Shown: one piece after another, positions 1-64,000 of the stretch | Numbering within the stretch: the first letter of the stretch is position 1 | Layout of the letters: every line of letters starts with the position of its first letter | Assembly: GCA_015152525.1 (NCBI GenBank) | Contig: SUTU01000011.1 | Span: 1 to 64,000 of the forward strand | Direction of reading: 5' to 3' | DNA: 64,000 nt | DNA from: Cyanobacteria bacterium SIG28 | Lineage (GTDB): Bacteria > Cyanobacteriota > Vampirovibrionia > Gastranaerophilales > Gastranaerophilaceae | The notes under the pieces: model-generated | Told to the model about the DNA's origin: nothing | The model's database searches: none | Seen by the model: the letters and a program-made list of their open reading frames with translations, nothing else | Made by a program: the position numbers and the translations under genes

Positions 1-24
1 GATTGGTGTTGCTTACTAGCTTAT

Positions 25-130
25 CGGTCATCCTCAGCCGAAGGCTGGGGATCCAGCCTATTGAACAAATAAATTCTCGGAACTTGTCTTAACTAGCTAG
101 ATTCCCGTGCTTCGCACGAGAATGACGGTT
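25..130. repeat. Dispersed palindromic repeat, copy 1
   Basis: The ends are near-inverted copies of one another (GGTCATCCTC at the left, GAGAATGACGG at the right). The inside has two small GC-rich hairpins, CAGCCGAAGGCTG and CGTGCTTCGCACG, that contrast with the AT-rich surroundings. The same left end recurs at 28864 and a shorter relative lies at 46779. A further GTCATCCTCGAGG at about 153 may be the edge of another copy. This looks like a REP/MITE-type element; no coding potential is seen. Confidence 0.6.
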
Positions 131-196
131 TAGCCAAAACTTCCAGCTTGGAGTCATCCTCGAGGGTAAATATAATAAATAAAAAAATTTTAAAGT

Positions 197-232
197 AAAA
201 AAAACAAAGGCTCGGTTATAACTGAGCCTTTG
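197..232 (-). terminator. Rho-independent terminator of lpxA
   Basis: A 9-bp stem (CAAAGGCTC / GAGCCTTTG) with a 10-nt loop is followed, on the minus strand, by a run of eight T. It lies 20 bases beyond the lpxA stop codon and is correctly oriented for it. Confidence 0.85.
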
Positions 233-252
233 TTGGACATTCTTATATAGAA

Positions 253-1083
253 CTAATCTTCTAAAGATTCGCTTCCTGATTTATGAGATTTTAACAAAAC
301 TCCTCTTTTTGAAGTTTGTATAAAATCTATCATTTTTTCGATATATTCGTTCATAGGAATTTCAGCTTTTATCTTTTCAATAGCTTGAGTTGTATTATAT
401 TCTTCTGAAATAAGAAGTTTAAATGCTTGGTTAGTTGCTGTTCTTACTTCTTGAGAAACACCACGTCTTTTCATGGCTATAACATTTAACCCACGTGGCA
501 CAGGTGGTCTTCCTTCACCTTTTGAATATGGAAGAATATCTTGACGTGATGCTGAAAAACCGCTTACTATAGCCATATCACCTATTCTGATATTTTGATG
601 GAACACGCTCATTCCACCAATGAATGCGCCAAATCCAACGTGAACATGACCGCCCAGTGTTACCAAATTAGCAAGTATAACTTGATCATCTAACACACAG
701 TTATGAGCGATATGTGAACCTACCATTAACAAGCATTTATTACCTATTCTTGTTGTAAAATCACCACAAGCAGCACCTCTATGAATTGTTACATTTTCTT
801 TAATTATGGTTTCATTACCAATAACAACTTTTGTTGCTTCGCCTTTATATCCTAAATCTTGTGGTTCAGAGCCTATTGTGGAAAACGGCGATATTGTACA
901 ATTTTCACCAATTTCAGCAAATTCTATATAAGCGTTTGCAATTACTCTTGTACCTTTTCCGATTTTTACATTTTCACCAATAACTACATTTGGACCAATA
1001 ACAACACCTTCAGCAATTTCCGCACTTGGATGAATTACTGCTGACGGATGAATCATTGTTTTTTCTAAAACTGAATTAGTCAT
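253..1083 (-). CDS. lpxA: UDP-N-acetylglucosamine O-acyltransferase LpxA
   Basis: LpxA transfers the R-3-hydroxyacyl chain from acyl-ACP to UDP-GlcNAc, the first cytoplasmic step of lipid A synthesis, so the organism should have an LPS-bearing outer membrane. The 276-residue protein is close to the family length (E. coli 262). Residues 10-190 are left-handed beta-helix hexapeptide repeats (IHPSAVI, IGPNVVI, IGENVKI), with the catalytic-histidine context SHIAHN near residue 123, followed by an alpha-helical C-terminal domain. ATG start with TGGAG about 8 nt upstream. It is read after hemW but is separated by about 95 bp containing a possible TATAAT at 1121-1126, so it may have its own promoter. 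No lpxB, lpxD or fabZ lies beside it. Confidence 0.95.
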   Translation of the reverse strand: MTNSVLEKTMIHPSAVIHPSAEIAEGVVIGPNVVIGENVKIGKGTRVIANAYIEFAEIGENCTISPFSTIGSEPQDLGYKGEATKVVIGNETIIKENVTIHRGAACGDFTTRIGNKCLLMVGSHIAHNCVLDDQVILANLVTLGGHVHVGFGAFIGGMSVFHQNIRIGDMAIVSGFSASRQDILPYSKGEGRPPVPRGLNVIAMKRRGVSQEVRTATNQAFKLLISEEYNTTQAIEKIKAEIPMNEYIEKMIDFIQTSKRGVLLKSHKSGSESLED

Positions 1084-1179
1084 TCTTTTTCTCCATAAAA
1101 TACCCTTACCACTAAAGTATATTATAAAAAATCAGTAAATCCTCAAATCCTTATATTATTTTAATATCATGATTATTAT

Positions 1180-2256
1180 TTATATAAATTCAGACAAAAT
1201 ATTATTACTTAATAAAAACCCTTCAAGTGTCAGTTTATACCCTTTAGAAGTCTTTTCAATATATTGAGGCACAAACTTTGTCAACACAGGTTTATATAAT
1301 ATTTCAAAATCAATATTAAATTTTTTATTTATTTCTCTAACATCAATCCCTGTTTCTTTTCTAAACCCTAAAAAAATCTCTTCTTCAAGTTTTTCTTTTT
1401 TGGTAACCTTGTGTTCAAAATCCTTTTTAATAGGCTGTTCGATATAATCCGCCATATTTGTTAAATTAGAATATCTTACGCCATTTACATATCCATGAGC
1501 GGCTAAGCCAAACCCGTAATACTCACTATTATTCCAATAATTTAAGTTATGTTGAGATTCATAACCGACTTTCGCAAAATTACTTATCTCATATCTCTTA
1601 AACTCTTTTTTTGCCAAATACTCATTTATTTCCAAATACATATCAGCCTGTCTATCATCATCAGGGAGATTTTTAGGCAAATGATTATAAAAATATGAGC
1701 CCTCTTCAATTTTGAGTCCATAAGTTGAAATATGTTGAACACCTAATTGAGTAATCATTTCCAAATCAGTTTTAATATTATTCTGCTCTGGTAAACCATA
1801 AATTAAGTCTAAACTAACATTTTTAAAACCTGCACTCTGAGCAAACTCTACAGCTTTTTTAGTTTGTTCTGAAGTATGACGTCGACCAATTATTTTTAAA
1901 ATATTATTATCAAAGCTTTGCGACCCCATACTTATTCGGTTTATTCCGATATCTAACAAACCTTTGAAATAGTCTAAACTTGCATCATCAGGATTAACTT
2001 CAATTGTTATTTCAGAATTTGTATCCAAGCTGAAGCTTTTTACAATTTGTCCCAAAATATTTAAACTTAACAAAGACGGTGTTCCGCCACCTAAATATAA
2101 CGTTTTGAGAAGCTCGCCTCTATAATTTACTTGAATATCTTTTAACAATGCTGGAACATATTGTTCTATTTCTTGGCAATTTGTAAAAGATACAAATGAA
2201 CAATATTTGCATTTTGATTTACAAAAAGGAATATGTATATAAGCGCTTGTCGTCAT
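1180..2256 (-). CDS. hemW: Radical SAM protein HemW (coproporphyrinogen III oxidase-like)
   Basis: The N-terminus holds the radical-SAM cluster motif in the form HIPFCKSKCKYCSF, giving the CxxxCxxC cysteines, followed by YLGGGTPSLL, typical of the HemN/HemW branch. At 358 residues it matches HemW, a haem chaperone, rather than the longer HemN oxidase (about 450). The C-terminal HemN-type domain contains EEEIFLGFRKETGID. The start codon abuts the ftsQ stop, so it is the last gene of the murC-murB-ddl-ftsQ operon. Whether it handles haem here cannot be told from sequence; no other haem genes are present. Confidence 0.9.
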   Translation of the reverse strand: MTTSAYIHIPFCKSKCKYCSFVSFTNCQEIEQYVPALLKDIQVNYRGELLKTLYLGGGTPSLLSLNILGQIVKSFSLDTNSEITIEVNPDDASLDYFKGLLDIGINRISMGSQSFDNNILKIIGRRHTSEQTKKAVEFAQSAGFKNVSLDLIYGLPEQNNIKTDLEMITQLGVQHISTYGLKIEEGSYFYNHLPKNLPDDDRQADMYLEINEYLAKKEFKRYEISNFAKVGYESQHNLNYWNNSEYYGFGLAAHGYVNGVRYSNLTNMADYIEQPIKKDFEHKVTKKEKLEEEIFLGFRKETGIDVREINKKFNIDFEILYKPVLTKFVPQYIEKTSKGYKLTLEGFLLSNNILSEFI

Positions 2257-3102
2257 TTATTCATCCAGTTTTATGAAGTTAGAATCCCATCTTAAATCAA
2301 TATATTTAACTTTTTTATTAATCATTTTAACTTGAGGTAACAAGGATGGTAATCGATGAATTTTATCGAATACGGTTGCGTTTAGACTTCCTAAACGAAC
2401 ATTTACGGAAGGAATCTTTATATAAACATCTTTTGGATCTCTATAATCGATATATTCGACTTTTTCACCTGTTTCAATTTCTACAAGGTTTGCAAGTTTC
2501 TTAAAATTATTAACCTTAGATACATCCCAGTTTCTATAATCATCACCGCTACCATAGGTTATTACCGAAACTGTATCATAATTATCGGTCAAAGGCATAT
2601 ATTCCCGTCCGATTAATTTTCCGTCAAGAGAGAAAAATGCTATCGGTGGTGTTTCAAGATTAGGTGATATCGTTACGACAGGAATTCTTTCTATTATGAT
2701 TATTTGCAATCTTGCAGGAAACCAAAATCGTCTTATATAAACATTTTGAATAGGTTCAAGCTGAGTTATACTCTTCTTCAAATTATCAGTTTTAACCAAG
2801 AAAATCGGCTGAGTCGGCACTTGATTTCGTCTTAAAGCACTTAAAATCTTTTGAGAAGGTACTATTCTATTATTTACAATTTCTAAAGCCGGACTGTTCA
2901 AGCTATCAAAAGCATCTGCCGGCAATCTCCATTGTGGCATTTTTAAAATTACATACCCTAGTAAAATCATTCCCAGTATCAAAAAAAGTTTGTAATAGGA
3001 ACGAAAAAGAGCCAGACGTCTTTGAGATTGACGAACTTGTCTTTGCATTTTTGCTTGTTTTAAGCGACGGTTTTGACTATATCTAGGTCTTTCTTCTGAC
3101 AT
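2257..3102 (-). CDS. ftsQ: Cell division protein FtsQ/DivIB
   Basis: The layout is the classic FtsQ one: a basic cytoplasmic N-terminus (residues 1-35, many Arg/Lys/Gln), one membrane segment (about 36-55, LFLILGMILLGYVILKMP), then a POTRA domain (about 75-150, VYIRRFWFPARLQIIIIERIP) and a FtsQ C-terminal beta domain. FtsQ links the periplasmic and cytoplasmic parts of the divisome. Its ATG overlaps the ddl stop by one base. The position directly after ddl in a mur cluster supports the call; sequence alone would be weak because the family diverges quickly. Confidence 0.88.
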   Translation of the reverse strand: MSEERPRYSQNRRLKQAKMQRQVRQSQRRLALFRSYYKLFLILGMILLGYVILKMPQWRLPADAFDSLNSPALEIVNNRIVPSQKILSALRRNQVPTQPIFLVKTDNLKKSITQLEPIQNVYIRRFWFPARLQIIIIERIPVVTISPNLETPPIAFFSLDGKLIGREYMPLTDNYDTVSVITYGSGDDYRNWDVSKVNNFKKLANLVEIETGEKVEYIDYRDPKDVYIKIPSVNVRLGSLNATVFDKIHRLPSLLPQVKMINKKVKYIDLRWDSNFIKLDE

Positions 3103-4034
3103 TATTTGTTTAATCCCACACTTTTTAGTACCATTTCAACCAAGCTGTCGTAATCAATACCACAAACCTCAGCTTGTGCCGGCAAATCGCTGGTATCAGT
3201 CATCCCCGGATTTGTATTAATTTCTAAAATATAAGGTATATCATTAACTATCAAAAAGTCAACCCTTGAAACGCCGGAACAACCACATACCTGAAAAGCT
3301 TTAACAGCATTATATTTTACTTTTTCAGTCATTTCCGGAGACAATTCTGCCGGTAAAATAAATTCAGTCATACCTTTTGTATATTTTGCTTCATAATCAT
3401 ACCATTCATTTTTTGGTCTTAGCTCTAGTATCTCAGTCGCAAAAGGTTTTCCGTTTTTTTCTAAAACCCCGACAGTTGCTGCAACACCTACTAAATATTC
3501 TTCTATAAGAATTTCCGAATTATATTTTCTTGCTTCCTCAACAGCTTTTAGTAATTCTTCTTCATTATTAACTTTATTCATTCCAAAGCTTGAACCTTCT
3601 GAAACAGGCTTAATCATCAATGGATAATGTAAATCTTTAACTTTTTCTTTAGCATCATCATGAGCTAACAAATAAACAGAAGTAATCAACGGTAAACCGG
3701 CTGTAGACATAACTTTTTTCGTATACTCTTTATTCATGCATATCGCACTTGCCATTACACCACAACCTGTATAAGGGATTTTTAAAATTTCTAAAACACC
3801 TTGAATACAACCGTCTTCACCGTATTTCCCATGAAGAGTATTATACGCAAACTCAAAACCTTTTATATCATTCATAAAATTTTCAGTTACATCAACTATC
3901 TGCGCATTAACATAACCTAATCTATGAAGAGCAGATAATACATTTTTACCGGAGCGAAGCGAAATTTCACGTTCTGACGACATTCCACCACATAGCACAG
4001 CTATTTTTGAGTTTTTTTGTATAATATTTTGCAT
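3102..4034 (-). CDS. ddl: D-alanine--D-alanine ligase
   Basis: The ATP-grasp enzyme that makes the D-Ala-D-Ala dipeptide for UDP-MurNAc-pentapeptide. Visible motifs are VLCGGMSSEREISLRSG at the N-terminus, HGKYGEDGCIQG, the ATP-grasp IKPVSEGSSFGM and the C-terminal EINTNPGMT with metal-binding Glu/Asn. The length (310) is typical of DdlB. The ATG sits 4 nt after GAGGAAG and overlaps the end of murB by 34 bases, so translation is probably coupled. Confidence 0.96.
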   Translation of the reverse strand: MQNIIQKNSKIAVLCGGMSSEREISLRSGKNVLSALHRLGYVNAQIVDVTENFMNDIKGFEFAYNTLHGKYGEDGCIQGVLEILKIPYTGCGVMASAICMNKEYTKKVMSTAGLPLITSVYLLAHDDAKEKVKDLHYPLMIKPVSEGSSFGMNKVNNEEELLKAVEEARKYNSEILIEEYLVGVAATVGVLEKNGKPFATEILELRPKNEWYDYEAKYTKGMTEFILPAELSPEMTEKVKYNAVKAFQVCGCSGVSRVDFLIVNDIPYILEINTNPGMTDTSDLPAQAEVCGIDYDSLVEMVLKSVGLNK

Positions 4035-4915
4035 AATTCTTCCTCTTTTTTTGATTTATTTCCAATAAAAATAATTTCCGGCACTAACTCGATTGTAAAT
4101 CTTTCCTTTACTGTTTCAAACATTTTTACCATAAGTTCTAAAACATCTTCAGAACTTGCATTTCCCTTATTTACAATAAAATTAGCATGTTTACTCCACA
4201 CTTCAACATTATCAAAATTAAATTCTTTTACACCGGCTTTATCAAGTAATCTTCCTGCCGAATCATTTGGCGGATTTTTAAACACACTACCGGCATTCGG
4301 ATGCGCCAATGAAGGCTGAACCTCTTTTCTAAAACCTAAATTCCTGTCAAGTAAGCTCTGAATCTCTTCCTTAGCTACTTTTTTTAGTTCAAATTCTGCA
4401 CCTAAAAGAACGTATTTACCGCACTGCAAAATAGACTTTCTATATTCAAAATCCATCTCTTTTTTTTCTTTATAAACAATTTCTTTTTTTTGTTTATCAA
4501 ACAAACAGCAACGAACTAAATTATCAGAAATAGATTGACCGTGGCAAGATGCATTCATATATATTTCACCGCCAATAGTTCCGGGAAAACCTATCATAAA
4601 TTCAAACCCGCTTAAAGAATTTTCGCAAGTTTTTTGAGCGAGTAAAGGACCTTTTACACCACAGTCAGCAATAACTCTATTACCATTGATTTCAAAATTT
4701 TTCATCTCGGTAGTTAAGATAACATTACCTTTATAACCGTTAGACGAAACCAACACATTAGAGCAATTACCCAGTAAAATATAGTCTTTCAAGTCTTTCA
4801 ACAAAAAAACTAATTCTTGTTGGTTTTTGGGGAACCAAACCTTATTTACCACACCACCGATTTTGAATGTAGTATGAGTTTTTATATTATAATTTTCCTT
4901 AAACTCTATTTGCAA
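4001..4915 (-). CDS. murB: UDP-N-acetylenolpyruvoylglucosamine reductase MurB
   Basis: FAD-dependent reductase completing UDP-MurNAc. Visible are the N-terminal HTTFKIGG, the FAD-binding stretch YILLGNCSNVLVS, GFPGTIGGEIYMNASCHG, and AGSVFKNPP with the catalytic serine, followed by the HANFIVN region. I chose TTG at 4913-4915 as the start: it has AGGAG 7 nt upstream and gives MQIEFKENYN, matching the usual family N-terminus. An in-frame TTG at 4930 lies on top of that Shine-Dalgarno and is less likely. The gene overlaps murC upstream and ddl downstream. Confidence 0.94.
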   Translation of the reverse strand: MQIEFKENYNIKTHTTFKIGGVVNKVWFPKNQQELVFLLKDLKDYILLGNCSNVLVSSNGYKGNVILTTEMKNFEINGNRVIADCGVKGPLLAQKTCENSLSGFEFMIGFPGTIGGEIYMNASCHGQSISDNLVRCCLFDKQKKEIVYKEKKEMDFEYRKSILQCGKYVLLGAEFELKKVAKEEIQSLLDRNLGFRKEVQPSLAHPNAGSVFKNPPNDSAGRLLDKAGVKEFNFDNVEVWSKHANFIVNKGNASSEDVLELMVKMFETVKERFTIELVPEIIFIGNKSKKEEELCKILYKKTQK

Positions 4916-6251
4916 CCTGACACTCCTCAATATACTTGCCTAAATTAGTAATTGTTCCTGCACCTAATCCGACAACTACATTGCCGTTTTTTAAGGTCGG
5001 ATACAACTTTTCAGCAACATCTTTAATAGAACCAGCAAAGTGCTCAAAACCTGCCTCTTTTGCAAAATTAGAACCTGTAACTCCTTCTATTGGGTCTTCT
5101 GATGCTTCGTAAATATCTGTAACAATTACACGACTACTATCACTAAAAGCATTCTTAAATTCTTCCCAAAGTCCCTTTAATCTTGTATAACGGTGCGGTT
5201 GAAATACTGCTACAATATTTTCGGCACCAAATTTTGAAGAAGCAGAGTCTAAAACTGCTTTAATTTCAGTCGGATGATGAGCGTAATCATCATAAACTTG
5301 CACACCGTCAAATTCGCAAACTTTTTGAAATCTTCGTCCCATGCCGGTAAATAAAGTAAAATATTCTTTTACAACATCTAAATTAACACCGGCTTCTAAT
5401 AATGCGGAAATTACTGCTAACGCATTATAGATATTATGAGTACCGGTTAATTGCAGTTTTACTTTAGTAACAAATTTATCTTGTTTATACACTTCAAAAC
5501 CGGTTTCGCTAGGAGATGTCTCGATGTTTTTTGCGGTATAATCAGCTTCTTTTAGTCCGAATGTTATAAAATCACCGTCTAATAGTTTAACTCCCTTATC
5601 ATCAGCATTAACTATAATCTTTTTCGATTGAGAAACTGTTTGATTAAAAACTTTTAACAAATCACTCATACCATTTTTGTAAAAATCTAAATGATCTTCT
5701 TCCAAATTATTTATTACAAAAATATCCGGATGATATTTTACCAAAGTTCCATCACTCTCATCTAATTCCGCAACAAAGAAATCACCGCCTTTATGTTGAG
5801 CGTTTGTTGATATTTCAGGAACTATACCACCTACAACAAAAGCCGGTTCGAGAGCTGATTTTTCAAGAACATAAGATGCCATACCGCTTGTAGTTGTTTT
5901 ACCATGCGTACCTGCAAAACCTATAAAACACTTACCACTATTTTGAGCTGTTTGAGCAATTTCTGCTAACAAATCCGAACGATGATAAATCTTCAATCCT
6001 AATCTTTTTGCTTTTTGTAATTCAGGGTTGGTTTCTCTGATTGCTGTACTTACAATTACTATTTCAGTATCGTCTGGAAGATTTTCTTCTCGATGTCCTA
6101 CACTAACAACAGCACCTAATTCTCTTAGCGCCTTAATATATTTACTATCTTCAATGTCTGAACCTGTTACAAAATGCCCTTCTTCAAGAAGGTATTTTGC
6201 TAAACCGCTCATTCCAATTCCACCTATTGCTATAAAATGATATTTACTCAA
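4899..6251 (-). CDS. murC: UDP-N-acetylmuramate--L-alanine ligase MurC
   Basis: Adds L-Ala to UDP-MurNAc. It has the N-terminal Rossmann part IGGIGMSGLAKYLLEEG, the Mur ligase P-loop GTHGKTTTSGM (about residue 115), the central NNLEEDHLDFY and the C-terminal DDYAHHPTEI and FQPHRYTR motifs. The length of 450 is normal. The start is TTG with GAGGG 7 nt upstream; no ATG fits. It is the first gene of the five-gene envelope operon and is preceded by a TTTACA-17-TATAAT promoter. Confidence 0.96.
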   Translation of the reverse strand: MSKYHFIAIGGIGMSGLAKYLLEEGHFVTGSDIEDSKYIKALRELGAVVSVGHREENLPDDTEIVIVSTAIRETNPELQKAKRLGLKIYHRSDLLAEIAQTAQNSGKCFIGFAGTHGKTTTSGMASYVLEKSALEPAFVVGGIVPEISTNAQHKGGDFFVAELDESDGTLVKYHPDIFVINNLEEDHLDFYKNGMSDLLKVFNQTVSQSKKIIVNADDKGVKLLDGDFITFGLKEADYTAKNIETSPSETGFEVYKQDKFVTKVKLQLTGTHNIYNALAVISALLEAGVNLDVVKEYFTLFTGMGRRFQKVCEFDGVQVYDDYAHHPTEIKAVLDSASSKFGAENIVAVFQPHRYTRLKGLWEEFKNAFSDSSRVIVTDIYEASEDPIEGVTGSNFAKEAGFEHFAGSIKDVAEKLYPTLKNGNVVVGLGAGTITNLGKYIEECQVANRV

Positions 6252-6276
6252 TTTTAGTCCCTCTTAATCTTAATTC

Positions 6277-6305
6277 ATTATAGTATAAAGAGGTTTCTAT
6301 GTAAA
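6277..6305 (-). promoter_or_regulatory. Promoter of the murC operon
   Basis: On the minus strand, TTTACA (6300-6305) and TATAAT (6277-6282) are separated by 17 bases, 26 bases before the murC TTG. It fits a vegetative sigma factor and would drive murC-murB-ddl-ftsQ-hemW. Confidence 0.6.
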
Positions 6306-6311
6306 AGTAAA

Positions 6312-6947
6312 TTAATATTTTTTAGCATTTTTGTTTGTAATAGAATCGGCAATCACACCCATAACTAATCCTGTTAAAGCACCGGATAACAATTTTGCAG
6401 GTGTAATTTTAGAACCACACACTAAATTTGAGCAAGTATGGAAAGCTACGCCAAGCAACGCACCCCATTTTAAACCTTCGTTTGATCTGTAATAAAGCCT
6501 ACCGTTTTCTGCCATATTTATATTAGAATTTTCTTCTGTTGCCATAATTCCTTTTTTAGCAATTAAATCAGCCGCTTTTTTAGCTTTTTGATTTCGCATA
6601 TAATCAACAAACGCACCACAACCTAATGATAAACCTGCAAAAGCAAGTCCTGCTAGCGGCGCTCTTTTTTTGAATGCTTTTAACTGCTCAAGAGATTCTG
6701 TAATAGGTTGATTGTTTTTTATCATCTGTTGATAAGTCTTTTCAGCTTCTATATCCCATTTATCTTGCGGAACTAATGATGCTAATAAAAGAGGCGCACC
6801 TAGTAAAGCTGCAGGAACAGCACCCGTTTTTAAACCGCTTGAGGTTTTATAATAAAGCGCTCCATTTTCTGTTCGTTTAACATTCCCCTTAAAATTTGTA
6901 GGTTGAGCTACCGGCGTTGATGTTGTTGGTCCTGCAACTGTTGTCAT
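6312..6947 (-). CDS. Small glycine-rich membrane protein with internal duplication
   Basis: Unrecognised family. An N-terminal low-complexity Thr/Pro stretch leads to TNFKG (about residues 17-21), the short tag seen in several other proteins here. Two halves look duplicated: NGALYYKTSSGLKTGAV near residue 30 and NGRLYYRSNEGLKWGAL near residue 140, each followed by a hydrophobic, Gly/Ala/Leu-rich membrane segment. The C-terminus has a third hydrophobic stretch resembling a glycine-zipper. I start at ATG 6947 because AAAGG lies 7 nt upstream; in-frame ATG/GTG codons further up lack this. The protein at 46951 has the same style (GRMVYQAISSDGEPI). Confidence 0.7.
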   Translation of the reverse strand: MTTVAGPTTSTPVAQPTNFKGNVKRTENGALYYKTSSGLKTGAVPAALLGAPLLLASLVPQDKWDIEAEKTYQQMIKNNQPITESLEQLKAFKKRAPLAGLAFAGLSLGCGAFVDYMRNQKAKKAADLIAKKGIMATEENSNINMAENGRLYYRSNEGLKWGALLGVAFHTCSNLVCGSKITPAKLLSGALTGLVMGVIADSITNKNAKKY

Positions 6948-7039
6948 AATAAAACCTTTCATTAATTTCACTACACTTGCAATTTAGAAAACGCATAAAG
7001 CTCAATAATTGCCTTAATTGAAAGATTTCTTTACAAAAC

Positions 7040-7675
7040 TTAACTTAATTTTTCTTTTAGTTCCTGAACTTCATATTTTAAACGATTTAATTCACAAGTA
7101 ATCGGATCAGGAATTCTATTATGCATAAGTACGCCATCTTCTGTAAGGCATTTTTGATGAACAACTCTTCCCGGGATACCTACAACAGTTGAATGTTCCG
7201 GAACATTATCCACAACAACGGAACCTGCACCAATTCTTACATTATCACCTATAGTAATATTTCCTAAAACTTTTGCTCCGGCGCCGATAATTACATTATT
7301 GCCAATGGTCGGGTGTCTTTTGCCTAAATCTTTACCCGTTCCACCAAGAGTTACTTGCTGATAAATAAGCACATCATCACCAATTATAGCAGTTTCACCA
7401 ATAACTACACCTTCGCCATGGTCAATAAAAAAACGATTTCCGATGCTAGCTTTTGGATGTATTTCAATACCTGTAAAAATTCTTGTCCAATACGAAATCA
7501 ATCTTGGAAGAAAAGGAATTTTCCAATATGCAAGTTTATGAGCAACTCTATGCATTAACAAAGCTTGAAACCCGGGATAACAGAAAATAACTTCTGCAAC
7601 ATTATTTGCAGCCGGATCTTTTTCGTAAATAACTTTAATATCTTCTTTAATTTTATTAATTGCTCTTAATAACAT
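7040..7675 (-). CDS. cysE: Serine O-acetyltransferase CysE
   Basis: Makes O-acetylserine from serine and acetyl-CoA, feeding cysteine synthase. At 211 residues it is the short form lacking the long N-terminal extension of E. coli. Diagnostic stretches are FCYPGFQALLMHRVAHKL, TGIEIHPKASIG, FIDHGEGVVIGETA with the active-site histidine, and YQQVTLGGTGK, followed by hexapeptide repeats. The ATG overlaps the cysK stop by 10 bases, so the two pathway enzymes are translationally coupled. Confidence 0.95.
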   Translation of the reverse strand: MLLRAINKIKEDIKVIYEKDPAANNVAEVIFCYPGFQALLMHRVAHKLAYWKIPFLPRLISYWTRIFTGIEIHPKASIGNRFFIDHGEGVVIGETAIIGDDVLIYQQVTLGGTGKDLGKRHPTIGNNVIIGAGAKVLGNITIGDNVRIGAGSVVVDNVPEHSTVVGIPGRVVHQKCLTEDGVLMHNRIPDPITCELNRLKYEVQELKEKLS

Positions 7676-8535
7676 GACAAATATCTATCTCCACCATCAG
7701 GAATAATTGCAACGATTAGTTTTTCAGGATTTTCTCGTGCTAATTGTTTTGCGGCAAGTAAGTTTGCGCCACCGGAAATCCCTGCAAAAATACCTTTTTC
7801 TTTAGCTAAATTTTTTGCTTCCTCTATAGCCTCATCACTTTCTACAGTTAAAACTCCGTCTAATTCAGAAAAATTTGAAATTTCCGGAATAAAATTAGCA
7901 CCGATTCCTTGAATTTTATGTGGTCCAGCTTTTCCATCTGTAAAAAGCGGACTCTCAGACGGTTCAACACCATAAACTTTCGCGCCGTTATCTAAAAACT
8001 TTTTTAGTCCGAATGCGGTTCCGCCAGTGCCAATTCCTGCAACTACAAATTCTACCGTACGTCCTGTATCTTCTAGAATTTCTTTAGCCGTCTGCTCATG
8101 AGCTTTTGGATTATCATAGTTGGAAAATTGATTTGGAATCCAAGCATTTGAATAATATTCCTTCAGCTCTAAAGCTTTATCCACTGCACCTTTCATGCCG
8201 GCATCTGCAGAAGTTAAAACAAGATCCGCACCATATGCTGAAATAGATTTTTTCCTCTCTTCAGACATATTTTCCGGCATACATATAATAAGCTTTAACC
8301 CTAAAACTGCACAAACCATCGCAAGTCCTATTCCGGTATTACCACTTGTAGGTTCTATTATAACAGTGTCTTCCGTAATCTCGCCTCTTTCTAAAGCTTC
8401 TTTTATCATGGAATAAGAAGCTCTGTCTTTTATTGAACCTGACGGATTAAAAGACTCCAGTTTTAGCCATATATTATCACTATATATGACCATAGGCGTA
8501 TTACCGATTGTATCCAAAATATTATTATAAAGCAT
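7666..8535 (-). CDS. cysK: Cysteine synthase (O-acetylserine sulfhydrylase)
   Basis: PLP enzyme converting O-acetylserine and sulfide to cysteine. The PLP lysine lies in SGSIKDRAS (about residue 35), the substrate loop is PTSGNTGIGLAM, the phosphate-binding loop is GIGTGGTAFG and the C-terminus has GISGGANLLAA. The length of 289 is slightly short, and the C-terminus ends PDGGDRYLSCY. It sits 2 bases after tyrS and overlaps cysE, so tyrS-cysK-cysE is one transcription unit. The CysK versus CysM subtype is not certain. Confidence 0.93.
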   Translation of the reverse strand: MLYNNILDTIGNTPMVIYSDNIWLKLESFNPSGSIKDRASYSMIKEALERGEITEDTVIIEPTSGNTGIGLAMVCAVLGLKLIICMPENMSEERKKSISAYGADLVLTSADAGMKGAVDKALELKEYYSNAWIPNQFSNYDNPKAHEQTAKEILEDTGRTVEFVVAGIGTGGTAFGLKKFLDNGAKVYGVEPSESPLFTDGKAGPHKIQGIGANFIPEISNFSELDGVLTVESDEAIEEAKNLAKEKGIFAGISGGANLLAAKQLARENPEKLIVAIIPDGGDRYLSCY

Positions 8536-8537
8536 TT

Positions 8538-9758
8538 TTATACCAATTTAGCGAATTTACGCTTTCCTGCTTGCAAAACTTTATTCATATTTGCAGTTAC
8601 CATAAATCCCATATCAGAGATTTTTTCACCGTCAAGTTTTACACCGCCACCTTGGATTAGACGTTTAGCTTCGCCTTTACTTGCAACAAAATTAAGATTT
8701 ACTAATAAATCCAGAATTAAGGTTTCAGTTTCTATTTTAACTTCTTCAATGTCATCCGGAATTCCCTTATTAGACACTACGTTAATAAAGTCTGCTTCTG
8801 CCTTATCAGCGCCCTCTTTTCCATGGTATTCTTCAGTAATCATATGAGCTAATCTCATTTTTATATTACGAGGGTTAACAGAACCACTCTCTATTTGTTT
8901 ATCCATTTCTACAAGTTCTGCTTGTGGAACATCTGTCAAAAGTGAATAGTATCGTGTAATTAAAGTATCAGGAATACTCATTAATTTCCCAAACATATCT
9001 TTAGCACTATCTGTTAAAGAAATACAGTGTTCAGGATAAGTCTTTGACATTTTTACCACACCGTCAGTACCTTCAAGAAGAGGTAGCATCATAACTAATT
9101 GCGGATATTTTTTGCCATAAGCTGATTGAATATCACGTCCCAACAGAGTATTAAATCTTTGATCAGTACCACCTAATTCGATATCAGAATCGACTTCAAC
9201 AGAATCATAAGCTTGCATTAAAGGATAGAAAAATTCATGAATTGCAATCGGTCTGCCTTCTGCATATCTCTTTGCAAAATCATCTCTAGTCATCATTTGA
9301 GCTACAGTTATTTGAGATGCAAGTTTTAACAAATCCGTAAAACTCATTTTATGCAACCAATCAGCATTATTGGTAACTTCGGCATTAGATACGTCAACAA
9401 CTTTCGACATTTGTTCGAAATAAGATTTTGCATTCTCGTCAACCTGCTCTTTTGTTAAAGCTGGACGAGTATCTGTCTTTCCTGACGGATCACCGATCAT
9501 AGCTGTAGCACCACCAACTATAAGAACTATTTTATGACCTAATTGTTGAAACTCTCTTAATTTTCTCATAACAACAGTATGACCCAAATGTAAATCAGGA
9601 CGTGTAGGATCCATACCTAATTTAACTCTTAGAGGTGTATTAGTATCATGAGCGTGTTGCAATTTTACTGCTAACTCATTTATACCACCCGGTAAAACTT
9701 CTGCATTACGAGTTAATTGCATAGCTTGTTCTATAAATTCAGGTCTGATATCTGTCAT
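8538..9758 (-). CDS. tyrS: Tyrosyl-tRNA synthetase
   Basis: Class I aminoacyl-tRNA synthetase of the TyrZ-like type (406 residues). It shows HLGHT as the HIGH motif (about 57), GDPSGKTDTRP, the tyrosine-pocket stretch MQAYDSVEVDSDIELGGTDQ, KMSKT as the KMSKS motif (about 232) and a C-terminal S4 RNA-binding domain (VASKGEAKRLIQGGGVKLDG). The ATG is preceded by GGAG. The association with cysteine synthesis genes is probably just a shared operon. Confidence 0.96.
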   Translation of the reverse strand: MTDIRPEFIEQAMQLTRNAEVLPGGINELAVKLQHAHDTNTPLRVKLGMDPTRPDLHLGHTVVMRKLREFQQLGHKIVLIVGGATAMIGDPSGKTDTRPALTKEQVDENAKSYFEQMSKVVDVSNAEVTNNADWLHKMSFTDLLKLASQITVAQMMTRDDFAKRYAEGRPIAIHEFFYPLMQAYDSVEVDSDIELGGTDQRFNTLLGRDIQSAYGKKYPQLVMMLPLLEGTDGVVKMSKTYPEHCISLTDSAKDMFGKLMSIPDTLITRYYSLLTDVPQAELVEMDKQIESGSVNPRNIKMRLAHMITEEYHGKEGADKAEADFINVVSNKGIPDDIEEVKIETETLILDLLVNLNFVASKGEAKRLIQGGGVKLDGEKISDMGFMVTANMNKVLQAGKRKFAKLV

Positions 9759-9773
9759 TTTTATACTCCATTC

Positions 9774-9802
9774 TCTATAAATTATCGGTTTAATTTTAGC
9801 AA
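9774..9802 (-). promoter_or_regulatory. Promoter of tyrS-cysK-cysE
   Basis: On the minus strand, TTGCTA (9797-9802) and TATAGA (9774-9779) lie 17 bases apart, about 15 bases before the tyrS ATG, with GGAG between them. No T-box leader is visible: the spacing is too short. Confidence 0.55.
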
Positions 9803-9865
9803 GAACAAGGTTAAATGTAAAATCCTGAAATCAACAAAGTAAAAATAAGAATAGCCATTTTACCT

Positions 9866-9882
9866 ATAGGAATGTTTCCTAT
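9866..9882. promoter_or_regulatory. Inverted repeat upstream of the HTH gene
   Basis: ATAGGAA-TGT-TTCCTAT is a perfect 7-bp inverted repeat 26 bases before the ATG at 9909. Together with AGAATAG just to the left it could form a longer structure with CTATTCT. It may be an operator for the HTH regulator itself; this is inference. Confidence 0.35.
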
Positions 9883-9908
9883 TCTGGAGTACAACAGAAT
9901 TTGGTTGT

Positions 9909-10124
9909 ATGAAAAATGAAAGGTTTAAAATGTTAACAGAAAGAGAAAAAAATATTTTATATTTACTTGTTGAAGGTTTTACAAATAAAGAAATTGCCGA
10001 AAAATTATTTATTTCAGTACATACAGTAAAAGCTCACTTAGAAGCTATTTATGAAAAATTGGGAGTTAATAACAGAGTACAAACTGTTATTAAAGCTGTT
10101 AAACTTGGATTAGTTGAGATTTAA
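9909..10124 (+). CDS. Stand-alone LuxR/GerE-type HTH regulator
   Basis: The 71-residue protein is little more than one LuxR-type DNA-binding domain: LTEREKNILYLLVEGFTNKEI is the opening helix pair, and HTVKAHLEAIYEKLGVNNR is the recognition-helix region. There is no receiver or sensor domain, so it resembles GerE-like mini regulators; activity is probably set by expression or a partner. ATG 9909 is used, though an in-frame ATG at 9930 (MLTERE) is possible. It converges on and overlaps by 4 bases the end of the membrane protein gene on the other strand. Target genes cannot be deduced. Confidence 0.85.
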   Translation: MKNERFKMLTEREKNILYLLVEGFTNKEIAEKLFISVHTVKAHLEAIYEKLGVNNRVQTVIKAVKLGLVEI

Positions 10125-11089
10125 GCTTGGGTATTTATTGATTTATTAGCTTTATTAACTTTTATTTTATCAATATTTTCAATAGTATTATTTATAACTT
10201 TACCTATTAAAACGTGTTCTACAAAATTATCTATTGGCTTTATAGCTAATGCTAATGCAATAAAACCACCTATTGTTTTTACAGTTTTACCCTTTAGCAT
10301 TTTTTTATGCAAACGGCTATTTAAAACACTTTTTACTGCAACATTATTAGTCTGACCATTATCAGTAGCAATTTTATAAGACTCATACAAATCTGTTTTT
10401 AAAAATTCATCTGTTGGGCTTAGTAATCTCTTTCTAATCAAAATTAACTCATCAATAGTTTCTGTTGCAAAGTTATCGATATTCTCTTTTGAATTAATTT
10501 TAAGGGCAGAAGTCGTCTTTTTCTCAAAAGTTCTATATATTTTTTTTAACGGATTCTTTTCTGTATTTTTTTCTTTACGATAATCTAAACTATTGTTAAC
10601 ACTATCAAGAAAAGCGTTTCTGCACTCATCATCGTTATTTCTATATGCACGCATTTTTCCGTTTGCAACAAATTGTTGAGCTGTTTTTGTTACGTGTTCT
10701 TTATAATTATATGTTAGCTTATCTTCTTCCATACCACCAAACAAAGAAAATAAATTCTGTCCGAATTTTACTGCCACAAGAGGCAAAGCAATACTCGCCA
10801 TTCCTTGAAAAACAGCTTGTTTTAAACATCTTTCAGAATTAGGACTATATTCTGTTTGGTTATTTTTATATTTATCATAAACATCAGCACCTATATAAAG
10901 TAATGCAGGCACCCAGCTTACTGTCGCTAAATCACCAATTAAAGGTCTTAAAGCTTCGCCGACTTCGTTTGTAAATGCTGCACCACGTAAAGGCCATTTC
11001 ATTAACGGATCTTCGTATTCACCGGTTACAGAATTTACTGACATAGTATCTGCTTTAAACGAGTAGGTACTATTTATCGGTTTTAACAT
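10121..11089 (-). CDS. Membrane protein of unknown function with N-terminal FKA tag
   Basis: Not a family I can name. Starting at ATG 11089 the protein opens MLKPINSTYSFKADTMS, with the FKA patch at about residues 11-13. It then has PLMKWPLRGAAFTNEVGEAL, a hydrophobic segment (SWVPALLYIGADVYDKY), a second (GMASIALPLVAVKFGQNLF), a long charged middle region and a third hydrophobic stretch near the C-terminus (GGFIALALAIKPIDNFV). GTG 11101 is an alternative start but lies on the AAGGAG. It is divergent from the synthase gene at 11269. The same general build (membrane segments, charged linker, FKG/FKA tag) appears in the large protein at 58078. Confidence 0.72.
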   Translation of the reverse strand: MLKPINSTYSFKADTMSVNSVTGEYEDPLMKWPLRGAAFTNEVGEALRPLIGDLATVSWVPALLYIGADVYDKYKNNQTEYSPNSERCLKQAVFQGMASIALPLVAVKFGQNLFSLFGGMEEDKLTYNYKEHVTKTAQQFVANGKMRAYRNNDDECRNAFLDSVNNSLDYRKEKNTEKNPLKKIYRTFEKKTTSALKINSKENIDNFATETIDELILIRKRLLSPTDEFLKTDLYESYKIATDNGQTNNVAVKSVLNSRLHKKMLKGKTVKTIGGFIALALAIKPIDNFVEHVLIGKVINNTIENIDKIKVNKANKSINTQA

Positions 11090-11153
11090 TAATACTAACA
11101 CTCCTTACAAAAAGTAATAGGGATAAAAACATATCAAGCGATATATAATTAAA

Positions 11154-11181
11154 GATATACTAAAACACGTCTTACTGTCAA
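11154..11181 (-). promoter_or_regulatory. Promoter of the 10121-11089 gene
   Basis: On the minus strand, consensus TTGACA (11176-11181) is followed after 16 bases by TATATC (11154-11159). Confidence 0.5.
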
Positions 11182-11210
11182 GTTTAAAAGAAACTTTATA
11201 TAAATTTTAC

Positions 11211-11239
11211 TTGCAGTTGCTTAATTAATGTTGTAGAAT
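11211..11239 (+). promoter_or_regulatory. Promoter of the DRE-TIM synthase gene
   Basis: TTGCAG (11211-11216), a 17-base spacer and TAGAAT (11234-11239), with ACGGAG before the ATG at 11269. It is back-to-back with the divergent promoter at 11154-11181. Confidence 0.6.
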
Positions 11240-11268
11240 ACAATTCTGTAGAATAACGGAGTGTATTT

Positions 11269-12564
11269 ATGCCAAAAATTTATTTTGTAGATGTTACTAA
11301 TAGAGATGGTGTTCAGACTTCAAGGTTAGGACTTGCTAAACTTGAAAAAACAATGATTAACCTTATGCTTAACGATATGGGAATTACTCAATCTGAGTTT
11401 GGTTTCCCTACTACAATGCACGAGATTAACTATTTGAATGCTAATTTAGAACTCGTTAAACGTGGTGTAATCAACAAAACCAAATTATCTGGTTGGATGA
11501 GAGCAATCGCTAGTGATGTTGAAACATCCTTTACAAACTGTCCGTTATTAGAGAACTGTAATTTATCACAATCTACCTCAGAACAAATGATTCAAGGTAA
11601 GTATTTAGGCAAAAAAACTGCTGATGACATACTTAAAATGACTTGTGAAGCAGTTGAATGCGCTGTTTCAAAAGGTGCCAAAATAATTGGTGTTAATGCA
11701 GAAGACGCTTCAAGAAGCGATATTAATTTCTTAATAAGATTAGCAAAAGAAGCTAAAAAATGTGGTGCTTATCGTTTCAGATACTGTGATACTTTGGGTT
11801 ATGAAGATCCGCATACTACATATTTAAGAATTCATCAAATTGCAAAAGAAACTCAAATGCCGATCGAAATGCATTTTCATAACGATTTAGGCATGGCTGT
11901 AGCTTGTTCTGTAGAAGGTGCTAGAGCAGCTTTAGATGCGGGTGTTGATGCATATATTAACACTGCAATTAACGGTATGGGTGAACGTGCAGGAAACGCT
12001 GATTTAGTATCTTGTCTTTTAGCAACTTTAAAGTCTGCAGGTTTCAAAGACGGACAAAAAGTAGTTGATGAACAAATTGATTTATCTAAAGCTTGGAAAT
12101 TAGCAAAATATACCGCTTATGCTTTCGGTTTACCTATTCCGATAAACCAACCTGCCGTTGGTGATAATGCTTTTGCTCACGAATCAGGTATTCACGCTGA
12201 CGGAGCCCTAAAAGACAGAAGAAATTATGAACTCTACGATTTTGAAGAACTTGGACGTGGTGAACCTGAAATTATTGAAACAGGAAGAATGATTACAACA
12301 GGTGAATATGGCGGTATCAAAGGGTTCAGAAACGTATATAACAAAATGGAAATTGAATTTAAAGATGAAAACGAAGCTCGAAACATTTTGGAACTAGCTC
12401 GCTATGCAAACGTACACACTCAAAAACCACTCACTGAAAGTGAGCTAAAATTCATCTATCATTATCCGGATATTGCAGCTCAAGTAATGACTGTTTCACC
12501 TTATTTCAATCCTGATGGTGAATTAGAAAAACGTTTAAAAAGCTCTTCGAGTTTAATCTTATAA
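11269..12564 (+). CDS. Homocitrate/isopropylmalate synthase family protein
   Basis: DRE-TIM metallolyase that condenses acetyl-CoA with a 2-oxoacid. The catalytic RDG is in VDVTNRDGVQTSR, the metal-binding HND in MHFHNDLGMAVACSVEGA, and GMGERAGNADLV is the family signature. A C-terminal extension holds FAHESGIHADGAL, seen in homocitrate and isopropylmalate synthases. The length of 431 is shorter than LeuA (about 510) and lacks an obvious LeuA regulatory domain, nearer to NifV/homocitrate synthases. No leu, nif or lysine genes are adjacent, so the 2-oxoacid substrate is open. It is single-gene, with its own promoter and a downstream hairpin. Confidence 0.88.
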   Translation: MPKIYFVDVTNRDGVQTSRLGLAKLEKTMINLMLNDMGITQSEFGFPTTMHEINYLNANLELVKRGVINKTKLSGWMRAIASDVETSFTNCPLLENCNLSQSTSEQMIQGKYLGKKTADDILKMTCEAVECAVSKGAKIIGVNAEDASRSDINFLIRLAKEAKKCGAYRFRYCDTLGYEDPHTTYLRIHQIAKETQMPIEMHFHNDLGMAVACSVEGARAALDAGVDAYINTAINGMGERAGNADLVSCLLATLKSAGFKDGQKVVDEQIDLSKAWKLAKYTAYAFGLPIPINQPAVGDNAFAHESGIHADGALKDRRNYELYDFEELGRGEPEIIETGRMITTGEYGGIKGFRNVYNKMEIEFKDENEARNILELARYANVHTQKPLTESELKFIYHYPDIAAQVMTVSPYFNPDGELEKRLKSSSSLIL

Positions 12565-12570
12565 AAATTT

Positions 12571-12608
12571 AAAACGCCAAGTTTAGAATTCTAAACTTGG
12601 CGTTTCAG
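12571..12608. terminator. Convergent terminator hairpin
   Basis: A 15-bp perfect stem (left arm 12572-12586, right arm 12591-12605, loop AATT) lies between two convergent genes. The minus-strand side is followed by TTAAATTTTTAT, so it serves the SNF2 gene best; the plus side has a poorer T tract. Confidence 0.75.
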
Positions 12609-12625
12609 TTAAAAAAGTTTTAAAA

Positions 12626-15613
12626 CTAGCCTGATGTCAATGAGAATATTTCATAAATTTCTTCATCGCTTAATTCTGTTATAATCTTTTCACCTTCATA
12701 AACAGCCAAATCAGCAAGTTCTTTTTTGGTTTTTAACATTTCATCGATTTTTTCCTCGAAAGTTCCTAATGTAATCATTCTATGAACCATTACATTTTTA
12801 TCTTGTCCAATTCTATAAGTACGGTCGGTTGCTTGATCCTCTACTGCAGGGTTCCACCATAAATCATAGTGAATTACATTAGTTGCACTCGTTAAGTTCA
12901 AACCTGTACCACCGGCTTTTAAAGATAATATCATAACTTTTCGTTCAGAATTATTCTGAAAATCTTCAATTAAAGCTTCTCTTTGCGGTACAGTCAGAGA
13001 GCCGTGGAAAAATGAAGGCTCCGTTCCGCACTCTTCAGAAATAATTTGTGCCAACAAATCACCCATTTCTTTATATTGAGTGAATATTAAAGTCTTTTCA
13101 CCATTTTCTATAATACTGTTAACCAAATCTACACACTTTTCAGCTTTTCCTGAAAGTTCCTTTGATGTTCCGCCTGATTTTAAGAACTGATACGGATGAT
13201 TACAAATTTGTTTTAAAGCCGTAATCAACTTAAAAATATTGCCTCTTCTGTTCACACCTGAAAAACCGCTAATTTTTTCCATCATTTCATTAAGCGTTTT
13301 TTCATATAGGACTGCTTGAGATTTTGCAAGATAACAATAATCATTTAAAACCATTTTTTCCGGTAAATCCGAAATAACATTTTTATCAGTTTTTAATCGT
13401 CTTAATACGAAAGGAGATACGGAAAGCTTAAGTTTTGAAGCTCTTGTTTTTTCCTTAAATCGTTCTATTGGTATTGCATAACTCTTTTGAAAATCTTTCA
13501 TTGAGCCCAAGTAACCCTTATTAATAAAATCAAAAATACTCCACAATTCTGTTAAACGATTTTCTACAGGTGTACCTGTCATCGCAATTTTTATGTCTGA
13601 TTTCAAAGTTTTTATTGCCAAAGTTTGAGCAGTATCAGGGTTTTTGATATTTTGAGCTTCGTCAACAACAATCATGCCCCAGTTATGCTGTTTCATTTCC
13701 TCAACATCTATACGCATAATTGCATATGTCGTTAAGATAACATCAAAGCTTGTATCTAATTTTCTATCTAAACCATGATATGTAGTAACTTTTAAACTTG
13801 GTGAAAACATTTGTAATTCTTTCATCCAGTTTCCCATCAATGTTGTCGGACATACAACCAAAACCGGATGTTTAAGTTTGTTTTCTTCTTTTAGTTTAAG
13901 AATCAAACTTATTACCTGAATTGTTTTTCCCAAACCCATGTCATCTGCCATACAACAGCCAAACCCTTTAGAAATATTTGTCCAAAGCCATTTTAATCCG
14001 GTTTGCTGATACGGTCTGAGTTCGCCTAACAAGTCTTTTGGCTCTTCTACTTCAACAGGTTTTGAAAAATCCTTTATAACATTTGCATAAGCATCATCAT
14101 AATTGAAATCATAGTTTTGTAACTGACCGGACATAGAAGCATGAATAAGTTCTAATCGAGTCATCTTTTTATGATTTGCTTTAGCTATTTGCTCATAAAG
14201 TTTTTTACCTTCGGTCTTATCAACTAAAATATATTTGCCATTATACTGAATTAAACCGTCATTTGAGTCTTCTATAAGTTTATTAAACTCTTCTAACGAG
14301 ATTTTTTCATCCCCTATAGATACTTCGTAAGAGAAATCTAAAATATCGTCAAGAGAAATTGCACTTGATGAAACGGTATTAAATATATTCATCAAATCAT
14401 CTGAACGAGCAGCTTTAACTTTTGCATTTATAGAAGCTCTCGGAATGATTATATTTGTTAATTCATCAGGTAAAATAACTTCAATCTGTGCTTTTTGAAG
14501 ATAATATGCTGTTTGTGCAATTATTTTATAAACTTCATTGAGGTTTAGTTCCAAAGCTAATTTATCTTCATCTTCAAAAAGAGTTTCTAACTCAGGCATA
14601 TAACGAAGAGCATAATTTAGTTGTTTTTCAACTATTTTACCGATATCTTGGGTGTCCAAATCCCATATAACCTCTTTTGAATAAAGTTCATCTATTAAAA
14701 TTGTTTCGCCATTATTTCTGTTTTTAATATGAACCTTTAATTCAAATTTTTCATCAGTTATTTTATTAACTTTAAAAAACGGAATTAAATCGTATTTGCC
14801 CAAATATAATTCATCAAACCACTGTGCAAAGTTTTCCGCTAAATCTTTACCTTTTAAAACACTTTTTTGCTCCAGATCTTTTAGCAAATAATGACCGGAT
14901 TTAATATCTTTAAAACGATAAGCTTTTATTCCCAAAAACTTATAAATTAAATAATTTAGGTATTCTCTTGTAAAACTTTCCACAAAATCTTTAGGCTTCT
15001 CACCTTCAATAAACAAATCTTCCGGAAGATTATTTTCCAGCTCATTTATAATTCTTGCAGACTCTTTATTAGAAACAATAGGTTCATAAACTATTCTGAA
15101 AAAATCACCAACCGAATTAGTTCTTCGTCTGACAGTCGGAACAAAATAAAGTTTTTCTATCAGTTTCATCGCAAAGTGAGTCAACTTGTTAAAATATGCA
15201 AAAGTTTTAGTCAAAGATGCAAAATCAACAAGTTCACCAAAACCGCCAAAATAATCTAATACGATATCCAAAGACATCTCGTAACCGATTTTGCCATTTA
15301 ATTCTTTCGGCGTAAATCTAAACATTGAACCCTTAGATTTCAAATAAAACTGAAAATTGTTTGTTGGTGTTACAAAAAACGACAATTTACCGCCACGATT
15401 TATCAAATAAAAATCAGTATTTCTTACCGGAGAATTTGGTGATAAAAATATTCCCTCAAATTCATCCTCTACAAGTTGATAAATTAAACTCAACGTATAA
15501 CGAAAGTCTTTATTTTTAAAACCGTTAGGGTTTTCACTCAAATTAAAAAAGAACTCATCTACATTGTTTTTTTTCAAAGACAAATCAATGTCTAAAGCTT
15601 GTATTTCAGTCAT
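12626..15613 (-). CDS. SNF2-family DEAD/DEAH ATPase (bacterial helicase-like)
   Basis: A 995-residue protein. The first 530 residues are a divergent bacterial SNF2-associated region; the rest is the two-lobed SNF2 motor. Motif I is ADDMGLGKTIQVISLILK (about 555), motif II DEAQNI, motif III MTGTPVENRLTELWSIFDF, then FVLRRLKTDK, motif V GGTGLNLTSATNVIHYD and motif VI DQATDRTYRIGQ. All catalytic motifs are intact. Such proteins are linked to RNA polymerase recycling (RapA/HepA-like) or to DNA repair and defence; no nuclease or defence partner is visible, so the role is unknown. Single-gene unit. Confidence 0.9.
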   Translation of the reverse strand: MTEIQALDIDLSLKKNNVDEFFFNLSENPNGFKNKDFRYTLSLIYQLVEDEFEGIFLSPNSPVRNTDFYLINRGGKLSFFVTPTNNFQFYLKSKGSMFRFTPKELNGKIGYEMSLDIVLDYFGGFGELVDFASLTKTFAYFNKLTHFAMKLIEKLYFVPTVRRRTNSVGDFFRIVYEPIVSNKESARIINELENNLPEDLFIEGEKPKDFVESFTREYLNYLIYKFLGIKAYRFKDIKSGHYLLKDLEQKSVLKGKDLAENFAQWFDELYLGKYDLIPFFKVNKITDEKFELKVHIKNRNNGETILIDELYSKEVIWDLDTQDIGKIVEKQLNYALRYMPELETLFEDEDKLALELNLNEVYKIIAQTAYYLQKAQIEVILPDELTNIIIPRASINAKVKAARSDDLMNIFNTVSSSAISLDDILDFSYEVSIGDEKISLEEFNKLIEDSNDGLIQYNGKYILVDKTEGKKLYEQIAKANHKKMTRLELIHASMSGQLQNYDFNYDDAYANVIKDFSKPVEVEEPKDLLGELRPYQQTGLKWLWTNISKGFGCCMADDMGLGKTIQVISLILKLKEENKLKHPVLVVCPTTLMGNWMKELQMFSPSLKVTTYHGLDRKLDTSFDVILTTYAIMRIDVEEMKQHNWGMIVVDEAQNIKNPDTAQTLAIKTLKSDIKIAMTGTPVENRLTELWSIFDFINKGYLGSMKDFQKSYAIPIERFKEKTRASKLKLSVSPFVLRRLKTDKNVISDLPEKMVLNDYCYLAKSQAVLYEKTLNEMMEKISGFSGVNRRGNIFKLITALKQICNHPYQFLKSGGTSKELSGKAEKCVDLVNSIIENGEKTLIFTQYKEMGDLLAQIISEECGTEPSFFHGSLTVPQREALIEDFQNNSERKVMILSLKAGGTGLNLTSATNVIHYDLWWNPAVEDQATDRTYRIGQDKNVMVHRMITLGTFEEKIDEMLKTKKELADLAVYEGEKIITELSDEEIYEIFSLTSG

Positions 15614-15796
15614 CTGTCGCTCTCATATATGTTAATTAACCATAATATTTTACGATAAACACTACAAGAAGTAAAGAAAAGGATGTATTTAATATCAAAC
15701 AAAATTTGATTATTTCTTGAATGCAGGGATGCATGAATATTAAGTTTTGTAACAAATTTAATCAAGCTTGAAATTTGCAAAATTTTATATACTTTA

Positions 15797-15887
15797 TATA
15801 TATGTAAGATGTAAAAAAAGAATACCCTAATCCTAATCCCTTCCCTTTAAACTAAGTTCCGCTTCTCTAAAAGAGAAGCTTTTTTTT
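15797..15887 (+). ncRNA. Candidate small RNA with C-rich single-stranded core
   Basis: The region between two minus-strand genes carries a plus-strand terminator with no plus-strand gene before it. Upstream are TTGCAA (15775-15780) and, after 16 bases, TATATA (15797-15802). The transcript would be roughly 80 nt: an A-rich start, a C-rich unpaired core (CCCTAATCCTAATCCCTTCCC overlapping 15824-15845) and the hairpin. Such pyrimidine-rich cores could pair with Shine-Dalgarno sequences. This is inference; no known RNA family was recognised. Confidence 0.35.
15861..15887 (+). terminator. Orphan plus-strand terminator
   Basis: GCTTCTCT-AAA-AGAGAAGC followed by eight T on the plus strand. On the minus strand it has no T tract, so it does not end the TPR gene that finishes at 15886. 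Confidence 0.75.
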
Positions 15888-17232
15888 AGTACATAAAATC
15901 ATTATCCACAAATGAAACAGAAGGAATTTTTATTTCTTCAAGCAAAGTTTTAAACCGTTTATCTTTATACAAATACACTTTAAGTGAATAGTTCTCTAAA
16001 TCCTTTTTAGTAAAAAGAGTTTTCTTGAATTTCAAATCTAAATATAATGGATCAAACGCATTTGAATAAAACGGTTTATCTCTGTTAGCAATATTTAGAG
16101 TTATTGTTTCTACAGCTTTACCATTATTTGTTAAAACGAAATCACCACTAAGATTTATAACGTCAATGCTTGATATATTAAGGAGTTTTAGTTTAAAATT
16201 AAGCGGATATTTAAAAAACTTTTTCTTTAACAAAAATTCTTCAAGCATTACTACAACATCATTTTTATATACAACTTTTCTGTTTATATAATTATCCAAT
16301 GAATGTATCCTATATCTATAATATTTTGCCTTAGTAGGACGTTGGTCCCAATCTGCAATATTAGCGGCTTTCATAAGAGCGCTTGTATAAATATTATAAT
16401 CAATATTTTGTGGTGCTTCCTCTAGCAAAGGCTCAAAATAGTCCACAGATTTTTCCGGATCTAAATCAGATAAAATAATTGCCATTTTATAACGAATATT
16501 AAAATCTTCTTTATCATATTCTTCAGCTTTTTTCAAAAACCTTACAGCTTCAGTATTCAAACCGGATTTGACCATCACATCAGCAACTTCTATATACGAA
16601 TTTTTAGCTCTTGTTCTAATAGATTCATAAACAGTTTTATCAATTTTACTAAATTTTGAATAATAAAATTCTGCCTTTTCATAACACTTCGCTGCAGACA
16701 AAAATTTACCAATCGAATTATACTTATCCCCCATAGTTAGATATGAGCGAGTCTTAAATTTTATTAGATTAACATCGGCTATATCAACTATATTATCCAA
16801 AACTCGTTCTGCATCTTTAAAGTTTTCTTGCGCAACCAAACTACATATTAATTTGTAATAGGGAGTATAAACCTTTAATTTAGCCTTACTTATTGCTATT
16901 TCATAAGCTATTTGTGCATCTTTATAATCACCGGCTGCATAATATAAATCACCAACATGCATACAAATGGAATAATTTTTAGATTTCAAATCTTTCAATA
17001 AATCAGTCTGTTTAATAAGTTCAAGAGCCTTTTCCCTATTAATCTGTTCCTTTTCACTTCTTGACATAAAAATATTCTTCACCATCTCATTACGAGCATG
17101 GATTGCTAAAGAAGTGGTTACTACAGCACCAAGCAACACCGAAAAAGCTATTGTCCTAAAGTACTCTAAGAAAACTTGTTTTTTGCTTTTTTTATAATTA
17201 TATTTAGTTTTTTTAGTCTTTTCTTTAATCAT
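15886..17232 (-). CDS. Membrane-anchored TPR protein
   Basis: A lysine-rich N-terminus (residues 1-22) is followed by one membrane segment (about 27-45, TIAFSVLLGAVVTTSLAIH). Degenerate TPR-type helical repeats then run from about 80 to 260 (YAAGDYKDAQIAYEIAISKAK, VRFLKKAEEYDKEDFNIRYK). The last 150 residues look like a beta-rich domain (INLSGDFVLTNNGKAVETITL). Function unknown; likely a periplasm-facing scaffold. Its ATG overlaps the mgtC stop by 8 bases, so the two are cotranscribed. Confidence 0.75.
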   Translation of the reverse strand: MIKEKTKKTKYNYKKSKKQVFLEYFRTIAFSVLLGAVVTTSLAIHARNEMVKNIFMSRSEKEQINREKALELIKQTDLLKDLKSKNYSICMHVGDLYYAAGDYKDAQIAYEIAISKAKLKVYTPYYKLICSLVAQENFKDAERVLDNIVDIADVNLIKFKTRSYLTMGDKYNSIGKFLSAAKCYEKAEFYYSKFSKIDKTVYESIRTRAKNSYIEVADVMVKSGLNTEAVRFLKKAEEYDKEDFNIRYKMAIILSDLDPEKSVDYFEPLLEEAPQNIDYNIYTSALMKAANIADWDQRPTKAKYYRYRIHSLDNYINRKVVYKNDVVVMLEEFLLKKKFFKYPLNFKLKLLNISSIDVINLSGDFVLTNNGKAVETITLNIANRDKPFYSNAFDPLYLDLKFKKTLFTKKDLENYSLKVYLYKDKRFKTLLEEIKIPSVSFVDNDFMY

Positions 17233-17944
17233 TTAACTCTTGTAATGTTATAGAATCAGGCTCACATATTGATGTTAATTTTTTATAAACTTCGTTCATT
17301 GTCCGTTTTCTTGAAAGTTCAAACGCTGAAGTTATTTTTGATTTCTCCGGATTTTCGATTAGTTTCTTTGAAGAAAAGTCCTCTACATTATCAACAACAC
17401 TATATAAAGCCTCATTTATCTCATTAACTTTATTGTTATCACAATAAATCTTCAATCGGTATCTCTTATTTCGTTTTATACCAACAGGCAAAATCTTTCT
17501 CTCAAAAATTCTTACTAAAGTCAGAACTGCAACGCTTGATAATGTAGCTAATATCGCTAGTTCGTACATCCCTACACCGCAAGTCATACCAATAGCTGCA
17601 CTTATCCATAAAGTTGCAGCAGTTGTTAAGCCAATGATCATGGAACCGTTTCTTAGCACTGCACCGGCACCAATAAAACCAATACCGGATACAACTTGTG
17701 CCGCAACACGACCTGTATCTCGTATACCGGTTGCTTGGTTCAATATAACATTATCACCTTCCGCATAGCTCGGAAATCCGTAAACTGATATTATTGTGAA
17801 TATACACGCGCCTAAACATACTAAAATATGGGTTCTCAATCCGGCATATTTATTCGTTAATTCACGTTCCAAACCTAATAAAAAACCTAAAGCCAAAGCC
17901 ATAGATATTCTTATTAAAAAATCATAATTAAAAACAAATTCCAT
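17225..17944 (-). CDS. MgtC/SapB family membrane protein
   Basis: Four to five hydrophobic segments occupy residues 5-150, with the family signature RISMALALGFLLGLERE, then AGLRTHILVCLGA, VVSGIGFIGAGAVLRNG and LTTAATLWISAAIGM. The last 85 residues form a soluble domain (RYRLKIYCDNNKVNEINEAL) resembling the ACT-like tail of longer MgtC homologues. MgtC proteins affect F-type ATPase or Mg2+ homeostasis in pathogens; the role here is unknown. No Mg2+ riboswitch was seen upstream. Confidence 0.88.
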   Translation of the reverse strand: MEFVFNYDFLIRISMALALGFLLGLERELTNKYAGLRTHILVCLGACIFTIISVYGFPSYAEGDNVILNQATGIRDTGRVAAQVVSGIGFIGAGAVLRNGSMIIGLTTAATLWISAAIGMTCGVGMYELAILATLSSVAVLTLVRIFERKILPVGIKRNKRYRLKIYCDNNKVNEINEALYSVVDNVEDFSSKKLIENPEKSKITSAFELSRKRTMNEVYKKLTSICEPDSITLQELND

Positions 17945-18048
17945 CTAATCTCTCCACATTCCTTTACATGATACAATATCAAACTCTTTTTTACAATATG
18001 TGCATTATAACAGTTTTAATTATATTTATCAGGAAAAATTAGTTAGTA

Positions 18049-18819
18049 TTATTCGTTTTCGGATTTTAACAAATTTAACTCGTTTTGCTTTCGTGCTTTT
18101 TGGATGTTAGCATATAACAGCATCTCTAAAAAAGCAATCTGCGGCTTAAAATTAAAAGGTACGTTGTTATACATACTATTACTATAATTAGCACCCTCAA
18201 TATAAGCATAGTGTTCCTCATATAAATGATATCTGGCAAGCTGTAAAAAATTAATCCTGTCTTCTAGAGGCTTTGTTTTTAGATATTGCATTATTTTAAA
18301 CATTTTTCCAAGTCCAAAGCTTCCTACTGCCGGTCCATACAAATTTTGGTTAAAAACTTCATATCCTTGTTCATCTTCAAACGAACAACGTGCCGAAAAC
18401 TTAGGATTAGCTGCCTCCACAAACAAATGAAAATTTTCATGCATCATAGTACTAAAGTTTTTTAAAGAAATCATTCCGTTTTTGTTCTTATTCCCATATT
18501 CTTCTTCATACGGAAGGGAGATTGTAAACCCATTAATAGTATTACCGAGCTGTATTGTACGTCCAAATATACCTTTCTCGATAATTGATTGAGGAAGCTT
18601 TGTTATATGCAATTTTATATTATCGGGCAAAAGATTTTTTAACAATTTTCTGTAAGTTATTGGTGAAATCATGCCCTTTTTTATTTCCGGACAAACTTGT
18701 TTATAAAAATCATAGTTAAGCTTTTTTGCGTAATCCAGACGTTGATTAAAGGAGCCTTTACCACCAAGAAATTGTTTAAGCGGTATCTTTGCTGATGGAC
18801 TAACTTTACTCATAACCAT
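18049..18819 (-). CDS. Putative HExxH metallopeptidase-like protein, unknown family
   Basis: No signal peptide. The middle holds MMHENFHLFVEAANPKF (about residues 143-159), which fits HExxH followed by a possible third ligand. Later it has YHLYEEHYAYIEGANYS. The N-terminus is lysine-rich and the C-terminus is a charged helix. A similar HEMFH motif occurs in the gene at 43349, so these may be two members of a lineage-specific set. No strong Shine-Dalgarno: the ATG at 18819 could be replaced by ATG 18813. Peptidase activity is inference. Confidence 0.6.
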   Translation of the reverse strand: MVMSKVSPSAKIPLKQFLGGKGSFNQRLDYAKKLNYDFYKQVCPEIKKGMISPITYRKLLKNLLPDNIKLHITKLPQSIIEKGIFGRTIQLGNTINGFTISLPYEEEYGNKNKNGMISLKNFSTMMHENFHLFVEAANPKFSARCSFEDEQGYEVFNQNLYGPAVGSFGLGKMFKIMQYLKTKPLEDRINFLQLARYHLYEEHYAYIEGANYSNSMYNNVPFNFKPQIAFLEMLLYANIQKARKQNELNLLKSENE

Positions 18820-18887
18820 CTAAAAACATATAAAATTTTTTTTTGCTATTAATATTAGGATAAACCCTATAATGATATTTTTTTAAT

Positions 18888-18913
18888 AAAAAAGAGTCCC
18901 TTTTTGGGGACTC
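18888..18913 (-). terminator. Duplicated tRNA-locus terminator (distal copy)
   Basis: A minus-strand stem GAGTCCC / GGGACTC followed by TTTTTT. It is a near-identical copy of the terminator at 19089-19115. Confidence 0.75.
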
Positions 18914-18939
18914 CTCTTTAATTAGCGGAAGACGAGACT
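18888..18939 (-). repeat. Duplicated tRNA-Gly 3' end plus terminator
   Basis: The last 16 bases of tRNA-Gly (18924-18939 on the plus strand, AGCGGAAGACGAGACT) together with the adjoining spacer and terminator repeat the sequence at 19089-19141 with only one or two base differences. The two copies bracket a 150-bp palindromic element, as if an insertion had rebuilt the tRNA 3' end, a common outcome at tRNA target sites. Confidence 0.8.
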
Positions 18940-19088
18940 GTCTTGACCTGTTCGCATTAAACGTGCCTTCGTGTTTTGCTTCAAAGGATTTTATTCTTCT
19001 TGCAAAAACACTTCGCACTCTGCTCACAGGTCGCTCGAACTCGTTAAAGTGCTTACGCACTTGGAGTTCTCGTCTCTGTCATCCCATT
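18940..19088. mobile_element. Nested palindromic element inside the tRNA-Gly locus
   Basis: Three nested inverted repeats are visible: AGACGAGA / TCTCGTCT (18930-18937 and 19068-19075), GACCTGT / ACAGGTC (18945-18951 and 19026-19032), and GTGTTTTGC / GCAAAAACAC (18971-18979 and 19002-19011, one bulged A). A separate hairpin AAGTGC-TTAC-GCACTT lies at 19047-19062. No protein of its own; an open frame crosses it but looks spurious. It resembles a non-autonomous MITE or REP-type unit. Confidence 0.55.
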
Positions 19089-19115
19089 TAAAAAAGAGTC
19101 CCTTTTGGGGGACTC
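19089..19115 (-). terminator. tRNA-Gly terminator
   Basis: On the minus strand, GAGTCCC / GGGACTC with a short A/C-rich loop, then seven T. It lies 10 bases after the tRNA 3' end. Confidence 0.85.
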
Positions 19116-19125
19116 CTCTTTAATT

Positions 19126-19199
19126 AGCGGAAGACGAGACTCGAACTCGCGACAGTCTGCTTGGAAGGCAGATACTCTACCAACTGAGCTACTTCCGCT
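19126..19199 (-). tRNA. tRNA-Gly (anticodon UCC)
   Basis: On the minus strand a complete cloverleaf can be drawn: acceptor AGCGGAA / TTCCGCT (7 bp), a D-arm with GCTCAGTTGGTAGAG, anticodon stem TCTGC / GCAGA around loop CTTCCAA (anticodon TCC, reading GGA/GGG), a 5-base variable loop, and a T-arm with GTTCGAGTC. The length is 74 and CCA is not encoded. It is the only complete tRNA in the window and is followed by a terminator; its upstream flank is the 133-bp tandem array. Confidence 0.95.
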
Positions 19200-19634
19200 C
19201 ATATTTAATTTTCAAGACTTTTTTCTCTGCTCAGTCGGTAGAGTATATTTCCGGATACGTTCGGCTCTACTAACCTCACTTTTTTGAGTTACGTAACCAG
19301 CGCCTCACTTGGGCAACTGAGCTACTTCCGCTCATATTTAATTTTCAAAACTTTTTTCTCTGCTCAGTCGGTAGAGTTTATTTCCGGATACGTTCGGCTC
19401 TACTAACCTCACTTTTTTGAGTTACGTAACCAGCGCCTCACTTGGGCAACTGAGCTACTTCCGCTCATATTTAATTTTCAAAACTTTTTTCTCTGCTCAG
19501 TCGGTAGAGTTTATTTCCGGATACGTTCGGCTCTACTAACCTCACTTTTTTGAGTTACGTAACCAGCGCCTCACTTGGGCAACTGAGCTACTTCCGCTCA
19601 TATTTAATTTTCAAAACTTCTTTCTCTGCTCAGT
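19200..19634. repeat. 133-bp tandem array carrying tRNA-Gly 5' fragments
   Basis: The 133-bp unit is present three times plus a partial fourth (unit boundaries at GCTACTTCCGCT: 19188, 19321, 19454, 19587). The second and third full units are identical; the one next to the tRNA differs at a few bases. Read on the minus strand, each unit begins with the tRNA-Gly 5' end through the first half of the D-loop (AGCGGAAGTAGCTCAGTTG). It then diverges into about 75 bases with their own stems (GTAGAG / CTCTAC, CTCA / TGAG) and ends with a complement of the D-arm (GACTGAGC). GCTCAGT and ACTGAGC can close the unit into a cloverleaf-like fold. No protein coding. Confidence 0.9.
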
Positions 19635-19714
19635 TCAAAATAAGCTTATACAGTAGTACTTAAGTTTCACAAATGATTTTATATCAAACAAATTCCGTTT
19701 TCAAGTACTTTGTG

Positions 19715-20317
19715 TTAACTATTTTTATTTTCTTCTTGTTCAATATCTGTATGTGAATACAATGTTAAACTTAATTTTGTTAATAAAATCTTCTTATCTC
19801 TTGCGTGAGGTTCAGTCTTCAAGCTATTTATTTTTATATAATAATTATATTTATAAATTTGTTCTATCAATTTTCCTAAATCTGTATAGGTTGAAATTAG
19901 CTCAAGGTTAACATTACAAACAAAATATTCACCTTTTCCGTGTTTAACAAAGTTATCTTCAGCCGGATTATGAACATAATCAATCGATTTAATCTTAACA
20001 GAGTTTGCACTTACCATTTCCAACAAATCATTATATAAAGCGAAAAACAAGCCATCATCACCCAAATCTGATTCAATCGGATAATATACCTTTTTAGTTG
20101 AAGTTGAAACAGAATCTTTCAATTTTCTAAGTTTAGCTTCTATTACGCCTATTTGTTGTTTTTTAGTTGCCAAAATCGTCCTGTTCTTTTCTAAACTTTC
20201 TTTTGCACTTTTTTCTTTCTCTAGCAATGGCACTACAAAATTATAAGCACCATAAAATGTGAAAGCTACAATTACAACAAATAATAATATACCGTAATAT
20301 CTTTGCAATTTTTCCAT
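19715..20317 (-). CDS. pilO: PilO-like type IV pilus assembly protein
   Basis: A 200-residue bitopic protein: membrane segment at about 8-28 (GILLFVVIVAFTFYGAYNFVV), a coiled coil at 35-72 (EKEKSAKESLEKNRTILATK) and a C-terminal ferredoxin-like periplasmic domain (CNVNLELISTYTDLGKLIEQIY). This is the PilO layout; PilO pairs with PilN in the inner-membrane alignment complex. It starts 16 bases after the fused pilM-pilN gene, which supports the call. No PilP or PilQ gene follows. Confidence 0.8.
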   Translation of the reverse strand: MEKLQRYYGILLFVVIVAFTFYGAYNFVVPLLEKEKSAKESLEKNRTILATKKQQIGVIEAKLRKLKDSVSTSTKKVYYPIESDLGDDGLFFALYNDLLEMVSANSVKIKSIDYVHNPAEDNFVKHGKGEYFVCNVNLELISTYTDLGKLIEQIYKYNYYIKINSLKTEPHARDKKILLTKLSLTLYSHTDIEQEENKNS

Positions 20318-20332
20318 TTATATAAACCTCAA

Positions 20333-21955
20333 TTAATTTATTGGTTCTAATCCACTTGGAAGGCTACTCTTCGGTGTGTCTTTTACATCTACATCAGAGA
20401 TAACAAACTCATAAAAGTCCGCTTCTAATGATGTTAAAATTGAATCAGAATCAAACTCCCCGTTAGATGATAATGCTTTCATCTGAGAATGTGTAGCTAA
20501 TCCTAATTTTTGAATTTTCAAAGGAAAATTCGGATTATAGTCTTTTAAATTTCTAAAGAAACTATAAACACTTTCCAAGTTATCAGCTTGACCTTTTATA
20601 ACAACATGATCGTCTAATGATAAAGATGTAAGCCATAATTTTTTAGGTGTTTCTGTTCCAATCATTGAATAATATGAGAATACATTTTTGTTCTGCAGTA
20701 ACCCAATCCTAACTTCATCACCTTCGTCAAACAAGTCAACAGATACATTTTCATGCTGTTTTAATGTTTCATCAATCCTTGCAATTTCTACTTTTAGATT
20801 TCTTTCTTCCTCAATATGTTTCTTTGTTTCACCACCAAAATAATACCAAGCACCGGCAACCGGTATAGCCACTACCAAAAAGATTTTTATAGCTAAAGAA
20901 ATCATATTTTCCAAGGAAGCTACTATAACAGTTGAACCTAATTTTATTACCGGCGGTTGCTCTTGAATATAAATATCACCCAAAGATTCATTAAATAAGT
21001 TTAAAGGTGCACAAGAATATTGACGAAATTCTTTATTTATAGCCGCACCGATTACGTCAAGTGTAATACTCTTACCTACTTCTTTATTAATGCCTGAATC
21101 AAGATTAATAAATGAAGAATCAGAGTAACAATTTGCATCCTCATGAATAACTTGACCATTAAAACTTAACTTTTCTGCTAAAGTTTGAGCTCTTATAATA
21201 TCTGTCTTGGACACCACATACAATCGCTCAGCAGGCATGTTTTTTAACAATGGGTCAATTGCATTAACAATAGTAGAATAGTTCTCATCATCACCTAAAA
21301 CATCGCCGATACTAATTCTTTCTTCAAACGAATCGGTATAACAATTACCTTGCATTGGTATTATACGACAGTAGTTATTTTCTACAATCAACAGTACCCA
21401 GTTTGTATCTCGTGGAACATCAACCCGACCATTATATATCAACGAATTTAACGTTGCGTTGATTGATGTATCAACATTAACAAGCTTATAGCCAAGTTCT
21501 TTTATTTGTACAGCTAACTCGATTATCATATTTTTAGAAGCTGCTGTATACACAATTCTGTTAAACTGAATTGTTGAGTTAGGCAATTTTGCTGTGGCAG
21601 CAACGGCTTCAACTTCTTTAAACGCATAATACTCAGCTAATTCATCTTCTACCGCGTAAGCCATTTGTGCCGGATCCATTGACGCCGGATACTCTGTTAT
21701 ACGTTGAGTTATTGCAGGAATGGTAACTGAAACTTCTGCGCCCTTTGGAATTTGCAACTCGAAAAGCAAATCCTGTAACGCTTCTTTAAATATATCCATA
21801 TCAGCTATTTCATTACGGATATAATCGTAATCCAAAGGACGTGAACCATATTTAAGAACAGTTCTACTCGCAAAATCTATTTGCGCTACTTCCAACCCTA
21901 CATTTGGGTTTATTGCAACACCTACTGCGATTTTTTTACTAAAATTTAAAGCCAT
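20333..21955 (-). CDS. Fused PilM-PilN type IV pilus assembly protein
   Basis: The first 330 or so residues look like the actin-fold PilM (AVGVAINPNVGLEVAQID, then VTIPAITQRITEYP, a VNVDTSINATLNSL segment and LYVVSKTDIIRAQTLAEKL). A membrane segment follows at about 354-375 (ISLAIKIFLVVAIPVAGAWYYF), then a coiled coil and a PilN-type periplasmic domain (PKKLWLTSLSLDDHVVIKG, LESVYSFFRNLKDY). PilM and PilN are normally separate and PilM binds the PilN N-terminus, so a fusion is sensible. It is followed by pilO. Good RBS (AGGAAG). Confidence 0.8.
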   Translation of the reverse strand: MALNFSKKIAVGVAINPNVGLEVAQIDFASRTVLKYGSRPLDYDYIRNEIADMDIFKEALQDLLFELQIPKGAEVSVTIPAITQRITEYPASMDPAQMAYAVEDELAEYYAFKEVEAVAATAKLPNSTIQFNRIVYTAASKNMIIELAVQIKELGYKLVNVDTSINATLNSLIYNGRVDVPRDTNWVLLIVENNYCRIIPMQGNCYTDSFEERISIGDVLGDDENYSTIVNAIDPLLKNMPAERLYVVSKTDIIRAQTLAEKLSFNGQVIHEDANCYSDSSFINLDSGINKEVGKSITLDVIGAAINKEFRQYSCAPLNLFNESLGDIYIQEQPPVIKLGSTVIVASLENMISLAIKIFLVVAIPVAGAWYYFGGETKKHIEEERNLKVEIARIDETLKQHENVSVDLFDEGDEVRIGLLQNKNVFSYYSMIGTETPKKLWLTSLSLDDHVVIKGQADNLESVYSFFRNLKDYNPNFPLKIQKLGLATHSQMKALSSNGEFDSDSILTSLEADFYEFVISDVDVKDTPKSSLPSGLEPIN

Positions 21956-21972
21956 GCTATTTCTTCCTATCT

Positions 21973-21994
21973 TTTTTTATTGTACAATAAAAAA
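21973..21994. promoter_or_regulatory. 22-bp perfect palindrome between pilMN and nadA
   Basis: The palindrome is centred on TTGTAC/GTACAA and has T-rich and A-rich arms. It presents TACAAT, a plausible -10 hexamer, on both strands, so the divergent pilMN and nadA promoters may overlap. A repressor site is the alternative. A shorter palindrome of the same core lies between the divergent genes at 36008-36019. Confidence 0.45.
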
Positions 21995-22019
21995 TAAATT
22001 TTGTATACAGGAAATAAAA

Positions 22020-22928
22020 ATGTTTAATTTGATTGAGAGAATTAATAAACTAAAAAAAGAAAAAAACGCAATTATACTGGCACATAGCTACCAAAATATC
22101 GAAATTGACAAAGTTGCTGATTTCGTTGGTGATTCGTTATATTTAAGCCAAAAAGCTAAAGAAACAAATGCTGATATTATTGTATTTGCAGGTGTTTATT
22201 TCATGGCACAAACAGCCAAAATTATATCACCTGAAAAAAAAGTTCTTCTACCTAATTTGCATGCCGGTTGTCTTATGGCAGACATGATTAACCTAAATCA
22301 AGCTATTGAATTCAAGAAAAATCACCCTAATATTCCAATGGTTTGTTATATAAATTCAACTGCAGAAGTTAAATCTGTATGCGATATTTGCTGTACAAGT
22401 TCAAATGCTGTAGAAATTGTTAAAAGTTTAAATTCAAACAAAGTTCTTTTTATTCCGGATAAAAATTTAGGCAAGTATGTTGAAACTCAACTGGATGATG
22501 TTGAAGTCATTACTTACAACGGATGTTGTCCGGTTCATGACAATGTTACTGAACAAAATATTATAGATGCTCGTAAAAAATATCCTAAAGCTAAAATTCT
22601 AATTCATCCGGAATGTTTGACCGAAGTAACTCTTTTAGGCGATTATGTTGGCAGTACAAGCGGTATAATCGACTATGTTAAAAACAGCCCTGAAAAACAG
22701 TTTGTTATAGTTACAGAAAAGGGTGTTGCTGACAGGCTTAGACGAGATTATCCGGAAAAAGAATTTTTCTTAATTTCTGAAAACATGCTATGCGAAAGTA
22801 TGAAATTAACAACTTTAGAAGAAATCTTAAACTCGTTAGAAAATGAAGTTAATGAGGTTATGCTTGATGAAGAAGTAAGAAAGCTTAGTTCAAGTTGTAT
22901 TGAAAGAATGCTAAAGGTATCAAAATGA
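22020..22928 (+). CDS. nadA: Quinolinate synthase NadA
   Basis: 4Fe-4S enzyme that condenses iminoaspartate with dihydroxyacetone phosphate to give quinolinate for NAD. The three cluster cysteines are in LHAGCLMADM (about 83), ICCTSSNAVEI (about 125) and HPECLTEV. The length is about 302 from this start, normal for the short form. I start at ATG 22020 (MFNLIERINKLKKEKNAIIL) because AGGAAAT precedes it; the longer frame would run into the palindrome. No nadB or nadC follows. Its end overlaps rlmB (ATGA). Confidence 0.95.
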   Translation: MFNLIERINKLKKEKNAIILAHSYQNIEIDKVADFVGDSLYLSQKAKETNADIIVFAGVYFMAQTAKIISPEKKVLLPNLHAGCLMADMINLNQAIEFKKNHPNIPMVCYINSTAEVKSVCDICCTSSNAVEIVKSLNSNKVLFIPDKNLGKYVETQLDDVEVITYNGCCPVHDNVTEQNIIDARKKYPKAKILIHPECLTEVTLLGDYVGSTSGIIDYVKNSPEKQFVIVTEKGVADRLRRDYPEKEFFLISENMLCESMKLTTLEEILNSLENEVNEVMLDEEVRKLSSSCIERMLKVSK

Positions 22929-23683
22929 CAGAAACAAACAATTTTATATATGGAAAAAATGCTGTAATAGAAGCTCTTGAGTCTTCTGAAAGAGAGTTTA
23001 ATCGTATACTTATTTCTAATTCTTCAAGAAGTGATGAAAAAATCGAAAAAATAAAAGATTTGGCAAAAAGAAACGGTGTAATTTTTCAGTTTGTAGGTAA
23101 AGAAAAACTAAATCAAATAGCACAAGAAAACCGACATCAAGGCGTAATTGCTCAAGTTGCACCAATCAAATATATTGATCTTGATGAATTTATTGAAAAA
23201 CATTCTAACGAATTAACCTCTGTAGTAATTTTGGATGGTGTTGAGGACTCGCACAACCTCGGTGCAATAATCCGTTCTGCTGTTTGCGCCGGAGTAAAAG
23301 GCATAATACTACCTTCAAGACGTGGTGTATTGGTAAATTCAACAGTCGAAAAAACCAGTGCCGGTGCAGTAAATCATATTTCTATTATCAAAGTCAATAG
23401 TATAGTTAACGCTGTTCAACGACTAAAAGAAAAAAACTACTGGGTAATTGCTTCTGATCACCATGCAGAAGATAATTATTACGACATCGATTATACAGAT
23501 ATGAATTTTGCACTCATCATGGGTGCTGAGCATGCCGGAATCTCTAAATCTTTATTAAACCTCTCTGATTTTAAAGTTAAAATTCCAATGCTGACAAATT
23601 TCAACTCATTAAATGTTTCTAATGCAACTGCTATAATATTATTTGAAAGTGTTAGACAAAAGATGAGAATAAAAAAGAAGTAA
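22925..23683 (+). CDS. rlmB: 23S rRNA (guanosine-2'-O-)-methyltransferase RlmB (TrmH family)
   Basis: SPOUT-class methyltransferase: a short substrate-binding N-terminus (YGKNAVIEALES), then the knot domain with DGVEDSHNLGAIIRSA, SAGAVNHISIIKV, IMGAEHAGIS and LNVSNATAIILFE. The length of 252 fits RlmB, which methylates G2251 of 23S rRNA, although SpoU-type relatives are hard to separate. It overlaps nadA by 4 bases and is followed by the sigma factor gene after 44 bases. Confidence 0.92.
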   Translation: MTETNNFIYGKNAVIEALESSEREFNRILISNSSRSDEKIEKIKDLAKRNGVIFQFVGKEKLNQIAQENRHQGVIAQVAPIKYIDLDEFIEKHSNELTSVVILDGVEDSHNLGAIIRSAVCAGVKGIILPSRRGVLVNSTVEKTSAGAVNHISIIKVNSIVNAVQRLKEKNYWVIASDHHAEDNYYDIDYTDMNFALIMGAEHAGISKSLLNLSDFKVKIPMLTNFNSLNVSNATAIILFESVRQKMRIKKK

Positions 23684-23727
23684 TTAATACGTTAATAAAA
23701 CACTGAAACGTAAAATAGGAGCTTACA

Positions 23728-24732
23728 ATGGTTAAACAAAAAGAAAAATTGAATATTATAAACGATGATATCTCTGATGAAGGTGTTGATTTTCACAATA
23801 TCGAACCTATTGAGGATCTCGACGATGAAGACAATATATCAATAGAGGAGCCTAAAACTCAAGAAAGTTTAAACTCTGTAAACTCTGATGATTCTGTTCG
23901 AATTTATTTACAACAAATAGGTAAAATTCCTTTGTTAACAGCACAAGAAGAATTGGATGTTGCAAAACAAATTTATGAAACACAGAGTCAATTTGCAAGA
24001 AAAGTTCTTATTAATGCCAATTTGCGACTTGTTGTTAGTATTGCAAAAAAATACATCGGCAGAGGATTATCGTTTCTTGATTTAATACAAGAAGGGAATA
24101 TGGGGTTAATAAAAGCCACTGAAAAGTTTGATTACACTAAAGGTTACAAATTTTCGACTTATGCAACTTGGTGGATTCAACAATCAATCACCAGAGCTAT
24201 TGCAGACAAAGCTCGTATTATAAGATTACCGATACACTTGATTGAATCAATCAATAAAATTAAAAAGGCTACAGTTGACTTAACTACTGAGTTGGGAAGA
24301 ATTCCGGTTAAACAAGAAATTGCTGATAAACTGGGAATACCTGTTTCTAAGCTAACTTCGATAATCAAATCAACTCAATCTACAATTAGTATTGATACGC
24401 CTACCGGTCAAAAAGATGATGCTAATAAAATTATTGATTACATCGTTGACGAATCAACTTTGGCACCTGAATCATTGGTTTCACAAGAAAACATGCTTGA
24501 TGATGTTAAAGGCATGTTGGAACAATTGAGTCAAAAAGAACGAGATGTTTTAATTTTGAGATTTGGTTTAAATAATGACGGAAATAAAAAGACCCTTGAC
24601 GAAATAGGAAATATTTACGGTGTTTCAAGGGAAAGAATTAGGCAAATTGAAAACAGAGCAATTTCAAAATTAAAGAAGTTATGTAAGAATAAAAATCTTA
24701 CATCCGGATTAAAAAATTATATAGGCGGATAA
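23728..24732 (+). CDS. rpoD: Sigma-70 family RNA polymerase sigma factor (RpoD/SigA-like)
   Basis: At 334 residues it has an acidic N-terminus (about 15-50), region 1.2 ([17 protein letters not shown]), regions 2.1-2.4 ([40 protein letters not shown]), region 3 and region 4.2 ([20 protein letters not shown]). The full set of regions 1.2-4.2 makes it a primary or group-2 factor. Its recognition helix suits the TTGACA/TATAAT promoters found in the window. Whether it is the only primary factor cannot be told. AGGAG precedes the ATG. Confidence 0.92.
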
Positions 24733-24753
24733 GTACACATAAAGGAATTAACA

Positions 24754-26514
24754 ATGGCTGGTATAGATGAAATCAAAAATCTTGTTGCAAATAAAGAGTT
24801 TGAAGAGGCTCATAAGATTGTAGAAGCTGAACCGGAAGAATCATTAAAAAATATTGAATTTTTAAAGCTCGCCGGATTAGTTGAAATCAATTTAGAGCTT
24901 TGGGAAAATGCTAAAAAATACTTTGAATCAGCTGTAAAGTATGAAACAGATGATGCGACATCTTGGTTTTATCTTGGAAACTGTTATGAAAAATTAGGGG
25001 ATAAGATTTCTGCTAAAAACGCTTATCTAAAGGTTATCGAACTTCGTACTGAATACATTGAAGCTTATGTAAAACTTTGTGTTATTTTTATCCAGACAAA
25101 TGATAATGACAATGCAATAAAATATGCACAAACAGCAGCTCAACTGGATAGCGAGAATTATCTGTATGATTTTATAGAAGGAACTGCCCTTTTAAAGAAA
25201 GGCGACTCCAAAAACGCAGCAATAGCCTTGGAAAAAGCTGTTGAAAAAAATCCTAAAAATGTCGATTCTCTAAACAGCTTAGGAAACTGTTATGTATCTG
25301 CCGGTGAATTTGAAAAAGCTTTAAAAACTTATCAAACCGTTCTTGAAATAAATCCTAAACTACCTATGGGATATTACAATATTGGTATTATTTATCAAAT
25401 CCAACAAAATCACAAATTAGCATGTGATTTTTTCGAGAAAGCTATTGAGATAAAAGAAGATGAAACTTTCCTAACATCTTTGGCAATGTCTGAAGTTAAA
25501 CTGTGCAGGTTTGAAAAAGCTTTAGAACATTACAAGCAATTGGCACTAATGAATCCGGGGAAAGAAAATTTTAAATACAACTTAGCAATTTGCTATGAAG
25601 CTCTTGGTGAAAATGATACCGCTATAAAATTATTAGAAGAAATTGTTTATGTAAATCCGAAATTTATACCGCCTGCTCAAAGGTTGGCAAGTCTATATTT
25701 GAAAAAAAATCAACTTGTTAAAGCAAAAGAAATTTATGACAATATTTTGTTGAAACATAATATTACAGCCGATATCATTTACGAATACGCAATTTTGTCT
25801 TCAAGTTTATGCGATACAGATACTGCTGAAAAAATGTTGAAAAAAGTTATAAAAATGAACCCGAATATCGCAAAAGCTCACAAAGATTTGGGTATAGTAT
25901 ATCTTAACAAGCGTTTATTCGATTATGCGGAAGATGAATTCAAAATAGCTTTAAATATTGCACCAAACGACTTTGATATAATATTTGAATATGCTAATTT
26001 TTTATATTCAATCTCCAAAAACAAAGAAGCTGAAGAGTATTATATAAAATCTCTTGAAATTCAGCCTCAAAATGTCATTGCTCTGACATTTATAGCTCTT
26101 AACTATTTGGTGTTAAACAAGTTAGACGAAGCCAAAGAATACATAATGAAAGCAATTACAATAGAGCCTAACCACGAGTACGTTCAATTCTGTACCGGCA
26201 GAATACTTTTTGCTAAAGGCGATTTTGAAGATGCTAAAAGATATCTTATACACGCTGTAGAACAAAATCCTGATGTAGAAACTCAAAATACTTTAGCACT
26301 AACTTATTTCGAATTAGGCGAATATCAACAAGCATTAAACATTTTTACCAACATCGAAACAAAATCTTCAAAAAGTGTTTCTGTTCTTATGGATATTGCT
26401 CGTTGCTATGAAAAACTTGAACAAAACGAGAAAGCTCTTGAGTATCTATATAAAGTTACTGACATATTTCCTGACAACGAAGATGCTCATGATATGATAA
26501 GAAAGCTCTCTTAA
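24754..26514 (+). CDS. Multi-repeat TPR protein
   Basis: 586 residues made of about 15 tandem TPRs from end to end (YLGNCYEKLGDKISAKNAYL, SLGNCYVSAGEFEKALKTY, YYNIGIIYQIQQNHKLACDF). There is no signal peptide or membrane segment, so it is probably a cytoplasmic scaffold. It lies 21 bases after the sigma factor gene and directly abuts the reductase gene (TAAATG). Partners are unknown. Confidence 0.85.
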   Translation: MAGIDEIKNLVANKEFEEAHKIVEAEPEESLKNIEFLKLAGLVEINLELWENAKKYFESAVKYETDDATSWFYLGNCYEKLGDKISAKNAYLKVIELRTEYIEAYVKLCVIFIQTNDNDNAIKYAQTAAQLDSENYLYDFIEGTALLKKGDSKNAAIALEKAVEKNPKNVDSLNSLGNCYVSAGEFEKALKTYQTVLEINPKLPMGYYNIGIIYQIQQNHKLACDFFEKAIEIKEDETFLTSLAMSEVKLCRFEKALEHYKQLALMNPGKENFKYNLAICYEALGENDTAIKLLEEIVYVNPKFIPPAQRLASLYLKKNQLVKAKEIYDNILLKHNITADIIYEYAILSSSLCDTDTAEKMLKKVIKMNPNIAKAHKDLGIVYLNKRLFDYAEDEFKIALNIAPNDFDIIFEYANFLYSISKNKEAEEYYIKSLEIQPQNVIALTFIALNYLVLNKLDEAKEYIMKAITIEPNHEYVQFCTGRILFAKGDFEDAKRYLIHAVEQNPDVETQNTLALTYFELGEYQQALNIFTNIETKSSKSVSVLMDIARCYEKLEQNEKALEYLYKVTDIFPDNEDAHDMIRKLS

Positions 26515-27408
26515 ATGCAAAATAATGAAATAAAAAAAGTTTTAATTTGTGGCTTGGGTGCTTTAGGGTTAACTTATGCGGAAGCATTGAACAATTATTG
26601 CGAACTTAAAATTCTTGCTGACAAAGAAAGAATTGAAAAATTCCGGAAATATCCACCAATTTTAAACAAAAAAATTGTTAAACTGGATTATATTACACCC
26701 TCTGATGAATATAATCCTGATTTAATAATAATTGCGACTAAAAATAACGGACTTGAATCCGCTATTAACTACATAAAAAATTTTGTAACACCTAATTGTA
26801 TAATAATTTCATTATTAAACGGGATTTCAAGTGAAAAAAGAATTACTGAAAGATACCCTGATAGCAACGTTATAAACTCTTTTTACATCGGCGGAAGCGC
26901 TATAAGAGAAAAAAATGAAGTTACAAAACTCAATGGCGGTAAAATAATAATCCCGAAATCTGCTGAAACATTAGAAAAGTTTTTTAAAACTTGTAATATC
27001 GAATACGAAACGACACAAGATATTGTTTATGCTCAGTGGGTAAAATTAGGGGTTAATATTGTTCTAAATCAACTGTCTGCAATTTATCGACAAAATGTTG
27101 GTCAAGTTAAGACGAATAAGGATTTTTTACCTCTTGCAAAAGATTTAATTAAAGAAATTATTATGGTTGCTCAAACATTAAAAATAAAAAACTTTGATAA
27201 TTACGAACAAGATGTTTTAAATTCAATAAACTTAGTTGCAAACCAAGGTAAAACCTCCATGCTTCAGGATGTTTTAGCAAAACGCAAAACAGAAGTTGAA
27301 ATATTTTCAGGTGAAATTATTAACATTGCAAAAAAAATTAATATACAAACACCTGTTAATAAAATGGTGTACAATAAAATTAAAGAAGTTGAGGAGGCTT
27401 ATTTATGA
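26515..27408 (+). CDS. Ketopantoate reductase family protein (PanE/ApbA)
   Basis: NADPH-dependent 2-dehydropantoate 2-reductase fold: Rossmann GxGxxG in ICGLGALGLTYAEAL, IATKNNGLESAI, LLNGISSEKRI, the catalytic-lysine region WVKLGVNIVLNQLSAIY and the C-terminal TSMLQDVLAKRKTEVE. The length of 297 is typical. It would reduce ketopantoate to pantoate for coenzyme A, but the family also holds other reductases and no panB or panC is nearby. ATGA-type overlap with the next gene. Confidence 0.85.
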   Translation: MQNNEIKKVLICGLGALGLTYAEALNNYCELKILADKERIEKFRKYPPILNKKIVKLDYITPSDEYNPDLIIIATKNNGLESAINYIKNFVTPNCIIISLLNGISSEKRITERYPDSNVINSFYIGGSAIREKNEVTKLNGGKIIIPKSAETLEKFFKTCNIEYETTQDIVYAQWVKLGVNIVLNQLSAIYRQNVGQVKTNKDFLPLAKDLIKEIIMVAQTLKIKNFDNYEQDVLNSINLVANQGKTSMLQDVLAKRKTEVEIFSGEIINIAKKINIQTPVNKMVYNKIKEVEEAYL

Positions 27409-28079
27409 ACATCGCTTTTATACCTGCTAGAGGCGGAAGCAAATCAATACCTTTAAAAAATATAAAAGAAATTAACGGCAAACCACTTATATACTGGACA
27501 ATTAAAGCAGCGCAAAATGCAAAATGCATAAATAAGATTATTATCGCCACTGACAGCAATGAAATAAAAGAAACAGTTTTAAGTTTCAAGTTTGACAAAG
27601 TTGAAGTTTATGACAGAGAGGCTGTAAATGCTCAAGACACATCCTCAACAGAAAGTGTTATGGTAGAGTATTTAGAAAAAACAAAATTAAATAATGATGA
27701 CAAATTTATACTTATACAAGCTACATCGCCACTATTAAAAACCGAAGATATTGACAACATGTTTAATGAATTTATAAAAAGCGATGCAGATTCAGCTTTC
27801 TCAGCTGTCAGAGAGAAACAGTTTCATTGGATTGAAACATCAAACGGTGTTGAACCGATTAATTATGATTATAAAAATCGCCCGAGAAGGCAAGAGTTCA
27901 AAGGTATTCTTGCTGAAAACGGTGCTTGCTATATAAATTCAGTAGGAAATATTCTAAAAGATAAATGTAGATTATCCGGAAAAATTATGGCTTATGAATT
28001 ACCCTCATACACATCCTATGAAATAGATGAACCTCAAGACTGGATTATCATAGAAAACTTACTAAAAGCTTTTAGTTAA
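27405..28079 (+). CDS. Acylneuraminate cytidylyltransferase family (NeuA/PseF-like)
   Basis: CMP-sugar synthetase: the N-terminal nucleotide loop IPARGGSKSIPLKNI, YWTIKAAQNAKCINKIIIAT, LIQATSPLLKTEDID and the C-terminal region NGACYINS. It would activate a nonulosonic acid (sialic, pseudaminic or legionaminic type) with CTP for surface glycosylation. At 224 residues it is the short single-domain form. No nonulosonate synthase lies beside it, so the sugar is unknown. It converges with and overlaps by 8 bases the following minus-strand gene. Confidence 0.88.
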   Translation: MNIAFIPARGGSKSIPLKNIKEINGKPLIYWTIKAAQNAKCINKIIIATDSNEIKETVLSFKFDKVEVYDREAVNAQDTSSTESVMVEYLEKTKLNNDDKFILIQATSPLLKTEDIDNMFNEFIKSDADSAFSAVREKQFHWIETSNGVEPINYDYKNRPRRQEFKGILAENGACYINSVGNILKDKCRLSGKIMAYELPSYTSYEIDEPQDWIIIENLLKAFS

Positions 28080-28620
28080 TACCGTATTGGCTTCTATAAA
28101 ACCCGCTACTTGCAATTTTATCTTCAATGTAATTGTTACCGTCTTGAATAGATGCTGTGTGCAATTCACACAAGTTGTTTAATCTTTTTGTTAATTTTGT
28201 TTGAGGATAAGTTACACCTTGTCTTTTTAATTTAGCCCAACATGCTGCCTCTTTTGATGTTGCTATAGTTTCTTCTTCTAAAGTAGCTTTTCTTGCAACG
28301 TGGCAACTTTCATGAGCAATTAAACAAGCTATTTGTTCCACTGGTGCGTTTTTGTAAGTTGTATTTATTAAAATAACCCTTCTACCGTAATTATCATAAG
28401 TGTTTGCAGCATATACGTTGCCGTAAGGAAGTGTTGCAAATTTAACCTTTACCGCATTTTTTCTAAGATTTGAAAACACATCGTGTTCACCGCTTTGCTC
28501 TAATAAATTCAATGCAGAAATAATTTTTACATCTGATGAAAATGTTTTCATATTATATGCAAAGGCTTGATTTATAGTTAACACAAAAAACACAAACAAA
28601 ACCGCTAACACATTTTTCAT
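28072..28620 (-). CDS. Secreted protein with HExxH motif
   Basis: A clear signal peptide (residues 1-22, VLAVLFVFFVLTINQAFA then YN). IAHESCHVARKATLEEETIA (about 93-112) matches HExxH with a downstream Glu that could be the third zinc ligand. There are two cysteine pairs (AACWAKL, NNLCELH). The remainder has a YAANTYDNYGRRVILINT beta stretch. A periplasmic zinc peptidase is likely but unproven. AGGAG precedes the ATG. Confidence 0.7.
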   Translation of the reverse strand: MKNVLAVLFVFFVLTINQAFAYNMKTFSSDVKIISALNLLEQSGEHDVFSNLRKNAVKVKFATLPYGNVYAANTYDNYGRRVILINTTYKNAPVEQIACLIAHESCHVARKATLEEETIATSKEAACWAKLKRQGVTYPQTKLTKRLNNLCELHTASIQDGNNYIEDKIASSGFYRSQYGIN

Positions 28621-28756
28621 TTCAATAAACTCCTAAAAACTAAATATCCTATGTTAGTGTTAACGGCTGTTTTTCTAGGTTCTTTAGGTGTTTTGACTCA
28701 ATTGTTACATATCTACACAATATTTTACGAATGAAGTAAAATTCATCCATTTTTTT

Positions 28757-28790
28757 AGTGAATTGTTAAGAAAGTTCTTAACAATTCACT
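28757..28790. repeat. 34-bp near-perfect palindrome
   Basis: Arms of 16 bases (left arm 28757-28772, AGTGAATTGTTAAGAA; right arm 28775-28790) around a two-base centre. It lies between divergent genes and is not followed by a T tract, so it is not a normal terminator. It could be an operator or the footprint of a mobile element. Confidence 0.6.
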
Positions 28791-28826
28791 TTAACTTTAC
28801 AATTCGTTACATTTATATTTCTTTCT

Positions 28827-28847
28827 GGGGGGGAATGGGTGTGGGGG
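28827..28847 (+). other. G-quadruplex-forming motif
   Basis: Seven G, AAT, GGG, TGT, five G: four runs of three or more G with loops of 1-3 bases. This is exceptional in such AT-rich DNA. It lies about 350 bases before the exoprotein gene and beside a dispersed repeat. Confidence 0.65.
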
Positions 28848-28863
28848 CAAGACTACTAAAACA

Positions 28864-28970
28864 CCGGTCATTCTCAGCCGAAGGCTGGGAATCCAGCTAA
28901 TTAAGACAAATTCCGAGTTTTTTTCAATAAGCTGGATCTCCAAAGCTTCGCTTTGAAAATATTGATGGGA
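28864..28970. repeat. Dispersed palindromic repeat, copy 2
   Basis: It starts CCGGTCATTCTCAGCCGAAG, matching the left end of the copy at 25. The inner halves ATCCAGCT and AGCTGGAT are inverted, and there is a small hairpin AAAGCTTCGCTTT. A minus-strand open frame that crosses it is considered spurious. The intergenic space from 28621 to 29199 holds only this repeat, the palindrome and the G-rich motif. Confidence 0.65.
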
Positions 28971-29199
28971 TTTATCAAACAAGATTTTTCGCTTTTTTTG
29001 TAACAATTTGTTAAAAAATCTTAGAAACAACAGCAAATAATTTTATTTACGGTTGTTTTGATAGTATGATAAAAACCCAAGCCGAAAAGAGTTTGTATTA
29101 TGCATAAAAAAATCAACTTAAAATATTGTTACAATCAAGCAATTAATTTAAAAAAAATGTTTTTAATAAAGTACATAGGAATTTAGAGGATTAATAATT

Positions 29200-31266
29200 A
29201 TGAAAAAATTCGTAAAAAAACTATCAGCAATGGCTCTATGTACAGTATTTGCTTCTATGCAAATAGCTTCAGCCACAATTGATACAGGATTAAACAATGC
29301 CGTAATTAATAACACAGATAGTAATTTTACAGGACTTGAAACCGGAAATAATTCTGCAACGCTAAATTTTAAAGGTGATTCTCACGTTAATTGGAATACA
29401 CTTAACGTTGGTAAAAATGAAACTTTAAACTTCAATGCTACTAATCCTAACGGTAATTTTACAATCTTAAACACTGTTAACAGCGATATGAGTAAAATAT
29501 ACGGTACAATAAGTTCCGGCAACGGTATTGGAAAACTTATTATATCAAACCCTAACGGTATGCTTTTTGACGGTGCTAAATTTACTACTATGGGTGATTT
29601 ACACTTAACAACACAACCTTTAACCGGCAGATTAGAAAACGGAAACCTTGTTTTAGAAGGTTCTGTTGTAGAAGCGGTTAAAGATATTACCATTAAAAAT
29701 GGTGCTTCTTTTGATGTTGGGGGTAAATTTACAATTGTAGCTCCGACTATTGAAGCTGCTAATTCTATTTTAAAAGCAGTTAACGGAGTAAAATTAGTAA
29801 CAAGAAACGGACAAGACTTCTTAGTTTGCCCAACTGCTGACGATAACACTTCACACTCTGCAGTTAGATTGCAATCTGTGCAAATTGATGGTGATATCTA
29901 TATATTATCAGGTGAAGACATTGTTAAAATTGCAAACGGTGCAAATATCACAGGCAATTTAACAATTGATTCTCAAGGCGCTGTTGCTCTTAACTATGTT
30001 AACAACGGTGCAACAGAAGAATTAGTTGTAAAAGGTAATGTAAACGTTACTAATGATGGTGAGTTCTCTTATTTAAGAAATGCCAGAGTTACAGGCAACG
30101 TTGACATGAAAAACAACGGTGGATATCTTGAAATCGCAAAAGTTAATATTGATGGAAACACTAATTTAATAACAACTGTTGGTGAAGATTACAATAAAAG
30201 TACTGATCCAAAGCATTATGTTCACGTTGTCGGAGATAACAGAATTGGTGGAAATTTAGATGTAGATTCTATCCACAACGTACACATTGGCGGTTATGAC
30301 GAAACCCTTACAACACTTGCTGACGGTATCTTGAATGTAACAGGAAATATTAACGCATTAGCAAGAGAAGGTTCTGTAGCTGTAACAATCGATACTAACG
30401 CTAACGAAGTTTCCTTAACTTCAGGAACCTTAAACATCATCTCCAATAATGATGCTGTTATTAAAGCTAATAAATACCAGTTTAAAGCAAACGGATACAT
30501 TGGTGGTATCAACGAAGAAGGTAATATTATTAACTCTATGGAATACTACACATTGTACCCTTCTAGTGAAAAAGTTTATTTGAATATTGCAGGCGGTGAT
30601 GTTGCCAAAATTGAAACTGCAGCTGACGGATATGCTGTTATAAAATCTGCTAACGACATGAATGTAAACGGTGTTAATGCAGGAAAAGTTCACTTAACTT
30701 CAATGAAAGACATCGTTATCGGTGAAGATGCTTCTGCTGATTTTATTCAAGTTGATGGTGATACAAGAAATTTAACAGTTAAGCTTGCTGACAGAGATTA
30801 CACTCTAAGATATATTAATATTAAAGATACAGAACAAATTATTATAGATCCTAAAACTGAAATAACATATGACATGGCTAACGGTCAAAACGGATGGAAT
30901 AAAGGTATTCAAACTTCTAAAAATACTCACCTTGTAGTACCTGGAAATCCACCGGTTAACCCACCAGTTAACCCACCAGTTAACCCACCAGTAGATCCAC
31001 CAGTAGATCCGGTTGACCCGCCTGTAGATCCGATAGTTCCACCGGCAAAACCAGACCAGCCAAAAGTAATCAATCCGGAAGATAATGACAACGTTAAGAT
31101 TATGAAAAATTTAACAAGAGATCCGGCGAATGCAGCAATCGATGCAGGTCAAGTATACACACCGGTAGCATTTGCAGCTGATTTAGACGAAGAAATTGAA
31201 ACAGGTGTTCGTAAAAACGTTGATGGCTCAGTTACAGTAGTTAGACCATTCACACCGGCAGAATAA
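29200..31266 (+). CDS. Two-partner-secretion exoprotein (TpsA, haemagglutinin N-terminal domain)
   Basis: Signal peptide at residues 1-26 (MALCTVFASMQIASA). The following TPS domain has the hallmark NPNG motif twice (ATNPNGNFTI, IISNPNGMLFDG) and repetitive beta-helix character (NLTIDSQGAVALNY, NVTNDGEFSYLRNA) to about 560. A Pro-rich linker of repeated PVNP/PVDP units (about 585-620) and an acidic tail ending VRPFTPAE follow. TpsA proteins cross the outer membrane through a TpsB pore; no tpsB is in the window. At 688 residues it is short for the family. GAGGA precedes the ATG. Confidence 0.85.
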   Translation: MKKFVKKLSAMALCTVFASMQIASATIDTGLNNAVINNTDSNFTGLETGNNSATLNFKGDSHVNWNTLNVGKNETLNFNATNPNGNFTILNTVNSDMSKIYGTISSGNGIGKLIISNPNGMLFDGAKFTTMGDLHLTTQPLTGRLENGNLVLEGSVVEAVKDITIKNGASFDVGGKFTIVAPTIEAANSILKAVNGVKLVTRNGQDFLVCPTADDNTSHSAVRLQSVQIDGDIYILSGEDIVKIANGANITGNLTIDSQGAVALNYVNNGATEELVVKGNVNVTNDGEFSYLRNARVTGNVDMKNNGGYLEIAKVNIDGNTNLITTVGEDYNKSTDPKHYVHVVGDNRIGGNLDVDSIHNVHIGGYDETLTTLADGILNVTGNINALAREGSVAVTIDTNANEVSLTSGTLNIISNNDAVIKANKYQFKANGYIGGINEEGNIINSMEYYTLYPSSEKVYLNIAGGDVAKIETAADGYAVIKSANDMNVNGVNAGKVHLTSMKDIVIGEDASADFIQVDGDTRNLTVKLADRDYTLRYINIKDTEQIIIDPKTEITYDMANGQNGWNKGIQTSKNTHLVVPGNPPVNPPVNPPVNPPVDPPVDPVDPPVDPIVPPAKPDQPKVINPEDNDNVKIMKNLTRDPANAAIDAGQVYTPVAFAADLDEEIETGVRKNVDGSVTVVRPFTPAE
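30949..31020 (+). repeat. 12-bp in-frame repeat encoding the Pro-rich linker
   Basis: CCACCAGTTAAC-type units are repeated, then drift to CCACCAGTAGAT. Each unit adds four residues, so slippage would change linker length without breaking the frame. Confidence 0.7.
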
Positions 31267-31279
31267 AAATTAAAACAAT

Positions 31280-31327
31280 AAAAATAAAAACTCAACATCT
31301 AAAAGATTTTGGGTTTTTATTTTTTTA
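31280..31327 (+). terminator. Terminator of the exoprotein gene
   Basis: AAAATAAAAACTCAA pairs with TTGGGTTTTTATTTT (one G-T pair), and the right arm is itself followed by T-rich sequence. It begins about 14 bases after the stop. Confidence 0.65.
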
Positions 31328-31358
31328 TGAAACTATATCAACAATTAATATTATGTGC

Positions 31359-31364
31359 TAAAAT
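31359..31364 (+). promoter_or_regulatory. Extended -10 promoter of lptC (predicted leaderless)
   Basis: TGC-TAAAAT has the TGn extension of an extended -10. It ends exactly 6 bases before the ATG at 31371, so transcription should start at or next to the start codon. The -35 is weak (TATCAA at 31336). No Shine-Dalgarno is present. Confidence 0.55.
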
Positions 31365-31370
31365 ATTTCT

Positions 31371-31979
31371 ATGGATTCAATTAGAAATTTTATAAAATGG
31401 TTTAGAAATTTAGACAAGAAAAAACGTTTTTATTTTATTACCGGTTTTTCTATTGTTTTCATTATGTTATGGGCATTTATTACAGCCGGTATAATAACCG
31501 GTAATTTTAACAGAGAACAAATTGAAGGTAAAGAAAACAGCCAAAAAGTTGATGCTATCGGGATAATAATCACCGAAACAAAAGAAGGTAAAAAATATTT
31601 TGAAATTTATGGTGAGCAAGGTAGTTACAATAATGAGCATAATGTAGCCACATTACATAATGTTGTCGGTAATTTTTATAAAAATGGCGAAGTTGCGATG
31701 AGTTTTCAGTCTTCAAAAGGTGCTTATAACGAAAAAGCCGGCACGATTACTCTTTATGAAAACACATACATCGTTTTAGAGGACGGGACTTCTTTAGCTT
31801 CAGACAGATTAATTTGGTCAGGTTCTGACAAAGAAACGGTCGCAGAAGGCAATGTTAAAATCAAAAAAAATAACGAAATGTATGCTTTGGCTGACAAGTG
31901 CATAATTGGTGTTAACTACGAAAAGTTTAAAATAATTGGTAAAACTCAAACTCAAATATATGGTAAGGAGAAAGAATGA
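31371..31979 (+). CDS. lptC: LPS export periplasmic protein LptC
   Basis: A basic N-terminus, one membrane segment (about 24-43, FITGFSIVFIMLWAFITAGI) and an LptC/OstA-type beta-jellyroll (GIIITETKEGKKYFEIYGEQG, LIWSGSDKETVAEGNV). LptC bridges the LptBFG transporter to LptA. At 202 residues it is normal. Its stop overlaps the lptA start (ATGA). The order lptC-lptA is conserved; lptB is absent here. Confidence 0.82.
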   Translation: MDSIRNFIKWFRNLDKKKRFYFITGFSIVFIMLWAFITAGIITGNFNREQIEGKENSQKVDAIGIIITETKEGKKYFEIYGEQGSYNNEHNVATLHNVVGNFYKNGEVAMSFQSSKGAYNEKAGTITLYENTYIVLEDGTSLASDRLIWSGSDKETVAEGNVKIKKNNEMYALADKCIIGVNYEKFKIIGKTQTQIYGKEKE

Positions 31980-32935
31980 AAAAAGCGTTAATATTTTTTC
32001 TTTTAATAATTTCAAGTATGGCGGTTTTGGCTTCAGACTTGGTAATCGAATCTAAAACTCAAACTTTTTCAGATAAAGAAAAGAAAATAAAACTTGATGG
32101 CGGTGTTAAAGTTAAAATGGATAATCTTACAATCGAAAGCCCTAAAGCCGATGTGTCAATTAGACGGAACAACAAGTTGGATACTGCAACTTTTTACGAT
32201 AAACCTTATGCGTTTGAAGTTAATTTGAATAAAAAAAGAGAAGTTAAAGCAAATATTTTACAAGTTTCTTTAATAAACAAAGTTGTTAGAGCAGAAGGTG
32301 ATACTCAGTCAATAATATCAGAAGGTAACACTCCTATAGTTGTTATTAATGCTGATGAACAAGAATATGATACAAAAAGCAATGTAATGGTTGCAAACGG
32401 TTCTGTTGCAATTAAGTATAAAGATATTGAGAGTTTTTCTGATAAAGCTGTTATTATTGCCGACACAAAAGGCGGTTTGAAAAAAATCGACTTAATAGGA
32501 AACGCTCGTGTTAAACAAGAAAACAACAATTCCGAAGGTCATCACTTTATTTACAATCCTATTACAGAAGAAATGAGTGTTAGCGGAAACACAAAAACTA
32601 TCGCCATAACAGACGACGGTAAGAAATTAACAATTCACGCTGATTATCAACAATACAACAAAAAACAAAACTCATATATCGGAAACGGACACGTTAAAAT
32701 TTGGTTTGATGATTATTATGCTCAAGGTCCAAAAGTTTCTGTTTTTCCTGACTTAGAAACCGGTAAGCCAAACAAAGTTTATTTTGTAGGTCGTTCAAAA
32801 ATTGTTCAAGAAGACAAGGATATCATTGCGGATAAAATAAGACTAACTCTTGAGCCAAAGGATTTTGAGGCAGAAGGTAATGTTAGAACAATAATTCATA
32901 ATATTGATACAAAAGAAGTTGACGAGGAATTATAA
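31976..32935 (+). CDS. lptA: LptA/OstA-like LPS transport protein
   Basis: Signal peptide at residues 1-19 (ALIFFLLIISSMAVLASD). The rest is a repeated OstA-type beta structure (LTIESPKADVSIRRNN, VVRAEGDTQSIISEG, LTIHADYQQYNKKQNSYIGNG). At about 320 residues it is longer than E. coli LptA (185), perhaps two jellyrolls, as in cyanobacterial-type proteins. It would form the periplasmic bridge for LPS. TAATG junction with the next gene. Confidence 0.78.
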   Translation: MKKALIFFLLIISSMAVLASDLVIESKTQTFSDKEKKIKLDGGVKVKMDNLTIESPKADVSIRRNNKLDTATFYDKPYAFEVNLNKKREVKANILQVSLINKVVRAEGDTQSIISEGNTPIVVINADEQEYDTKSNVMVANGSVAIKYKDIESFSDKAVIIADTKGGLKKIDLIGNARVKQENNNSEGHHFIYNPITEEMSVSGNTKTIAITDDGKKLTIHADYQQYNKKQNSYIGNGHVKIWFDDYYAQGPKVSVFPDLETGKPNKVYFVGRSKIVQEDKDIIADKIRLTLEPKDFEAEGNVRTIIHNIDTKEVDEEL

Positions 32936-33705
32936 TGTCAGAAAGAATTGATAAGGCTATGAGCCTTTTTAAAGAAAAAAAATACAAAGAATGTATTGAT
33001 GCGTTTAGTTTAGTTTTAGAAACCGAGCCTGATAATGCAGATGTATACAATAATATGGGGGTTGCATATTCCTGTATAGCAGATTTTGAGCATGCTGAAA
33101 ACTGTTTAGTAAAAGCCTTAGAACTTGACCCTCAATTAGCACAAGCTTACATAAATCTTTCTGATTTATATTATAAAGCAGGCGATATCGCTTCTGCTGT
33201 AGGAACTTTGCAAAAAGGCAGTTATGAACTTCAAGACAATTTAACAATTGCACATCTACTGGCACGAGTTTATATCGACGATCAACGTTGGGAGGATGCT
33301 ATTGAAGAATTAGATAGAGTTCTGGATGGTGAACCTGAAAATTATGATGCATATTATGATTTAGGACACGTACTTTTTGAACTGGGCGATTACGAAGGAG
33401 CAATTTCTAATTTTGAAACTGTTACCCAATACAGAGAAGATAGCGAACTCTTGTTTTATTCACTTGCCCAAGCTTATGAATCAAACAACGAAATCGATAA
33501 AGCTATCTCTAATTATCTAAAAGCAATTGCTGTTAACGATAAATTTACTCTAGCTTACAAAAAAGTTGCAATTCTGTTTATGGCAAGAAATGATTTTGAA
33601 GATGCTTTAGAATACTTTGAAGAATATACTAATTTTGATATTCCGGAAGAAGAAAAAGACAATATAGCTAAATTAATTGACAAAATTAAAATAAAAATCT
33701 CTTAA
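32935..33705 (+). CDS. TPR protein in the lpt operon
   Basis: 256 residues of seven TPRs (AFSLVLETEPDNADVYNNMG, VAYSCIADFEHAENCLVKAL, DYEGAISNFETVTQYREDSE), with no signal peptide. It starts on the last base of lptA, so it is translated with it. Role unknown; a cytoplasmic partner is the simplest guess. Confidence 0.8.
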   Translation: MSERIDKAMSLFKEKKYKECIDAFSLVLETEPDNADVYNNMGVAYSCIADFEHAENCLVKALELDPQLAQAYINLSDLYYKAGDIASAVGTLQKGSYELQDNLTIAHLLARVYIDDQRWEDAIEELDRVLDGEPENYDAYYDLGHVLFELGDYEGAISNFETVTQYREDSELLFYSLAQAYESNNEIDKAISNYLKAIAVNDKFTLAYKKVAILFMARNDFEDALEYFEEYTNFDIPEEEKDNIAKLIDKIKIKIS

Positions 33706-33739
33706 ATAATTTTTCTTTTTTAAGCACTTATTATTATGT

Positions 33740-33770
33740 TATAATATCAAGGTGGTGTTTAAGAAAGGAG
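33740..33770 (+). promoter_or_regulatory. Extended -10 and strong ribosome site of the alcohol dehydrogenase gene
   Basis: TGT-TATAAT (TATAAT at 33740-33745) is an extended -10 with a poor -35. AAGGAG (33765-33770) lies 6 bases before the ATG, the strongest Shine-Dalgarno in the window. Confidence 0.55.
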
Positions 33771-33776
33771 AGTTAT

Positions 33777-34964
33777 ATGTGGCAAAAAGATATCAATATC
33801 AATGAAATTCGTGAAATCAGAACCAGAACTTCTGTGTTTTTTGGTTGTGGTGCAATTAGCAAAATCAATGATATTGCTAAAGATTTAAAAAACAAAAGTC
33901 TGGATAAAATAATAGTTATGAGCGGTAAAAACGCTTATAAGTCAACCGGCGCTTGGGATGTTGTGGAAAAAGCTTTAAAAGAAAACAGCATCGAATACAT
34001 TAACTACGACGGTGTTACACCTAATCCAACTACAACTTCTGTTGATGAAGCTACTAAAATGGCTAGAGATTTTGGCGCAAAGGCTGTTATTGCAATCGGT
34101 GGCGGTTCTCCTATTGATGCAGGAAAATCGGTTGCAATCCTTTTAAAATACCCTGACAAAAACTGCAACGATTTATACGAATTTAAGTTTGAAGCAAAAG
34201 AAGCAGCGCCAATTGTTGCAATAAATCTAACACACGGCACAGGTACTGAAACAAATAGATTTGCAGTAGTTACAATTCCTGAAAAAGATTACAAACCTGC
34301 TATTGCTTATGACTGCATTTATCCTATGTATGCAATTGACGACCCTATTTTAATGACTAAATTATCACCAAAACAAACTCGTTTTGTTTCAATCGACGCT
34401 GTTAACCACGTTATAGAAGCTGCTACAACGAAAGTTACTTCACCATACGCAATCACACTAGCCAGAGAAGTTATAACTCTTGTAGCTGAATACTTGCCAA
34501 AAGCAATAGAAAACCCAGATGATTTAGAAGCTCGCTATTTCTTAGCTTATGCAGCAATGATGGGTGGTGTTTGTTTTGATAACGGATTACTCCACTATAC
34601 CCACGCACTTGAACATCCATTAAGTGCAGTTAAACACGATTTATCTCATGGGTTAGGTTTAGCAATCCTATTACCGGCAGTGGTTAGAAATATTTTTGAT
34701 TCAAAAGCCGAAACTCTTAAATATATTCTTGAGCCAATTGCAGGTAAAATTTCTTCTGCACAAGAAGCTGAAACAGCTGTTTATAGTTGGTTAAAATCAG
34801 TTGGTGTACCTTCTAAATTGAAAGATGAAGGTTTTACTGAAGCTGATGTACCAAAACTTGTTGAGCTTGCTTTCTCTACACCTTCATTAGCAGGATTATT
34901 ATCAATCGCACCTACTGAAGCTACTAAAGAAGCTGTTGCCCAAATATATTCTAATTCTTTATAG
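33777..34964 (+). CDS. Iron-containing alcohol dehydrogenase
   Basis: Group III metal-dependent dehydrogenase of 395 residues: IAIGGGSPIDAGKSVAI binds NAD(P), the metal ligands fall in SIDAVNHVIEA and HALEHPLSAVKHDLSHG, and LAILLPAVVRN follows. The family reduces aldehydes to alcohols (ethanol or butanol dehydrogenases); the substrate cannot be set from sequence. Its own promoter and terminator make it a single-gene unit, plausible for fermentative redox balance. Confidence 0.9.
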   Translation: MWQKDININEIREIRTRTSVFFGCGAISKINDIAKDLKNKSLDKIIVMSGKNAYKSTGAWDVVEKALKENSIEYINYDGVTPNPTTTSVDEATKMARDFGAKAVIAIGGGSPIDAGKSVAILLKYPDKNCNDLYEFKFEAKEAAPIVAINLTHGTGTETNRFAVVTIPEKDYKPAIAYDCIYPMYAIDDPILMTKLSPKQTRFVSIDAVNHVIEAATTKVTSPYAITLAREVITLVAEYLPKAIENPDDLEARYFLAYAAMMGGVCFDNGLLHYTHALEHPLSAVKHDLSHGLGLAILLPAVVRNIFDSKAETLKYILEPIAGKISSAQEAETAVYSWLKSVGVPSKLKDEGFTEADVPKLVELAFSTPSLAGLLSIAPTEATKEAVAQIYSNSL

Positions 34965-34987
34965 AATAAAAATTAATACAAATAATT

Positions 34988-35024
34988 AAAGCCCTAAAAC
35001 TGTTAATTTAGTTTAGGGCTTTTA
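34988..35024. terminator. Bidirectional terminator
   Basis: AAAGCCCTAAA (34988-34998) pairs with TTTAGGGCTTT (35012-35022), with T-rich sequence on both sides. It sits between the convergent dehydrogenase and glycosyltransferase genes. Confidence 0.85.
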
Positions 35025-35046
35025 ATTTTATGTCTTAAGTTTATTT

Positions 35047-35988
35047 TTAATCTTTTAATTCCATTTTCTTAATTCGAATTTGGATATCTTCCAAAAGTTT
35101 TCTATTTATAGACATCAAATCACCAATAACAGCAACAATACTTAATTGCACTGAAGTAACCAAAAATAATGATGCAAATATAAGCGATTGAATATGCCCG
35201 TTTCCGTCAGAATTAAAATAGAAAAACAAAAACCGGCTTACAAGAATTAAACCGAGAATAAAAAACAATCCTGCAATAGATATAAAAAATCTAAACGGTC
35301 TATAAACAATAAACATCCTTATAACGGTTTTCATCGATTTAAAAACATAGTCAAAAATATTTTTTACCAATTTTGACTCTCTTAGTTTATCATTGACATT
35401 AATAGGAACAGATTCTACTCGCAAACCTTTTGCACCTGCCTGAATTAGTGTTTCCATAGTATAAGTATAATTGTCAAACACGTTAATTTTTAAAGCTGCA
35501 TCCCTTGAAAAAGCTCTAAAACCACTTGGTGCATCTTGAACTTTCGTTGAAGAAAATAATCTCAAAACTGCAGAACCTGCTTTTTGCAATATTTTTTTCA
35601 AAGGTGAAAAAGATTTTATATTAAGTACATCACGAGCACCTATTACAATATCCGCATTTCCTTCTAATATTGGTTTAACTATGTTTTCAATATCTTTTGC
35701 ACAATACTGATTATCAGCATCGGTATTTACAATTATATCAGCACCTCGTCTTAAACATTCTTGAATACCTGAACGAAAAGCATTTGCTAAACCTTTATTA
35801 TGAGTTAATTCTAAAACACATGCACCCCATTGTTTTGCCAGCATTGAAGATTTATCTGTTGAACCGTCATCTATTACCAAAACCTCTATAATATCAATTC
35901 CTTGTATCGATTTAGGAATATCATTAAGGGTTGCAAGTATAGTTTTTTCCTCGTTATAACAAGGTATTTGTATTATTAATTTAACCAA
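35047..35988 (-). CDS. GT2 family glycosyltransferase with two C-terminal membrane segments
   Basis: DPM1-like GT2 domain at 1-220: IQIPCYNEEKTILATL, DDGSTDKSSMLAKQWGACV, the DxD-type NTDADNQYCAKDIE and APSGFRAFSRDAA. Two hydrophobic segments follow (about 235-258 and 267-290), as in polyprenyl-phosphate sugar transferases. It probably loads a sugar onto undecaprenyl phosphate for the divergent GT39-like protein at 36069. The start is TTG with AAGGAG 7 bases upstream. Confidence 0.85.
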   Translation of the reverse strand: MVKLIIQIPCYNEEKTILATLNDIPKSIQGIDIIEVLVIDDGSTDKSSMLAKQWGACVLELTHNKGLANAFRSGIQECLRRGADIIVNTDADNQYCAKDIENIVKPILEGNADIVIGARDVLNIKSFSPLKKILQKAGSAVLRLFSSTKVQDAPSGFRAFSRDAALKINVFDNYTYTMETLIQAGAKGLRVESVPINVNDKLRESKLVKNIFDYVFKSMKTVIRMFIVYRPFRFFISIAGLFFILGLILVSRFLFFYFNSDGNGHIQSLIFASLFLVTSVQLSIVAVIGDLMSINRKLLEDIQIRIKKMELKD

Positions 35989-35989
35989 T

Positions 35990-36037
35990 TTTACACTCCT
36001 TAAAACTTATTGTACAATAGATAACAAGAGGAAGCAA
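35990..36037. promoter_or_regulatory. Overlapping divergent promoters sharing a palindromic -10
   Basis: TATTGTACAATA (36008-36019) gives TACAAT on both strands. The plus strand has TTTACA (35990-35995) 17 bases before it; the minus strand has TTGCTT (plus 36032-36037) 17 bases before it. Both promoters cannot be used at once, so the two glycosyltransferase genes may be mutually limiting. Confidence 0.5.
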
Positions 36038-36068
36038 ATATACTTAAACAAGGAAGAGAGAGAATAGT

Positions 36069-37505
36069 TTGTTTATTTTTTTTATAACTATTTTAGGTTT
36101 AGCATTTAGGCTTATTAATATTGATAAACCGGAAGGTTTGTGGAACGACGAGTATGTAAGTTGGTTTGTAGCTTCAATACCTTTTGGCGAAGGTTTCTGG
36201 CAAGAAATCCTAAAACAGTGTCATATGCCTCTGTATTATTTATACCTAAAACCTTTTACCGGATTTAGTGATATTGTGCTTAGACTAACTTCCGTTCTGC
36301 CTTCAATTTTAGCCATTCCTGTTATGTATCTTATAGGAAAAGAGTATTCAAAAAATATTGCTAAAATTTCAGCACTCGTTACTGCAGTCTTACCTTTTCT
36401 TGTTTATTACGCTCAAGAAGTTCGATTTTATTCTCTATTATTTTTATTTAGTGCAATATGCCTCCTATACACTATTAAACTGACTAAAGGTGAAAAAAAA
36501 CTTTGCGGTTACTTAGTATCTGCCGGCTTAGTATTATCGACACACGTTTTAGGAATAATTTACGTATTTTTTACTGCTTGTTACATTTTTATAAAAAAAA
36601 GAGCGATTAATAAAAAAATTATAGTCGGGCTTTTATTAGGATTAATTATAATAATACCTCTTGGTATAAATATCTTAAAAATGCTTTCGTATTCTCAATG
36701 GTGGGGTAATTTTTCCTACACTAACATTTTATTTTTGTTTAGTGATTTTTTATCACCAATTCTCACTAATAACATCAATGCACCAAGAACTTTTTTCTAT
36801 AACCAAAACTTTATATTTAATCTGTTTTTAACAATACCGACACTTTTAGCAGTACTCGGAATAAGTTTCGGGATAAAAAAAGAAAAAGGACTTGCTTTAC
36901 TTGTTCTTGGTGTTATTTTAATAATGTCAATATTATCTTTTAACGGTATCATTGTTTTTATAACCAAATACTCAATGGAAATCTTGCCAATATTAATTTT
37001 GTTATTTGCAATAGGCGCTTCTGATAAAAAATATATTTGGATAACTTACGTAACAATATTAATTTTATCTGCACTTTTTATATTTTATCCATCTTATCAA
37101 AAGCGTTCAGAAGGTCATAAACTTGTATGTGATATTATAAACAAACAAAATCCTGATAAAATAATCTACACATACTATGACGAAAACAGATTTAAAAAAT
37201 ATCTAAATCAAAATTATAAATCTCTTGATATCAGTAAAACTTATCGTTTTGAATATGTTAATTCTGTTTCAAAAATATTTGATAATGTTAATTCAGGCGA
37301 AAAAGTTTCGATAGTTTTTCTTGATAGTGTAAGCTTTTTACCGGAAAATTATATTGAAAAAGCCAAAGAAAATAATGTACCTGAGATGTTTATTACTTTC
37401 TCTATAATAAGAAACTCTTTAACTAACGAAATTAAAAAAAGAGGTACTGATATCAACATTGAACATAACGGTAGTTGGACCGTAATCACTGCAATATATA
37501 AATAA
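36069..37505 (+). CDS. GT39/ArnT-like membrane glycosyltransferase
   Basis: About 10-12 membrane segments in 478 residues. The first loop has the acidic pair in KPEGLWNDEYVSW, as in lipid-linked-sugar GT-C enzymes, and AQEVRFYSLLFLFSAICLLY is the common family signature. A soluble C-terminal domain (about 355-478) follows. It probably transfers a sugar from a polyprenyl carrier to a surface molecule. The start is TTG with AAGGAAG upstream. Confidence 0.82.
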   Translation: MFIFFITILGLAFRLINIDKPEGLWNDEYVSWFVASIPFGEGFWQEILKQCHMPLYYLYLKPFTGFSDIVLRLTSVLPSILAIPVMYLIGKEYSKNIAKISALVTAVLPFLVYYAQEVRFYSLLFLFSAICLLYTIKLTKGEKKLCGYLVSAGLVLSTHVLGIIYVFFTACYIFIKKRAINKKIIVGLLLGLIIIIPLGINILKMLSYSQWWGNFSYTNILFLFSDFLSPILTNNINAPRTFFYNQNFIFNLFLTIPTLLAVLGISFGIKKEKGLALLVLGVILIMSILSFNGIIVFITKYSMEILPILILLFAIGASDKKYIWITYVTILILSALFIFYPSYQKRSEGHKLVCDIINKQNPDKIIYTYYDENRFKKYLNQNYKSLDISKTYRFEYVNSVSKIFDNVNSGEKVSIVFLDSVSFLPENYIEKAKENNVPEMFITFSIIRNSLTNEIKKRGTDINIEHNGSWTVITAIYK

Positions 37506-37571
37506 TTAAATCTCTATTATTGTACATTTAAGATACTTTTTGCTAATATATAGTAAATAGGGGAGTATTCT

Positions 37572-40253
37572 ATGGCTGATAAAAAGACCTTGATATTGAT
37601 AGACGGACACGCTTTAGCTTTTCGTCAATATTATGCATTGGAAAGAACTGCAATGAAAAATTCAGAAAACCAACCCACTTGGGCTGTTTACGGTTTTTTT
37701 AAAGCAATTTTTGATTTGCTTACAAAAATCAAGCCGGATTTTATCGCCGTTGCTTTTGATGTCGGCAGACAAACTTTTCGTGTTGAAAAATATGAAGAAT
37801 ACAAAGCGAACAGGGAAGCCATGCCGGATACTCTCAGATGTCAAATAGGTACCATAGTAGAAGGACTGCAGGCTTTTGATATACCTATATACACAAAAGA
37901 AGGATATGAAGCCGATGATGTAATCGGTACGATTTCTTGTATTGCAGCCAATAACGGGCATAACACCTTAATCCTAACAGGCGACCAAGACAGTTTTCAA
38001 TTAATTGATAAAGAAGGTTGTGTAAAAGTTTTAATCCCTTCTAAAGGTGAACTGATTGAATATAACTGGGAAAAAGTTTATGAGAAACTTGGTGTATATC
38101 CTAATCAAGTAATTGACTATAAAGGGTTAAGAGGTGATACTTCTGATAATATCCCAGGTATAAGAGGTATTGGTGAAAAAACAGCGCAAAAACTATTAAA
38201 TCGTTATCCTAATTTGGAAGAACTTTTGGCTGATTGTGAAAACATTCCGGAAAAAGCTATCAAAGAAAAAATTTGCACACAAAAAGATGTTGCAATTTTA
38301 TCAAAAGAACTGGCTACAATAATCAGAGATGTTGATATTGATTTTGATATAGAAAAAGCTTCCGTTGCTCTGCCTCAAATAGAAAAAGTTTCAGCATTTT
38401 TGAGAAAAATGCAGTTTTACAGTTTTATTAAAAATATTGATAAAATTTTATCCTCATTTTCTAAAGAAGAAACGCCAAAAGGTGAAAATTTAAGCCTTTT
38501 CACTCAAGTTCAAAATCCTTCAGGAAACGTTGTTCAACAAAGCTTATTCACGCAAGCTATTAAAGAAACTGTAGATGATACAAGTTTTGAATACATAACT
38601 ATTAATAAGGATAACTTGGAAGAGTCTTTAAATAATCTAAAATCTTCAAAAAGAATTGCCATAAGATATTTTTCTAAAGATGATAAAATTACACACGTTG
38701 GTATATGTAACGGGAAAAACTACTATTTCTCAGAAAATTTTATTTCAGAACTGAAACCAATAATAGACTCAAAAGAAATTAGCAAAATACAATATGATGC
38801 AAAATCGGATTATCATTTGCTTGTTAATAACGGATTTAATCCTCAAGGTTTCGAATATGATGTTCTTTTGGCAAGTTATGTAAAAGATCCAAACCGTAAA
38901 CACACACTTGATGCACAGGGATTAGATTTTCTTAATCATATAATTTCAAACACTGATAATCAGGAAATTCTTGTTTGCGACGAAGCTTACACTATCTACA
39001 ATTTATATGATTATTGGAAAAATAACCTAGAAAAAGCAGAACAAGAGCTACTTTGTAACATAGAAATTCCATTAACAGAGGTTCTTGCTAAAATGGAACA
39101 CACCGGTGTTGCTATAGATACGGAATATTTAAACGAGTTATCCTCTTTTATGACAGAAAAATTGGCAGAACTCGAAGATTTAATTTACCAACTTGCCGGT
39201 GAAACTTTTAATATTAATTCACCAAAACAAGTTGCAGAAATTCTTTTTGATAAATTAGAATTAAAAACTAAAAAGAAAAAATCTCGTTCTACAAGTGCAG
39301 AAGTTTTAGAGGAACTGGCTGAAGAGTATGAGATTTGTGAATATATCCTTGAGCATAGAAAATTTTCTAAACTAAAATCTACTTATACAGATTCTTTACC
39401 TGCTCTGATTTCAAAAAGAGACGGTAGAATTCACACTACTTATAATCAAGCTTTGACAGTAACCGGCAGATTGTCATCTTCAAACCCTAATCTTCAAAAC
39501 ATTCCGATACGAACAGAAGAAGGAAACAAAATCAGAGCTGCTTTTTGCGCACAAGATTCTGAAAGTTTAATACTTTCTGCGGATTACTCGCAAATTGAAT
39601 TAAGACTTTTAGCACATGTTTCAGGTGATACCCATTTAATAGAAGCATTTAGGTCAGGTGAAGATGTACACACAATTACTGCATCAAAAGTTTTTGGTGT
39701 TGATATTAATGAAGTTACTAAAGATATGAGAAGAAAAGCTAAGGCTGTCAATTTCGGAATTGTTTACGGGCAATCAAAATATGGCTTGGCCAAAAACTTA
39801 GGAATTTCGAACTCGGAAGCACAAGAGTTTATTGACAAGTATTTTGACTCTTATCCTAAAGTAAAAAACTACATGGATGAAAAAAAAGAATTTGCAATAA
39901 TAAACGGATACGTTGAAACTATTTTTGGTAGAAAAAGATATTTAGCAACAGAATTAGCCAGTCCAAATTTTCAAATCAGAGAGTTTGCTCAAAGAGCTGC
40001 TATAAATCAACCACTTCAAGGAACAGCTGCTGATTTAATAAAAATGGCAATGATTGAAGTTGATAAAAAACTTACTGAAAAAAATCTAAAAACTAAGATG
40101 ATTATGCAAGTTCATGACGAATTAGTCTTTGAAGTTCCAAATTCAGAACTCGAAGAAGTCAAAAAACTTGTTCTCGAAGCTATGGAACTTAATCAGCCAC
40201 TAACCGTTCCGCTTGAAGTTGACATAAACTGCGGAAGCTCTTGGAAAGAATAA
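37572..40253 (+). CDS. polA: DNA polymerase I
   Basis: 893 residues in three parts. The 5' nuclease (1-290) has intact metal ligands in DGHALAFRQYY, YEADDVIGT, LTGDQDSFQL and GDTSDNIPGIRGIGEKTA. The 3'-5' exonuclease fold (about 340-480) seems degraded: the DxE that opens Exo I is replaced by IAIRYFSKDD. The polymerase (500-893) has motif A ADYSQIELRLLAHVSGD, motif B RRKAKAVNFGIVYGQS and motif C MQVHDELVFEV. It is therefore probably a repair polymerase without proofreading. ATG after GGGGAG. Confidence 0.96.
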   Translation: MADKKTLILIDGHALAFRQYYALERTAMKNSENQPTWAVYGFFKAIFDLLTKIKPDFIAVAFDVGRQTFRVEKYEEYKANREAMPDTLRCQIGTIVEGLQAFDIPIYTKEGYEADDVIGTISCIAANNGHNTLILTGDQDSFQLIDKEGCVKVLIPSKGELIEYNWEKVYEKLGVYPNQVIDYKGLRGDTSDNIPGIRGIGEKTAQKLLNRYPNLEELLADCENIPEKAIKEKICTQKDVAILSKELATIIRDVDIDFDIEKASVALPQIEKVSAFLRKMQFYSFIKNIDKILSSFSKEETPKGENLSLFTQVQNPSGNVVQQSLFTQAIKETVDDTSFEYITINKDNLEESLNNLKSSKRIAIRYFSKDDKITHVGICNGKNYYFSENFISELKPIIDSKEISKIQYDAKSDYHLLVNNGFNPQGFEYDVLLASYVKDPNRKHTLDAQGLDFLNHIISNTDNQEILVCDEAYTIYNLYDYWKNNLEKAEQELLCNIEIPLTEVLAKMEHTGVAIDTEYLNELSSFMTEKLAELEDLIYQLAGETFNINSPKQVAEILFDKLELKTKKKKSRSTSAEVLEELAEEYEICEYILEHRKFSKLKSTYTDSLPALISKRDGRIHTTYNQALTVTGRLSSSNPNLQNIPIRTEEGNKIRAAFCAQDSESLILSADYSQIELRLLAHVSGDTHLIEAFRSGEDVHTITASKVFGVDINEVTKDMRRKAKAVNFGIVYGQSKYGLAKNLGISNSEAQEFIDKYFDSYPKVKNYMDEKKEFAIINGYVETIFGRKRYLATELASPNFQIREFAQRAAINQPLQGTAADLIKMAMIEVDKKLTEKNLKTKMIMQVHDELVFEVPNSELEEVKKLVLEAMELNQPLTVPLEVDINCGSSWKE

Positions 40254-40256
40254 AAT

Positions 40257-41342
40257 TTATTTATCACTAAGAACTTCTTCGCAAATGTTAGTTTGAGGTT
40301 TATATTCATATTCTGATATAGAAATATCTTTAATAATTTTTGAACGTTTTTTGCGATACAACATATCAATAAAAGCTTCTAGGCGTGTAATAAATCCGGC
40401 TTCACCTGTATGTTCATCAATAGTTAGAGATAACATCGGTTTTCCGGATTCTTTTGCTTTACGCATTATGCGTTCAATCATCAAAGAATCAGGACCGCAA
40501 CCAAAAGCATTCAAGGTAATTATTCCATCAATCTTATTATCTTTTAAATAATGACCTGCAGTTCCTGTCATTTCATGCTCATTCGCCCAATATTTACGTT
40601 GTCCTAAAGATGCAATACCTTCTGACATTTGTTCATCTGTCAATTGTAATGAAGTGTGAACACTTACATCCATTGCTTCAAGCTTATCAAAAATTTTCAT
40701 ACAAGCACGTTCATCATAAATATTGTAGCCGTGAGAAACCAACGCAATATGTATCGGATGAGCTTTTGCATTTGCTTCTATCAAAATCTTGCCTTGCAAA
40801 GCGTTGGACAAAGCTTTTTTATAACTTAAGCCAGCTCTCATCATTACCAAGAAATTGTTATAAACTTTCCATCCTTGCTTTGAAGCTTGTTTTATTTTAT
40901 CTAAGTCTGTTATCCCAAACGGTGCCACAGTTTCTTGCAAAAATTCATACAAACCTTGTTTCTTTGCAGACTTATCAAGAGTTGCTTCTATAATATTAAA
41001 ATCACCTTTTACAACATTTCTTACCAAATCCGGCAAACCTCTGATTTTAGAACAATTGTAAATTTTCGGTGCAATTGATTGCAAAGACGGTACAAATATA
41101 TTTTTAACACCTTTTTGGTTTATTAAGTTTAAAATATGACCTAAATATATTTTTATAGGAAGACAAGTTTCAGTAACAACAAGTGCTGAACCTTCTGACA
41201 TTGTTTGTTTTGTAGTCGGGTCAGACAAAATAATTTTAAACCCCAAAGCAGAAAAGAAGCCGTGCCAAAAAGGATAATTTCCATAATATGACATCCCTCT
41301 TGGAATTCCGATTACTAACTCTTGTAAATTTTCTGTCGCCAT
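40257..41342 (-). CDS. DUF2229 / acyl-CoA dehydratase activase-related protein
   Basis: A 361-residue protein of the COG3580/DUF2229 type, related to activators and subunits of 2-hydroxyacyl-CoA dehydratases. Visible are IGIPRGMSYYGNYPFWHGFF, TETCLPIKIYLGH, NAFGCGPDSLMIERI and LTIDEHTGEAGFITRLEAF; the cysteines may bind an Fe-S cluster. The CoA-dehydratase partner is not in the window and the actual role is unknown. AAGGAAG precedes the ATG. Confidence 0.82.
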   Translation of the reverse strand: MATENLQELVIGIPRGMSYYGNYPFWHGFFSALGFKIILSDPTTKQTMSEGSALVVTETCLPIKIYLGHILNLINQKGVKNIFVPSLQSIAPKIYNCSKIRGLPDLVRNVVKGDFNIIEATLDKSAKKQGLYEFLQETVAPFGITDLDKIKQASKQGWKVYNNFLVMMRAGLSYKKALSNALQGKILIEANAKAHPIHIALVSHGYNIYDERACMKIFDKLEAMDVSVHTSLQLTDEQMSEGIASLGQRKYWANEHEMTGTAGHYLKDNKIDGIITLNAFGCGPDSLMIERIMRKAKESGKPMLSLTIDEHTGEAGFITRLEAFIDMLYRKKRSKIIKDISISEYEYKPQTNICEEVLSDK

Positions 41343-41419
41343 TTTATACTTCCTTAAAATTTGTAAAATCAGTCTGCTTAACTATACTAACCCGAAAATA
41401 ACGTTTTGTCATCATCGGA

Positions 41420-41448
41420 TTGAACAAATGTAAACTTACTGTTATAAT
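41420..41448 (+). promoter_or_regulatory. Promoter of ruvC (predicted leaderless)
   Basis: TTGAAC (41420-41425), a 17-base spacer and TATAAT (41443-41448). The ATG begins at 41455 after exactly six T, so the mRNA should start on the ATG; no Shine-Dalgarno is present. Confidence 0.7.
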
Positions 41449-41454
41449 TTTTTT

Positions 41455-41928
41455 ATGAAAATTTTGGGAATAGATCCGGGTATGGCAATTGTTGGCTATG
41501 CACTGGTTGAAACAGAAAATGAAAATATAGAACTTTTAACATCAGGCTCAATACAGACTGATAAAAGTTTGAATGACTCTAAGCGATTATTAGAAATTTT
41601 TAATGATCTGTCAACAATTGTAGAAAAATACAAACCGGATTGTGCTTCTGTAGAACAATTATTCTTTTTCAAAAATCAAAAAACGATTATTCCCGTTGCA
41701 GAAGCTCGTGGCGTTATTTTAACTGTTTTAGAAAAATATAATATACCAACATATAGCTATACGCCAATGGAAGTTAAGCAAGTCTTAACCGGTTACGGTC
41801 GTGCAGAAAAAAAAGAAGTTGAACAAATGGTTAAACTAAGTTTGGGTGAAAATACTAAATTCCCAAAATTAGATGACACTGTTGATGCAATAGCTATCGC
41901 AATATGCCACACCAGAAGTGCGTTTTAG
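41455..41928 (+). CDS. ruvC: Holliday junction resolvase RuvC
   Basis: Homodimeric endonuclease cutting four-way junctions. The acidic tetrad is visible: IDPGMAIVGYALVE (Asp), SVEQLFF (Glu) and the C-terminal KLDDTVDAIAIAICH (two Asp). GYGRAEKKEV is also conserved. The length of 157 is normal. There is no Shine-Dalgarno because a strong TATAAT lies 6 bases before the ATG. The last 14 or so codons are repeated 342 bases downstream. Confidence 0.96.
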   Translation: MKILGIDPGMAIVGYALVETENENIELLTSGSIQTDKSLNDSKRLLEIFNDLSTIVEKYKPDCASVEQLFFFKNQKTIIPVAEARGVILTVLEKYNIPTYSYTPMEVKQVLTGYGRAEKKEVEQMVKLSLGENTKFPKLDDTVDAIAIAICHTRSAF

Positions 41929-42275
41929 AAATTCTTTGAACAAAGCCAAACTTTGTATGTGTTGAAACTAAAGTGTATCCATAAAAGTGGACAAAAAAAA
42001 TTTGGCAAAGCAAAAAAATAAAAAAACGGCTGAGCATAGCGAAGGCGTGGAAAACAATTGCGTCTTTTCTTCTTTTTTTGGTACTTTTTTTCTTCTTTGG
42101 CTCGCAAATAAAGAAGAAAAAAAGTACATATAAAACATTCGGAAACAATTATTAATACAAACACTTCAAAGTATATAAAAAAACAAGCTTACATTGACTT
42201 AATTAGCAAGACCATAACAACAATTAATTCAATAGCCATCGCCATATAGCACACCAGAAGTGTGTTTTAGAATTT
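41888..42275. mobile_element. Palindromic insertion bracketed by a duplicated ruvC 3' end
   Basis: Bases 41888-41933 (end of ruvC) recur at 42230-42275 with about 6 mismatches in 46, so the stop region is duplicated around a 300-base insert. The insert has a strong palindrome (GTACTTTTTTTCTTC near 42079 pairing with GAAGAAAAAAAGTAC ending near 42126) and a hairpin-rich block with CGGCTGAGCATAGCGAAGGCG. Both strands show open frames, but they are low-complexity Lys/Phe runs and look spurious. The 446-base gap from ruvC to the next gene contains nothing else. Confidence 0.6.
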
Positions 42276-42343
42276 ATTATTTAGATTTGTAAATATTATT
42301 TATATATTTAACAAAAAAAACTTTTTTTTTGTTTTAATTTGTG

Positions 42344-42349
42344 TATAAT
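42344..42349 (+). promoter_or_regulatory. -10 element before the kinase gene
   Basis: GTG-TATAAT with a T-rich upstream region. It lies 25 bases before the ATG at 42375 and inside a possible longer reading frame, which argues against the upstream TTG start. Confidence 0.45.
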
Positions 42350-42374
42350 AGACGAAGGAAAAGATTTAACTATT

Positions 42375-43235
42375 ATGCTACAAAATATAACACAAAATAC
42401 TAACAAATCAGTAGAAACACAATATATAACAAGACCAACTATCAATTGTGATGAACTTGAGCTTTATTTATCAAGAATTTTCGAAAAGGAATTAAACACA
42501 CCGGAATCGGTTCTTTTATCATATAATCCTTTTGTTATTAAAAAGATTGCAGGTTATTTATCTGGGAAAATTCAAATGCCTGCTTCAATAGGGATTGCCG
42601 GTGAAACAGCGAGTGGCAAATCTACTATTACAAAAGATTTAATCGATACTATCGAATCTTTTGCGACTGAATTTGGAATTGATGATTCAATCACAAGGGT
42701 TAATACTGATGACTATTATTATGACCGCTCAGAAATGGTAAAGGCTGCTGGTAGTTTTTCAGAATTTGCTAAAAATTATGATCTTGATGTACCTGAGGCT
42801 CTTGAGCTTGAGTTAATGAGCAAGCATATTAAAGAACTTTTATCTGGTAAATCAACTTACCTTCCTAAATATGACATGAGTGGTACTGCAATTCGTCATG
42901 ATAATTATACATTAGCTAAGCCTTCCAAAGTTATTATTTCGGAAGGTTTATTTACGCTTACAGACAAAGTAAAAGATGCTTTTAACTTCAAGATTTATGT
43001 TGATATTCCTGAAAAATTAAAAAGAGAAAGATTCTTTGTAAGAGCTGAAGAACGTGGATTAGGCGATTCTGCTGAACATATTTACGCAAATGCCAACAAA
43101 AAAGCAGAATTTTATATAAGACCGTGCAAAAAATATGCAGATATTGTTTTATCAGGATATGCAGACAGAATTAAATACAAAAACTTCTTAAACAAAATTA
43201 TCGGAATTGTACAAGAATTGTATTTTGCGGATTAG
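42375..43235 (+). CDS. Uridine kinase-family P-loop kinase
   Basis: A PRK/uridine-kinase fold of about 286 residues. The Walker A is GIAGETASGKSTI (about 77-89), then NTDDYYYDRSE, EALELELMSKHIKELLSG and YLPKYDMSGTAIRHDNY, the last being the substrate region. VIISEGLFTL is the Walker B. It would phosphorylate uridine or a similar small molecule; the exact substrate is not certain because the N-terminal 60 residues are not typical of Udk. ATG 42375 is chosen because a TATAAT occupies the upstream frame. Confidence 0.82.
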   Translation: MLQNITQNTNKSVETQYITRPTINCDELELYLSRIFEKELNTPESVLLSYNPFVIKKIAGYLSGKIQMPASIGIAGETASGKSTITKDLIDTIESFATEFGIDDSITRVNTDDYYYDRSEMVKAAGSFSEFAKNYDLDVPEALELELMSKHIKELLSGKSTYLPKYDMSGTAIRHDNYTLAKPSKVIISEGLFTLTDKVKDAFNFKIYVDIPEKLKRERFFVRAEERGLGDSAEHIYANANKKAEFYIRPCKKYADIVLSGYADRIKYKNFLNKIIGIVQELYFAD

Positions 43236-43348
43236 TTTATTTATTAATTATTGAAGTTTAAGTTTGCTCTGCTTAATATTTGTTAATTATTTAGGCAATT
43301 TTTCACCTTTTTGTAACTTTATTATTATATATAACTTTTCAGGTGTGT

Positions 43349-44356
43349 ATGTTAGAAGTTACGAAATACAATTATGCCGGTATTAACAATTTACCGACTA
43401 CAAATCCAATAAATTTCAAAGCTGAGTCAAGTTTGGAACGAAGTGGAAAAACAGACGAAATTGTTTTAGAAAAGCCTAAGAAAAAGAAAAAATCCTTAGG
43501 GAAAATTTTTGCAGGCATTATTGGTGTTGTAATATTAACATATGGAAGTATTGTTCTAAGACGCAAACTATCCAAGCCTAGTTTTGATGAAATTCAAAAA
43601 TGTTTTTCTCAAATTTTTGAAAAAGATTTAAGCACTGACGAAGTTAAAAATTTGATAAGTAAGTACAAAGAAATTTGTAAAACCAAAGATACTGACGATT
43701 TTGTTGAAAAAATGATTGCAGAGCTAAAAAAAGATTATGGACTCGAAAATGTTACGACTAATACTAAAGTTAATAAATTAAAAGATAACAGCATAAAAAC
43801 AGCAATGGAAAGAGTTAAAGCCGGTTCTGCAAACCCTTACGGTCAAATAGATATGAATCCCGGCACTTATAATAATACATTAATAAGAAGCACTCAGGGT
43901 GAAACCTTCGGAACGGCATTCCATGAAATGTTCCACTTAAAACAATTCTATCAAGCATATAAAGCTGATCCGGAACTATTCGCCAAATCTGTTTATGCAA
44001 ACACAAAAAAAACTGCGCCGGATGAAATTGAAAAAGCTATCAACCAAACAATAGAACTTAATAAAAAGAACGGCATAACAGTCAGCCGTGCAGAAGCGGA
44101 AAAGCTCGTCGAAGAAGGTTCTATAAAAGAGATTAGACAAACTTTAGACAAAACATACAATACAACTACCCGATTTGCAAAAGATTCAAAAGAATATAGC
44201 AAAGGTGTTGAATATATGAATAGTTATGAGAATTACACCTCATTAGAAGAAAATATGGACGACTATATGAAAAACAAGCTTGAAGAGGAAGCTTATAAAG
44301 TTTCTGACAATGCCGAAAAAATATACAAATACTTAAGCTCTATTTGGAAGCTTTAA
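43349..44356 (+). CDS. Membrane-anchored HExxH protein with N-terminal FKA tag
   Basis: Starts MLEVTKYNYAGINNLPTTNP, then INFKA (about 22-26). A lysine-rich stretch leads to one membrane segment (about 49-66, IFAGIIGVVILTYGSIVL). The rest is soluble, with TAFHEMFHLKQFYQAYKAD (about 190-208) matching HExxH. The motif, spacing and tag suggest a lineage-specific peptidase-like family related to the protein at 18049, but no known family was recognised. ATG 43349 is used; AGGTG lies just upstream. Confidence 0.65.
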   Translation: MLEVTKYNYAGINNLPTTNPINFKAESSLERSGKTDEIVLEKPKKKKKSLGKIFAGIIGVVILTYGSIVLRRKLSKPSFDEIQKCFSQIFEKDLSTDEVKNLISKYKEICKTKDTDDFVEKMIAELKKDYGLENVTTNTKVNKLKDNSIKTAMERVKAGSANPYGQIDMNPGTYNNTLIRSTQGETFGTAFHEMFHLKQFYQAYKADPELFAKSVYANTKKTAPDEIEKAINQTIELNKKNGITVSRAEAEKLVEEGSIKEIRQTLDKTYNTTTRFAKDSKEYSKGVEYMNSYENYTSLEENMDDYMKNKLEEEAYKVSDNAEKIYKYLSSIWKL

Positions 44357-45135
44357 GAATAAAGATTTTTCCTAAACTCTTTAATCTTTGTAGCAATTTC
44401 TCTGTAATCTTGAGTCAATAATTTAGAGATACTTTCATTAAATTTCTGCAAAGCAATTTCAATATTTTCTTTATTAAATTCAACCATATCTTGAGCCATT
44501 TCTAAATTAGATAAAGCCAGTCTTGTCGTATCCTTAAAGCCACTTGAAGCTAAAGCTTGCGCTAATTCGTTATCTTTAACCGTTTCACATAAAGCTTGTG
44601 CAACAACCAACGGGAAATGCGAAATCATCGCAACAGCTTTATCGTGTTCCACCGCTGTTGTTATTAAAGGTTTTGCACCAAGTTGAATAATAACACTCTT
44701 TAGGATTTCTACCCCTTGATTTACCCCTTGATTTACCCCTTCATTTACCCCTTCAATAGGTGTAATTGCCCAAGTTGCGCCATTAAAAAGTTCTGCAAAT
44801 GAATGTTCCCAGCCACTATTTTCTGTCCCTGCCATCGGATGAGAAGGTATAAAATTAAAACTGTATTTTTTCTTTGATACAAAATCTTTTAAGCTACAAA
44901 CATCTGTTACAACGGTTTCTTTTGGTAAAATAGTATTAAGCTTATCCAGTACCTCAAGAGTTGCATTCATTGGAGAACACACAAAAACTAAATTACAATC
45001 CTTTAAAGACTCATAATCAGAAGATACATTTTCCATTTCAAGAGTTCTTGAAATACCAACGACTTGGTGTTTATCTTTCAAACATTTAAAAATAGAACCA
45101 CCGATTAAACCTAAACCAATAACTCCGATTTTCAT
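44353..45135 (-). CDS. tyrA: Prephenate dehydrogenase
   Basis: NAD(P)-binding N-terminus (IGVIGLGLIGGSIFKCL), FIPSHPMAGTENSGWE and the C-terminal histidine region MISHFPLVVAQAL; the last part resembles the TyrA dimerisation domain. It converts prephenate (or arogenate) to the tyrosine precursor. At 260 residues it is short. An unusual stretch of four Gly-Val-Asn-Gln/Glu repeats (about residue 127-142) comes from a 12-base tandem repeat. Its ATG overlaps the proA stop (ATGA). Confidence 0.9.
   Translation of the reverse strand: MKIGVIGLGLIGGSIFKCLKDKHQVVGISRTLEMENVSSDYESLKDCNLVFVCSPMNATLEVLDKLNTILPKETVVTDVCSLKDFVSKKKYSFNFIPSHPMAGTENSGWEHSFAELFNGATWAITPIEGVNEGVNQGVNQGVEILKSVIIQLGAKPLITTAVEHDKAVAMISHFPLVVAQALCETVKDNELAQALASSGFKDTTRLALSNLEMAQDMVEFNKENIEIALQKFNESISKLLTQDYREIATKIKEFRKNLYS
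44711..44757 (-). repeat. 12-bp tandem repeat inside tyrA
   Basis: ACCCCTTGATTT is present four times (two exact copies, then two ACCCCTTCA variants). It encodes GVNQ/GVNE units and adds or removes four residues per slip. Confidence 0.85.
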
Positions 45136-46391
45136 ACTAAATCCTTATGTTTAAATTGTTTATTACCTTCTGCATAGTCTTTTACAATATCACCATTGCC
45201 TTGTAATGTGTATTTATAAATTGTTAATCCGTCCAGTCCTACAGGACCTCTCGCATGAGTTTTATTAGTTGAAATACCGACTTCTGCACCAAATCCATAT
45301 CTAAATCCGTCTGCAAATCTTGTCGAAACGTTATGATAAACTCCGGCTGAATCCACTGCTGCCATAAACTTCTGAGCATTTTCTCTATCCTCTGTTATGA
45401 TTGATTCTGTATGTCCGGAAGAAAATTCGTTTATATGTTCAATAGCATCTTCAACACTTTCAACTTCTTTTACTGCTAATTTTGTATCCGAATACTCAAT
45501 GTGCCAGCTTTCAGGCGAAAATATAAGTTCAATGCCGGATTCTTCTAAAGATTTATATAATTCATCCTTATAAGAAAATTTGCGATGAACCAAAAGCGTT
45601 TCCACAGAATTACAAGCACTTGGATATTGAGTTTTTGCATCGACAACAATCCTTTTTGCTTTTTCGTAATCCGCAAATTCATCTACAAAAATATGACAAA
45701 TTCCGTCTGCATGTCCAAGAACCGGTATTTTTGTATTTTCTTTGACAAACTTAACCAAATTATTACCGCCACGAGGAATAATTAAGTCTATAAATTTATC
45801 TTGCTCAAGCATTTGAGAAACATCTTCTCTTGTAAAAACTTGTGTAATAGCGTTTTTAGGAAAACCTTCTGTTTTATCCAAAGCTTTTTGTATAACATCC
45901 ATTATCGTTTTATTAGTTTGAGCTGATTCTTTCCCACCTTTTAAGATAACTGCATTAGATGATTTTATTGCTAAAGCAGAAATTTGGGTAATCACATCAG
46001 GTCGGGCTTCAAAAATTATACCTAAAACACCTATAGGACAAGAAATTTTTGTAAGAATTAAACCTGTATCAAGACTTCTTTGCATAAGAATTTTGCCAAT
46101 AGGATTTTCAAGTTCATAAATATCAATAATCCCTTGAATCATATCACGCATTTTATTCTCATCAAGTTTTAATCTGTTATATACGGATTTTGAAATCTCA
46201 CCACTTTCAAGCAAAGATTGAGCAGAACCTAAATCCTTTTTATTAGCTTCAAAAATTGCCTGTTTATTATTTTCCAATTCTTCTGCAATATTCAATAAAG
46301 CCTTATTCTTTATATCGTTAGCAAGTGTTGCCAACTTTTTAGAAGATTGTTTTGCAAGTTTCGCAATTTCTTTAAAATTATCTACGCCCAT
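45132..46391 (-). CDS. proA: Gamma-glutamyl phosphate reductase ProA
   Basis: Second step of proline synthesis, NADPH reduction of glutamyl-5-phosphate. Visible are ISCPIGVLGIIFEARPDV, ILKGGKESAQTN, IIPRGGNNLVKF, the catalytic-cysteine region YPSACNSVETLLV and ARGPVGLDGLTIYKY. The length is 420 or so. The start is ATG 46391 (MGVDNFKEI), with GAGGA 8 bases upstream; a GTG 18 bases earlier lacks a site. No proB or proC is here. Confidence 0.95.
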   Translation of the reverse strand: MGVDNFKEIAKLAKQSSKKLATLANDIKNKALLNIAEELENNKQAIFEANKKDLGSAQSLLESGEISKSVYNRLKLDENKMRDMIQGIIDIYELENPIGKILMQRSLDTGLILTKISCPIGVLGIIFEARPDVITQISALAIKSSNAVILKGGKESAQTNKTIMDVIQKALDKTEGFPKNAITQVFTREDVSQMLEQDKFIDLIIPRGGNNLVKFVKENTKIPVLGHADGICHIFVDEFADYEKAKRIVVDAKTQYPSACNSVETLLVHRKFSYKDELYKSLEESGIELIFSPESWHIEYSDTKLAVKEVESVEDAIEHINEFSSGHTESIITEDRENAQKFMAAVDSAGVYHNVSTRFADGFRYGFGAEVGISTNKTHARGPVGLDGLTIYKYTLQGNGDIVKDYAEGNKQFKHKDLV

Positions 46392-46599
46392 TTCTATATT
46401 CCTCAACACGTTTTCTATACTGTAAACGTCTTAAGTTAATCATAGTCGATAAACGTTTTCTTAGCAAATGTTCTTTTAAAGACATTGCCGGAATTTCTTC
46501 CGCAATAGTCGGTTGTTTAACAATATATCCCGATAAATCAATAAACGGTACAGAATTTCGATAATCCATATAGGGATTGCGTGGTGTAAATTCTCTCAT
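46378..46599 (-). CDS. Small protein of unknown function upstream of proA
   Basis: A 73-residue, Arg-rich protein (MREFTPRNPYMDYRNSVPFI then a basic helix ending RKRVEEYRNGRR). The ATG follows GGAGAGAGG and a TTGTTA-17-TAGAAT promoter, and the 3' end overlaps the proA start by 14 bases, so it is likely the first gene of the proA-tyrA operon. No family recognised. Confidence 0.55.
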   Translation of the reverse strand: MREFTPRNPYMDYRNSVPFIDLSGYIVKQPTIAEEIPAMSLKEHLLRKRLSTMINLRRLQYRKRVEEYRNGRR

Positions 46600-46632
46600 C
46601 CTCTCTCCATAAAAACGATTTGTGATGTGTTA

Positions 46633-46661
46633 ATTCTATTTTAAACATTTTATTATAACAA
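46633..46661 (-). promoter_or_regulatory. Promoter of the proA-tyrA operon
   Basis: On the minus strand, TTGTTA (plus 46656-46661) and TAGAAT (plus 46633-46638) are 17 bases apart. Confidence 0.5.
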
Positions 46662-46778
46662 GAATAAGTTAAGATAAATTAAGAACAATACAGCTATCAA
46701 CAACTTCTAGTGTAAAATTTTGTAACAGTTTGGCACAATATATACAACAAACAAAACCAAATGAGGGACAATATAAAA

Positions 46779-46812
46779 GCCGGATCTCCGACCTTCGGTC
46801 GAAGATGACGAC
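46779..46812. repeat. Dispersed palindromic repeat, short copy 3
   Basis: GCCGGATCTCC, the hairpin CGACC-TTC-GGTCG (46789-46801), then GATGACGAC. A truncated relative of the repeats at 25 and 28864. The 350-base gap around it (46600-46950) holds otherwise only the proA operon promoter. Confidence 0.5.
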
Positions 46813-46950
46813 AAGCCGGTAGTCAATACCAACCAAAAACCACCCATTATACAACTTAAAATATCTTAACAAAGCTTTACACAATTAGCAAATTTTTCTC
46901 AAAATTATACTTTATAAGAATATAGTGTAGTAATCTTTTGGTGTGAAGTT

Positions 46951-47442
46951 ATGGTACAAGGTTTTTCAAATTCTAATATTGCTCAACCTAATCAACAAAA
47001 CAAATTAGGAACAATCAAACGGCTTGGAATGACACCTGACGGAAGAATGGTTTATCAAGCTATAAGCTCTGACGGTGAACCTATCAGAAAAATGAGTATT
47101 GCACAAAAAGACTGTGCAGTTTTTGAAAAATCTTATGCTGATATAGTTGAAGTTGCACCAAAACTCCAAAAATATGCCGCCGAAAATTCAGATCCTCAAA
47201 AAATGAAGCAGAAACAAAAAATAAGCAAGTGGGTGCTCGGTGGCGGCGCTCTGATTGGCGGACTTATTCCTGCGATATTTGCTAAAAAATGGCAAATTCT
47301 TTCGACAATTGGTGGAACTATTGCAGGGTTTGCGCTCGGCGGTTTCATAAATTCGCAATTCTTGGCACCACCAGGGTATTCAAAATTTATTAAGGCAACA
47401 CAAAATATCTCTAAAATTGATGCAAGACCTATCGAGGAGTAA
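46951..47442 (+). CDS. Small membrane protein of unknown function
   Basis: 163 residues: GMTPDGRMVYQAISSDGEPI (about 27-46) resembles the NGxLYY repeats of the protein at 6312. A charged helix is followed by two membrane-type Gly/Ala/Ile stretches (about 92-110 and 117-135, LGGGALIGGLIPAIFAKKW, IGGTIAGFALGGFINSQFL). No signal peptide, no recognised family. ATG with weak GGTG upstream. Confidence 0.65.
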   Translation: MVQGFSNSNIAQPNQQNKLGTIKRLGMTPDGRMVYQAISSDGEPIRKMSIAQKDCAVFEKSYADIVEVAPKLQKYAAENSDPQKMKQKQKISKWVLGGGALIGGLIPAIFAKKWQILSTIGGTIAGFALGGFINSQFLAPPGYSKFIKATQNISKIDARPIEE

Positions 47443-47448
47443 ATGTAA

Positions 47449-47510
47449 GAACTTGGCGGTGGATACTACCAGCTTATCCATTACTTTCAGGACGTTGAGA
47501 CTTTAAGTTC
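47449..47510 (+). ncRNA. Possible structured RNA after the membrane-protein gene
   Basis: GAACTT (47449-47454) can close with AAGTTC (47505-47510). Inside, GTGGATA (47459-47465) pairs with TATCCAT (47475-47481) around CTACCAGCT. A further stem may form with GAGAT and ATCTC. The region is slightly richer in G/C than its flanks. No known RNA family recognised; it may be just the 3' untranslated end. Confidence 0.25.
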
Positions 47511-47657
47511 GTTTTAAGAGATGCTGGGTTTAATTGTTCCTTAATCTCAATTGGTGCAAACATATTTTTTCATCATTAAGCTTTATTACTATATTTAAAA
47601 ATTTCTTCTTTTATATTATAATTTAGTAGAATAGATTTATTATAATTAATGGAAGCA

Positions 47658-47678
47658 TCCGGCTTTCGAGTAGCCGGA
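47658..47678 (+). promoter_or_regulatory. Hairpin in the pnp leader
   Basis: TCCGGCT-TTCGAGT-AGCCGGA ends 6 bases before AAGGA. In E. coli, pnp is self-controlled through an RNase III-cut leader hairpin; a similar role here is inference. Confidence 0.5.
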
Positions 47679-47692
47679 AGAAAGAAGGAAAA

Positions 47693-49831
47693 ATGGTACC
47701 GGAAACAAAAAGTTTTCAAATTGAGATTGGCGGAAAAACAGTTACTATTGAAACCGGAAAATACGCTCAATCAACTAATGGTAGTGTTACAGTTAGATGC
47801 GGTGATACAATGCTTTTCGTTCACTGCGTTGTTTCAAAAGAACCTAGAGTTGGGATAGATTTCTTCCCTCTTCTAATCGATTACGAAGAAAGAATGTCTG
47901 CAATAGGTAGAATCCCTGGCGGATACAACCGTTCAGAAGGAAAAGCTAGCGACAAAGCGATTTTGGTTTCTCGTTTAATAGACAGACCTATCAGACCTTT
48001 ATTCCCTAAAGGATATAGAAACGATATTCAAATCGTTGCACAATTATTCAGCTATGATCAACAAAATCAACCTGATACGTTAGCTATGTTAGGCGCTTCT
48101 ACTGCATTAATGCTAACAGGCGCACCTTTCGAAGGTCCTATCGGTGCAGTTAGAGTTTCAAAAATTGACGGTCAACTTATTGCAAACCCTACTCACCAAG
48201 AAGCTGACAAATCAGATTTAGATATTGTTGTTGCAGGTACACACGACAGCGTTATCATGGTTGAAGCGGGTTGTAAATTCGTTACAGAAGACGATATTAT
48301 GGAAGCTGTTGAATTTGCTCAAGTAGAAATCGCAAAACAATGCGAAGCTCAAGTTGAGTTTGCTAAACTTTGCGGTGTTGAAAAAGAAGAATTCGTGAAC
48401 CCATACGATACAACCGAATTAAAAAATATTATTGACGAAGTTGCTGGCGCTATGATTCACGATGCTTACCACAACTTTGACAGAAAATACAGACAAGAAA
48501 AACTTGAAGAAGCTAAAAAACTTGTTAAAGAAAGAGTTGAAGCTCTTCCAGACGATCATTACATTCACCAAATCATTGAAGAAACAGGCATCGACTTTGT
48601 TGCAGAAGAATTTAAGGCTGCTGAAAAGAAAATTATGCGTGCTATGATTACTGATGAAGGAGTTCGTGCTGACGGAAGAAAACCTAATGAAGTTCGTCCT
48701 ATCTGGTGTGAAGTTGGCGTTATTCCTAGAGCTCACGGTTCTGCGGTATTCACTCGCGGACAAACACAAATTCTTTCAGTAGCAACTCTTGCAGGTCCTG
48801 CAATGAAACAAGAACTTGACGGCGTTGATCCTGAAATAGAAAAAACTTATATGCACAAATACATCTTCCCGGGTTTCTCTGTTGGTGAAGTTAAACCTCT
48901 AAGAGGCCCTGGCAGACGTGAAGTTGGACACGGAAATTTAGCAGAAAGAGCTAACGTTCCTGCGCTTCCTAGTCAAGAAGAGTTCGGTTACACAATCCGT
49001 GTAACTTCTGACGTTCTTGAATCAAACGGTTCTACTTCAATGGGTTCTACTTGCGGTTCTTCAATGGCATTGATGAATGCAGGTGTTCCTGTTAAATGTA
49101 TGATCGGCGGTGTTGCAATGGGTATGATTACTGAACCCGGTAAAGAACCTGTTGTACTTACTGATATTCAAGGTATTGAAGACTTCCTTGGCGACATGGA
49201 TTTCAAAGTTACAGGTAATGATGATGGTATTACAGCTCTTCAAATGGATATGAAAGCTAAAGGTATTGCAAACGATACTTTAAGACGTGCGTTAGCTCAA
49301 GCTAAAGAAGGCAGATTACATATCTTGGGAGAAATGAGAAAAGTTATCACCGAACCGGCTAAAGAACTTTCACCATTTGCACCAAGCATTACAACAATGA
49401 CTATTCCTACTGAAGATATCGGAACTGTTATCGGACCTGGTGGTAAACAAATCAGAGCTATTATCGATGCTTCAGGCGCTGAAATCGATATTCAAGATAA
49501 TGGTATTGTAACAATTACTTCTAATGACCAAGAAGGTGCTAAAATCGCTAAAAAGATGATTAACGATTTAACTTTCAAACCGGAAGTTGGTATGGTTATC
49601 AAAGGTAAAGTTGTAAGAATCATTCCTATCGGCGCTTTTGTTGAATTAGGCGGTGGTAAAGACGGTATGGTTCATATTTCTCAAATCTGTCAAGAAAGAA
49701 TCGAAACTATTGAACCTCACGTTAACATTGGCGACGAAGTTATCGTTAAGGTTATCAAAATCGACGACAAAGGCAGAGTTAACCTAACTATTAAAGGGGT
49801 TACAGAAGAAGACAAAGCTAAATTAATTTAG
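47693..49831 (+). CDS. pnp: Polyribonucleotide nucleotidyltransferase (PNPase)
   Basis: 712 residues: first RNase PH-like domain (SFQIEIGGKTVTIETGKYA, GRIPGGYNRSEGKASDKAIL), an all-alpha linker (VEFAKLCGVEKEEFV), and a second RNase PH-like domain that carries the catalytic site (VPALPSQEEFGYTIRV, ESNGSTSMGSTCGSSMAL). A KH domain (IGTVIGPGGKQIRAIIDASG) and an S1 domain (GKVVRIIPIGAFVELGGGK) follow. All parts are intact. AAGGA precedes the ATG. Confidence 0.98.
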   Translation: MVPETKSFQIEIGGKTVTIETGKYAQSTNGSVTVRCGDTMLFVHCVVSKEPRVGIDFFPLLIDYEERMSAIGRIPGGYNRSEGKASDKAILVSRLIDRPIRPLFPKGYRNDIQIVAQLFSYDQQNQPDTLAMLGASTALMLTGAPFEGPIGAVRVSKIDGQLIANPTHQEADKSDLDIVVAGTHDSVIMVEAGCKFVTEDDIMEAVEFAQVEIAKQCEAQVEFAKLCGVEKEEFVNPYDTTELKNIIDEVAGAMIHDAYHNFDRKYRQEKLEEAKKLVKERVEALPDDHYIHQIIEETGIDFVAEEFKAAEKKIMRAMITDEGVRADGRKPNEVRPIWCEVGVIPRAHGSAVFTRGQTQILSVATLAGPAMKQELDGVDPEIEKTYMHKYIFPGFSVGEVKPLRGPGRREVGHGNLAERANVPALPSQEEFGYTIRVTSDVLESNGSTSMGSTCGSSMALMNAGVPVKCMIGGVAMGMITEPGKEPVVLTDIQGIEDFLGDMDFKVTGNDDGITALQMDMKAKGIANDTLRRALAQAKEGRLHILGEMRKVITEPAKELSPFAPSITTMTIPTEDIGTVIGPGGKQIRAIIDASGAEIDIQDNGIVTITSNDQEGAKIAKKMINDLTFKPEVGMVIKGKVVRIIPIGAFVELGGGKDGMVHISQICQERIETIEPHVNIGDEVIVKVIKIDDKGRVNLTIKGVTEEDKAKLI

Positions 49832-49842
49832 TTATAAAAGTC

Positions 49843-49880
49843 AAAAAAACTGGGTTCCTGATTGAACCCAGTTTTTTTTA
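49843..49880 (+). terminator. Terminator of pnp
   Basis: AAAAAAACTGGGTTC / GAACCCAGTTTTTTTT with a 6-base loop, 12 bases after the stop. Confidence 0.92.
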
Positions 49881-49887
49881 TTAAAAC

Positions 49888-49928
49888 ATTAAACGTCCGA
49901 AATTCAGTTATGAATTTCGGACGTTTAA
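49888..49928 (-). terminator. Terminator of trpB
   Basis: A 15-bp perfect stem (49890-49904 / 49912-49926) just after the trpB stop on the minus strand; downstream T tract moderate (TTTAATGTTTT). It faces the pnp terminator. Confidence 0.75.
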
Positions 49929-49942
49929 TAAAACATATAATA

Positions 49943-51133
49943 CTAAAACTTATTTAGTACAAAATCAATATCCTTATCGCCACGACCTGATAAATTGATT
50001 AATATTTTTGTACCTGAAGTGGCGCTTTTAGCCAATTTAATACCGTATGCTATCGCATGAGAACTTTCCAATGCCGGAATTATGCCCTCAGTTTTTGAAA
50101 GTTCGAAAAATGCACTAACAGCTTCTTCATCATTAATAGTTTCATATTTTGCTCTGCCAATAGAATTTAGGTAACAGTGTTTTGGACCGACACCAGGATA
50201 ATCTAAACCGCTTGCCACTGAATAAGCATCTGCAATATTGCCATTTTCATCTTGTAAAAATAGCCCTTTAAACCCATGCAAGCATGCCGGTTTTCCATAA
50301 GTTATACTTGCAGCATTTTCGCCCAATTTTTCACTTTTACCTAATGGCTCAACACCGATTAAATTAACTTTTTCATCGTTCAAAAAACCGTTAAATATAC
50401 CAATTGCATTAGAGCCCCCACCAACACAAGCTACAACGTAATCAGGTAAAGTATTTGCTAAGTCAAGCATTTGAGCTCTGGCTTCTCTTCCGATTACGGT
50501 TTGAAAATGTTCAACAATCATTGGAAACGGGTGAGGACCAACAACAGAACCAATTGCATACATTGCAGTTTTATGTTCTCTTATATAAGCCGCAAATGAA
50601 GCATCCACTGCTTCTTTTAATGTTTTAGAGCCTTCCGTAACTGGGATAATATTTGCTCCTAAAATCTTCATTCTGCTTACATTAGGACGTTCTTTTTCAA
50701 TATCAACTTCGCCCATATAAATATCACATTCTAAGCCTAATAAAGCTGCAGATGTTGCAATAGCCACACCATGCTGACCGGCACCGGTTTCTGCAATCAA
50801 TTTTGTCTTGCCAAGTTTTTTAGCAAGTAAAGCTTCACCTAAGCTATGATTAATTTTGTGCGCACCGGTATGGTTTAAGTCTTCACGTTTTAAATATATT
50901 TCACAATCATACTTTTTAGACAGATTTCTGGCATAATAAACCGGACTTGGTCTGCCTGCAAAAGTTTTCAAGAGTTCATCTAATTCATTATTAAAATCTT
51001 TATCATCTTTTATCTTTAAAAATTCTTCTGCAATTTTTGAAAACTCTTGTTTTAAATCTTCAGGTAAATACTGCCCGCCAAAATCACCAAAAAAACCTTC
51101 TTTTGTCGGTAAATTATTTATCATTGTCATCAT
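49943..51133 (-). CDS. trpB: Tryptophan synthase beta subunit
   Basis: PLP enzyme joining indole and serine. The PLP lysine is in [13 protein letters not shown] (about 90), the catalytic Glu in [11 protein letters not shown] (about 112), the phosphate loop is [10 protein letters not shown], and GDKDIDFVL lies at the C-terminus. The length of 396 is typical of TrpB1. It follows trpR by 3 bases; AAGGAG at the end of trpR serves its ATG. trpA and the rest of the pathway are not here, so it may salvage indole or act with a distant TrpA. Confidence 0.95.
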
Positions 51134-51136
51134 TTT

Positions 51137-51424
51137 TTATTTCTCCTTTATCAAACATTTTGCCAAAACTGATTTATTATTTTTTAAAATTCTGGAACCA
51201 CGAGTTACTTTACATAAACTTACTTGCAAATCTTTTGCAATTTCTCTTTGCGTACATCCCTGTTCCAACATTTCCAAGATACACCATCGTTTTGATAAAG
51301 TTTTTATTTCGGAATCAGTTAAAAGTTCTTTAAAAAAAGCCTCTATTTCTATTTCGGTGTGTAAATTCTTAACAGCTTTTGAAATTTTTTGTAATTGACT
51401 TACATTTGTAACGTTTCTATCCAT
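51137..51424 (-). CDS. trpR: TrpR-like trp operon repressor
   Basis: 95 residues of the TrpR fold: FFKELLTDSEIKTLSKRWCI, ILEMLEQGCTQREIAKDLQV and the recognition-helix turn KVTRGSRILKNN, which matches the ITRGSNSLK of E. coli TrpR. YerC-type relatives are the alternative, but adjacency to trpB favours TrpR. It would bind DNA when charged with tryptophan and repress its own operon. The mRNA is predicted leaderless. Confidence 0.88.
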   Translation of the reverse strand: MDRNVTNVSQLQKISKAVKNLHTEIEIEAFFKELLTDSEIKTLSKRWCILEMLEQGCTQREIAKDLQVSLCKVTRGSRILKNNKSVLAKCLIKEK

Positions 51425-51430
51425 AGAAAC

Positions 51431-51459
51431 ATTGTAGTGCTAAAATTTCTTTTTGTCAA
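51431..51459 (-). promoter_or_regulatory. Promoter of trpR-trpB (predicted leaderless)
   Basis: On the minus strand, consensus TTGACA (plus 51454-51459), a 17-base spacer and TACAAT (plus 51431-51436), then 6 bases to ATG. No classical TRP operator was recognised, but the spacer TTTTAGCAC next to the -10 would be the place to look. Confidence 0.7.
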
Positions 51460-51464
51460 TTGTT

Positions 51465-51492
51465 TTGATTTTTACAAATAAATCGATATAAT
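51465..51492 (+). promoter_or_regulatory. Promoter of the 51499 gene (predicted leaderless)
   Basis: TTGATT (51465-51470), 16 bases, TATAAT (51487-51492), then AGAAAT and ATG. Divergent from the trpR promoter with the two -35 elements only 5 bases apart. Confidence 0.6.
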
Positions 51493-51498
51493 AGAAAT

Positions 51499-52146
51499 AT
51501 GAAAAGAATACTTATCACTTTAATAATTTTAAGTATGACACTTCCTGCTCACGCATTTTTTTGGAATAAAAAAGATAAAGCATTAGAGGCTGAGTTAGAA
51601 GGAAAAGGATATGCCGGAACTTTACCTGATTTAAACAAAAATAAGCAAGTTAAGGAGCATAAAACATCAACTCCCGTTTTTGAATCACATACTGATTTTA
51701 ATGAGCCAAAAGAATTAAAACCTATTCCAAGAAACAATCCGGCTTTTATAGATATTATTGAGAAAAAAGATGTTACTTCTGAATATGTTATAGATGCTAA
51801 CGAATTAATTCCTATAATAGAAAAATTAGTTGATTGCATAGAATCAAACGGAAATGTTCAACTTTTTGTTACCAGAGCAAATGTTTTAGCAATGAATATA
51901 GATTTTTTAATCAATAAGTATGAAGGTTTACCTGAAAGCCATTATGAATCTTTCAAAAAACTATTAGAAATTAATCGTTCTGCAAAAACATTAGTGCAAC
52001 TTAGACAAGAAGCTGTTACTTATCAAAGATATTTAGCTTATCAAGCTTCCGGTTCAATTTATAATCCGGAAAACATTAACCAACAGCTTCAATACTTTTT
52101 AGAAGAGCTTAATACAGCGATTATAATGCTACGTGATGAAGAATAG
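51499..52146 (+). CDS. Secreted protein of unknown function
   Basis: Signal peptide at residues 1-19 (ILITLIILSMTLPAHAF, cleavage after AHA). A basic, proline-containing linker is followed by an alpha-helical C-terminal half (about 90-215) with NELIPIIEKLVDCIESNG and QLQYFLEELNTAIIML. No family recognised. It shares a regulatory region with trpR, so TrpR might control it too; that is inference. Confidence 0.65.
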   Translation: MKRILITLIILSMTLPAHAFFWNKKDKALEAELEGKGYAGTLPDLNKNKQVKEHKTSTPVFESHTDFNEPKELKPIPRNNPAFIDIIEKKDVTSEYVIDANELIPIIEKLVDCIESNGNVQLFVTRANVLAMNIDFLINKYEGLPESHYESFKKLLEINRSAKTLVQLRQEAVTYQRYLAYQASGSIYNPENINQQLQYFLEELNTAIIMLRDEE

Positions 52147-52148
52147 TT

Positions 52149-52826
52149 TTATTTATTTATCGGATTAAAGTCTATTTTTTCATATATTTGTTTCAAAAAA
52201 TATTCTTTATTCTGTGAAGGAACCAATTTGTTTGATTGTTGCATAAATACAATCGCATTTCCGTAACGTCTTTGTTTATAAGATATACGAGAAGATTTTT
52301 CTAAACATACAGCTTTTAATTCTTTGTTAGTTGTTGTATTTATTATGTTTTCATATATCTTTAAAGCTTCATCATACTCGCCATCATTATAAAAAATTTC
52401 AGCTTTACGAATCAACTCTTCTGTTTTTTTATTCTCAGATACTTTCTCTTTTTTTTGTAACAAATCAGAATTAGAAATATCATTAAGTTCTTCTGCCGGC
52501 TCTAAAGGTTCTAAGTTTTTGACAGATGTTGAAACTTTTATTTCTTCTTCATTTTCGTTCCGGTTTTCTTCAATTACATCTTCTGAATAAGTTTCAATAA
52601 CATCTTCTTCTGTAACATCAACTTGAACTGCATTATTTTTCTCTACATTATTTGATGTCAAAGTTGGCGGAAATAGTGCACTCTCATTATTATATAAATT
52701 AAGATTTTTTTGATTATCATTTTGTGGAATATATTTATAGGCATTCATTACCAGCATTGCAAAAAAGAAACAGACAGTAGTAGTCAAAACTATGAAACGC
52801 ATTGCTTTTATATCGTAATTGTACAT
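52149..52826 (-). CDS. Membrane-anchored TPR-like protein
   Basis: One membrane segment near the N-terminus (IVLTTTVCFFFAMLVMNAY, about 11-29), a long acidic Glu/Asn-rich linker (about 50-130) and a short C-terminal TPR pair (AEIFYNDGEYDEALKIYENI). Unknown function. I start at ATG 52826 with AAGAGGTG upstream. It follows the TIGR02757 gene within a few bases. Confidence 0.65.
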   Translation of the reverse strand: MYNYDIKAMRFIVLTTTVCFFFAMLVMNAYKYIPQNDNQKNLNLYNNESALFPPTLTSNNVEKNNAVQVDVTEEDVIETYSEDVIEENRNENEEEIKVSTSVKNLEPLEPAEELNDISNSDLLQKKEKVSENKKTEELIRKAEIFYNDGEYDEALKIYENIINTTTNKELKAVCLEKSSRISYKQRRYGNAIVFMQQSNKLVPSQNKEYFLKQIYEKIDFNPINK

Positions 52827-52838
52827 AACAAACACCTC

Positions 52839-53615
52839 TTATTTCTTATTTAATTCTACTCCAAAAGCAAACATTGCGAAATCATATTTCACTGGATCAA
52901 ACGAACAAATATTTTTAAGATTGTTTGTAAGCTCTTTAACTGCTTGAAAATCATTACTCTTACGTTCCAATAACGTCATCTGTCTTGAAACTCTTGCTAC
53001 ATGTACATCAAGAGGGATTAACAAGTCTTTTGGTTGCATAAATTCCCAAATTCCCAAATCTACAGGACCTTTTCTTACCATCCAACGTAAAAACATATTC
53101 ATACGTTTCATAGCGCCACCGTTTTTTGGATTTGGAATCATATGATAAAAACCCTGAGTATATATTTTAGGAGCTTGGTGATAAAAATAATCGACTACCG
53201 TTTGTAAAAAATGTTGTTCTTTATATTTGAAATCAGAATTGGCGCCGGATGATAACCAACTATACTTAAACAATTCTTCCAAACCGTTAGACTCATTGTA
53301 TAACTTTGACAAAATTTCAAAAATCGGAATAATATCCCTATCTTTTGAAAATCGATACTCAACACCTTTTAAGTTCGTAAAATCTCCATTTTTTATATAA
53401 CCTAATAAATCATTATCAGCTTTAGAAAAAATATCCTCCAGCTTTTTTATAAACATTTTGCGATTTCCGTATGCAAAAAGAGAAGAAATAAATCCAGCCA
53501 ATTCAATTTCTTCTTTTTGATTATAGCGATGACAGAATTGAATAGGATCGTCTTTTATAAAATCGACCGTTTCATATTTTTCTACAAGTTTATCAAGCTC
53601 TGTTTTTGTTATCAT
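52839..53615 (-). CDS. TIGR02757/DUF2400 family protein
   Basis: About 258 residues with DDPIQFCHRYNQKEEIELAG, LFAYGNRKMFIKKLEDIF, GGAMKRMNMFLRWMVR and LLIPLDVHVARVSRQMTLL: the DUF2400 pattern, distantly like helix-hairpin-helix DNA glycosylases. Biochemical function is not established. ATG 53615 is preferred over the TTG at 53630. It overlaps the end of tadA. Confidence 0.82.
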   Translation of the reverse strand: MITKTELDKLVEKYETVDFIKDDPIQFCHRYNQKEEIELAGFISSLFAYGNRKMFIKKLEDIFSKADNDLLGYIKNGDFTNLKGVEYRFSKDRDIIPIFEILSKLYNESNGLEELFKYSWLSSGANSDFKYKEQHFLQTVVDYFYHQAPKIYTQGFYHMIPNPKNGGAMKRMNMFLRWMVRKGPVDLGIWEFMQPKDLLIPLDVHVARVSRQMTLLERKSNDFQAVKELTNNLKNICSFDPVKYDFAMFAFGVELNKK

Positions 53616-54024
53616 TTCTAATTCTTTCAAAAAACTCTTCTAATATTTTATTACAGTCAGCTTCCATTATTCCACCGTAAATCCTAAGGTTTGGATTAAG
53701 TGGTAATTTTATTGAACTTTCAAGTGCGCCATATTGCTGATTATAGCTTCCAAAATATACAGTAGGAATTCCGCTCATCGAAATTGCCCAAGCGCACATC
53801 GGACATGGTTCAAGAGTAACATACATTTCACAGTCTTTTAATCTTGAAGTATCCAAAACTTTTTGAGCCTCTTTAATGGCAAGGATTTCAGCATGAGCAG
53901 TTACATCATCATCCAATTCTCGACGATTATGAGCAGAAGCAATTATTTTTCCGTCCTTTTTTATAACACAACCAATAGGAACATCTTTTATACATTTTTT
54001 AGCTTCTAAAATTGCAAATAACAT
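53593..54024 (-). CDS. tadA: tRNA-specific adenosine deaminase TadA
   Basis: Zinc deaminase making inosine at position 34 of tRNA-Arg. The zinc and catalytic residues are in DVTAHAEILAIKEA (HAE) and LEPCPMCAWAIS (PCxxC), with KVPIG-like DVPIGCVIKKDGKII at the N-terminus. The length of 143 is normal. GAGG lies 5 bases before the ATG. It overlaps the TIGR02757 gene by about 23 bases. Confidence 0.93.
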   Translation of the reverse strand: MLFAILEAKKCIKDVPIGCVIKKDGKIIASAHNRRELDDDVTAHAEILAIKEAQKVLDTSRLKDCEMYVTLEPCPMCAWAISMSGIPTVYFGSYNQQYGALESSIKLPLNPNLRIYGGIMEADCNKILEEFFERIRNDNKNRA

Positions 54025-54057
54025 ATAGACCTCAGATTTTGAATTGGATAGAATCTT

Positions 54058-54645
54058 CTATTTACGTTCTAAAATCTCTTTTTCATAATGTTTAATATTA
54101 TATGGTGCAATATCAGTGGAAGGATCCAAAAATAATGACAAAGCTCTAAATCTAGCATTAAATTCTTTTGTCATCAAACCTTTTTCTTTAAACAACTTGC
54201 CATAAAGGAACTTGTCAGCTTCAAATTGGCGACGTGTAGGTTTATTTTGAGAACGAATATAATTAAACTCTTTTGTTGTAATGCCTTCTTTTAACAAATT
54301 TGCTTCAAAATCAGCACTATAGTAGCCATTACGTGTATAACTATTTGTTGCAGCAATTTTGTTAAATTCAGAAATAGTAGAAGAGTCATTTGCAAGGCTT
54401 GTACCGTTTAATAAATCCCTATACACAAGTGAATCCAATATAGCTTGATCTTTTGGCGAACACGTACCATTACATTTATTTACGCACTCTATATATTCAA
54501 CTGCAGGTTTATCAAATTCTTCACAATAATCTTTAATTTTACCGATTGGACCAGTGCAACCAACCAGAGCCATTGCACTTAGTGCATAAGGTAGGACTTT
54601 TTTTATTGGTTTTTGAATGGTTGTTTTGACTGCAGATATTTTCAT
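54058..54645 (-). CDS. Predicted lipoprotein of unknown function
   Basis: A basic N-terminus (MKISAVKTTIQKPIKK), a hydrophobic segment and the lipobox ALVGC (about 26-30), so it is probably lipidated. The mature part is charged and helical (CVNKCNGTCSPKDQAI with a CxxxC pair, then FNKIAATNSYTRNGYYSADF). AAGGAG precedes the ATG. No family recognised. Confidence 0.65.
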   Translation of the reverse strand: MKISAVKTTIQKPIKKVLPYALSAMALVGCTGPIGKIKDYCEEFDKPAVEYIECVNKCNGTCSPKDQAILDSLVYRDLLNGTSLANDSSTISEFNKIAATNSYTRNGYYSADFEANLLKEGITTKEFNYIRSQNKPTRRQFEADKFLYGKLFKEKGLMTKEFNARFRALSLFLDPSTDIAPYNIKHYEKEILERK

Positions 54646-54685
54646 TATTTACACTCCTTTTTCCAAATCATTTACCCCTTTATCC

Positions 54686-55984
54686 CTAGACTTTGCTCCC
54701 TTCGCCCCAGATTTCGTCATCATAGTAGCCTAATTCTAAGTGTCCGCATATTACAGTATCACCGTTTTTCAAGCCATAACTATGTAATACTTCAAACACT
54801 CCCATTGATTTTAGGATGTTTTGAAATCTTACAACTTGTTCAGTATTTCTCAAATCTGTAACTTTTGCTAATCTGTTAACTTTTCCACCGGAAATAACAT
54901 AAGCATCTTTGGCAATTTTAGTTACTTCAAACTCACTATCATCATTGTTATAAGCGTCGAAATCTTCTTCTATTACCAAATCAAATTCCGGTTTAGGGAT
55001 TTCATCAACTTTTGCAGAGATAAAATGCAATAATTCATTTAATCCCTCTTTTGTAACAGCTGAAATTAAGAAAACATCCGGCGTGAAATTCTTAAATTCC
55101 TGTTCATATTTACCCCTATCTTCTTCTAAAACAGAATCGATTTTATTTAAAACAACTATTTGATAAAGATTTGCCAATTGTTCAGAGTGTTTTCTTAATT
55201 CTTCATTAATAACTTTATAGTTTTCAATAGGATCTTCTGCTGTTAAATCAACAATATGAATTAAGAAACGGCATCTTTCCACGTGTCTTAAAAATTCATG
55301 TCCCAAGCCAACACCTTCGGAAGCACCCTCAATTAATCCCGGAATATCAGCTACAACATAAGAGCCACCATCGTCTTTTTTTACAACACCTAAATTAGGT
55401 ACAAGAGTCGTAAACGGATAGTCTGCAATCTTTGGTCTTGCTGAACTTACTGAACTTATATAAGTAGATTTACCGGCATTTGGCATACCTAACAATCCGA
55501 TATCAGCAATAAGTTTCAATTCTAATTCCAAAACCCTTTCAATACCGGGTTCACCCGGTTCGCAAAACTGTGGCGCACGTTTTTGAGCAGTGGCAAATCT
55601 TGCATTACCTCTACCGCCACGACCGCCTTTTGCAATCAAAACAGTCTGCTCAGGTTCTGTTATATCTGCAATTATTTTGCCTGTCTTAGTATCTCTTACA
55701 ACGGTTCCTAAAGGTACTCTTATATAAGTATCTTTTGCACAAGCACCATGCATACCCTTAATACCGCCGTTTTCGCCTGATTGAGCTTTATATACGGATT
55801 TAATTTTAAAATCCAAAAGTGTTGACATATTTTCATCAGCGACAAAATAAATATCACCGCCACGACCGCCATCACCGCCTGCAGGACCACCTTTATCAAC
55901 ATATTTTTCACGACGCCAAGCAACCATACCGTTACCGCCATGACCAGATACTACTCTTATTTTTGCTTTATCAAGAAATTTCAT
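54686..55984 (-). CDS. obg: GTPase ObgE/CgtA
   Basis: 432 residues: glycine-rich Obg fold (1-158, VSGHGGNGMVAWRREKYVDK, GGPAGGDGGRGG), GTPase domain with G1 GMPNAGKSTY, switch II DIPGLIEGASEG, G4 NKID, and a C-terminal OCT domain (about 345-425). It acts in 50S ribosome assembly and stress control. AAAGG precedes the ATG; a 14-codon upstream frame stops on the start codon. rplU and rpmA are not adjacent. Confidence 0.96.
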   Translation of the reverse strand: MKFLDKAKIRVVSGHGGNGMVAWRREKYVDKGGPAGGDGGRGGDIYFVADENMSTLLDFKIKSVYKAQSGENGGIKGMHGACAKDTYIRVPLGTVVRDTKTGKIIADITEPEQTVLIAKGGRGGRGNARFATAQKRAPQFCEPGEPGIERVLELELKLIADIGLLGMPNAGKSTYISSVSSARPKIADYPFTTLVPNLGVVKKDDGGSYVVADIPGLIEGASEGVGLGHEFLRHVERCRFLIHIVDLTAEDPIENYKVINEELRKHSEQLANLYQIVVLNKIDSVLEEDRGKYEQEFKNFTPDVFLISAVTKEGLNELLHFISAKVDEIPKPEFDLVIEEDFDAYNNDDSEFEVTKIAKDAYVISGGKVNRLAKVTDLRNTEQVVRFQNILKSMGVFEVLHSYGLKNGDTVICGHLELGYYDDEIWGEGSKV

Positions 55985-56025
55985 TTTTTCAACCTTTGAA
56001 CGGGTAACATTCCGTCAATCGCCAT
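55981..56025 (-). CDS. Possible 14-codon leader peptide of obg
   Basis: ATG GCG ATT ... encodes MAIDGMLPVQRLKK and its TGA overlaps the obg ATG (AATGA), with the obg ribosome site inside it. No good Shine-Dalgarno for the peptide itself. Could couple translation, or be chance. Confidence 0.25.
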   Translation of the reverse strand: MAIDGMLPVQRLKK

Positions 56026-56111
56026 ATTTTTTTTACTACTACCAGTCCCCCTTTGGAACAAACTTCTAATTGGTTCGAGCTGGTTGGATTTATATTGATT
56101 TTCGTTTATTG

Positions 56112-56117
56112 TATAAT
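56112..56117 (+). promoter_or_regulatory. -10 of tsaD (short-leader promoter)
   Basis: TATAAT with a weak TTTATA 17 bases upstream, and only 9 bases to the ATG, so the leader would be about 3 nt and no Shine-Dalgarno is present. Confidence 0.45.
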
Positions 56118-56126
56118 AATACTACT

Positions 56127-57161
56127 ATGAAAAAGTTTAAAAATACATTATTTAGTAACAAACCTGTTACAATTGACGAAAATTCTTTAATTATGGCAAT
56201 AGAATCAAGTTGTGATGAAACAGCTTGTGCTATCGTAAAAGGTGGCAGAGAAGTTTTATCAAACATTGTTGCATCTCAAATTAAAATCCATGAAGAATAC
56301 GGTGGTGTTATCCCTGAAATTGCAGCAAGAGAACACTTAGAAGCTATTAATATAGTAGTTGAAGAAGCCTTTAAACAAGCTGGTGTAAAACCTGAAAATA
56401 TAGATGCTTTTGCCGGCACTGTCGGCCCAGGATTGGTTGGTTGCTTATTAGTAGGATTAAATGCAACTAAATCATTGGCATTAGCTTACGATAAGCCTTT
56501 TATTGGTATTAATCATTTGAATGCTCATATTAGTGCAAACTTCATTGATACAAATTTAGAACCGCCGTTTATAGCTCTTTTAGTAAGCGGAGGACATACT
56601 CAAATTATTGATGTCAAATCCTATTCAGAATTAGAAATTATTGGTGAAACAATTGACGATGCAGTTGGTGAGGCCTATGACAAAGTTGCTCGCTTAATTG
56701 GACTTCCATATCCTGGCGGACCAAAATTGGATAAACTTGCTCAAGAAGGAAATCCTCACGCATTCAAACTTCCGGAAGCAAAAGTCGACGGTTACAATTT
56801 TAGTTTTAGCGGATTAAAGACAGCTGTCTTAAGACTGGTTAAATCTTTTGACGGAAAGGAAATGCCTACTGCTGATATTTGCGCAAGTTTTCAAGAATGT
56901 GTTTCTTCTACTCTTTTGAAAAAAGTAAAACGTGCAGCAGAAGAAAGAGGATATAAACAAGTTGTTTTAGCCGGCGGTGTTGCTGCTAACTCTGAAATCC
57001 GTAAAAAAATATTCGCCCTCAAAAATGAAGGTTATGATGTATATGCACCGATCATGAAATACTGCACAGATAATGCTTCAATGGTTGCATCTGCAGCATT
57101 TTTCTTCGAAAAAACTTTTGACAACATAGACGTGGAAGTCTTTTCAAGAGTTGGAGCTTAG
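56127..57161 (+). CDS. tsaD: tRNA N6-adenosine threonylcarbamoyltransferase TsaD
   Basis: Catalytic subunit for t6A37. Visible are AIESSCDETACAIVKGG, GPGLVGCLLVGLNATKSLA, the metal-binding NHLNAHISANF, LLVSGGHTQIIDVK and LAGGVAANSEIRKK. The start is ATG 56127 (MKKFKNTLF), giving about 344 residues, the family size; an upstream frame is not supported because a TATAAT lies in it. tsaB and tsaE are not nearby. The EamA gene follows after 9 bases. Confidence 0.95.
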   Translation: MKKFKNTLFSNKPVTIDENSLIMAIESSCDETACAIVKGGREVLSNIVASQIKIHEEYGGVIPEIAAREHLEAINIVVEEAFKQAGVKPENIDAFAGTVGPGLVGCLLVGLNATKSLALAYDKPFIGINHLNAHISANFIDTNLEPPFIALLVSGGHTQIIDVKSYSELEIIGETIDDAVGEAYDKVARLIGLPYPGGPKLDKLAQEGNPHAFKLPEAKVDGYNFSFSGLKTAVLRLVKSFDGKEMPTADICASFQECVSSTLLKKVKRAAEERGYKQVVLAGGVAANSEIRKKIFALKNEGYDVYAPIMKYCTDNASMVASAAFFFEKTFDNIDVEVFSRVGA

Positions 57162-57170
57162 CGCAAAGCG

Positions 57171-57998
57171 ATGTTTGGGTTAACTCTTGGAATAGCTACC
57201 AGAATTGTTTCAAACTCATACCTTAATGTTTTTCAAAAAGTTTTAAATAATCGTGGCGAATACCCATCTATTATTAATTTTTATACATATTTAGGGTTAA
57301 CAGTTATCGGATTTGCAATCTGTCCTAATCCTATTTTTACTTCTGAAATTATTAAAAGTTTTTTTATAATGGGATTACTGGGTGCATTAGGTAATTATTT
57401 TATCATAAAGGCTTTGAGGTTTGGTGAATTATCTTCTTTAGCACCAATAAACTCTTATAAACCTATAGTTGCATTAATTATAGCTTTTTTCATGCTAAAA
57501 GAAACGCCAAACCTAAATGCTATTTTAGGAATTCTCTTAATTATTGCCGGAACTTTTATTCTTTACCCTAAGAAAATAAATTACTCAAAAGCTTGTTTTT
57601 ATAGATTTTTAGCTTTAATCTTTTCCGGTTCGGAAGCTGTTTTTATAAAAAAGATAATATTGTTATCAGACATTCCTTCAAGCTTTTTATATTGGACATT
57701 AGCCAGTTTTATATTTACAATAATTTTTGTTATTTTTTCAAAACACAAACCTGTTTTGCAAAAAAGCAATTTAAAATATCAGCTCAGTTTAATACTTATG
57801 GTATTTTTAATGCAATATTCTACTAATTTTATTTTTTCTAAAATGAATGTAGCATATGCTTTAGCAATATTTCAACTTTCAACAATTCTTAGTGTATTCC
57901 TTGGTGCAAACATTTTTAACGAAGGAAATCTTTTAAGAAAACTTCTTGCATCACTAATTATGGTATTAGGTGCTGTTGTTTTAATATTATTTTGTTAA
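57171..57998 (+). CDS. EamA-family (DMT) transporter
   Basis: 275 residues with about 10 membrane segments in two EamA halves: FFIMGLLGALGNYFIIKAL, SLAPINSYKPIVALIIAFFML, then ILGILLIIAGTFILYPK in the first half and LASLIMVLGAVVLILFC at the end. Substrate unknown (amino acids, nucleotides or metabolites in the family). Likely cotranscribed with tsaD. Confidence 0.82.
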   Translation: MFGLTLGIATRIVSNSYLNVFQKVLNNRGEYPSIINFYTYLGLTVIGFAICPNPIFTSEIIKSFFIMGLLGALGNYFIIKALRFGELSSLAPINSYKPIVALIIAFFMLKETPNLNAILGILLIIAGTFILYPKKINYSKACFYRFLALIFSGSEAVFIKKIILLSDIPSSFLYWTLASFIFTIIFVIFSKHKPVLQKSNLKYQLSLILMVFLMQYSTNFIFSKMNVAYALAIFQLSTILSVFLGANIFNEGNLLRKLLASLIMVLGAVVLILFC

Positions 57999-58000
57999 TA

Positions 58001-58043
58001 AAAAAAATCGAAACTAACTCTTTGAGCCAGCTTCGACTTTTTT
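58001..58043. terminator. Terminator between convergent genes
   Basis: A/T-rich stem with TCGAA / TTCGA and CTC / GAG, flanked by A and T runs on both sides; one mismatch in the stem. Confidence 0.6.
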
Positions 58044-58077
58044 ATATGTACACATTAGGTTTGCCTAATTATTATGG

Positions 58078-60168
58078 TTATGCCATTTGAGCTTTTTGTT
58101 TTTCTTCTGCTTTTTTCTTGTTTATACGTTCACCAATCTTGTTAGCAGCAGGTGTAATTGCAACCGGTGTAATGTATCTGTAAATTAGAGTAAACGTTGC
58201 TAATGAACCGAGGGCACCAACACTCTTTAACAATTTACCCATATTAGGTTCGATTTTATCAACAAGTTCTTTAGAAATCTTACCTGTTGCTTTTTGGTGT
58301 TCATACAATCCGCTAAATCTGTAGCCTAATTTCTTAACTAAACCGCCCATACTCTTATTTACAGTGTAAGCACAGATTGTAGGAACAATAAAGCATAGAA
58401 CTTGGTTTATTGATAATGTGCGTTTCTTATCATCATCTAAGTCTTTGTTACCTAAAGTTTTTGCAACGTAAACACCTGATGTAATAAATGAACCTAAAGT
58501 TGCCATGTGTTCAGTCATTTGACCCGGAACTTTTGCTAACTTTTCAGACATAGTCTGCATCCATTTTTTGTTCATCATAGGCTCAGCATAATTGTCTGAG
58601 AAAAACTTTCCTAACATATCTGATAATTTATCAGACATCTTGGTAAACCAGCTTTTATTAGGTTTTGCACCTTTAAAGTTCACATTACCTTCAGTTTTTT
58701 CCGCACCTTGTACTACTGATAATAATTTAGCTTCATTAGCAGTATTGTTTACAACTACCGGTTGTGCAACTTCTTGAGGCTTATTTTGCGTTGCTTCTAC
58801 TTGAGGTTTTTTGTGTTTTTCCAAACCAAACACTTTTTTCAATACCAATGGTAATAATGCGATTGTTGAAGATGCTACAAGCGGTCTTGTTACAATATCA
58901 GGTAACCAGTTTAGAGCTTTATATTTAATATCGTTTACGTAGTCTGCATTCAACATTTCTTGAGAAATTTCACTACCTAATTTATCCGGAACTCCACCAT
59001 TACCTTTAGAGCCATTTGGTTGATATGATGTATATTTAATAATATTTTTATCTAAAGTATCAATTCTTGTTCTACCTGTGTAAAGCGGAATTGCATTGGC
59101 AGTTTCTTTGTATGATGAAACGTGAATATGGTCTAATATATCAGGCATGAATTGAGAGCCGTCTTTATTTTTCCAGTTTTCAGGATGTAAGCGTTTACCA
59201 TCTTTTTCTATAGTTGCCAAGTTCAAGTCTTTAAATGCTTCACCTAAGAAATCTTTATCAATAAATTCAAGTGAGAAGTAGTTTTTACCAGGTTTACCAT
59301 TTTTACCCATACCTGCTTCACTAAGTTCAATAAACATATCTTTGGTTTCAAGATGTAATTTTTTACCGTTTCTGTCAACCATCTCACTGAATTTCTTACC
59401 TTTTTGAGATGCTAAATCAACATTTAAGCCTAGTGATTTAAGAGTTTCTTCACTAACTTCAGAAATATGTTTAGGTTTAGCAACTTTCATTACATTCTTA
59501 AATTCTTTAGAGAATGTATTACCTTGTTTATCTAACCATTCACCAATAGGTTTTCTGATACCGTTAGCTTTATCTTTCCAAATTGATTCCATATTTAAGT
59601 TAGGGAACATTTTTTCAAGAACTTCTGCTTTTAATTTTGGAATTGCATTAGATTTAGCATAACCCAAACCTTTAGCAAACGGGGTTGTAATAATAAATGA
59701 GGCAACTAACCCTGCTGTACCTGATGCAATCGAGTGTGATGCAGCATAAAGGTTATCACCTTTATCATCTTTCTTACCAGCCATAGCCACAATGGTTAAA
59801 GGTCTTAAAATCATACAGATCAATGCCGAAATCATCGCTTGAACTAAAACTTCGTTATCCATGATTTCAAGAACTTTTCTGAAAGCATTGCTTGTCAAAA
59901 CTTTGTCTAAAAGTTCACTAAAAAAGCTGCCTTTTGGGTTTTTTCCACCATTTCCCATACCCTCAGCAGCTTTTTCAATTACGTGTTTAATAAATTTTAC
60001 ATCTCTTTTACCTTTGAACGACACAATGTCATTATTTTGTGGCATTCGTTCTCGTTCATGAGTACGCTTTAATTTCTCGGGATATCTGAGAGAATTCGAC
60101 GCATTAATGTTGGTTGATAAAATATTCGTCGAGTTTTCTAGATTTTGCGTTGTATGAATCTTCATCAT
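58078..60168 (-). CDS. Large multi-segment membrane protein, unknown family, FKG tags
   Basis: About 696 residues. After a low-complexity Asn/Ser/Thr start it has NDIVSFKGKRD (about 48-58), a copy of the FKG tag. A second tag, NVNFKGAKPNK, lies near residue 500, before the second membrane block. Hydrophobic blocks: about 105-165 (VQAMISALICMILRPLTIVA), about 425-445, and 555-660 (LCFIVPTICAYTVNKSMGG, GALGSLATFTLIYRYITP). A soluble middle (170-420) has GKNYFSLEFIDKDFLGEAF. No known domain. Ends in a basic helix. Either ATG of MMK is possible. Confidence 0.72.
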   Translation of the reverse strand: MMKIHTTQNLENSTNILSTNINASNSLRYPEKLKRTHERERMPQNNDIVSFKGKRDVKFIKHVIEKAAEGMGNGGKNPKGSFFSELLDKVLTSNAFRKVLEIMDNEVLVQAMISALICMILRPLTIVAMAGKKDDKGDNLYAASHSIASGTAGLVASFIITTPFAKGLGYAKSNAIPKLKAEVLEKMFPNLNMESIWKDKANGIRKPIGEWLDKQGNTFSKEFKNVMKVAKPKHISEVSEETLKSLGLNVDLASQKGKKFSEMVDRNGKKLHLETKDMFIELSEAGMGKNGKPGKNYFSLEFIDKDFLGEAFKDLNLATIEKDGKRLHPENWKNKDGSQFMPDILDHIHVSSYKETANAIPLYTGRTRIDTLDKNIIKYTSYQPNGSKGNGGVPDKLGSEISQEMLNADYVNDIKYKALNWLPDIVTRPLVASSTIALLPLVLKKVFGLEKHKKPQVEATQNKPQEVAQPVVVNNTANEAKLLSVVQGAEKTEGNVNFKGAKPNKSWFTKMSDKLSDMLGKFFSDNYAEPMMNKKWMQTMSEKLAKVPGQMTEHMATLGSFITSGVYVAKTLGNKDLDDDKKRTLSINQVLCFIVPTICAYTVNKSMGGLVKKLGYRFSGLYEHQKATGKISKELVDKIEPNMGKLLKSVGALGSLATFTLIYRYITPVAITPAANKIGERINKKKAEEKQKAQMA

Positions 60169-60241
60169 AGTTTCCAATCTATCTTTTACATAATGTCTAC
60201 ACAATTATCTTAAAACAAACCAAAAATTTTTTTGCTACTTC

Positions 60242-60270
60242 TTAACAATTTTGTTACAATCTGCTAAAAT
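60242..60270 (+). promoter_or_regulatory. Promoter of the 60299 gene
   Basis: TTAACA (60242-60247), 17 bases, TAAAAT (60265-60270). AGGAAG follows, though about 16 bases before the ATG. Confidence 0.45.
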
Positions 60271-60298
60271 AGTATTAGGAAGTAGGTTTGAGCAAATA

Positions 60299-61177
60299 AT
60301 GAATGTGAAAAATACACTAATTTTATTATTTTTAATGGTTTCCATGACAAATCATGGGCATGCTTTTGACATCGATGAAACCGTTGATGATGCTATTCGC
60401 AAAAATTATAATCCCAATAAGCTTATTTTGGACACCGATACTGCCAATTTGGAAAAGAATTTTTCTTCAAATCAAAATATCGATGAAAATCTGCCGGAGT
60501 TACCTGCTATTACAGGTTCAAAATCGACAAAAAAAAATTCGGACGTAAAATCTTCAAACATTGTAGCGCCACCGGCAAAAGTTATTCCTTACACAGGCGG
60601 GAATACAAAAATTCGACAAGGAACTTCTTTTGACGTTGTTAGTCTTAATGCAATTTCAGATTGGCAAACCAAAGGCACTTCAGTTTCTTTCAAAACTACA
60701 AAAAATATTGTAAAAAAGAAATACATAATTCCTGCTAATACAGTTTTTCAAGGTGAGATTGTAGAGTCTCACAGTCCGCAAATAACATGCAACGGCGGCT
60801 TAGTTGTTATACAAATTTATTCCATGAAATACAAAGGACAAACAATTCCGCTCAATGCATATATAACAAGAGCTAACGATAAAAAAATCTTTTTCAATAA
60901 TATTAAAGGTGAACGAACTTTCTTAAAAACAATGTGGAAGAAAGGTGATTGGGGCAGAACATTATTCAACAAAATGTTAAATTTAACCATAAACCTTGGT
61001 GCTACAACTTCAACATTAGTATTATCACCATTCCCGCTGACTTACGGAACAATTTGCCTTGGTGCTAACGCAATAACCTCACCAATAACCGCATTTTTTT
61101 CCAAAGGCGGTAATGTTTCAATTCCTGCAAATAGCAATTTTAGAATAAAACTCCTTGACGATATTATGATTGACTAA
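60299..61177 (+). CDS. Secreted protein of unknown function
   Basis: Signal peptide at residues 1-22 (TLILLFLMVSMTNHGHAF). A disordered stretch (40-100) is followed by a domain with KKYIIPANTVFQGEIVESH and GGLVVIQIYSMKYKGQTIPL, loosely like the beta-barrel of VirB10/TrbI-type or other cell-envelope proteins ('IPAGT' pattern). A glycine-rich hydrophobic stretch (LNLTINLGATTSTLVLSPF) lies near the end. No firm family. ATG 60299 chosen because it opens the signal peptide. Confidence 0.65.
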   Translation: MNVKNTLILLFLMVSMTNHGHAFDIDETVDDAIRKNYNPNKLILDTDTANLEKNFSSNQNIDENLPELPAITGSKSTKKNSDVKSSNIVAPPAKVIPYTGGNTKIRQGTSFDVVSLNAISDWQTKGTSVSFKTTKNIVKKKYIIPANTVFQGEIVESHSPQITCNGGLVVIQIYSMKYKGQTIPLNAYITRANDKKIFFNNIKGERTFLKTMWKKGDWGRTLFNKMLNLTINLGATTSTLVLSPFPLTYGTICLGANAITSPITAFFSKGGNVSIPANSNFRIKLLDDIMID

Positions 61178-62682
61178 AAAAGATTAACAACATTGTGCTC
61201 TTCAAATTTAGGACAAGTATTCCAAATCAAAGTCGGAATAATATCACCAGGGGTTCTGCCTTCAAAATTACATTTACAGCAACCTTTAACCATATTAGTT
61301 GAACCGTCTACCAAAGGTTGATAGTATTTACAGCATTGACAAACCTTTAAAACCAACCCGTGATCCGCCAGTTTTGTTGTCAGTTCTCTAACTGCATCTA
61401 CCATTCTGATATGATTATTTTTTGTTGTATATTTTTTGCCTTTATTAATAAACGTAACTCTAGCCAAACCGTCATCAGAAATCATTTCTAATTGACAAGG
61501 GAAATCGTTAACACCGTCTGAAACAATAATATTAGTTGTCATCGTTTCTATTACATGTTTACGAGTTGTATTTTTAATTATATTTCTTATACTTCTAAAC
61601 AACGGAAAATTGTACGACATTCGCCCTATAGAATGAATTGGATAAGCTAACAAATATAAATATTCTTTAGAATATAATTTAGAATTCATTAAACCTATAC
61701 ACAAAGCAATAAATAGCATTAAAGCTGTAACAAGAATAGTTATAGAATCAACAAAAAACGGAAACCGACTTGCGTGGTTTAGCAATACAAAATAGCCTAA
61801 AACAATTACCAACCAATTTGGCGCTGTCATCGAAAGCAAGAATTCTTTAGAAGCAAGTTCTTTTACTTGAGTTATATTATTCCAACAGAGTCCTAGTCTT
61901 TTCGATAAAGACGGAATTCTAAAGCTATGATTAATAATACTTTCATAGACTTTCAAGTCTTCAACATATGCAACTTTAACGCCTTCTTCCGCAAGTTTAA
62001 GAGTATAATTCACTTCCGAAATCAAATCTTTAAAATCAAAATTTGCAATCCTATTCAGCAAATCTTTTTTTATAACAAAAGAATCCGTATTAATAATATT
62101 AGTCAAACCAAGTCTTGTTCTTGTTTTATATACAAAACTTGATATAAACATACTATATGCAGATTTTACATTCTCCCAAAAACTAAGTTTATCATTTTCA
62201 GGCAAATAATTTACCATAGGATTAAATACCTGATATTTTGTTAAATAAAAATTAACATTTGCCAAAAAATCAGCATCAACATAGTTTTTAGAATCGAGGA
62301 AAACATATGCTTCCAAATCTTGTACATCTTGGAGTCTTTCCGCTATAATCGAATAAGCTTGACTTTTACCAACAGGTTCAAGATTATTTATATTTATTAC
62401 ATTTACATTCAAATCACTTTGTAATGTTACTTCAGAAATATTTTCACATTTATCTAAAATAGTATAAATTGTATAATTTTGTTTTGGATAATTTTGATGT
62501 TTTAATTGCTTTAGCAAATTCTCCAAAGTATTTGTTTCACCTGTTGCATATACAACAACGCATAAGTTAGCATCTTTAGGCGTATATTTATCCCTAAATT
62601 TTCTCGATGGTTTTATTGTTGTAACCGCTAAAACTAATAAATAAACCGTAAATATTGTTAAGTATATATAAAGTAATGTCAT
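61174..62682 (-). CDS. GT2-like membrane protein with Cys-rich tail
   Basis: Residues 1-20 form a membrane segment; 40-270 resemble a GT2 domain (LCVVVYATGETNTLENLLKQ, YVFLDSKNYVDADFL), but the DxD is replaced by DSKN and no QxxRW is seen, so catalysis is doubtful. Three hydrophobic segments follow (about 292-355). The last 70 residues are cysteine-rich (VCQCCKYYQPL, KGCCKCNFEG, NTCPKF), a likely zinc or Fe-S knuckle. ATG 62682 has GGAG 8 bases upstream; GTG 62718 is less likely. Confidence 0.7.
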   Translation of the reverse strand: MTLLYIYLTIFTVYLLVLAVTTIKPSRKFRDKYTPKDANLCVVVYATGETNTLENLLKQLKHQNYPKQNYTIYTILDKCENISEVTLQSDLNVNVININNLEPVGKSQAYSIIAERLQDVQDLEAYVFLDSKNYVDADFLANVNFYLTKYQVFNPMVNYLPENDKLSFWENVKSAYSMFISSFVYKTRTRLGLTNIINTDSFVIKKDLLNRIANFDFKDLISEVNYTLKLAEEGVKVAYVEDLKVYESIINHSFRIPSLSKRLGLCWNNITQVKELASKEFLLSMTAPNWLVIVLGYFVLLNHASRFPFFVDSITILVTALMLFIALCIGLMNSKLYSKEYLYLLAYPIHSIGRMSYNFPLFRSIRNIIKNTTRKHVIETMTTNIIVSDGVNDFPCQLEMISDDGLARVTFINKGKKYTTKNNHIRMVDAVRELTTKLADHGLVLKVCQCCKYYQPLVDGSTNMVKGCCKCNFEGRTPGDIIPTLIWNTCPKFEEHNVVNLF

Positions 62683-62788
62683 AATCAGATCTCCGAAACC
62701 AGTGTACTTTAAAAACACTTAAAAATCCAGCTTATATTATTAATTGATAAACTTTTATTAAAAGTTTTGTTTTTGCATCCTCTATCAG

Positions 62789-63574
62789 CTACTTCTTTAA
62801 GAATAAACCGTAACGTAAAGTCTCAAATTCATTTTCCAAACCGGCTTCTTTTATATTATTTTGATAAGGATCAGTGATATAAATACCGTCTTTTTTTAGC
62901 GCACGACAAAGATTTTTTACGGTATCAATTCTCTCACCTGTTAAAATATAGCCTAAGGTATTGTTTATTGAAATTATATCAAACATTTCCGGCTCAAATT
63001 TTTCAGAAGCTTCTTGAATTCTTGTTTCCCATTGTGATTTTGACTTATTATCGTATGTCGAATTTAAATAACCATAAATTTCATCATTCACTCTATAATA
63101 ACCTTTGTAATAACCACATATGGCTTTATCATTTTCTTGATAAATAAAACTCGACTTTGCATAATCCGGCATATAAGAAAATTCGTAATATGAATCATTA
63201 AAAAGTTTTTCTTTGCTTGGTTTTTCCTGTAAATCTACAATATAAAGGTCTAGAACTTGCGCTAATTTATTATTTTTAATAATATCCTTAATTGTTGCCA
63301 AATATGAAAATGGCTCCTGAGAATTACCTATCCCTACAATTAACATTTTTATCGGATTTTTAATTTTTTGAGAAAATATTAATTCAAAAGTTTTTGCGAT
63401 ATCTTCATATTCTTTACACGCACTTCCATAAAAAGGACCTCGTCTAAAATAGCTCGATGCCGTTATATTATATTTTTTTGCAAGCCGAGTGAAATCCGGA
63501 TGATTTTTGAAGTTTGGCTGAGTATAAGTTTTATTTGAATAATTGTATGTCGGGTTAAGATTTTGAATTCTCAT
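62789..63574 (-). CDS. CheR-like SAM-dependent methyltransferase, FKN tag
   Basis: 261 residues. The N-terminus has NYSNKTYTQPNFKNHPDF, with the tag at about 21-23. The SAM site is MLIVGIGNSQEPFSYLATIK (about 75-94), corresponding to the CheR GCSTGEEPYSLA loop, and FDIISINNTLGYILTGER matches the post-I region of CheR. No CheB, MCP or receiver gene is near, so the substrate is unlikely to be a classical chemoreceptor. GAGG lies 5 bases before the ATG. Confidence 0.72.
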   Translation of the reverse strand: MRIQNLNPTYNYSNKTYTQPNFKNHPDFTRLAKKYNITASSYFRRGPFYGSACKEYEDIAKTFELIFSQKIKNPIKMLIVGIGNSQEPFSYLATIKDIIKNNKLAQVLDLYIVDLQEKPSKEKLFNDSYYEFSYMPDYAKSSFIYQENDKAICGYYKGYYRVNDEIYGYLNSTYDNKSKSQWETRIQEASEKFEPEMFDIISINNTLGYILTGERIDTVKNLCRALKKDGIYITDPYQNNIKEAGLENEFETLRYGLFLKK

Positions 63575-63623
63575 ATTGACCTCTTATTTATCTAAACCCG
63601 TTAAAATTTTTTTTTGCTAGATG

Positions 63624-64000
63624 TTAGAATTTATTTTTGGTGTTATTAATAAAATCTGTAGTATAAATATCCTTAAAAAAGCCTTTAAGTGATACCGGAT
63701 TAACTGATATAATTTCTAAATCCGGATTATTATGACTCACAAATTCTTTAAATTTTACCCAAGAATAAAGATGAAAATCCTTATATGCACCGGAACAATC
63801 ACATCCAACCAGATATAATTTCTTTGGGTTTGTAAACATTATCCATTGTAATGCCGAAAAAGCCGTCCCACCATAATCTCCAAAAGCCATTACTGAAATA
63901 TCTTTTGCAAAATCTACATGAAGCTTATCCTCTATAACATATTGGTATACATTATCTTGATTTGAATACACTTGAGGTAAAGGTAATATATTATCTGCTT
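63624..64000 (-). CDS. Partial gene at the right edge, unknown function
   Basis: The frame stays open to base 64000 with no stop, so the N-terminus lies outside the window. The visible part has VMAFGDYGGTAFSALQWIMF, KKLYLVGCDCSGAYKDFH and VKFKEFVSHNNPDLEIISV, resembling the 'LVGxDxS' part of glycan-modifying (DUF115/MAF-like) or related proteins. Function not assigned. Confidence 0.6.
   Translation of the reverse strand, partial: ADNILPLPQVYSNQDNVYQYVIEDKLHVDFAKDISVMAFGDYGGTAFSALQWIMFTNPKKLYLVGCDCSGAYKDFHLYSWVKFKEFVSHNNPDLEIISVNPVSLKGFFKDIYTTDFINNTKNKF

Follow-up and report, generated by a model that had tools for sequence, protein, structure and literature searches.

In the usual view, bacterial tRNA output is set by promoter and growth-rate control. 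Several described systems resemble the array reported here. The rtT or RttR repeats of the E. coli tyrT operon (RF00391, RtT) share with it tandem units, an exact copy of a tRNA end, a core and an antisense strand, the last as measured in the present analysis and not taken from a published definition. They lie 3' of the tRNA and copy its 3' end, whereas the array lies 5' and copies the 5' end; the array further differs in its D-arm target, its core, its occurrence at many tRNA species and its position between promoter and tRNA. T-box riboswitches are transcribed leader RNAs able to pair with tRNA and shift their fold, as the array, presumably transcribed, may also do. Unlike them, the array stands upstream of tRNA genes themselves and pairs with the D-arm, not with the anticodon and the NCCA end. 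Rfam T-box models gave no match at E<=5 over positions 18850-19720, and no specifier-anticodon or T-box-NCCA elements were apparent by eye in the array. The T-box reading is not supported.

Displaced tRNA fragments of integrative elements are likewise partial tRNA copies beside a complete gene, but the array shows regular units, a conserved core, an inverted arm and a presence at many tRNAs, and it has no cargo, integrase or phage match. REP/RAYT (Y1) systems also consist of short structured intergenic repeats, and Y1 genes are present here, often near tRNAs. The tRNA units, however, are restricted to tRNA flanks, and the Y1 gene examined has a GTAG palindrome of its own. A search of open-licence papers brought up no account of leaders of this kind. 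Their place 5' of the tRNA, their presence at many tRNA species and an antisense strand that co-varies with the tRNA are, as far as we have checked, new.

Tandem units upstream of tRNA-Gly(UCC)

The window, a stretch of 64,000 nucleotides analysed at its full length, belongs to a 1.89-Mb MAG of 26 contigs. As originally predicted, it holds a single tRNA gene, a complete tRNA-Gly(UCC) at 19126..19198 on the minus strand, where all features described below also lie. This gene is the only one for its anticodon in the genome, which carries one gene per anticodon except for three CAU genes; tRNA production must therefore run through the antisense-bearing leaders described here. In minus-strand order, the locus consists of a promoter-like site, a partial unit, three units, the tRNA and a terminator hairpin (19096..19115, a palindrome followed by TTTTTT). 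The tandem 133-bp units of the original prediction are confirmed by their coordinates and by TRF, which reports a period of 133, 3.4 copies and 99% matches over 19181-19634, and identity is 98-99% across the full repeat length. Such agreement between copies supports the proposal that the units were amplified recently. Unit 1, the outermost, occupies 19465..19597, unit 2 19332..19464 and unit 3, which adjoins the tRNA, 19199..19331; the partial outer copy (19598..19634) comprises an antisense end and a boxA-like leader.

Each unit repeats 18 nt of the tRNA 5' end (GCGGAAGTAGCTCAGTTG) and joins to them a structured core, about 16-18 nt of antisense to the D-arm (ACTCTACCGACTGAGC) and the boxA-like motif TTGAAAATTAAATAT, which directly precedes the next 5' end. 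In unit 3 these parts lie at 19314..19331 (sense copy), 19247..19313 (core, with helix P2, GY-[GA]-GGC / GCC-[GA]-RC), 19229..19246 (antisense strand) and 19201..19215 (boxA-like motif, recognised by its sequence). The exact copy of the tRNA 5' end is thus 18-19 nt long, as had been claimed. The claimed complement of the D-arm proved stronger than described: ATACTCTACCGACTGAGC (19229-19246) complements D-arm bases 19172-19189 of the tRNA itself at 17/18 positions.

The promoter-like site, TTGAAA-17-TAAAAT (19676..19704), stands 5' of the entire array. Our search found one such site against 1.7 expected in shuffled sequences, and the real support for this putative promoter is its positional conservation, a similar TTGAAA-17-TATAGAAT being found in relatives 5' of Gly units and likewise before Gly genes without units. 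At relaxed Rfam thresholds (E<=5, 18850-19720), no family was found for the unit. The cloverleaf-like fold proposed earlier holds in part: a single unit folds moderately better than chance (z -2.3), but units score as no tRNA with RF00005 or ARAGORN, the Gly gene alone scoring in the array region. Nor is a decoy for tRNA processing specifically supported, as the units are without the acceptor 3' strand and the T-arm. Two further candidates were rejected. A self-processing leader that would stand in for a missing RNase P conflicts with the presence of RNase P RNA in the genome. An intron, with the unit spliced from the D-loop, conflicts with the second copy of the 5' exon at the unit's end, and no ribozyme family matched.

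Occurrence of 5' units and 3' mirror-image units

Conservation of the unit beside tRNA-Gly in relatives had been named beforehand as a test. Among 30 Gly loci retrieved for the genus, most carry 1-3 units of 96-133 nt 5' of tRNA-Gly(UCC), between the conserved promoter sequence and the tRNA, and because of this recurrence we do not regard the array as a chance repeat. At other Gly loci of the genus, such as L027 and L032, promoter, short leader and tRNA are present without a unit. Clean pairs with and without the unit are also found at tRNA-Phe and tRNA-Leu(UAA); they differ by the unit alone and hold no cargo. Across Candidatus Gastranaerophilales, gut bacteria that are as yet uncultured, 1-5 units directly precede many tRNA genes, and the relatives with units bear the record titles Candidatus Gastranaerophilales, Candidatus Melainabacteria and uncultured bacterium. 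The window's genome has units before its Asp, Ile, Lys-CUU, Leu-UAG, Asn and Arg-ACG genes and two Met genes as well, and most of its other tRNA genes are without them. In relatives units additionally occur at Val, Ala, Phe, Pro, Leu-UAA, Leu-GAG, Thr, Trp and Lys-UUU. The proposed glycine-tRNA sensing is therefore too narrow, similar elements being found at other tRNA species (Val, Ala, Asp, Lys, Trp, Arg, Phe, Thr, Leu, Pro, Asn, Met and Ile), most of them with an antisense strand matched to their own tRNA.

We built a covariance model, R1, from 17 Gly units and one Val unit; its E-values are rough, since calibration was shortened. R1 matches 73/383 genomes and 20/52 sampled genera of the order Gastranaerophilales, nearly all of them belonging to one family; two other families have a single match each. 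A phylum-wide draw of 386 genomes yielded 25 with matches, all in that main family. Of the 39 matches checked, 35 precede a tRNA on their own strand, at a distance of no more than 20 nt in nearly all cases, and the other four lie at contig ends; the tRNAs found in this way include Trp, Ala, Lys, Asp and Ile. The unit is patchy, and relatives without it at the same tRNA evidently cope.

The core is conserved. In P2 (G-Y-[GA]-GGC / GCC-[GA]-R-C) both tandem G.A positions are invariant in 18/18 aligned Gly and Val units, and one pair is CG in 10 units and UA in 8. Counts of core structure exceed those of shuffled and slid controls on most measures, related sequences being prone to inflate such counts. 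RNAalifold alone proposed no more than 14 pairs. The tRNA-Lys-CUU and tRNA-Met loci of the window's genome (L048, L049) share a near-identical core, GGCACTCTGCCGATGAAAATCCGAACCGTTGAGGATTTTCAGAGAGG, which suggests that cores have moved between tRNA genes. This second core type, CUSUGCCGA-stem-GAGAGG, was also seen at Leu, Pro, Ala and Ile genes.

The boxA-like TTGAAAATTAAATAT is similar to TTTGAAAACAGAATA of the 16S leader and TTGACAACTGCATAGA of the 16S-23S spacer of one relative (L256, G195), which served for the rRNA comparison as no 16S gene was found in the host MAG. A motif TTGAMAATTWAATA that resembles the rRNA motifs of this relative precedes many tRNAs, with and without units. By its sequence, this motif suggests a boxA-type site in tRNA leaders.

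Some genes carry a mirror-image unit on their 3' side. There the terminator is followed in turn by an antisense to the gene's own T-arm, by a core and by a repeat of the tRNA 3' end, with a second terminator behind them. The window has one at 18887..19088, with a T-arm antisense-like strand GACAGAGACGAGAACTCC (19063-19080), a core, a displaced copy of the tRNA 3' end (18924-18939) and a copy of the terminator; its middle recurs near the Leu-GAG, Ile and Arg-UCU genes of the same genome. Further 3' units were found at other loci (L060, L131, L227, L233, L055, L058, L035 and L020), at least two tandem copies being present in L060. Their core often contains CGAGYGAGC ... GCGARCGAG.

In layout these 3' units are nearer to rtT than the 5' array is. 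The rtT repeat of E. coli K-12 (L257, 3' of tyrV) contains a T-arm antisense, GGGGAAGGATGAGAAGCTTCGA (score 14.5, 0/200 shuffles), together with a core and 19 nt that copy the tRNA 3' end. An antisense to the T-arm of tRNA-Tyr is likewise present in the tyrT-tyrV spacer of this strain (score 16.4). We found no description of a T-arm antisense in either rtT or this spacer. RF00391 recovers the E. coli rtT control at 133-138 bits and has no match in the window, nor in 18850-19720 at E<=5, nor among the Gastranaerophilales 3' units searched. What we claim for rtT and the Gastranaerophilales 3' units is a shared architecture, not homology.

Antisense strands matched to their own tRNAs

We scored 127 tRNA genes from five genomes for the best ungapped pairing between the last ~100 nt of the leader and nt 7-30 of the gene's own tRNA. 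Complementarity is bimodal: 19 genes score 10.5-18, a level reached in 0 of 100 dinucleotide shuffles (1 for a single gene), and the remaining genes score at most 9.3, the background level. The antisense strand is specific to its own tRNA. When each of 54 distinct antisense-bearing leaders was compared with the 5' halves of 96 other tRNAs, no more than 3 of these paired better than the leader's own tRNA (range 0-3, median 0). Among tRNA leaders fetched through R1, 33/37 pass the antisense threshold, which illustrates the pattern and does not test it, as R1 itself contains the antisense strand.

Changes in the tRNA are mirrored in the antisense strand. In Gly genes, GAGT is accompanied by ACTC in one genus and GAGC by GCTC in another, and CAATTGG is matched by CCAATTG in two loci (L317, L321) where CAGTTGG and CCAACTG are found elsewhere. 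The same holds for Trp (GTTC mirrored by GAAC), Asp (TTAG by CTAA) and Leu-GAG (GGTATAC by GTATACC), and for Lys, where GTCGG/CGAC in the window's genome corresponds to GTTGG/CAAC in a relative. At L028 a one-base deletion in the D-loop has a matching deletion in the antisense strand. In several lineages the antisense strand has followed the tRNA as it changed, so that it probably controls tRNA folding. Interior A-to-G changes that keep the pairing are common in the antisense strand, in a G.U test that is weak because few sites could show the opposite.

The antisense strand runs about 8 nt past what its own sense copy pairs with, and these extra nucleotides (ACTCTACC in Gly) match the real tRNA rather than the sense copy. 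Between neighbouring copies of an array, the sense copy, antisense strand and leader differ at 22/1582 sites and the core at 40/1446 (Fisher p 0.01). Within arrays, the core thus changes about twice as often as the other parts.

Precursors with 130 nt of leader were folded for the 19 antisense-bearing genes and 106 others. In all 19 antisense-bearing precursors the acceptor stem is predicted not to form (P<=0.04), and their minimum free energy lies 5.4-21.4 kcal/mol below that of the cloverleaf-constrained fold, against a median of 2.1 for the 106 others. These predictions come with the caveats that the same method predicts the D-stems of isolated tRNAs poorly, that some leaders without a long antisense strand also score badly, and that equilibrium folding takes no account of tRNA modification or of folding during transcription. 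In the 574-nt precursor of the window, tRNA nt 10-26 (the D-arm) are predicted to pair with the antisense strand at -30..-46, and the D-arm is also predicted to pair with the antisense strand when the last unit is folded with the tRNA. The closing stem between sense copy and antisense strand is absent from the predicted ensemble of the unit alone in many units.

A proposed folding switch and its alternatives

The reading we favour, tentatively, is that the array is a cis-acting folding switch on tRNA maturation. We infer that the leader is transcribed and switches in response to some trigger, to the cell's regulatory benefit. The units would be structured RNA modules in the 5' leader of the tRNA transcript. 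In one fold, the antisense strand of a module would pair with the module's own copy of the tRNA 5' end and leave the tRNA free; in the other, the last antisense strand would pair with the D-arm of the real tRNA, so that the 5' half is trapped and the acceptor and D stems do not form. The ~8 extra antisense nucleotides may act like a toehold for strand exchange with the real tRNA. The conserved core, with P2, may bias the choice of fold, possibly along with a ligand, a protein, or the kinetics of transcription or antitermination at the boxA-like motif, and this choice would set the share of precursor that matures into tRNA. Unequal recombination would account for the tandem copies. We favour a role at the RNA level because the antisense strand tracks its own tRNA, the core is conserved, the place is fixed and the units are restricted to tRNAs.

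It is a more doubtful proposition that leaders with an antisense to their own D-arm amount to a general control of tRNA genes, acting as tunable folding switches on essential single-copy tRNAs across a single bacterial order, and that the mirror-image 3' counterpart is also found in E. coli, as rtT. If true, tRNA folding would be controlled one gene at a time by a leader antisense matched to the changing tRNA, and the unexplained rtT repeats of E. coli would fit into a common architecture and could be approached with a testable idea. Should mutation alone be the cause, these loci would clearly document, in nature, how inverted repeats form and are corrected at tRNA genes.

The main rival is such a DNA-level process without regulatory function, which we consider rather unlikely. 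The palindromic arms of tRNA genes would give rise to inverted copies through template switching, tandem duplication would amplify them, recombination would move cores between tRNA genes, and inverted-repeat correction would keep antisense strand and tRNA matched; the leader would be tolerated, fast co-transcriptional folding and RNase P outrunning the trap. Template switching can create and maintain RNA hairpins and matched inverted repeats with no need of regulatory selection (PMC8794818). Tandem duplication is clearly at work, as the units are near-identical and vary in copy number, and the patchy presence of the unit and the cores common to different tRNAs of one genome, such as Lys-CUU and Met, also fit this account. 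The mirror-image units on the 3' side speak for it as well: they lie partly beyond terminators, where an RNA role is harder to see, and this weakens the case for a leader-based switch. Against such a process speak the conserved core, which has an invariant tandem G.A and a compensating pair and is not derived from the tRNA, the occurrence of units in one orientation only, those on the 5' side between promoter and tRNA, and the slower evolution of the antisense strand than of the core within arrays.

The units might instead, in line with the small-RNA cassette of the original prediction, be a source of trans-acting small RNAs, freed when RNase P cuts at the tRNA 5' end, whose antisense strand would bind new tRNA or other targets in a negative feedback. 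RNase P RNA is encoded in the host genome, the antisense strand is specific to its own tRNA, and in E. coli the rtT repeat next to a tRNA gene carries a small-RNA annotation. The D-arms of mature tRNAs are, however, structured and poorly accessible, and pairing in cis needs no release of the unit; we judge this improbable. An integration-hotspot scar, as suggested in the original prediction, or a non-autonomous mobile element, whether by duplication of an integrase attachment site or as repeats moved by Y1/RAYT, appears very unlikely. Partial tRNA duplications do look like attachment fragments that have been displaced, 36/63 genomes of the genus contain Y1 transposase ORFs, and 8/20 sampled Y1 loci lie within ~1.6 kb of a tRNA. 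The units do not support a scar, as they lie between promoter and tRNA at many tRNAs, have a conserved core, and show no integrase and no phage or plasmid match. The one Y1 gene read in detail (L260) is flanked by a different palindrome, GTAGGGTGCAATTTATTGCACC, the Gly-built R1 finds no copies away from tRNAs, and the present/absent pairs show the unit alone. Phage and plasmid records returned tRNA matches or nothing for the unit, and viral contigs gave no unit match. An assembly artefact is hardly credible: some relatives' arrays do lie at contig ends, but the unit recurs in many independent MAGs, as single units inside long contigs and as arrays inside an 814-kb contig. The exact copy numbers per genome are provisional.

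Four viral-contig matches to an 18-nt pattern from the 3' core were found in GC-rich phage-like sequence without tRNAs and were read as chance. Y1 (RAYT/IS200-like) ORFs near tRNAs were seen in the window's genome at C6:8745, C15:106350, C19:56615 and C21:66526, and at L265, L269, L273 and L275.
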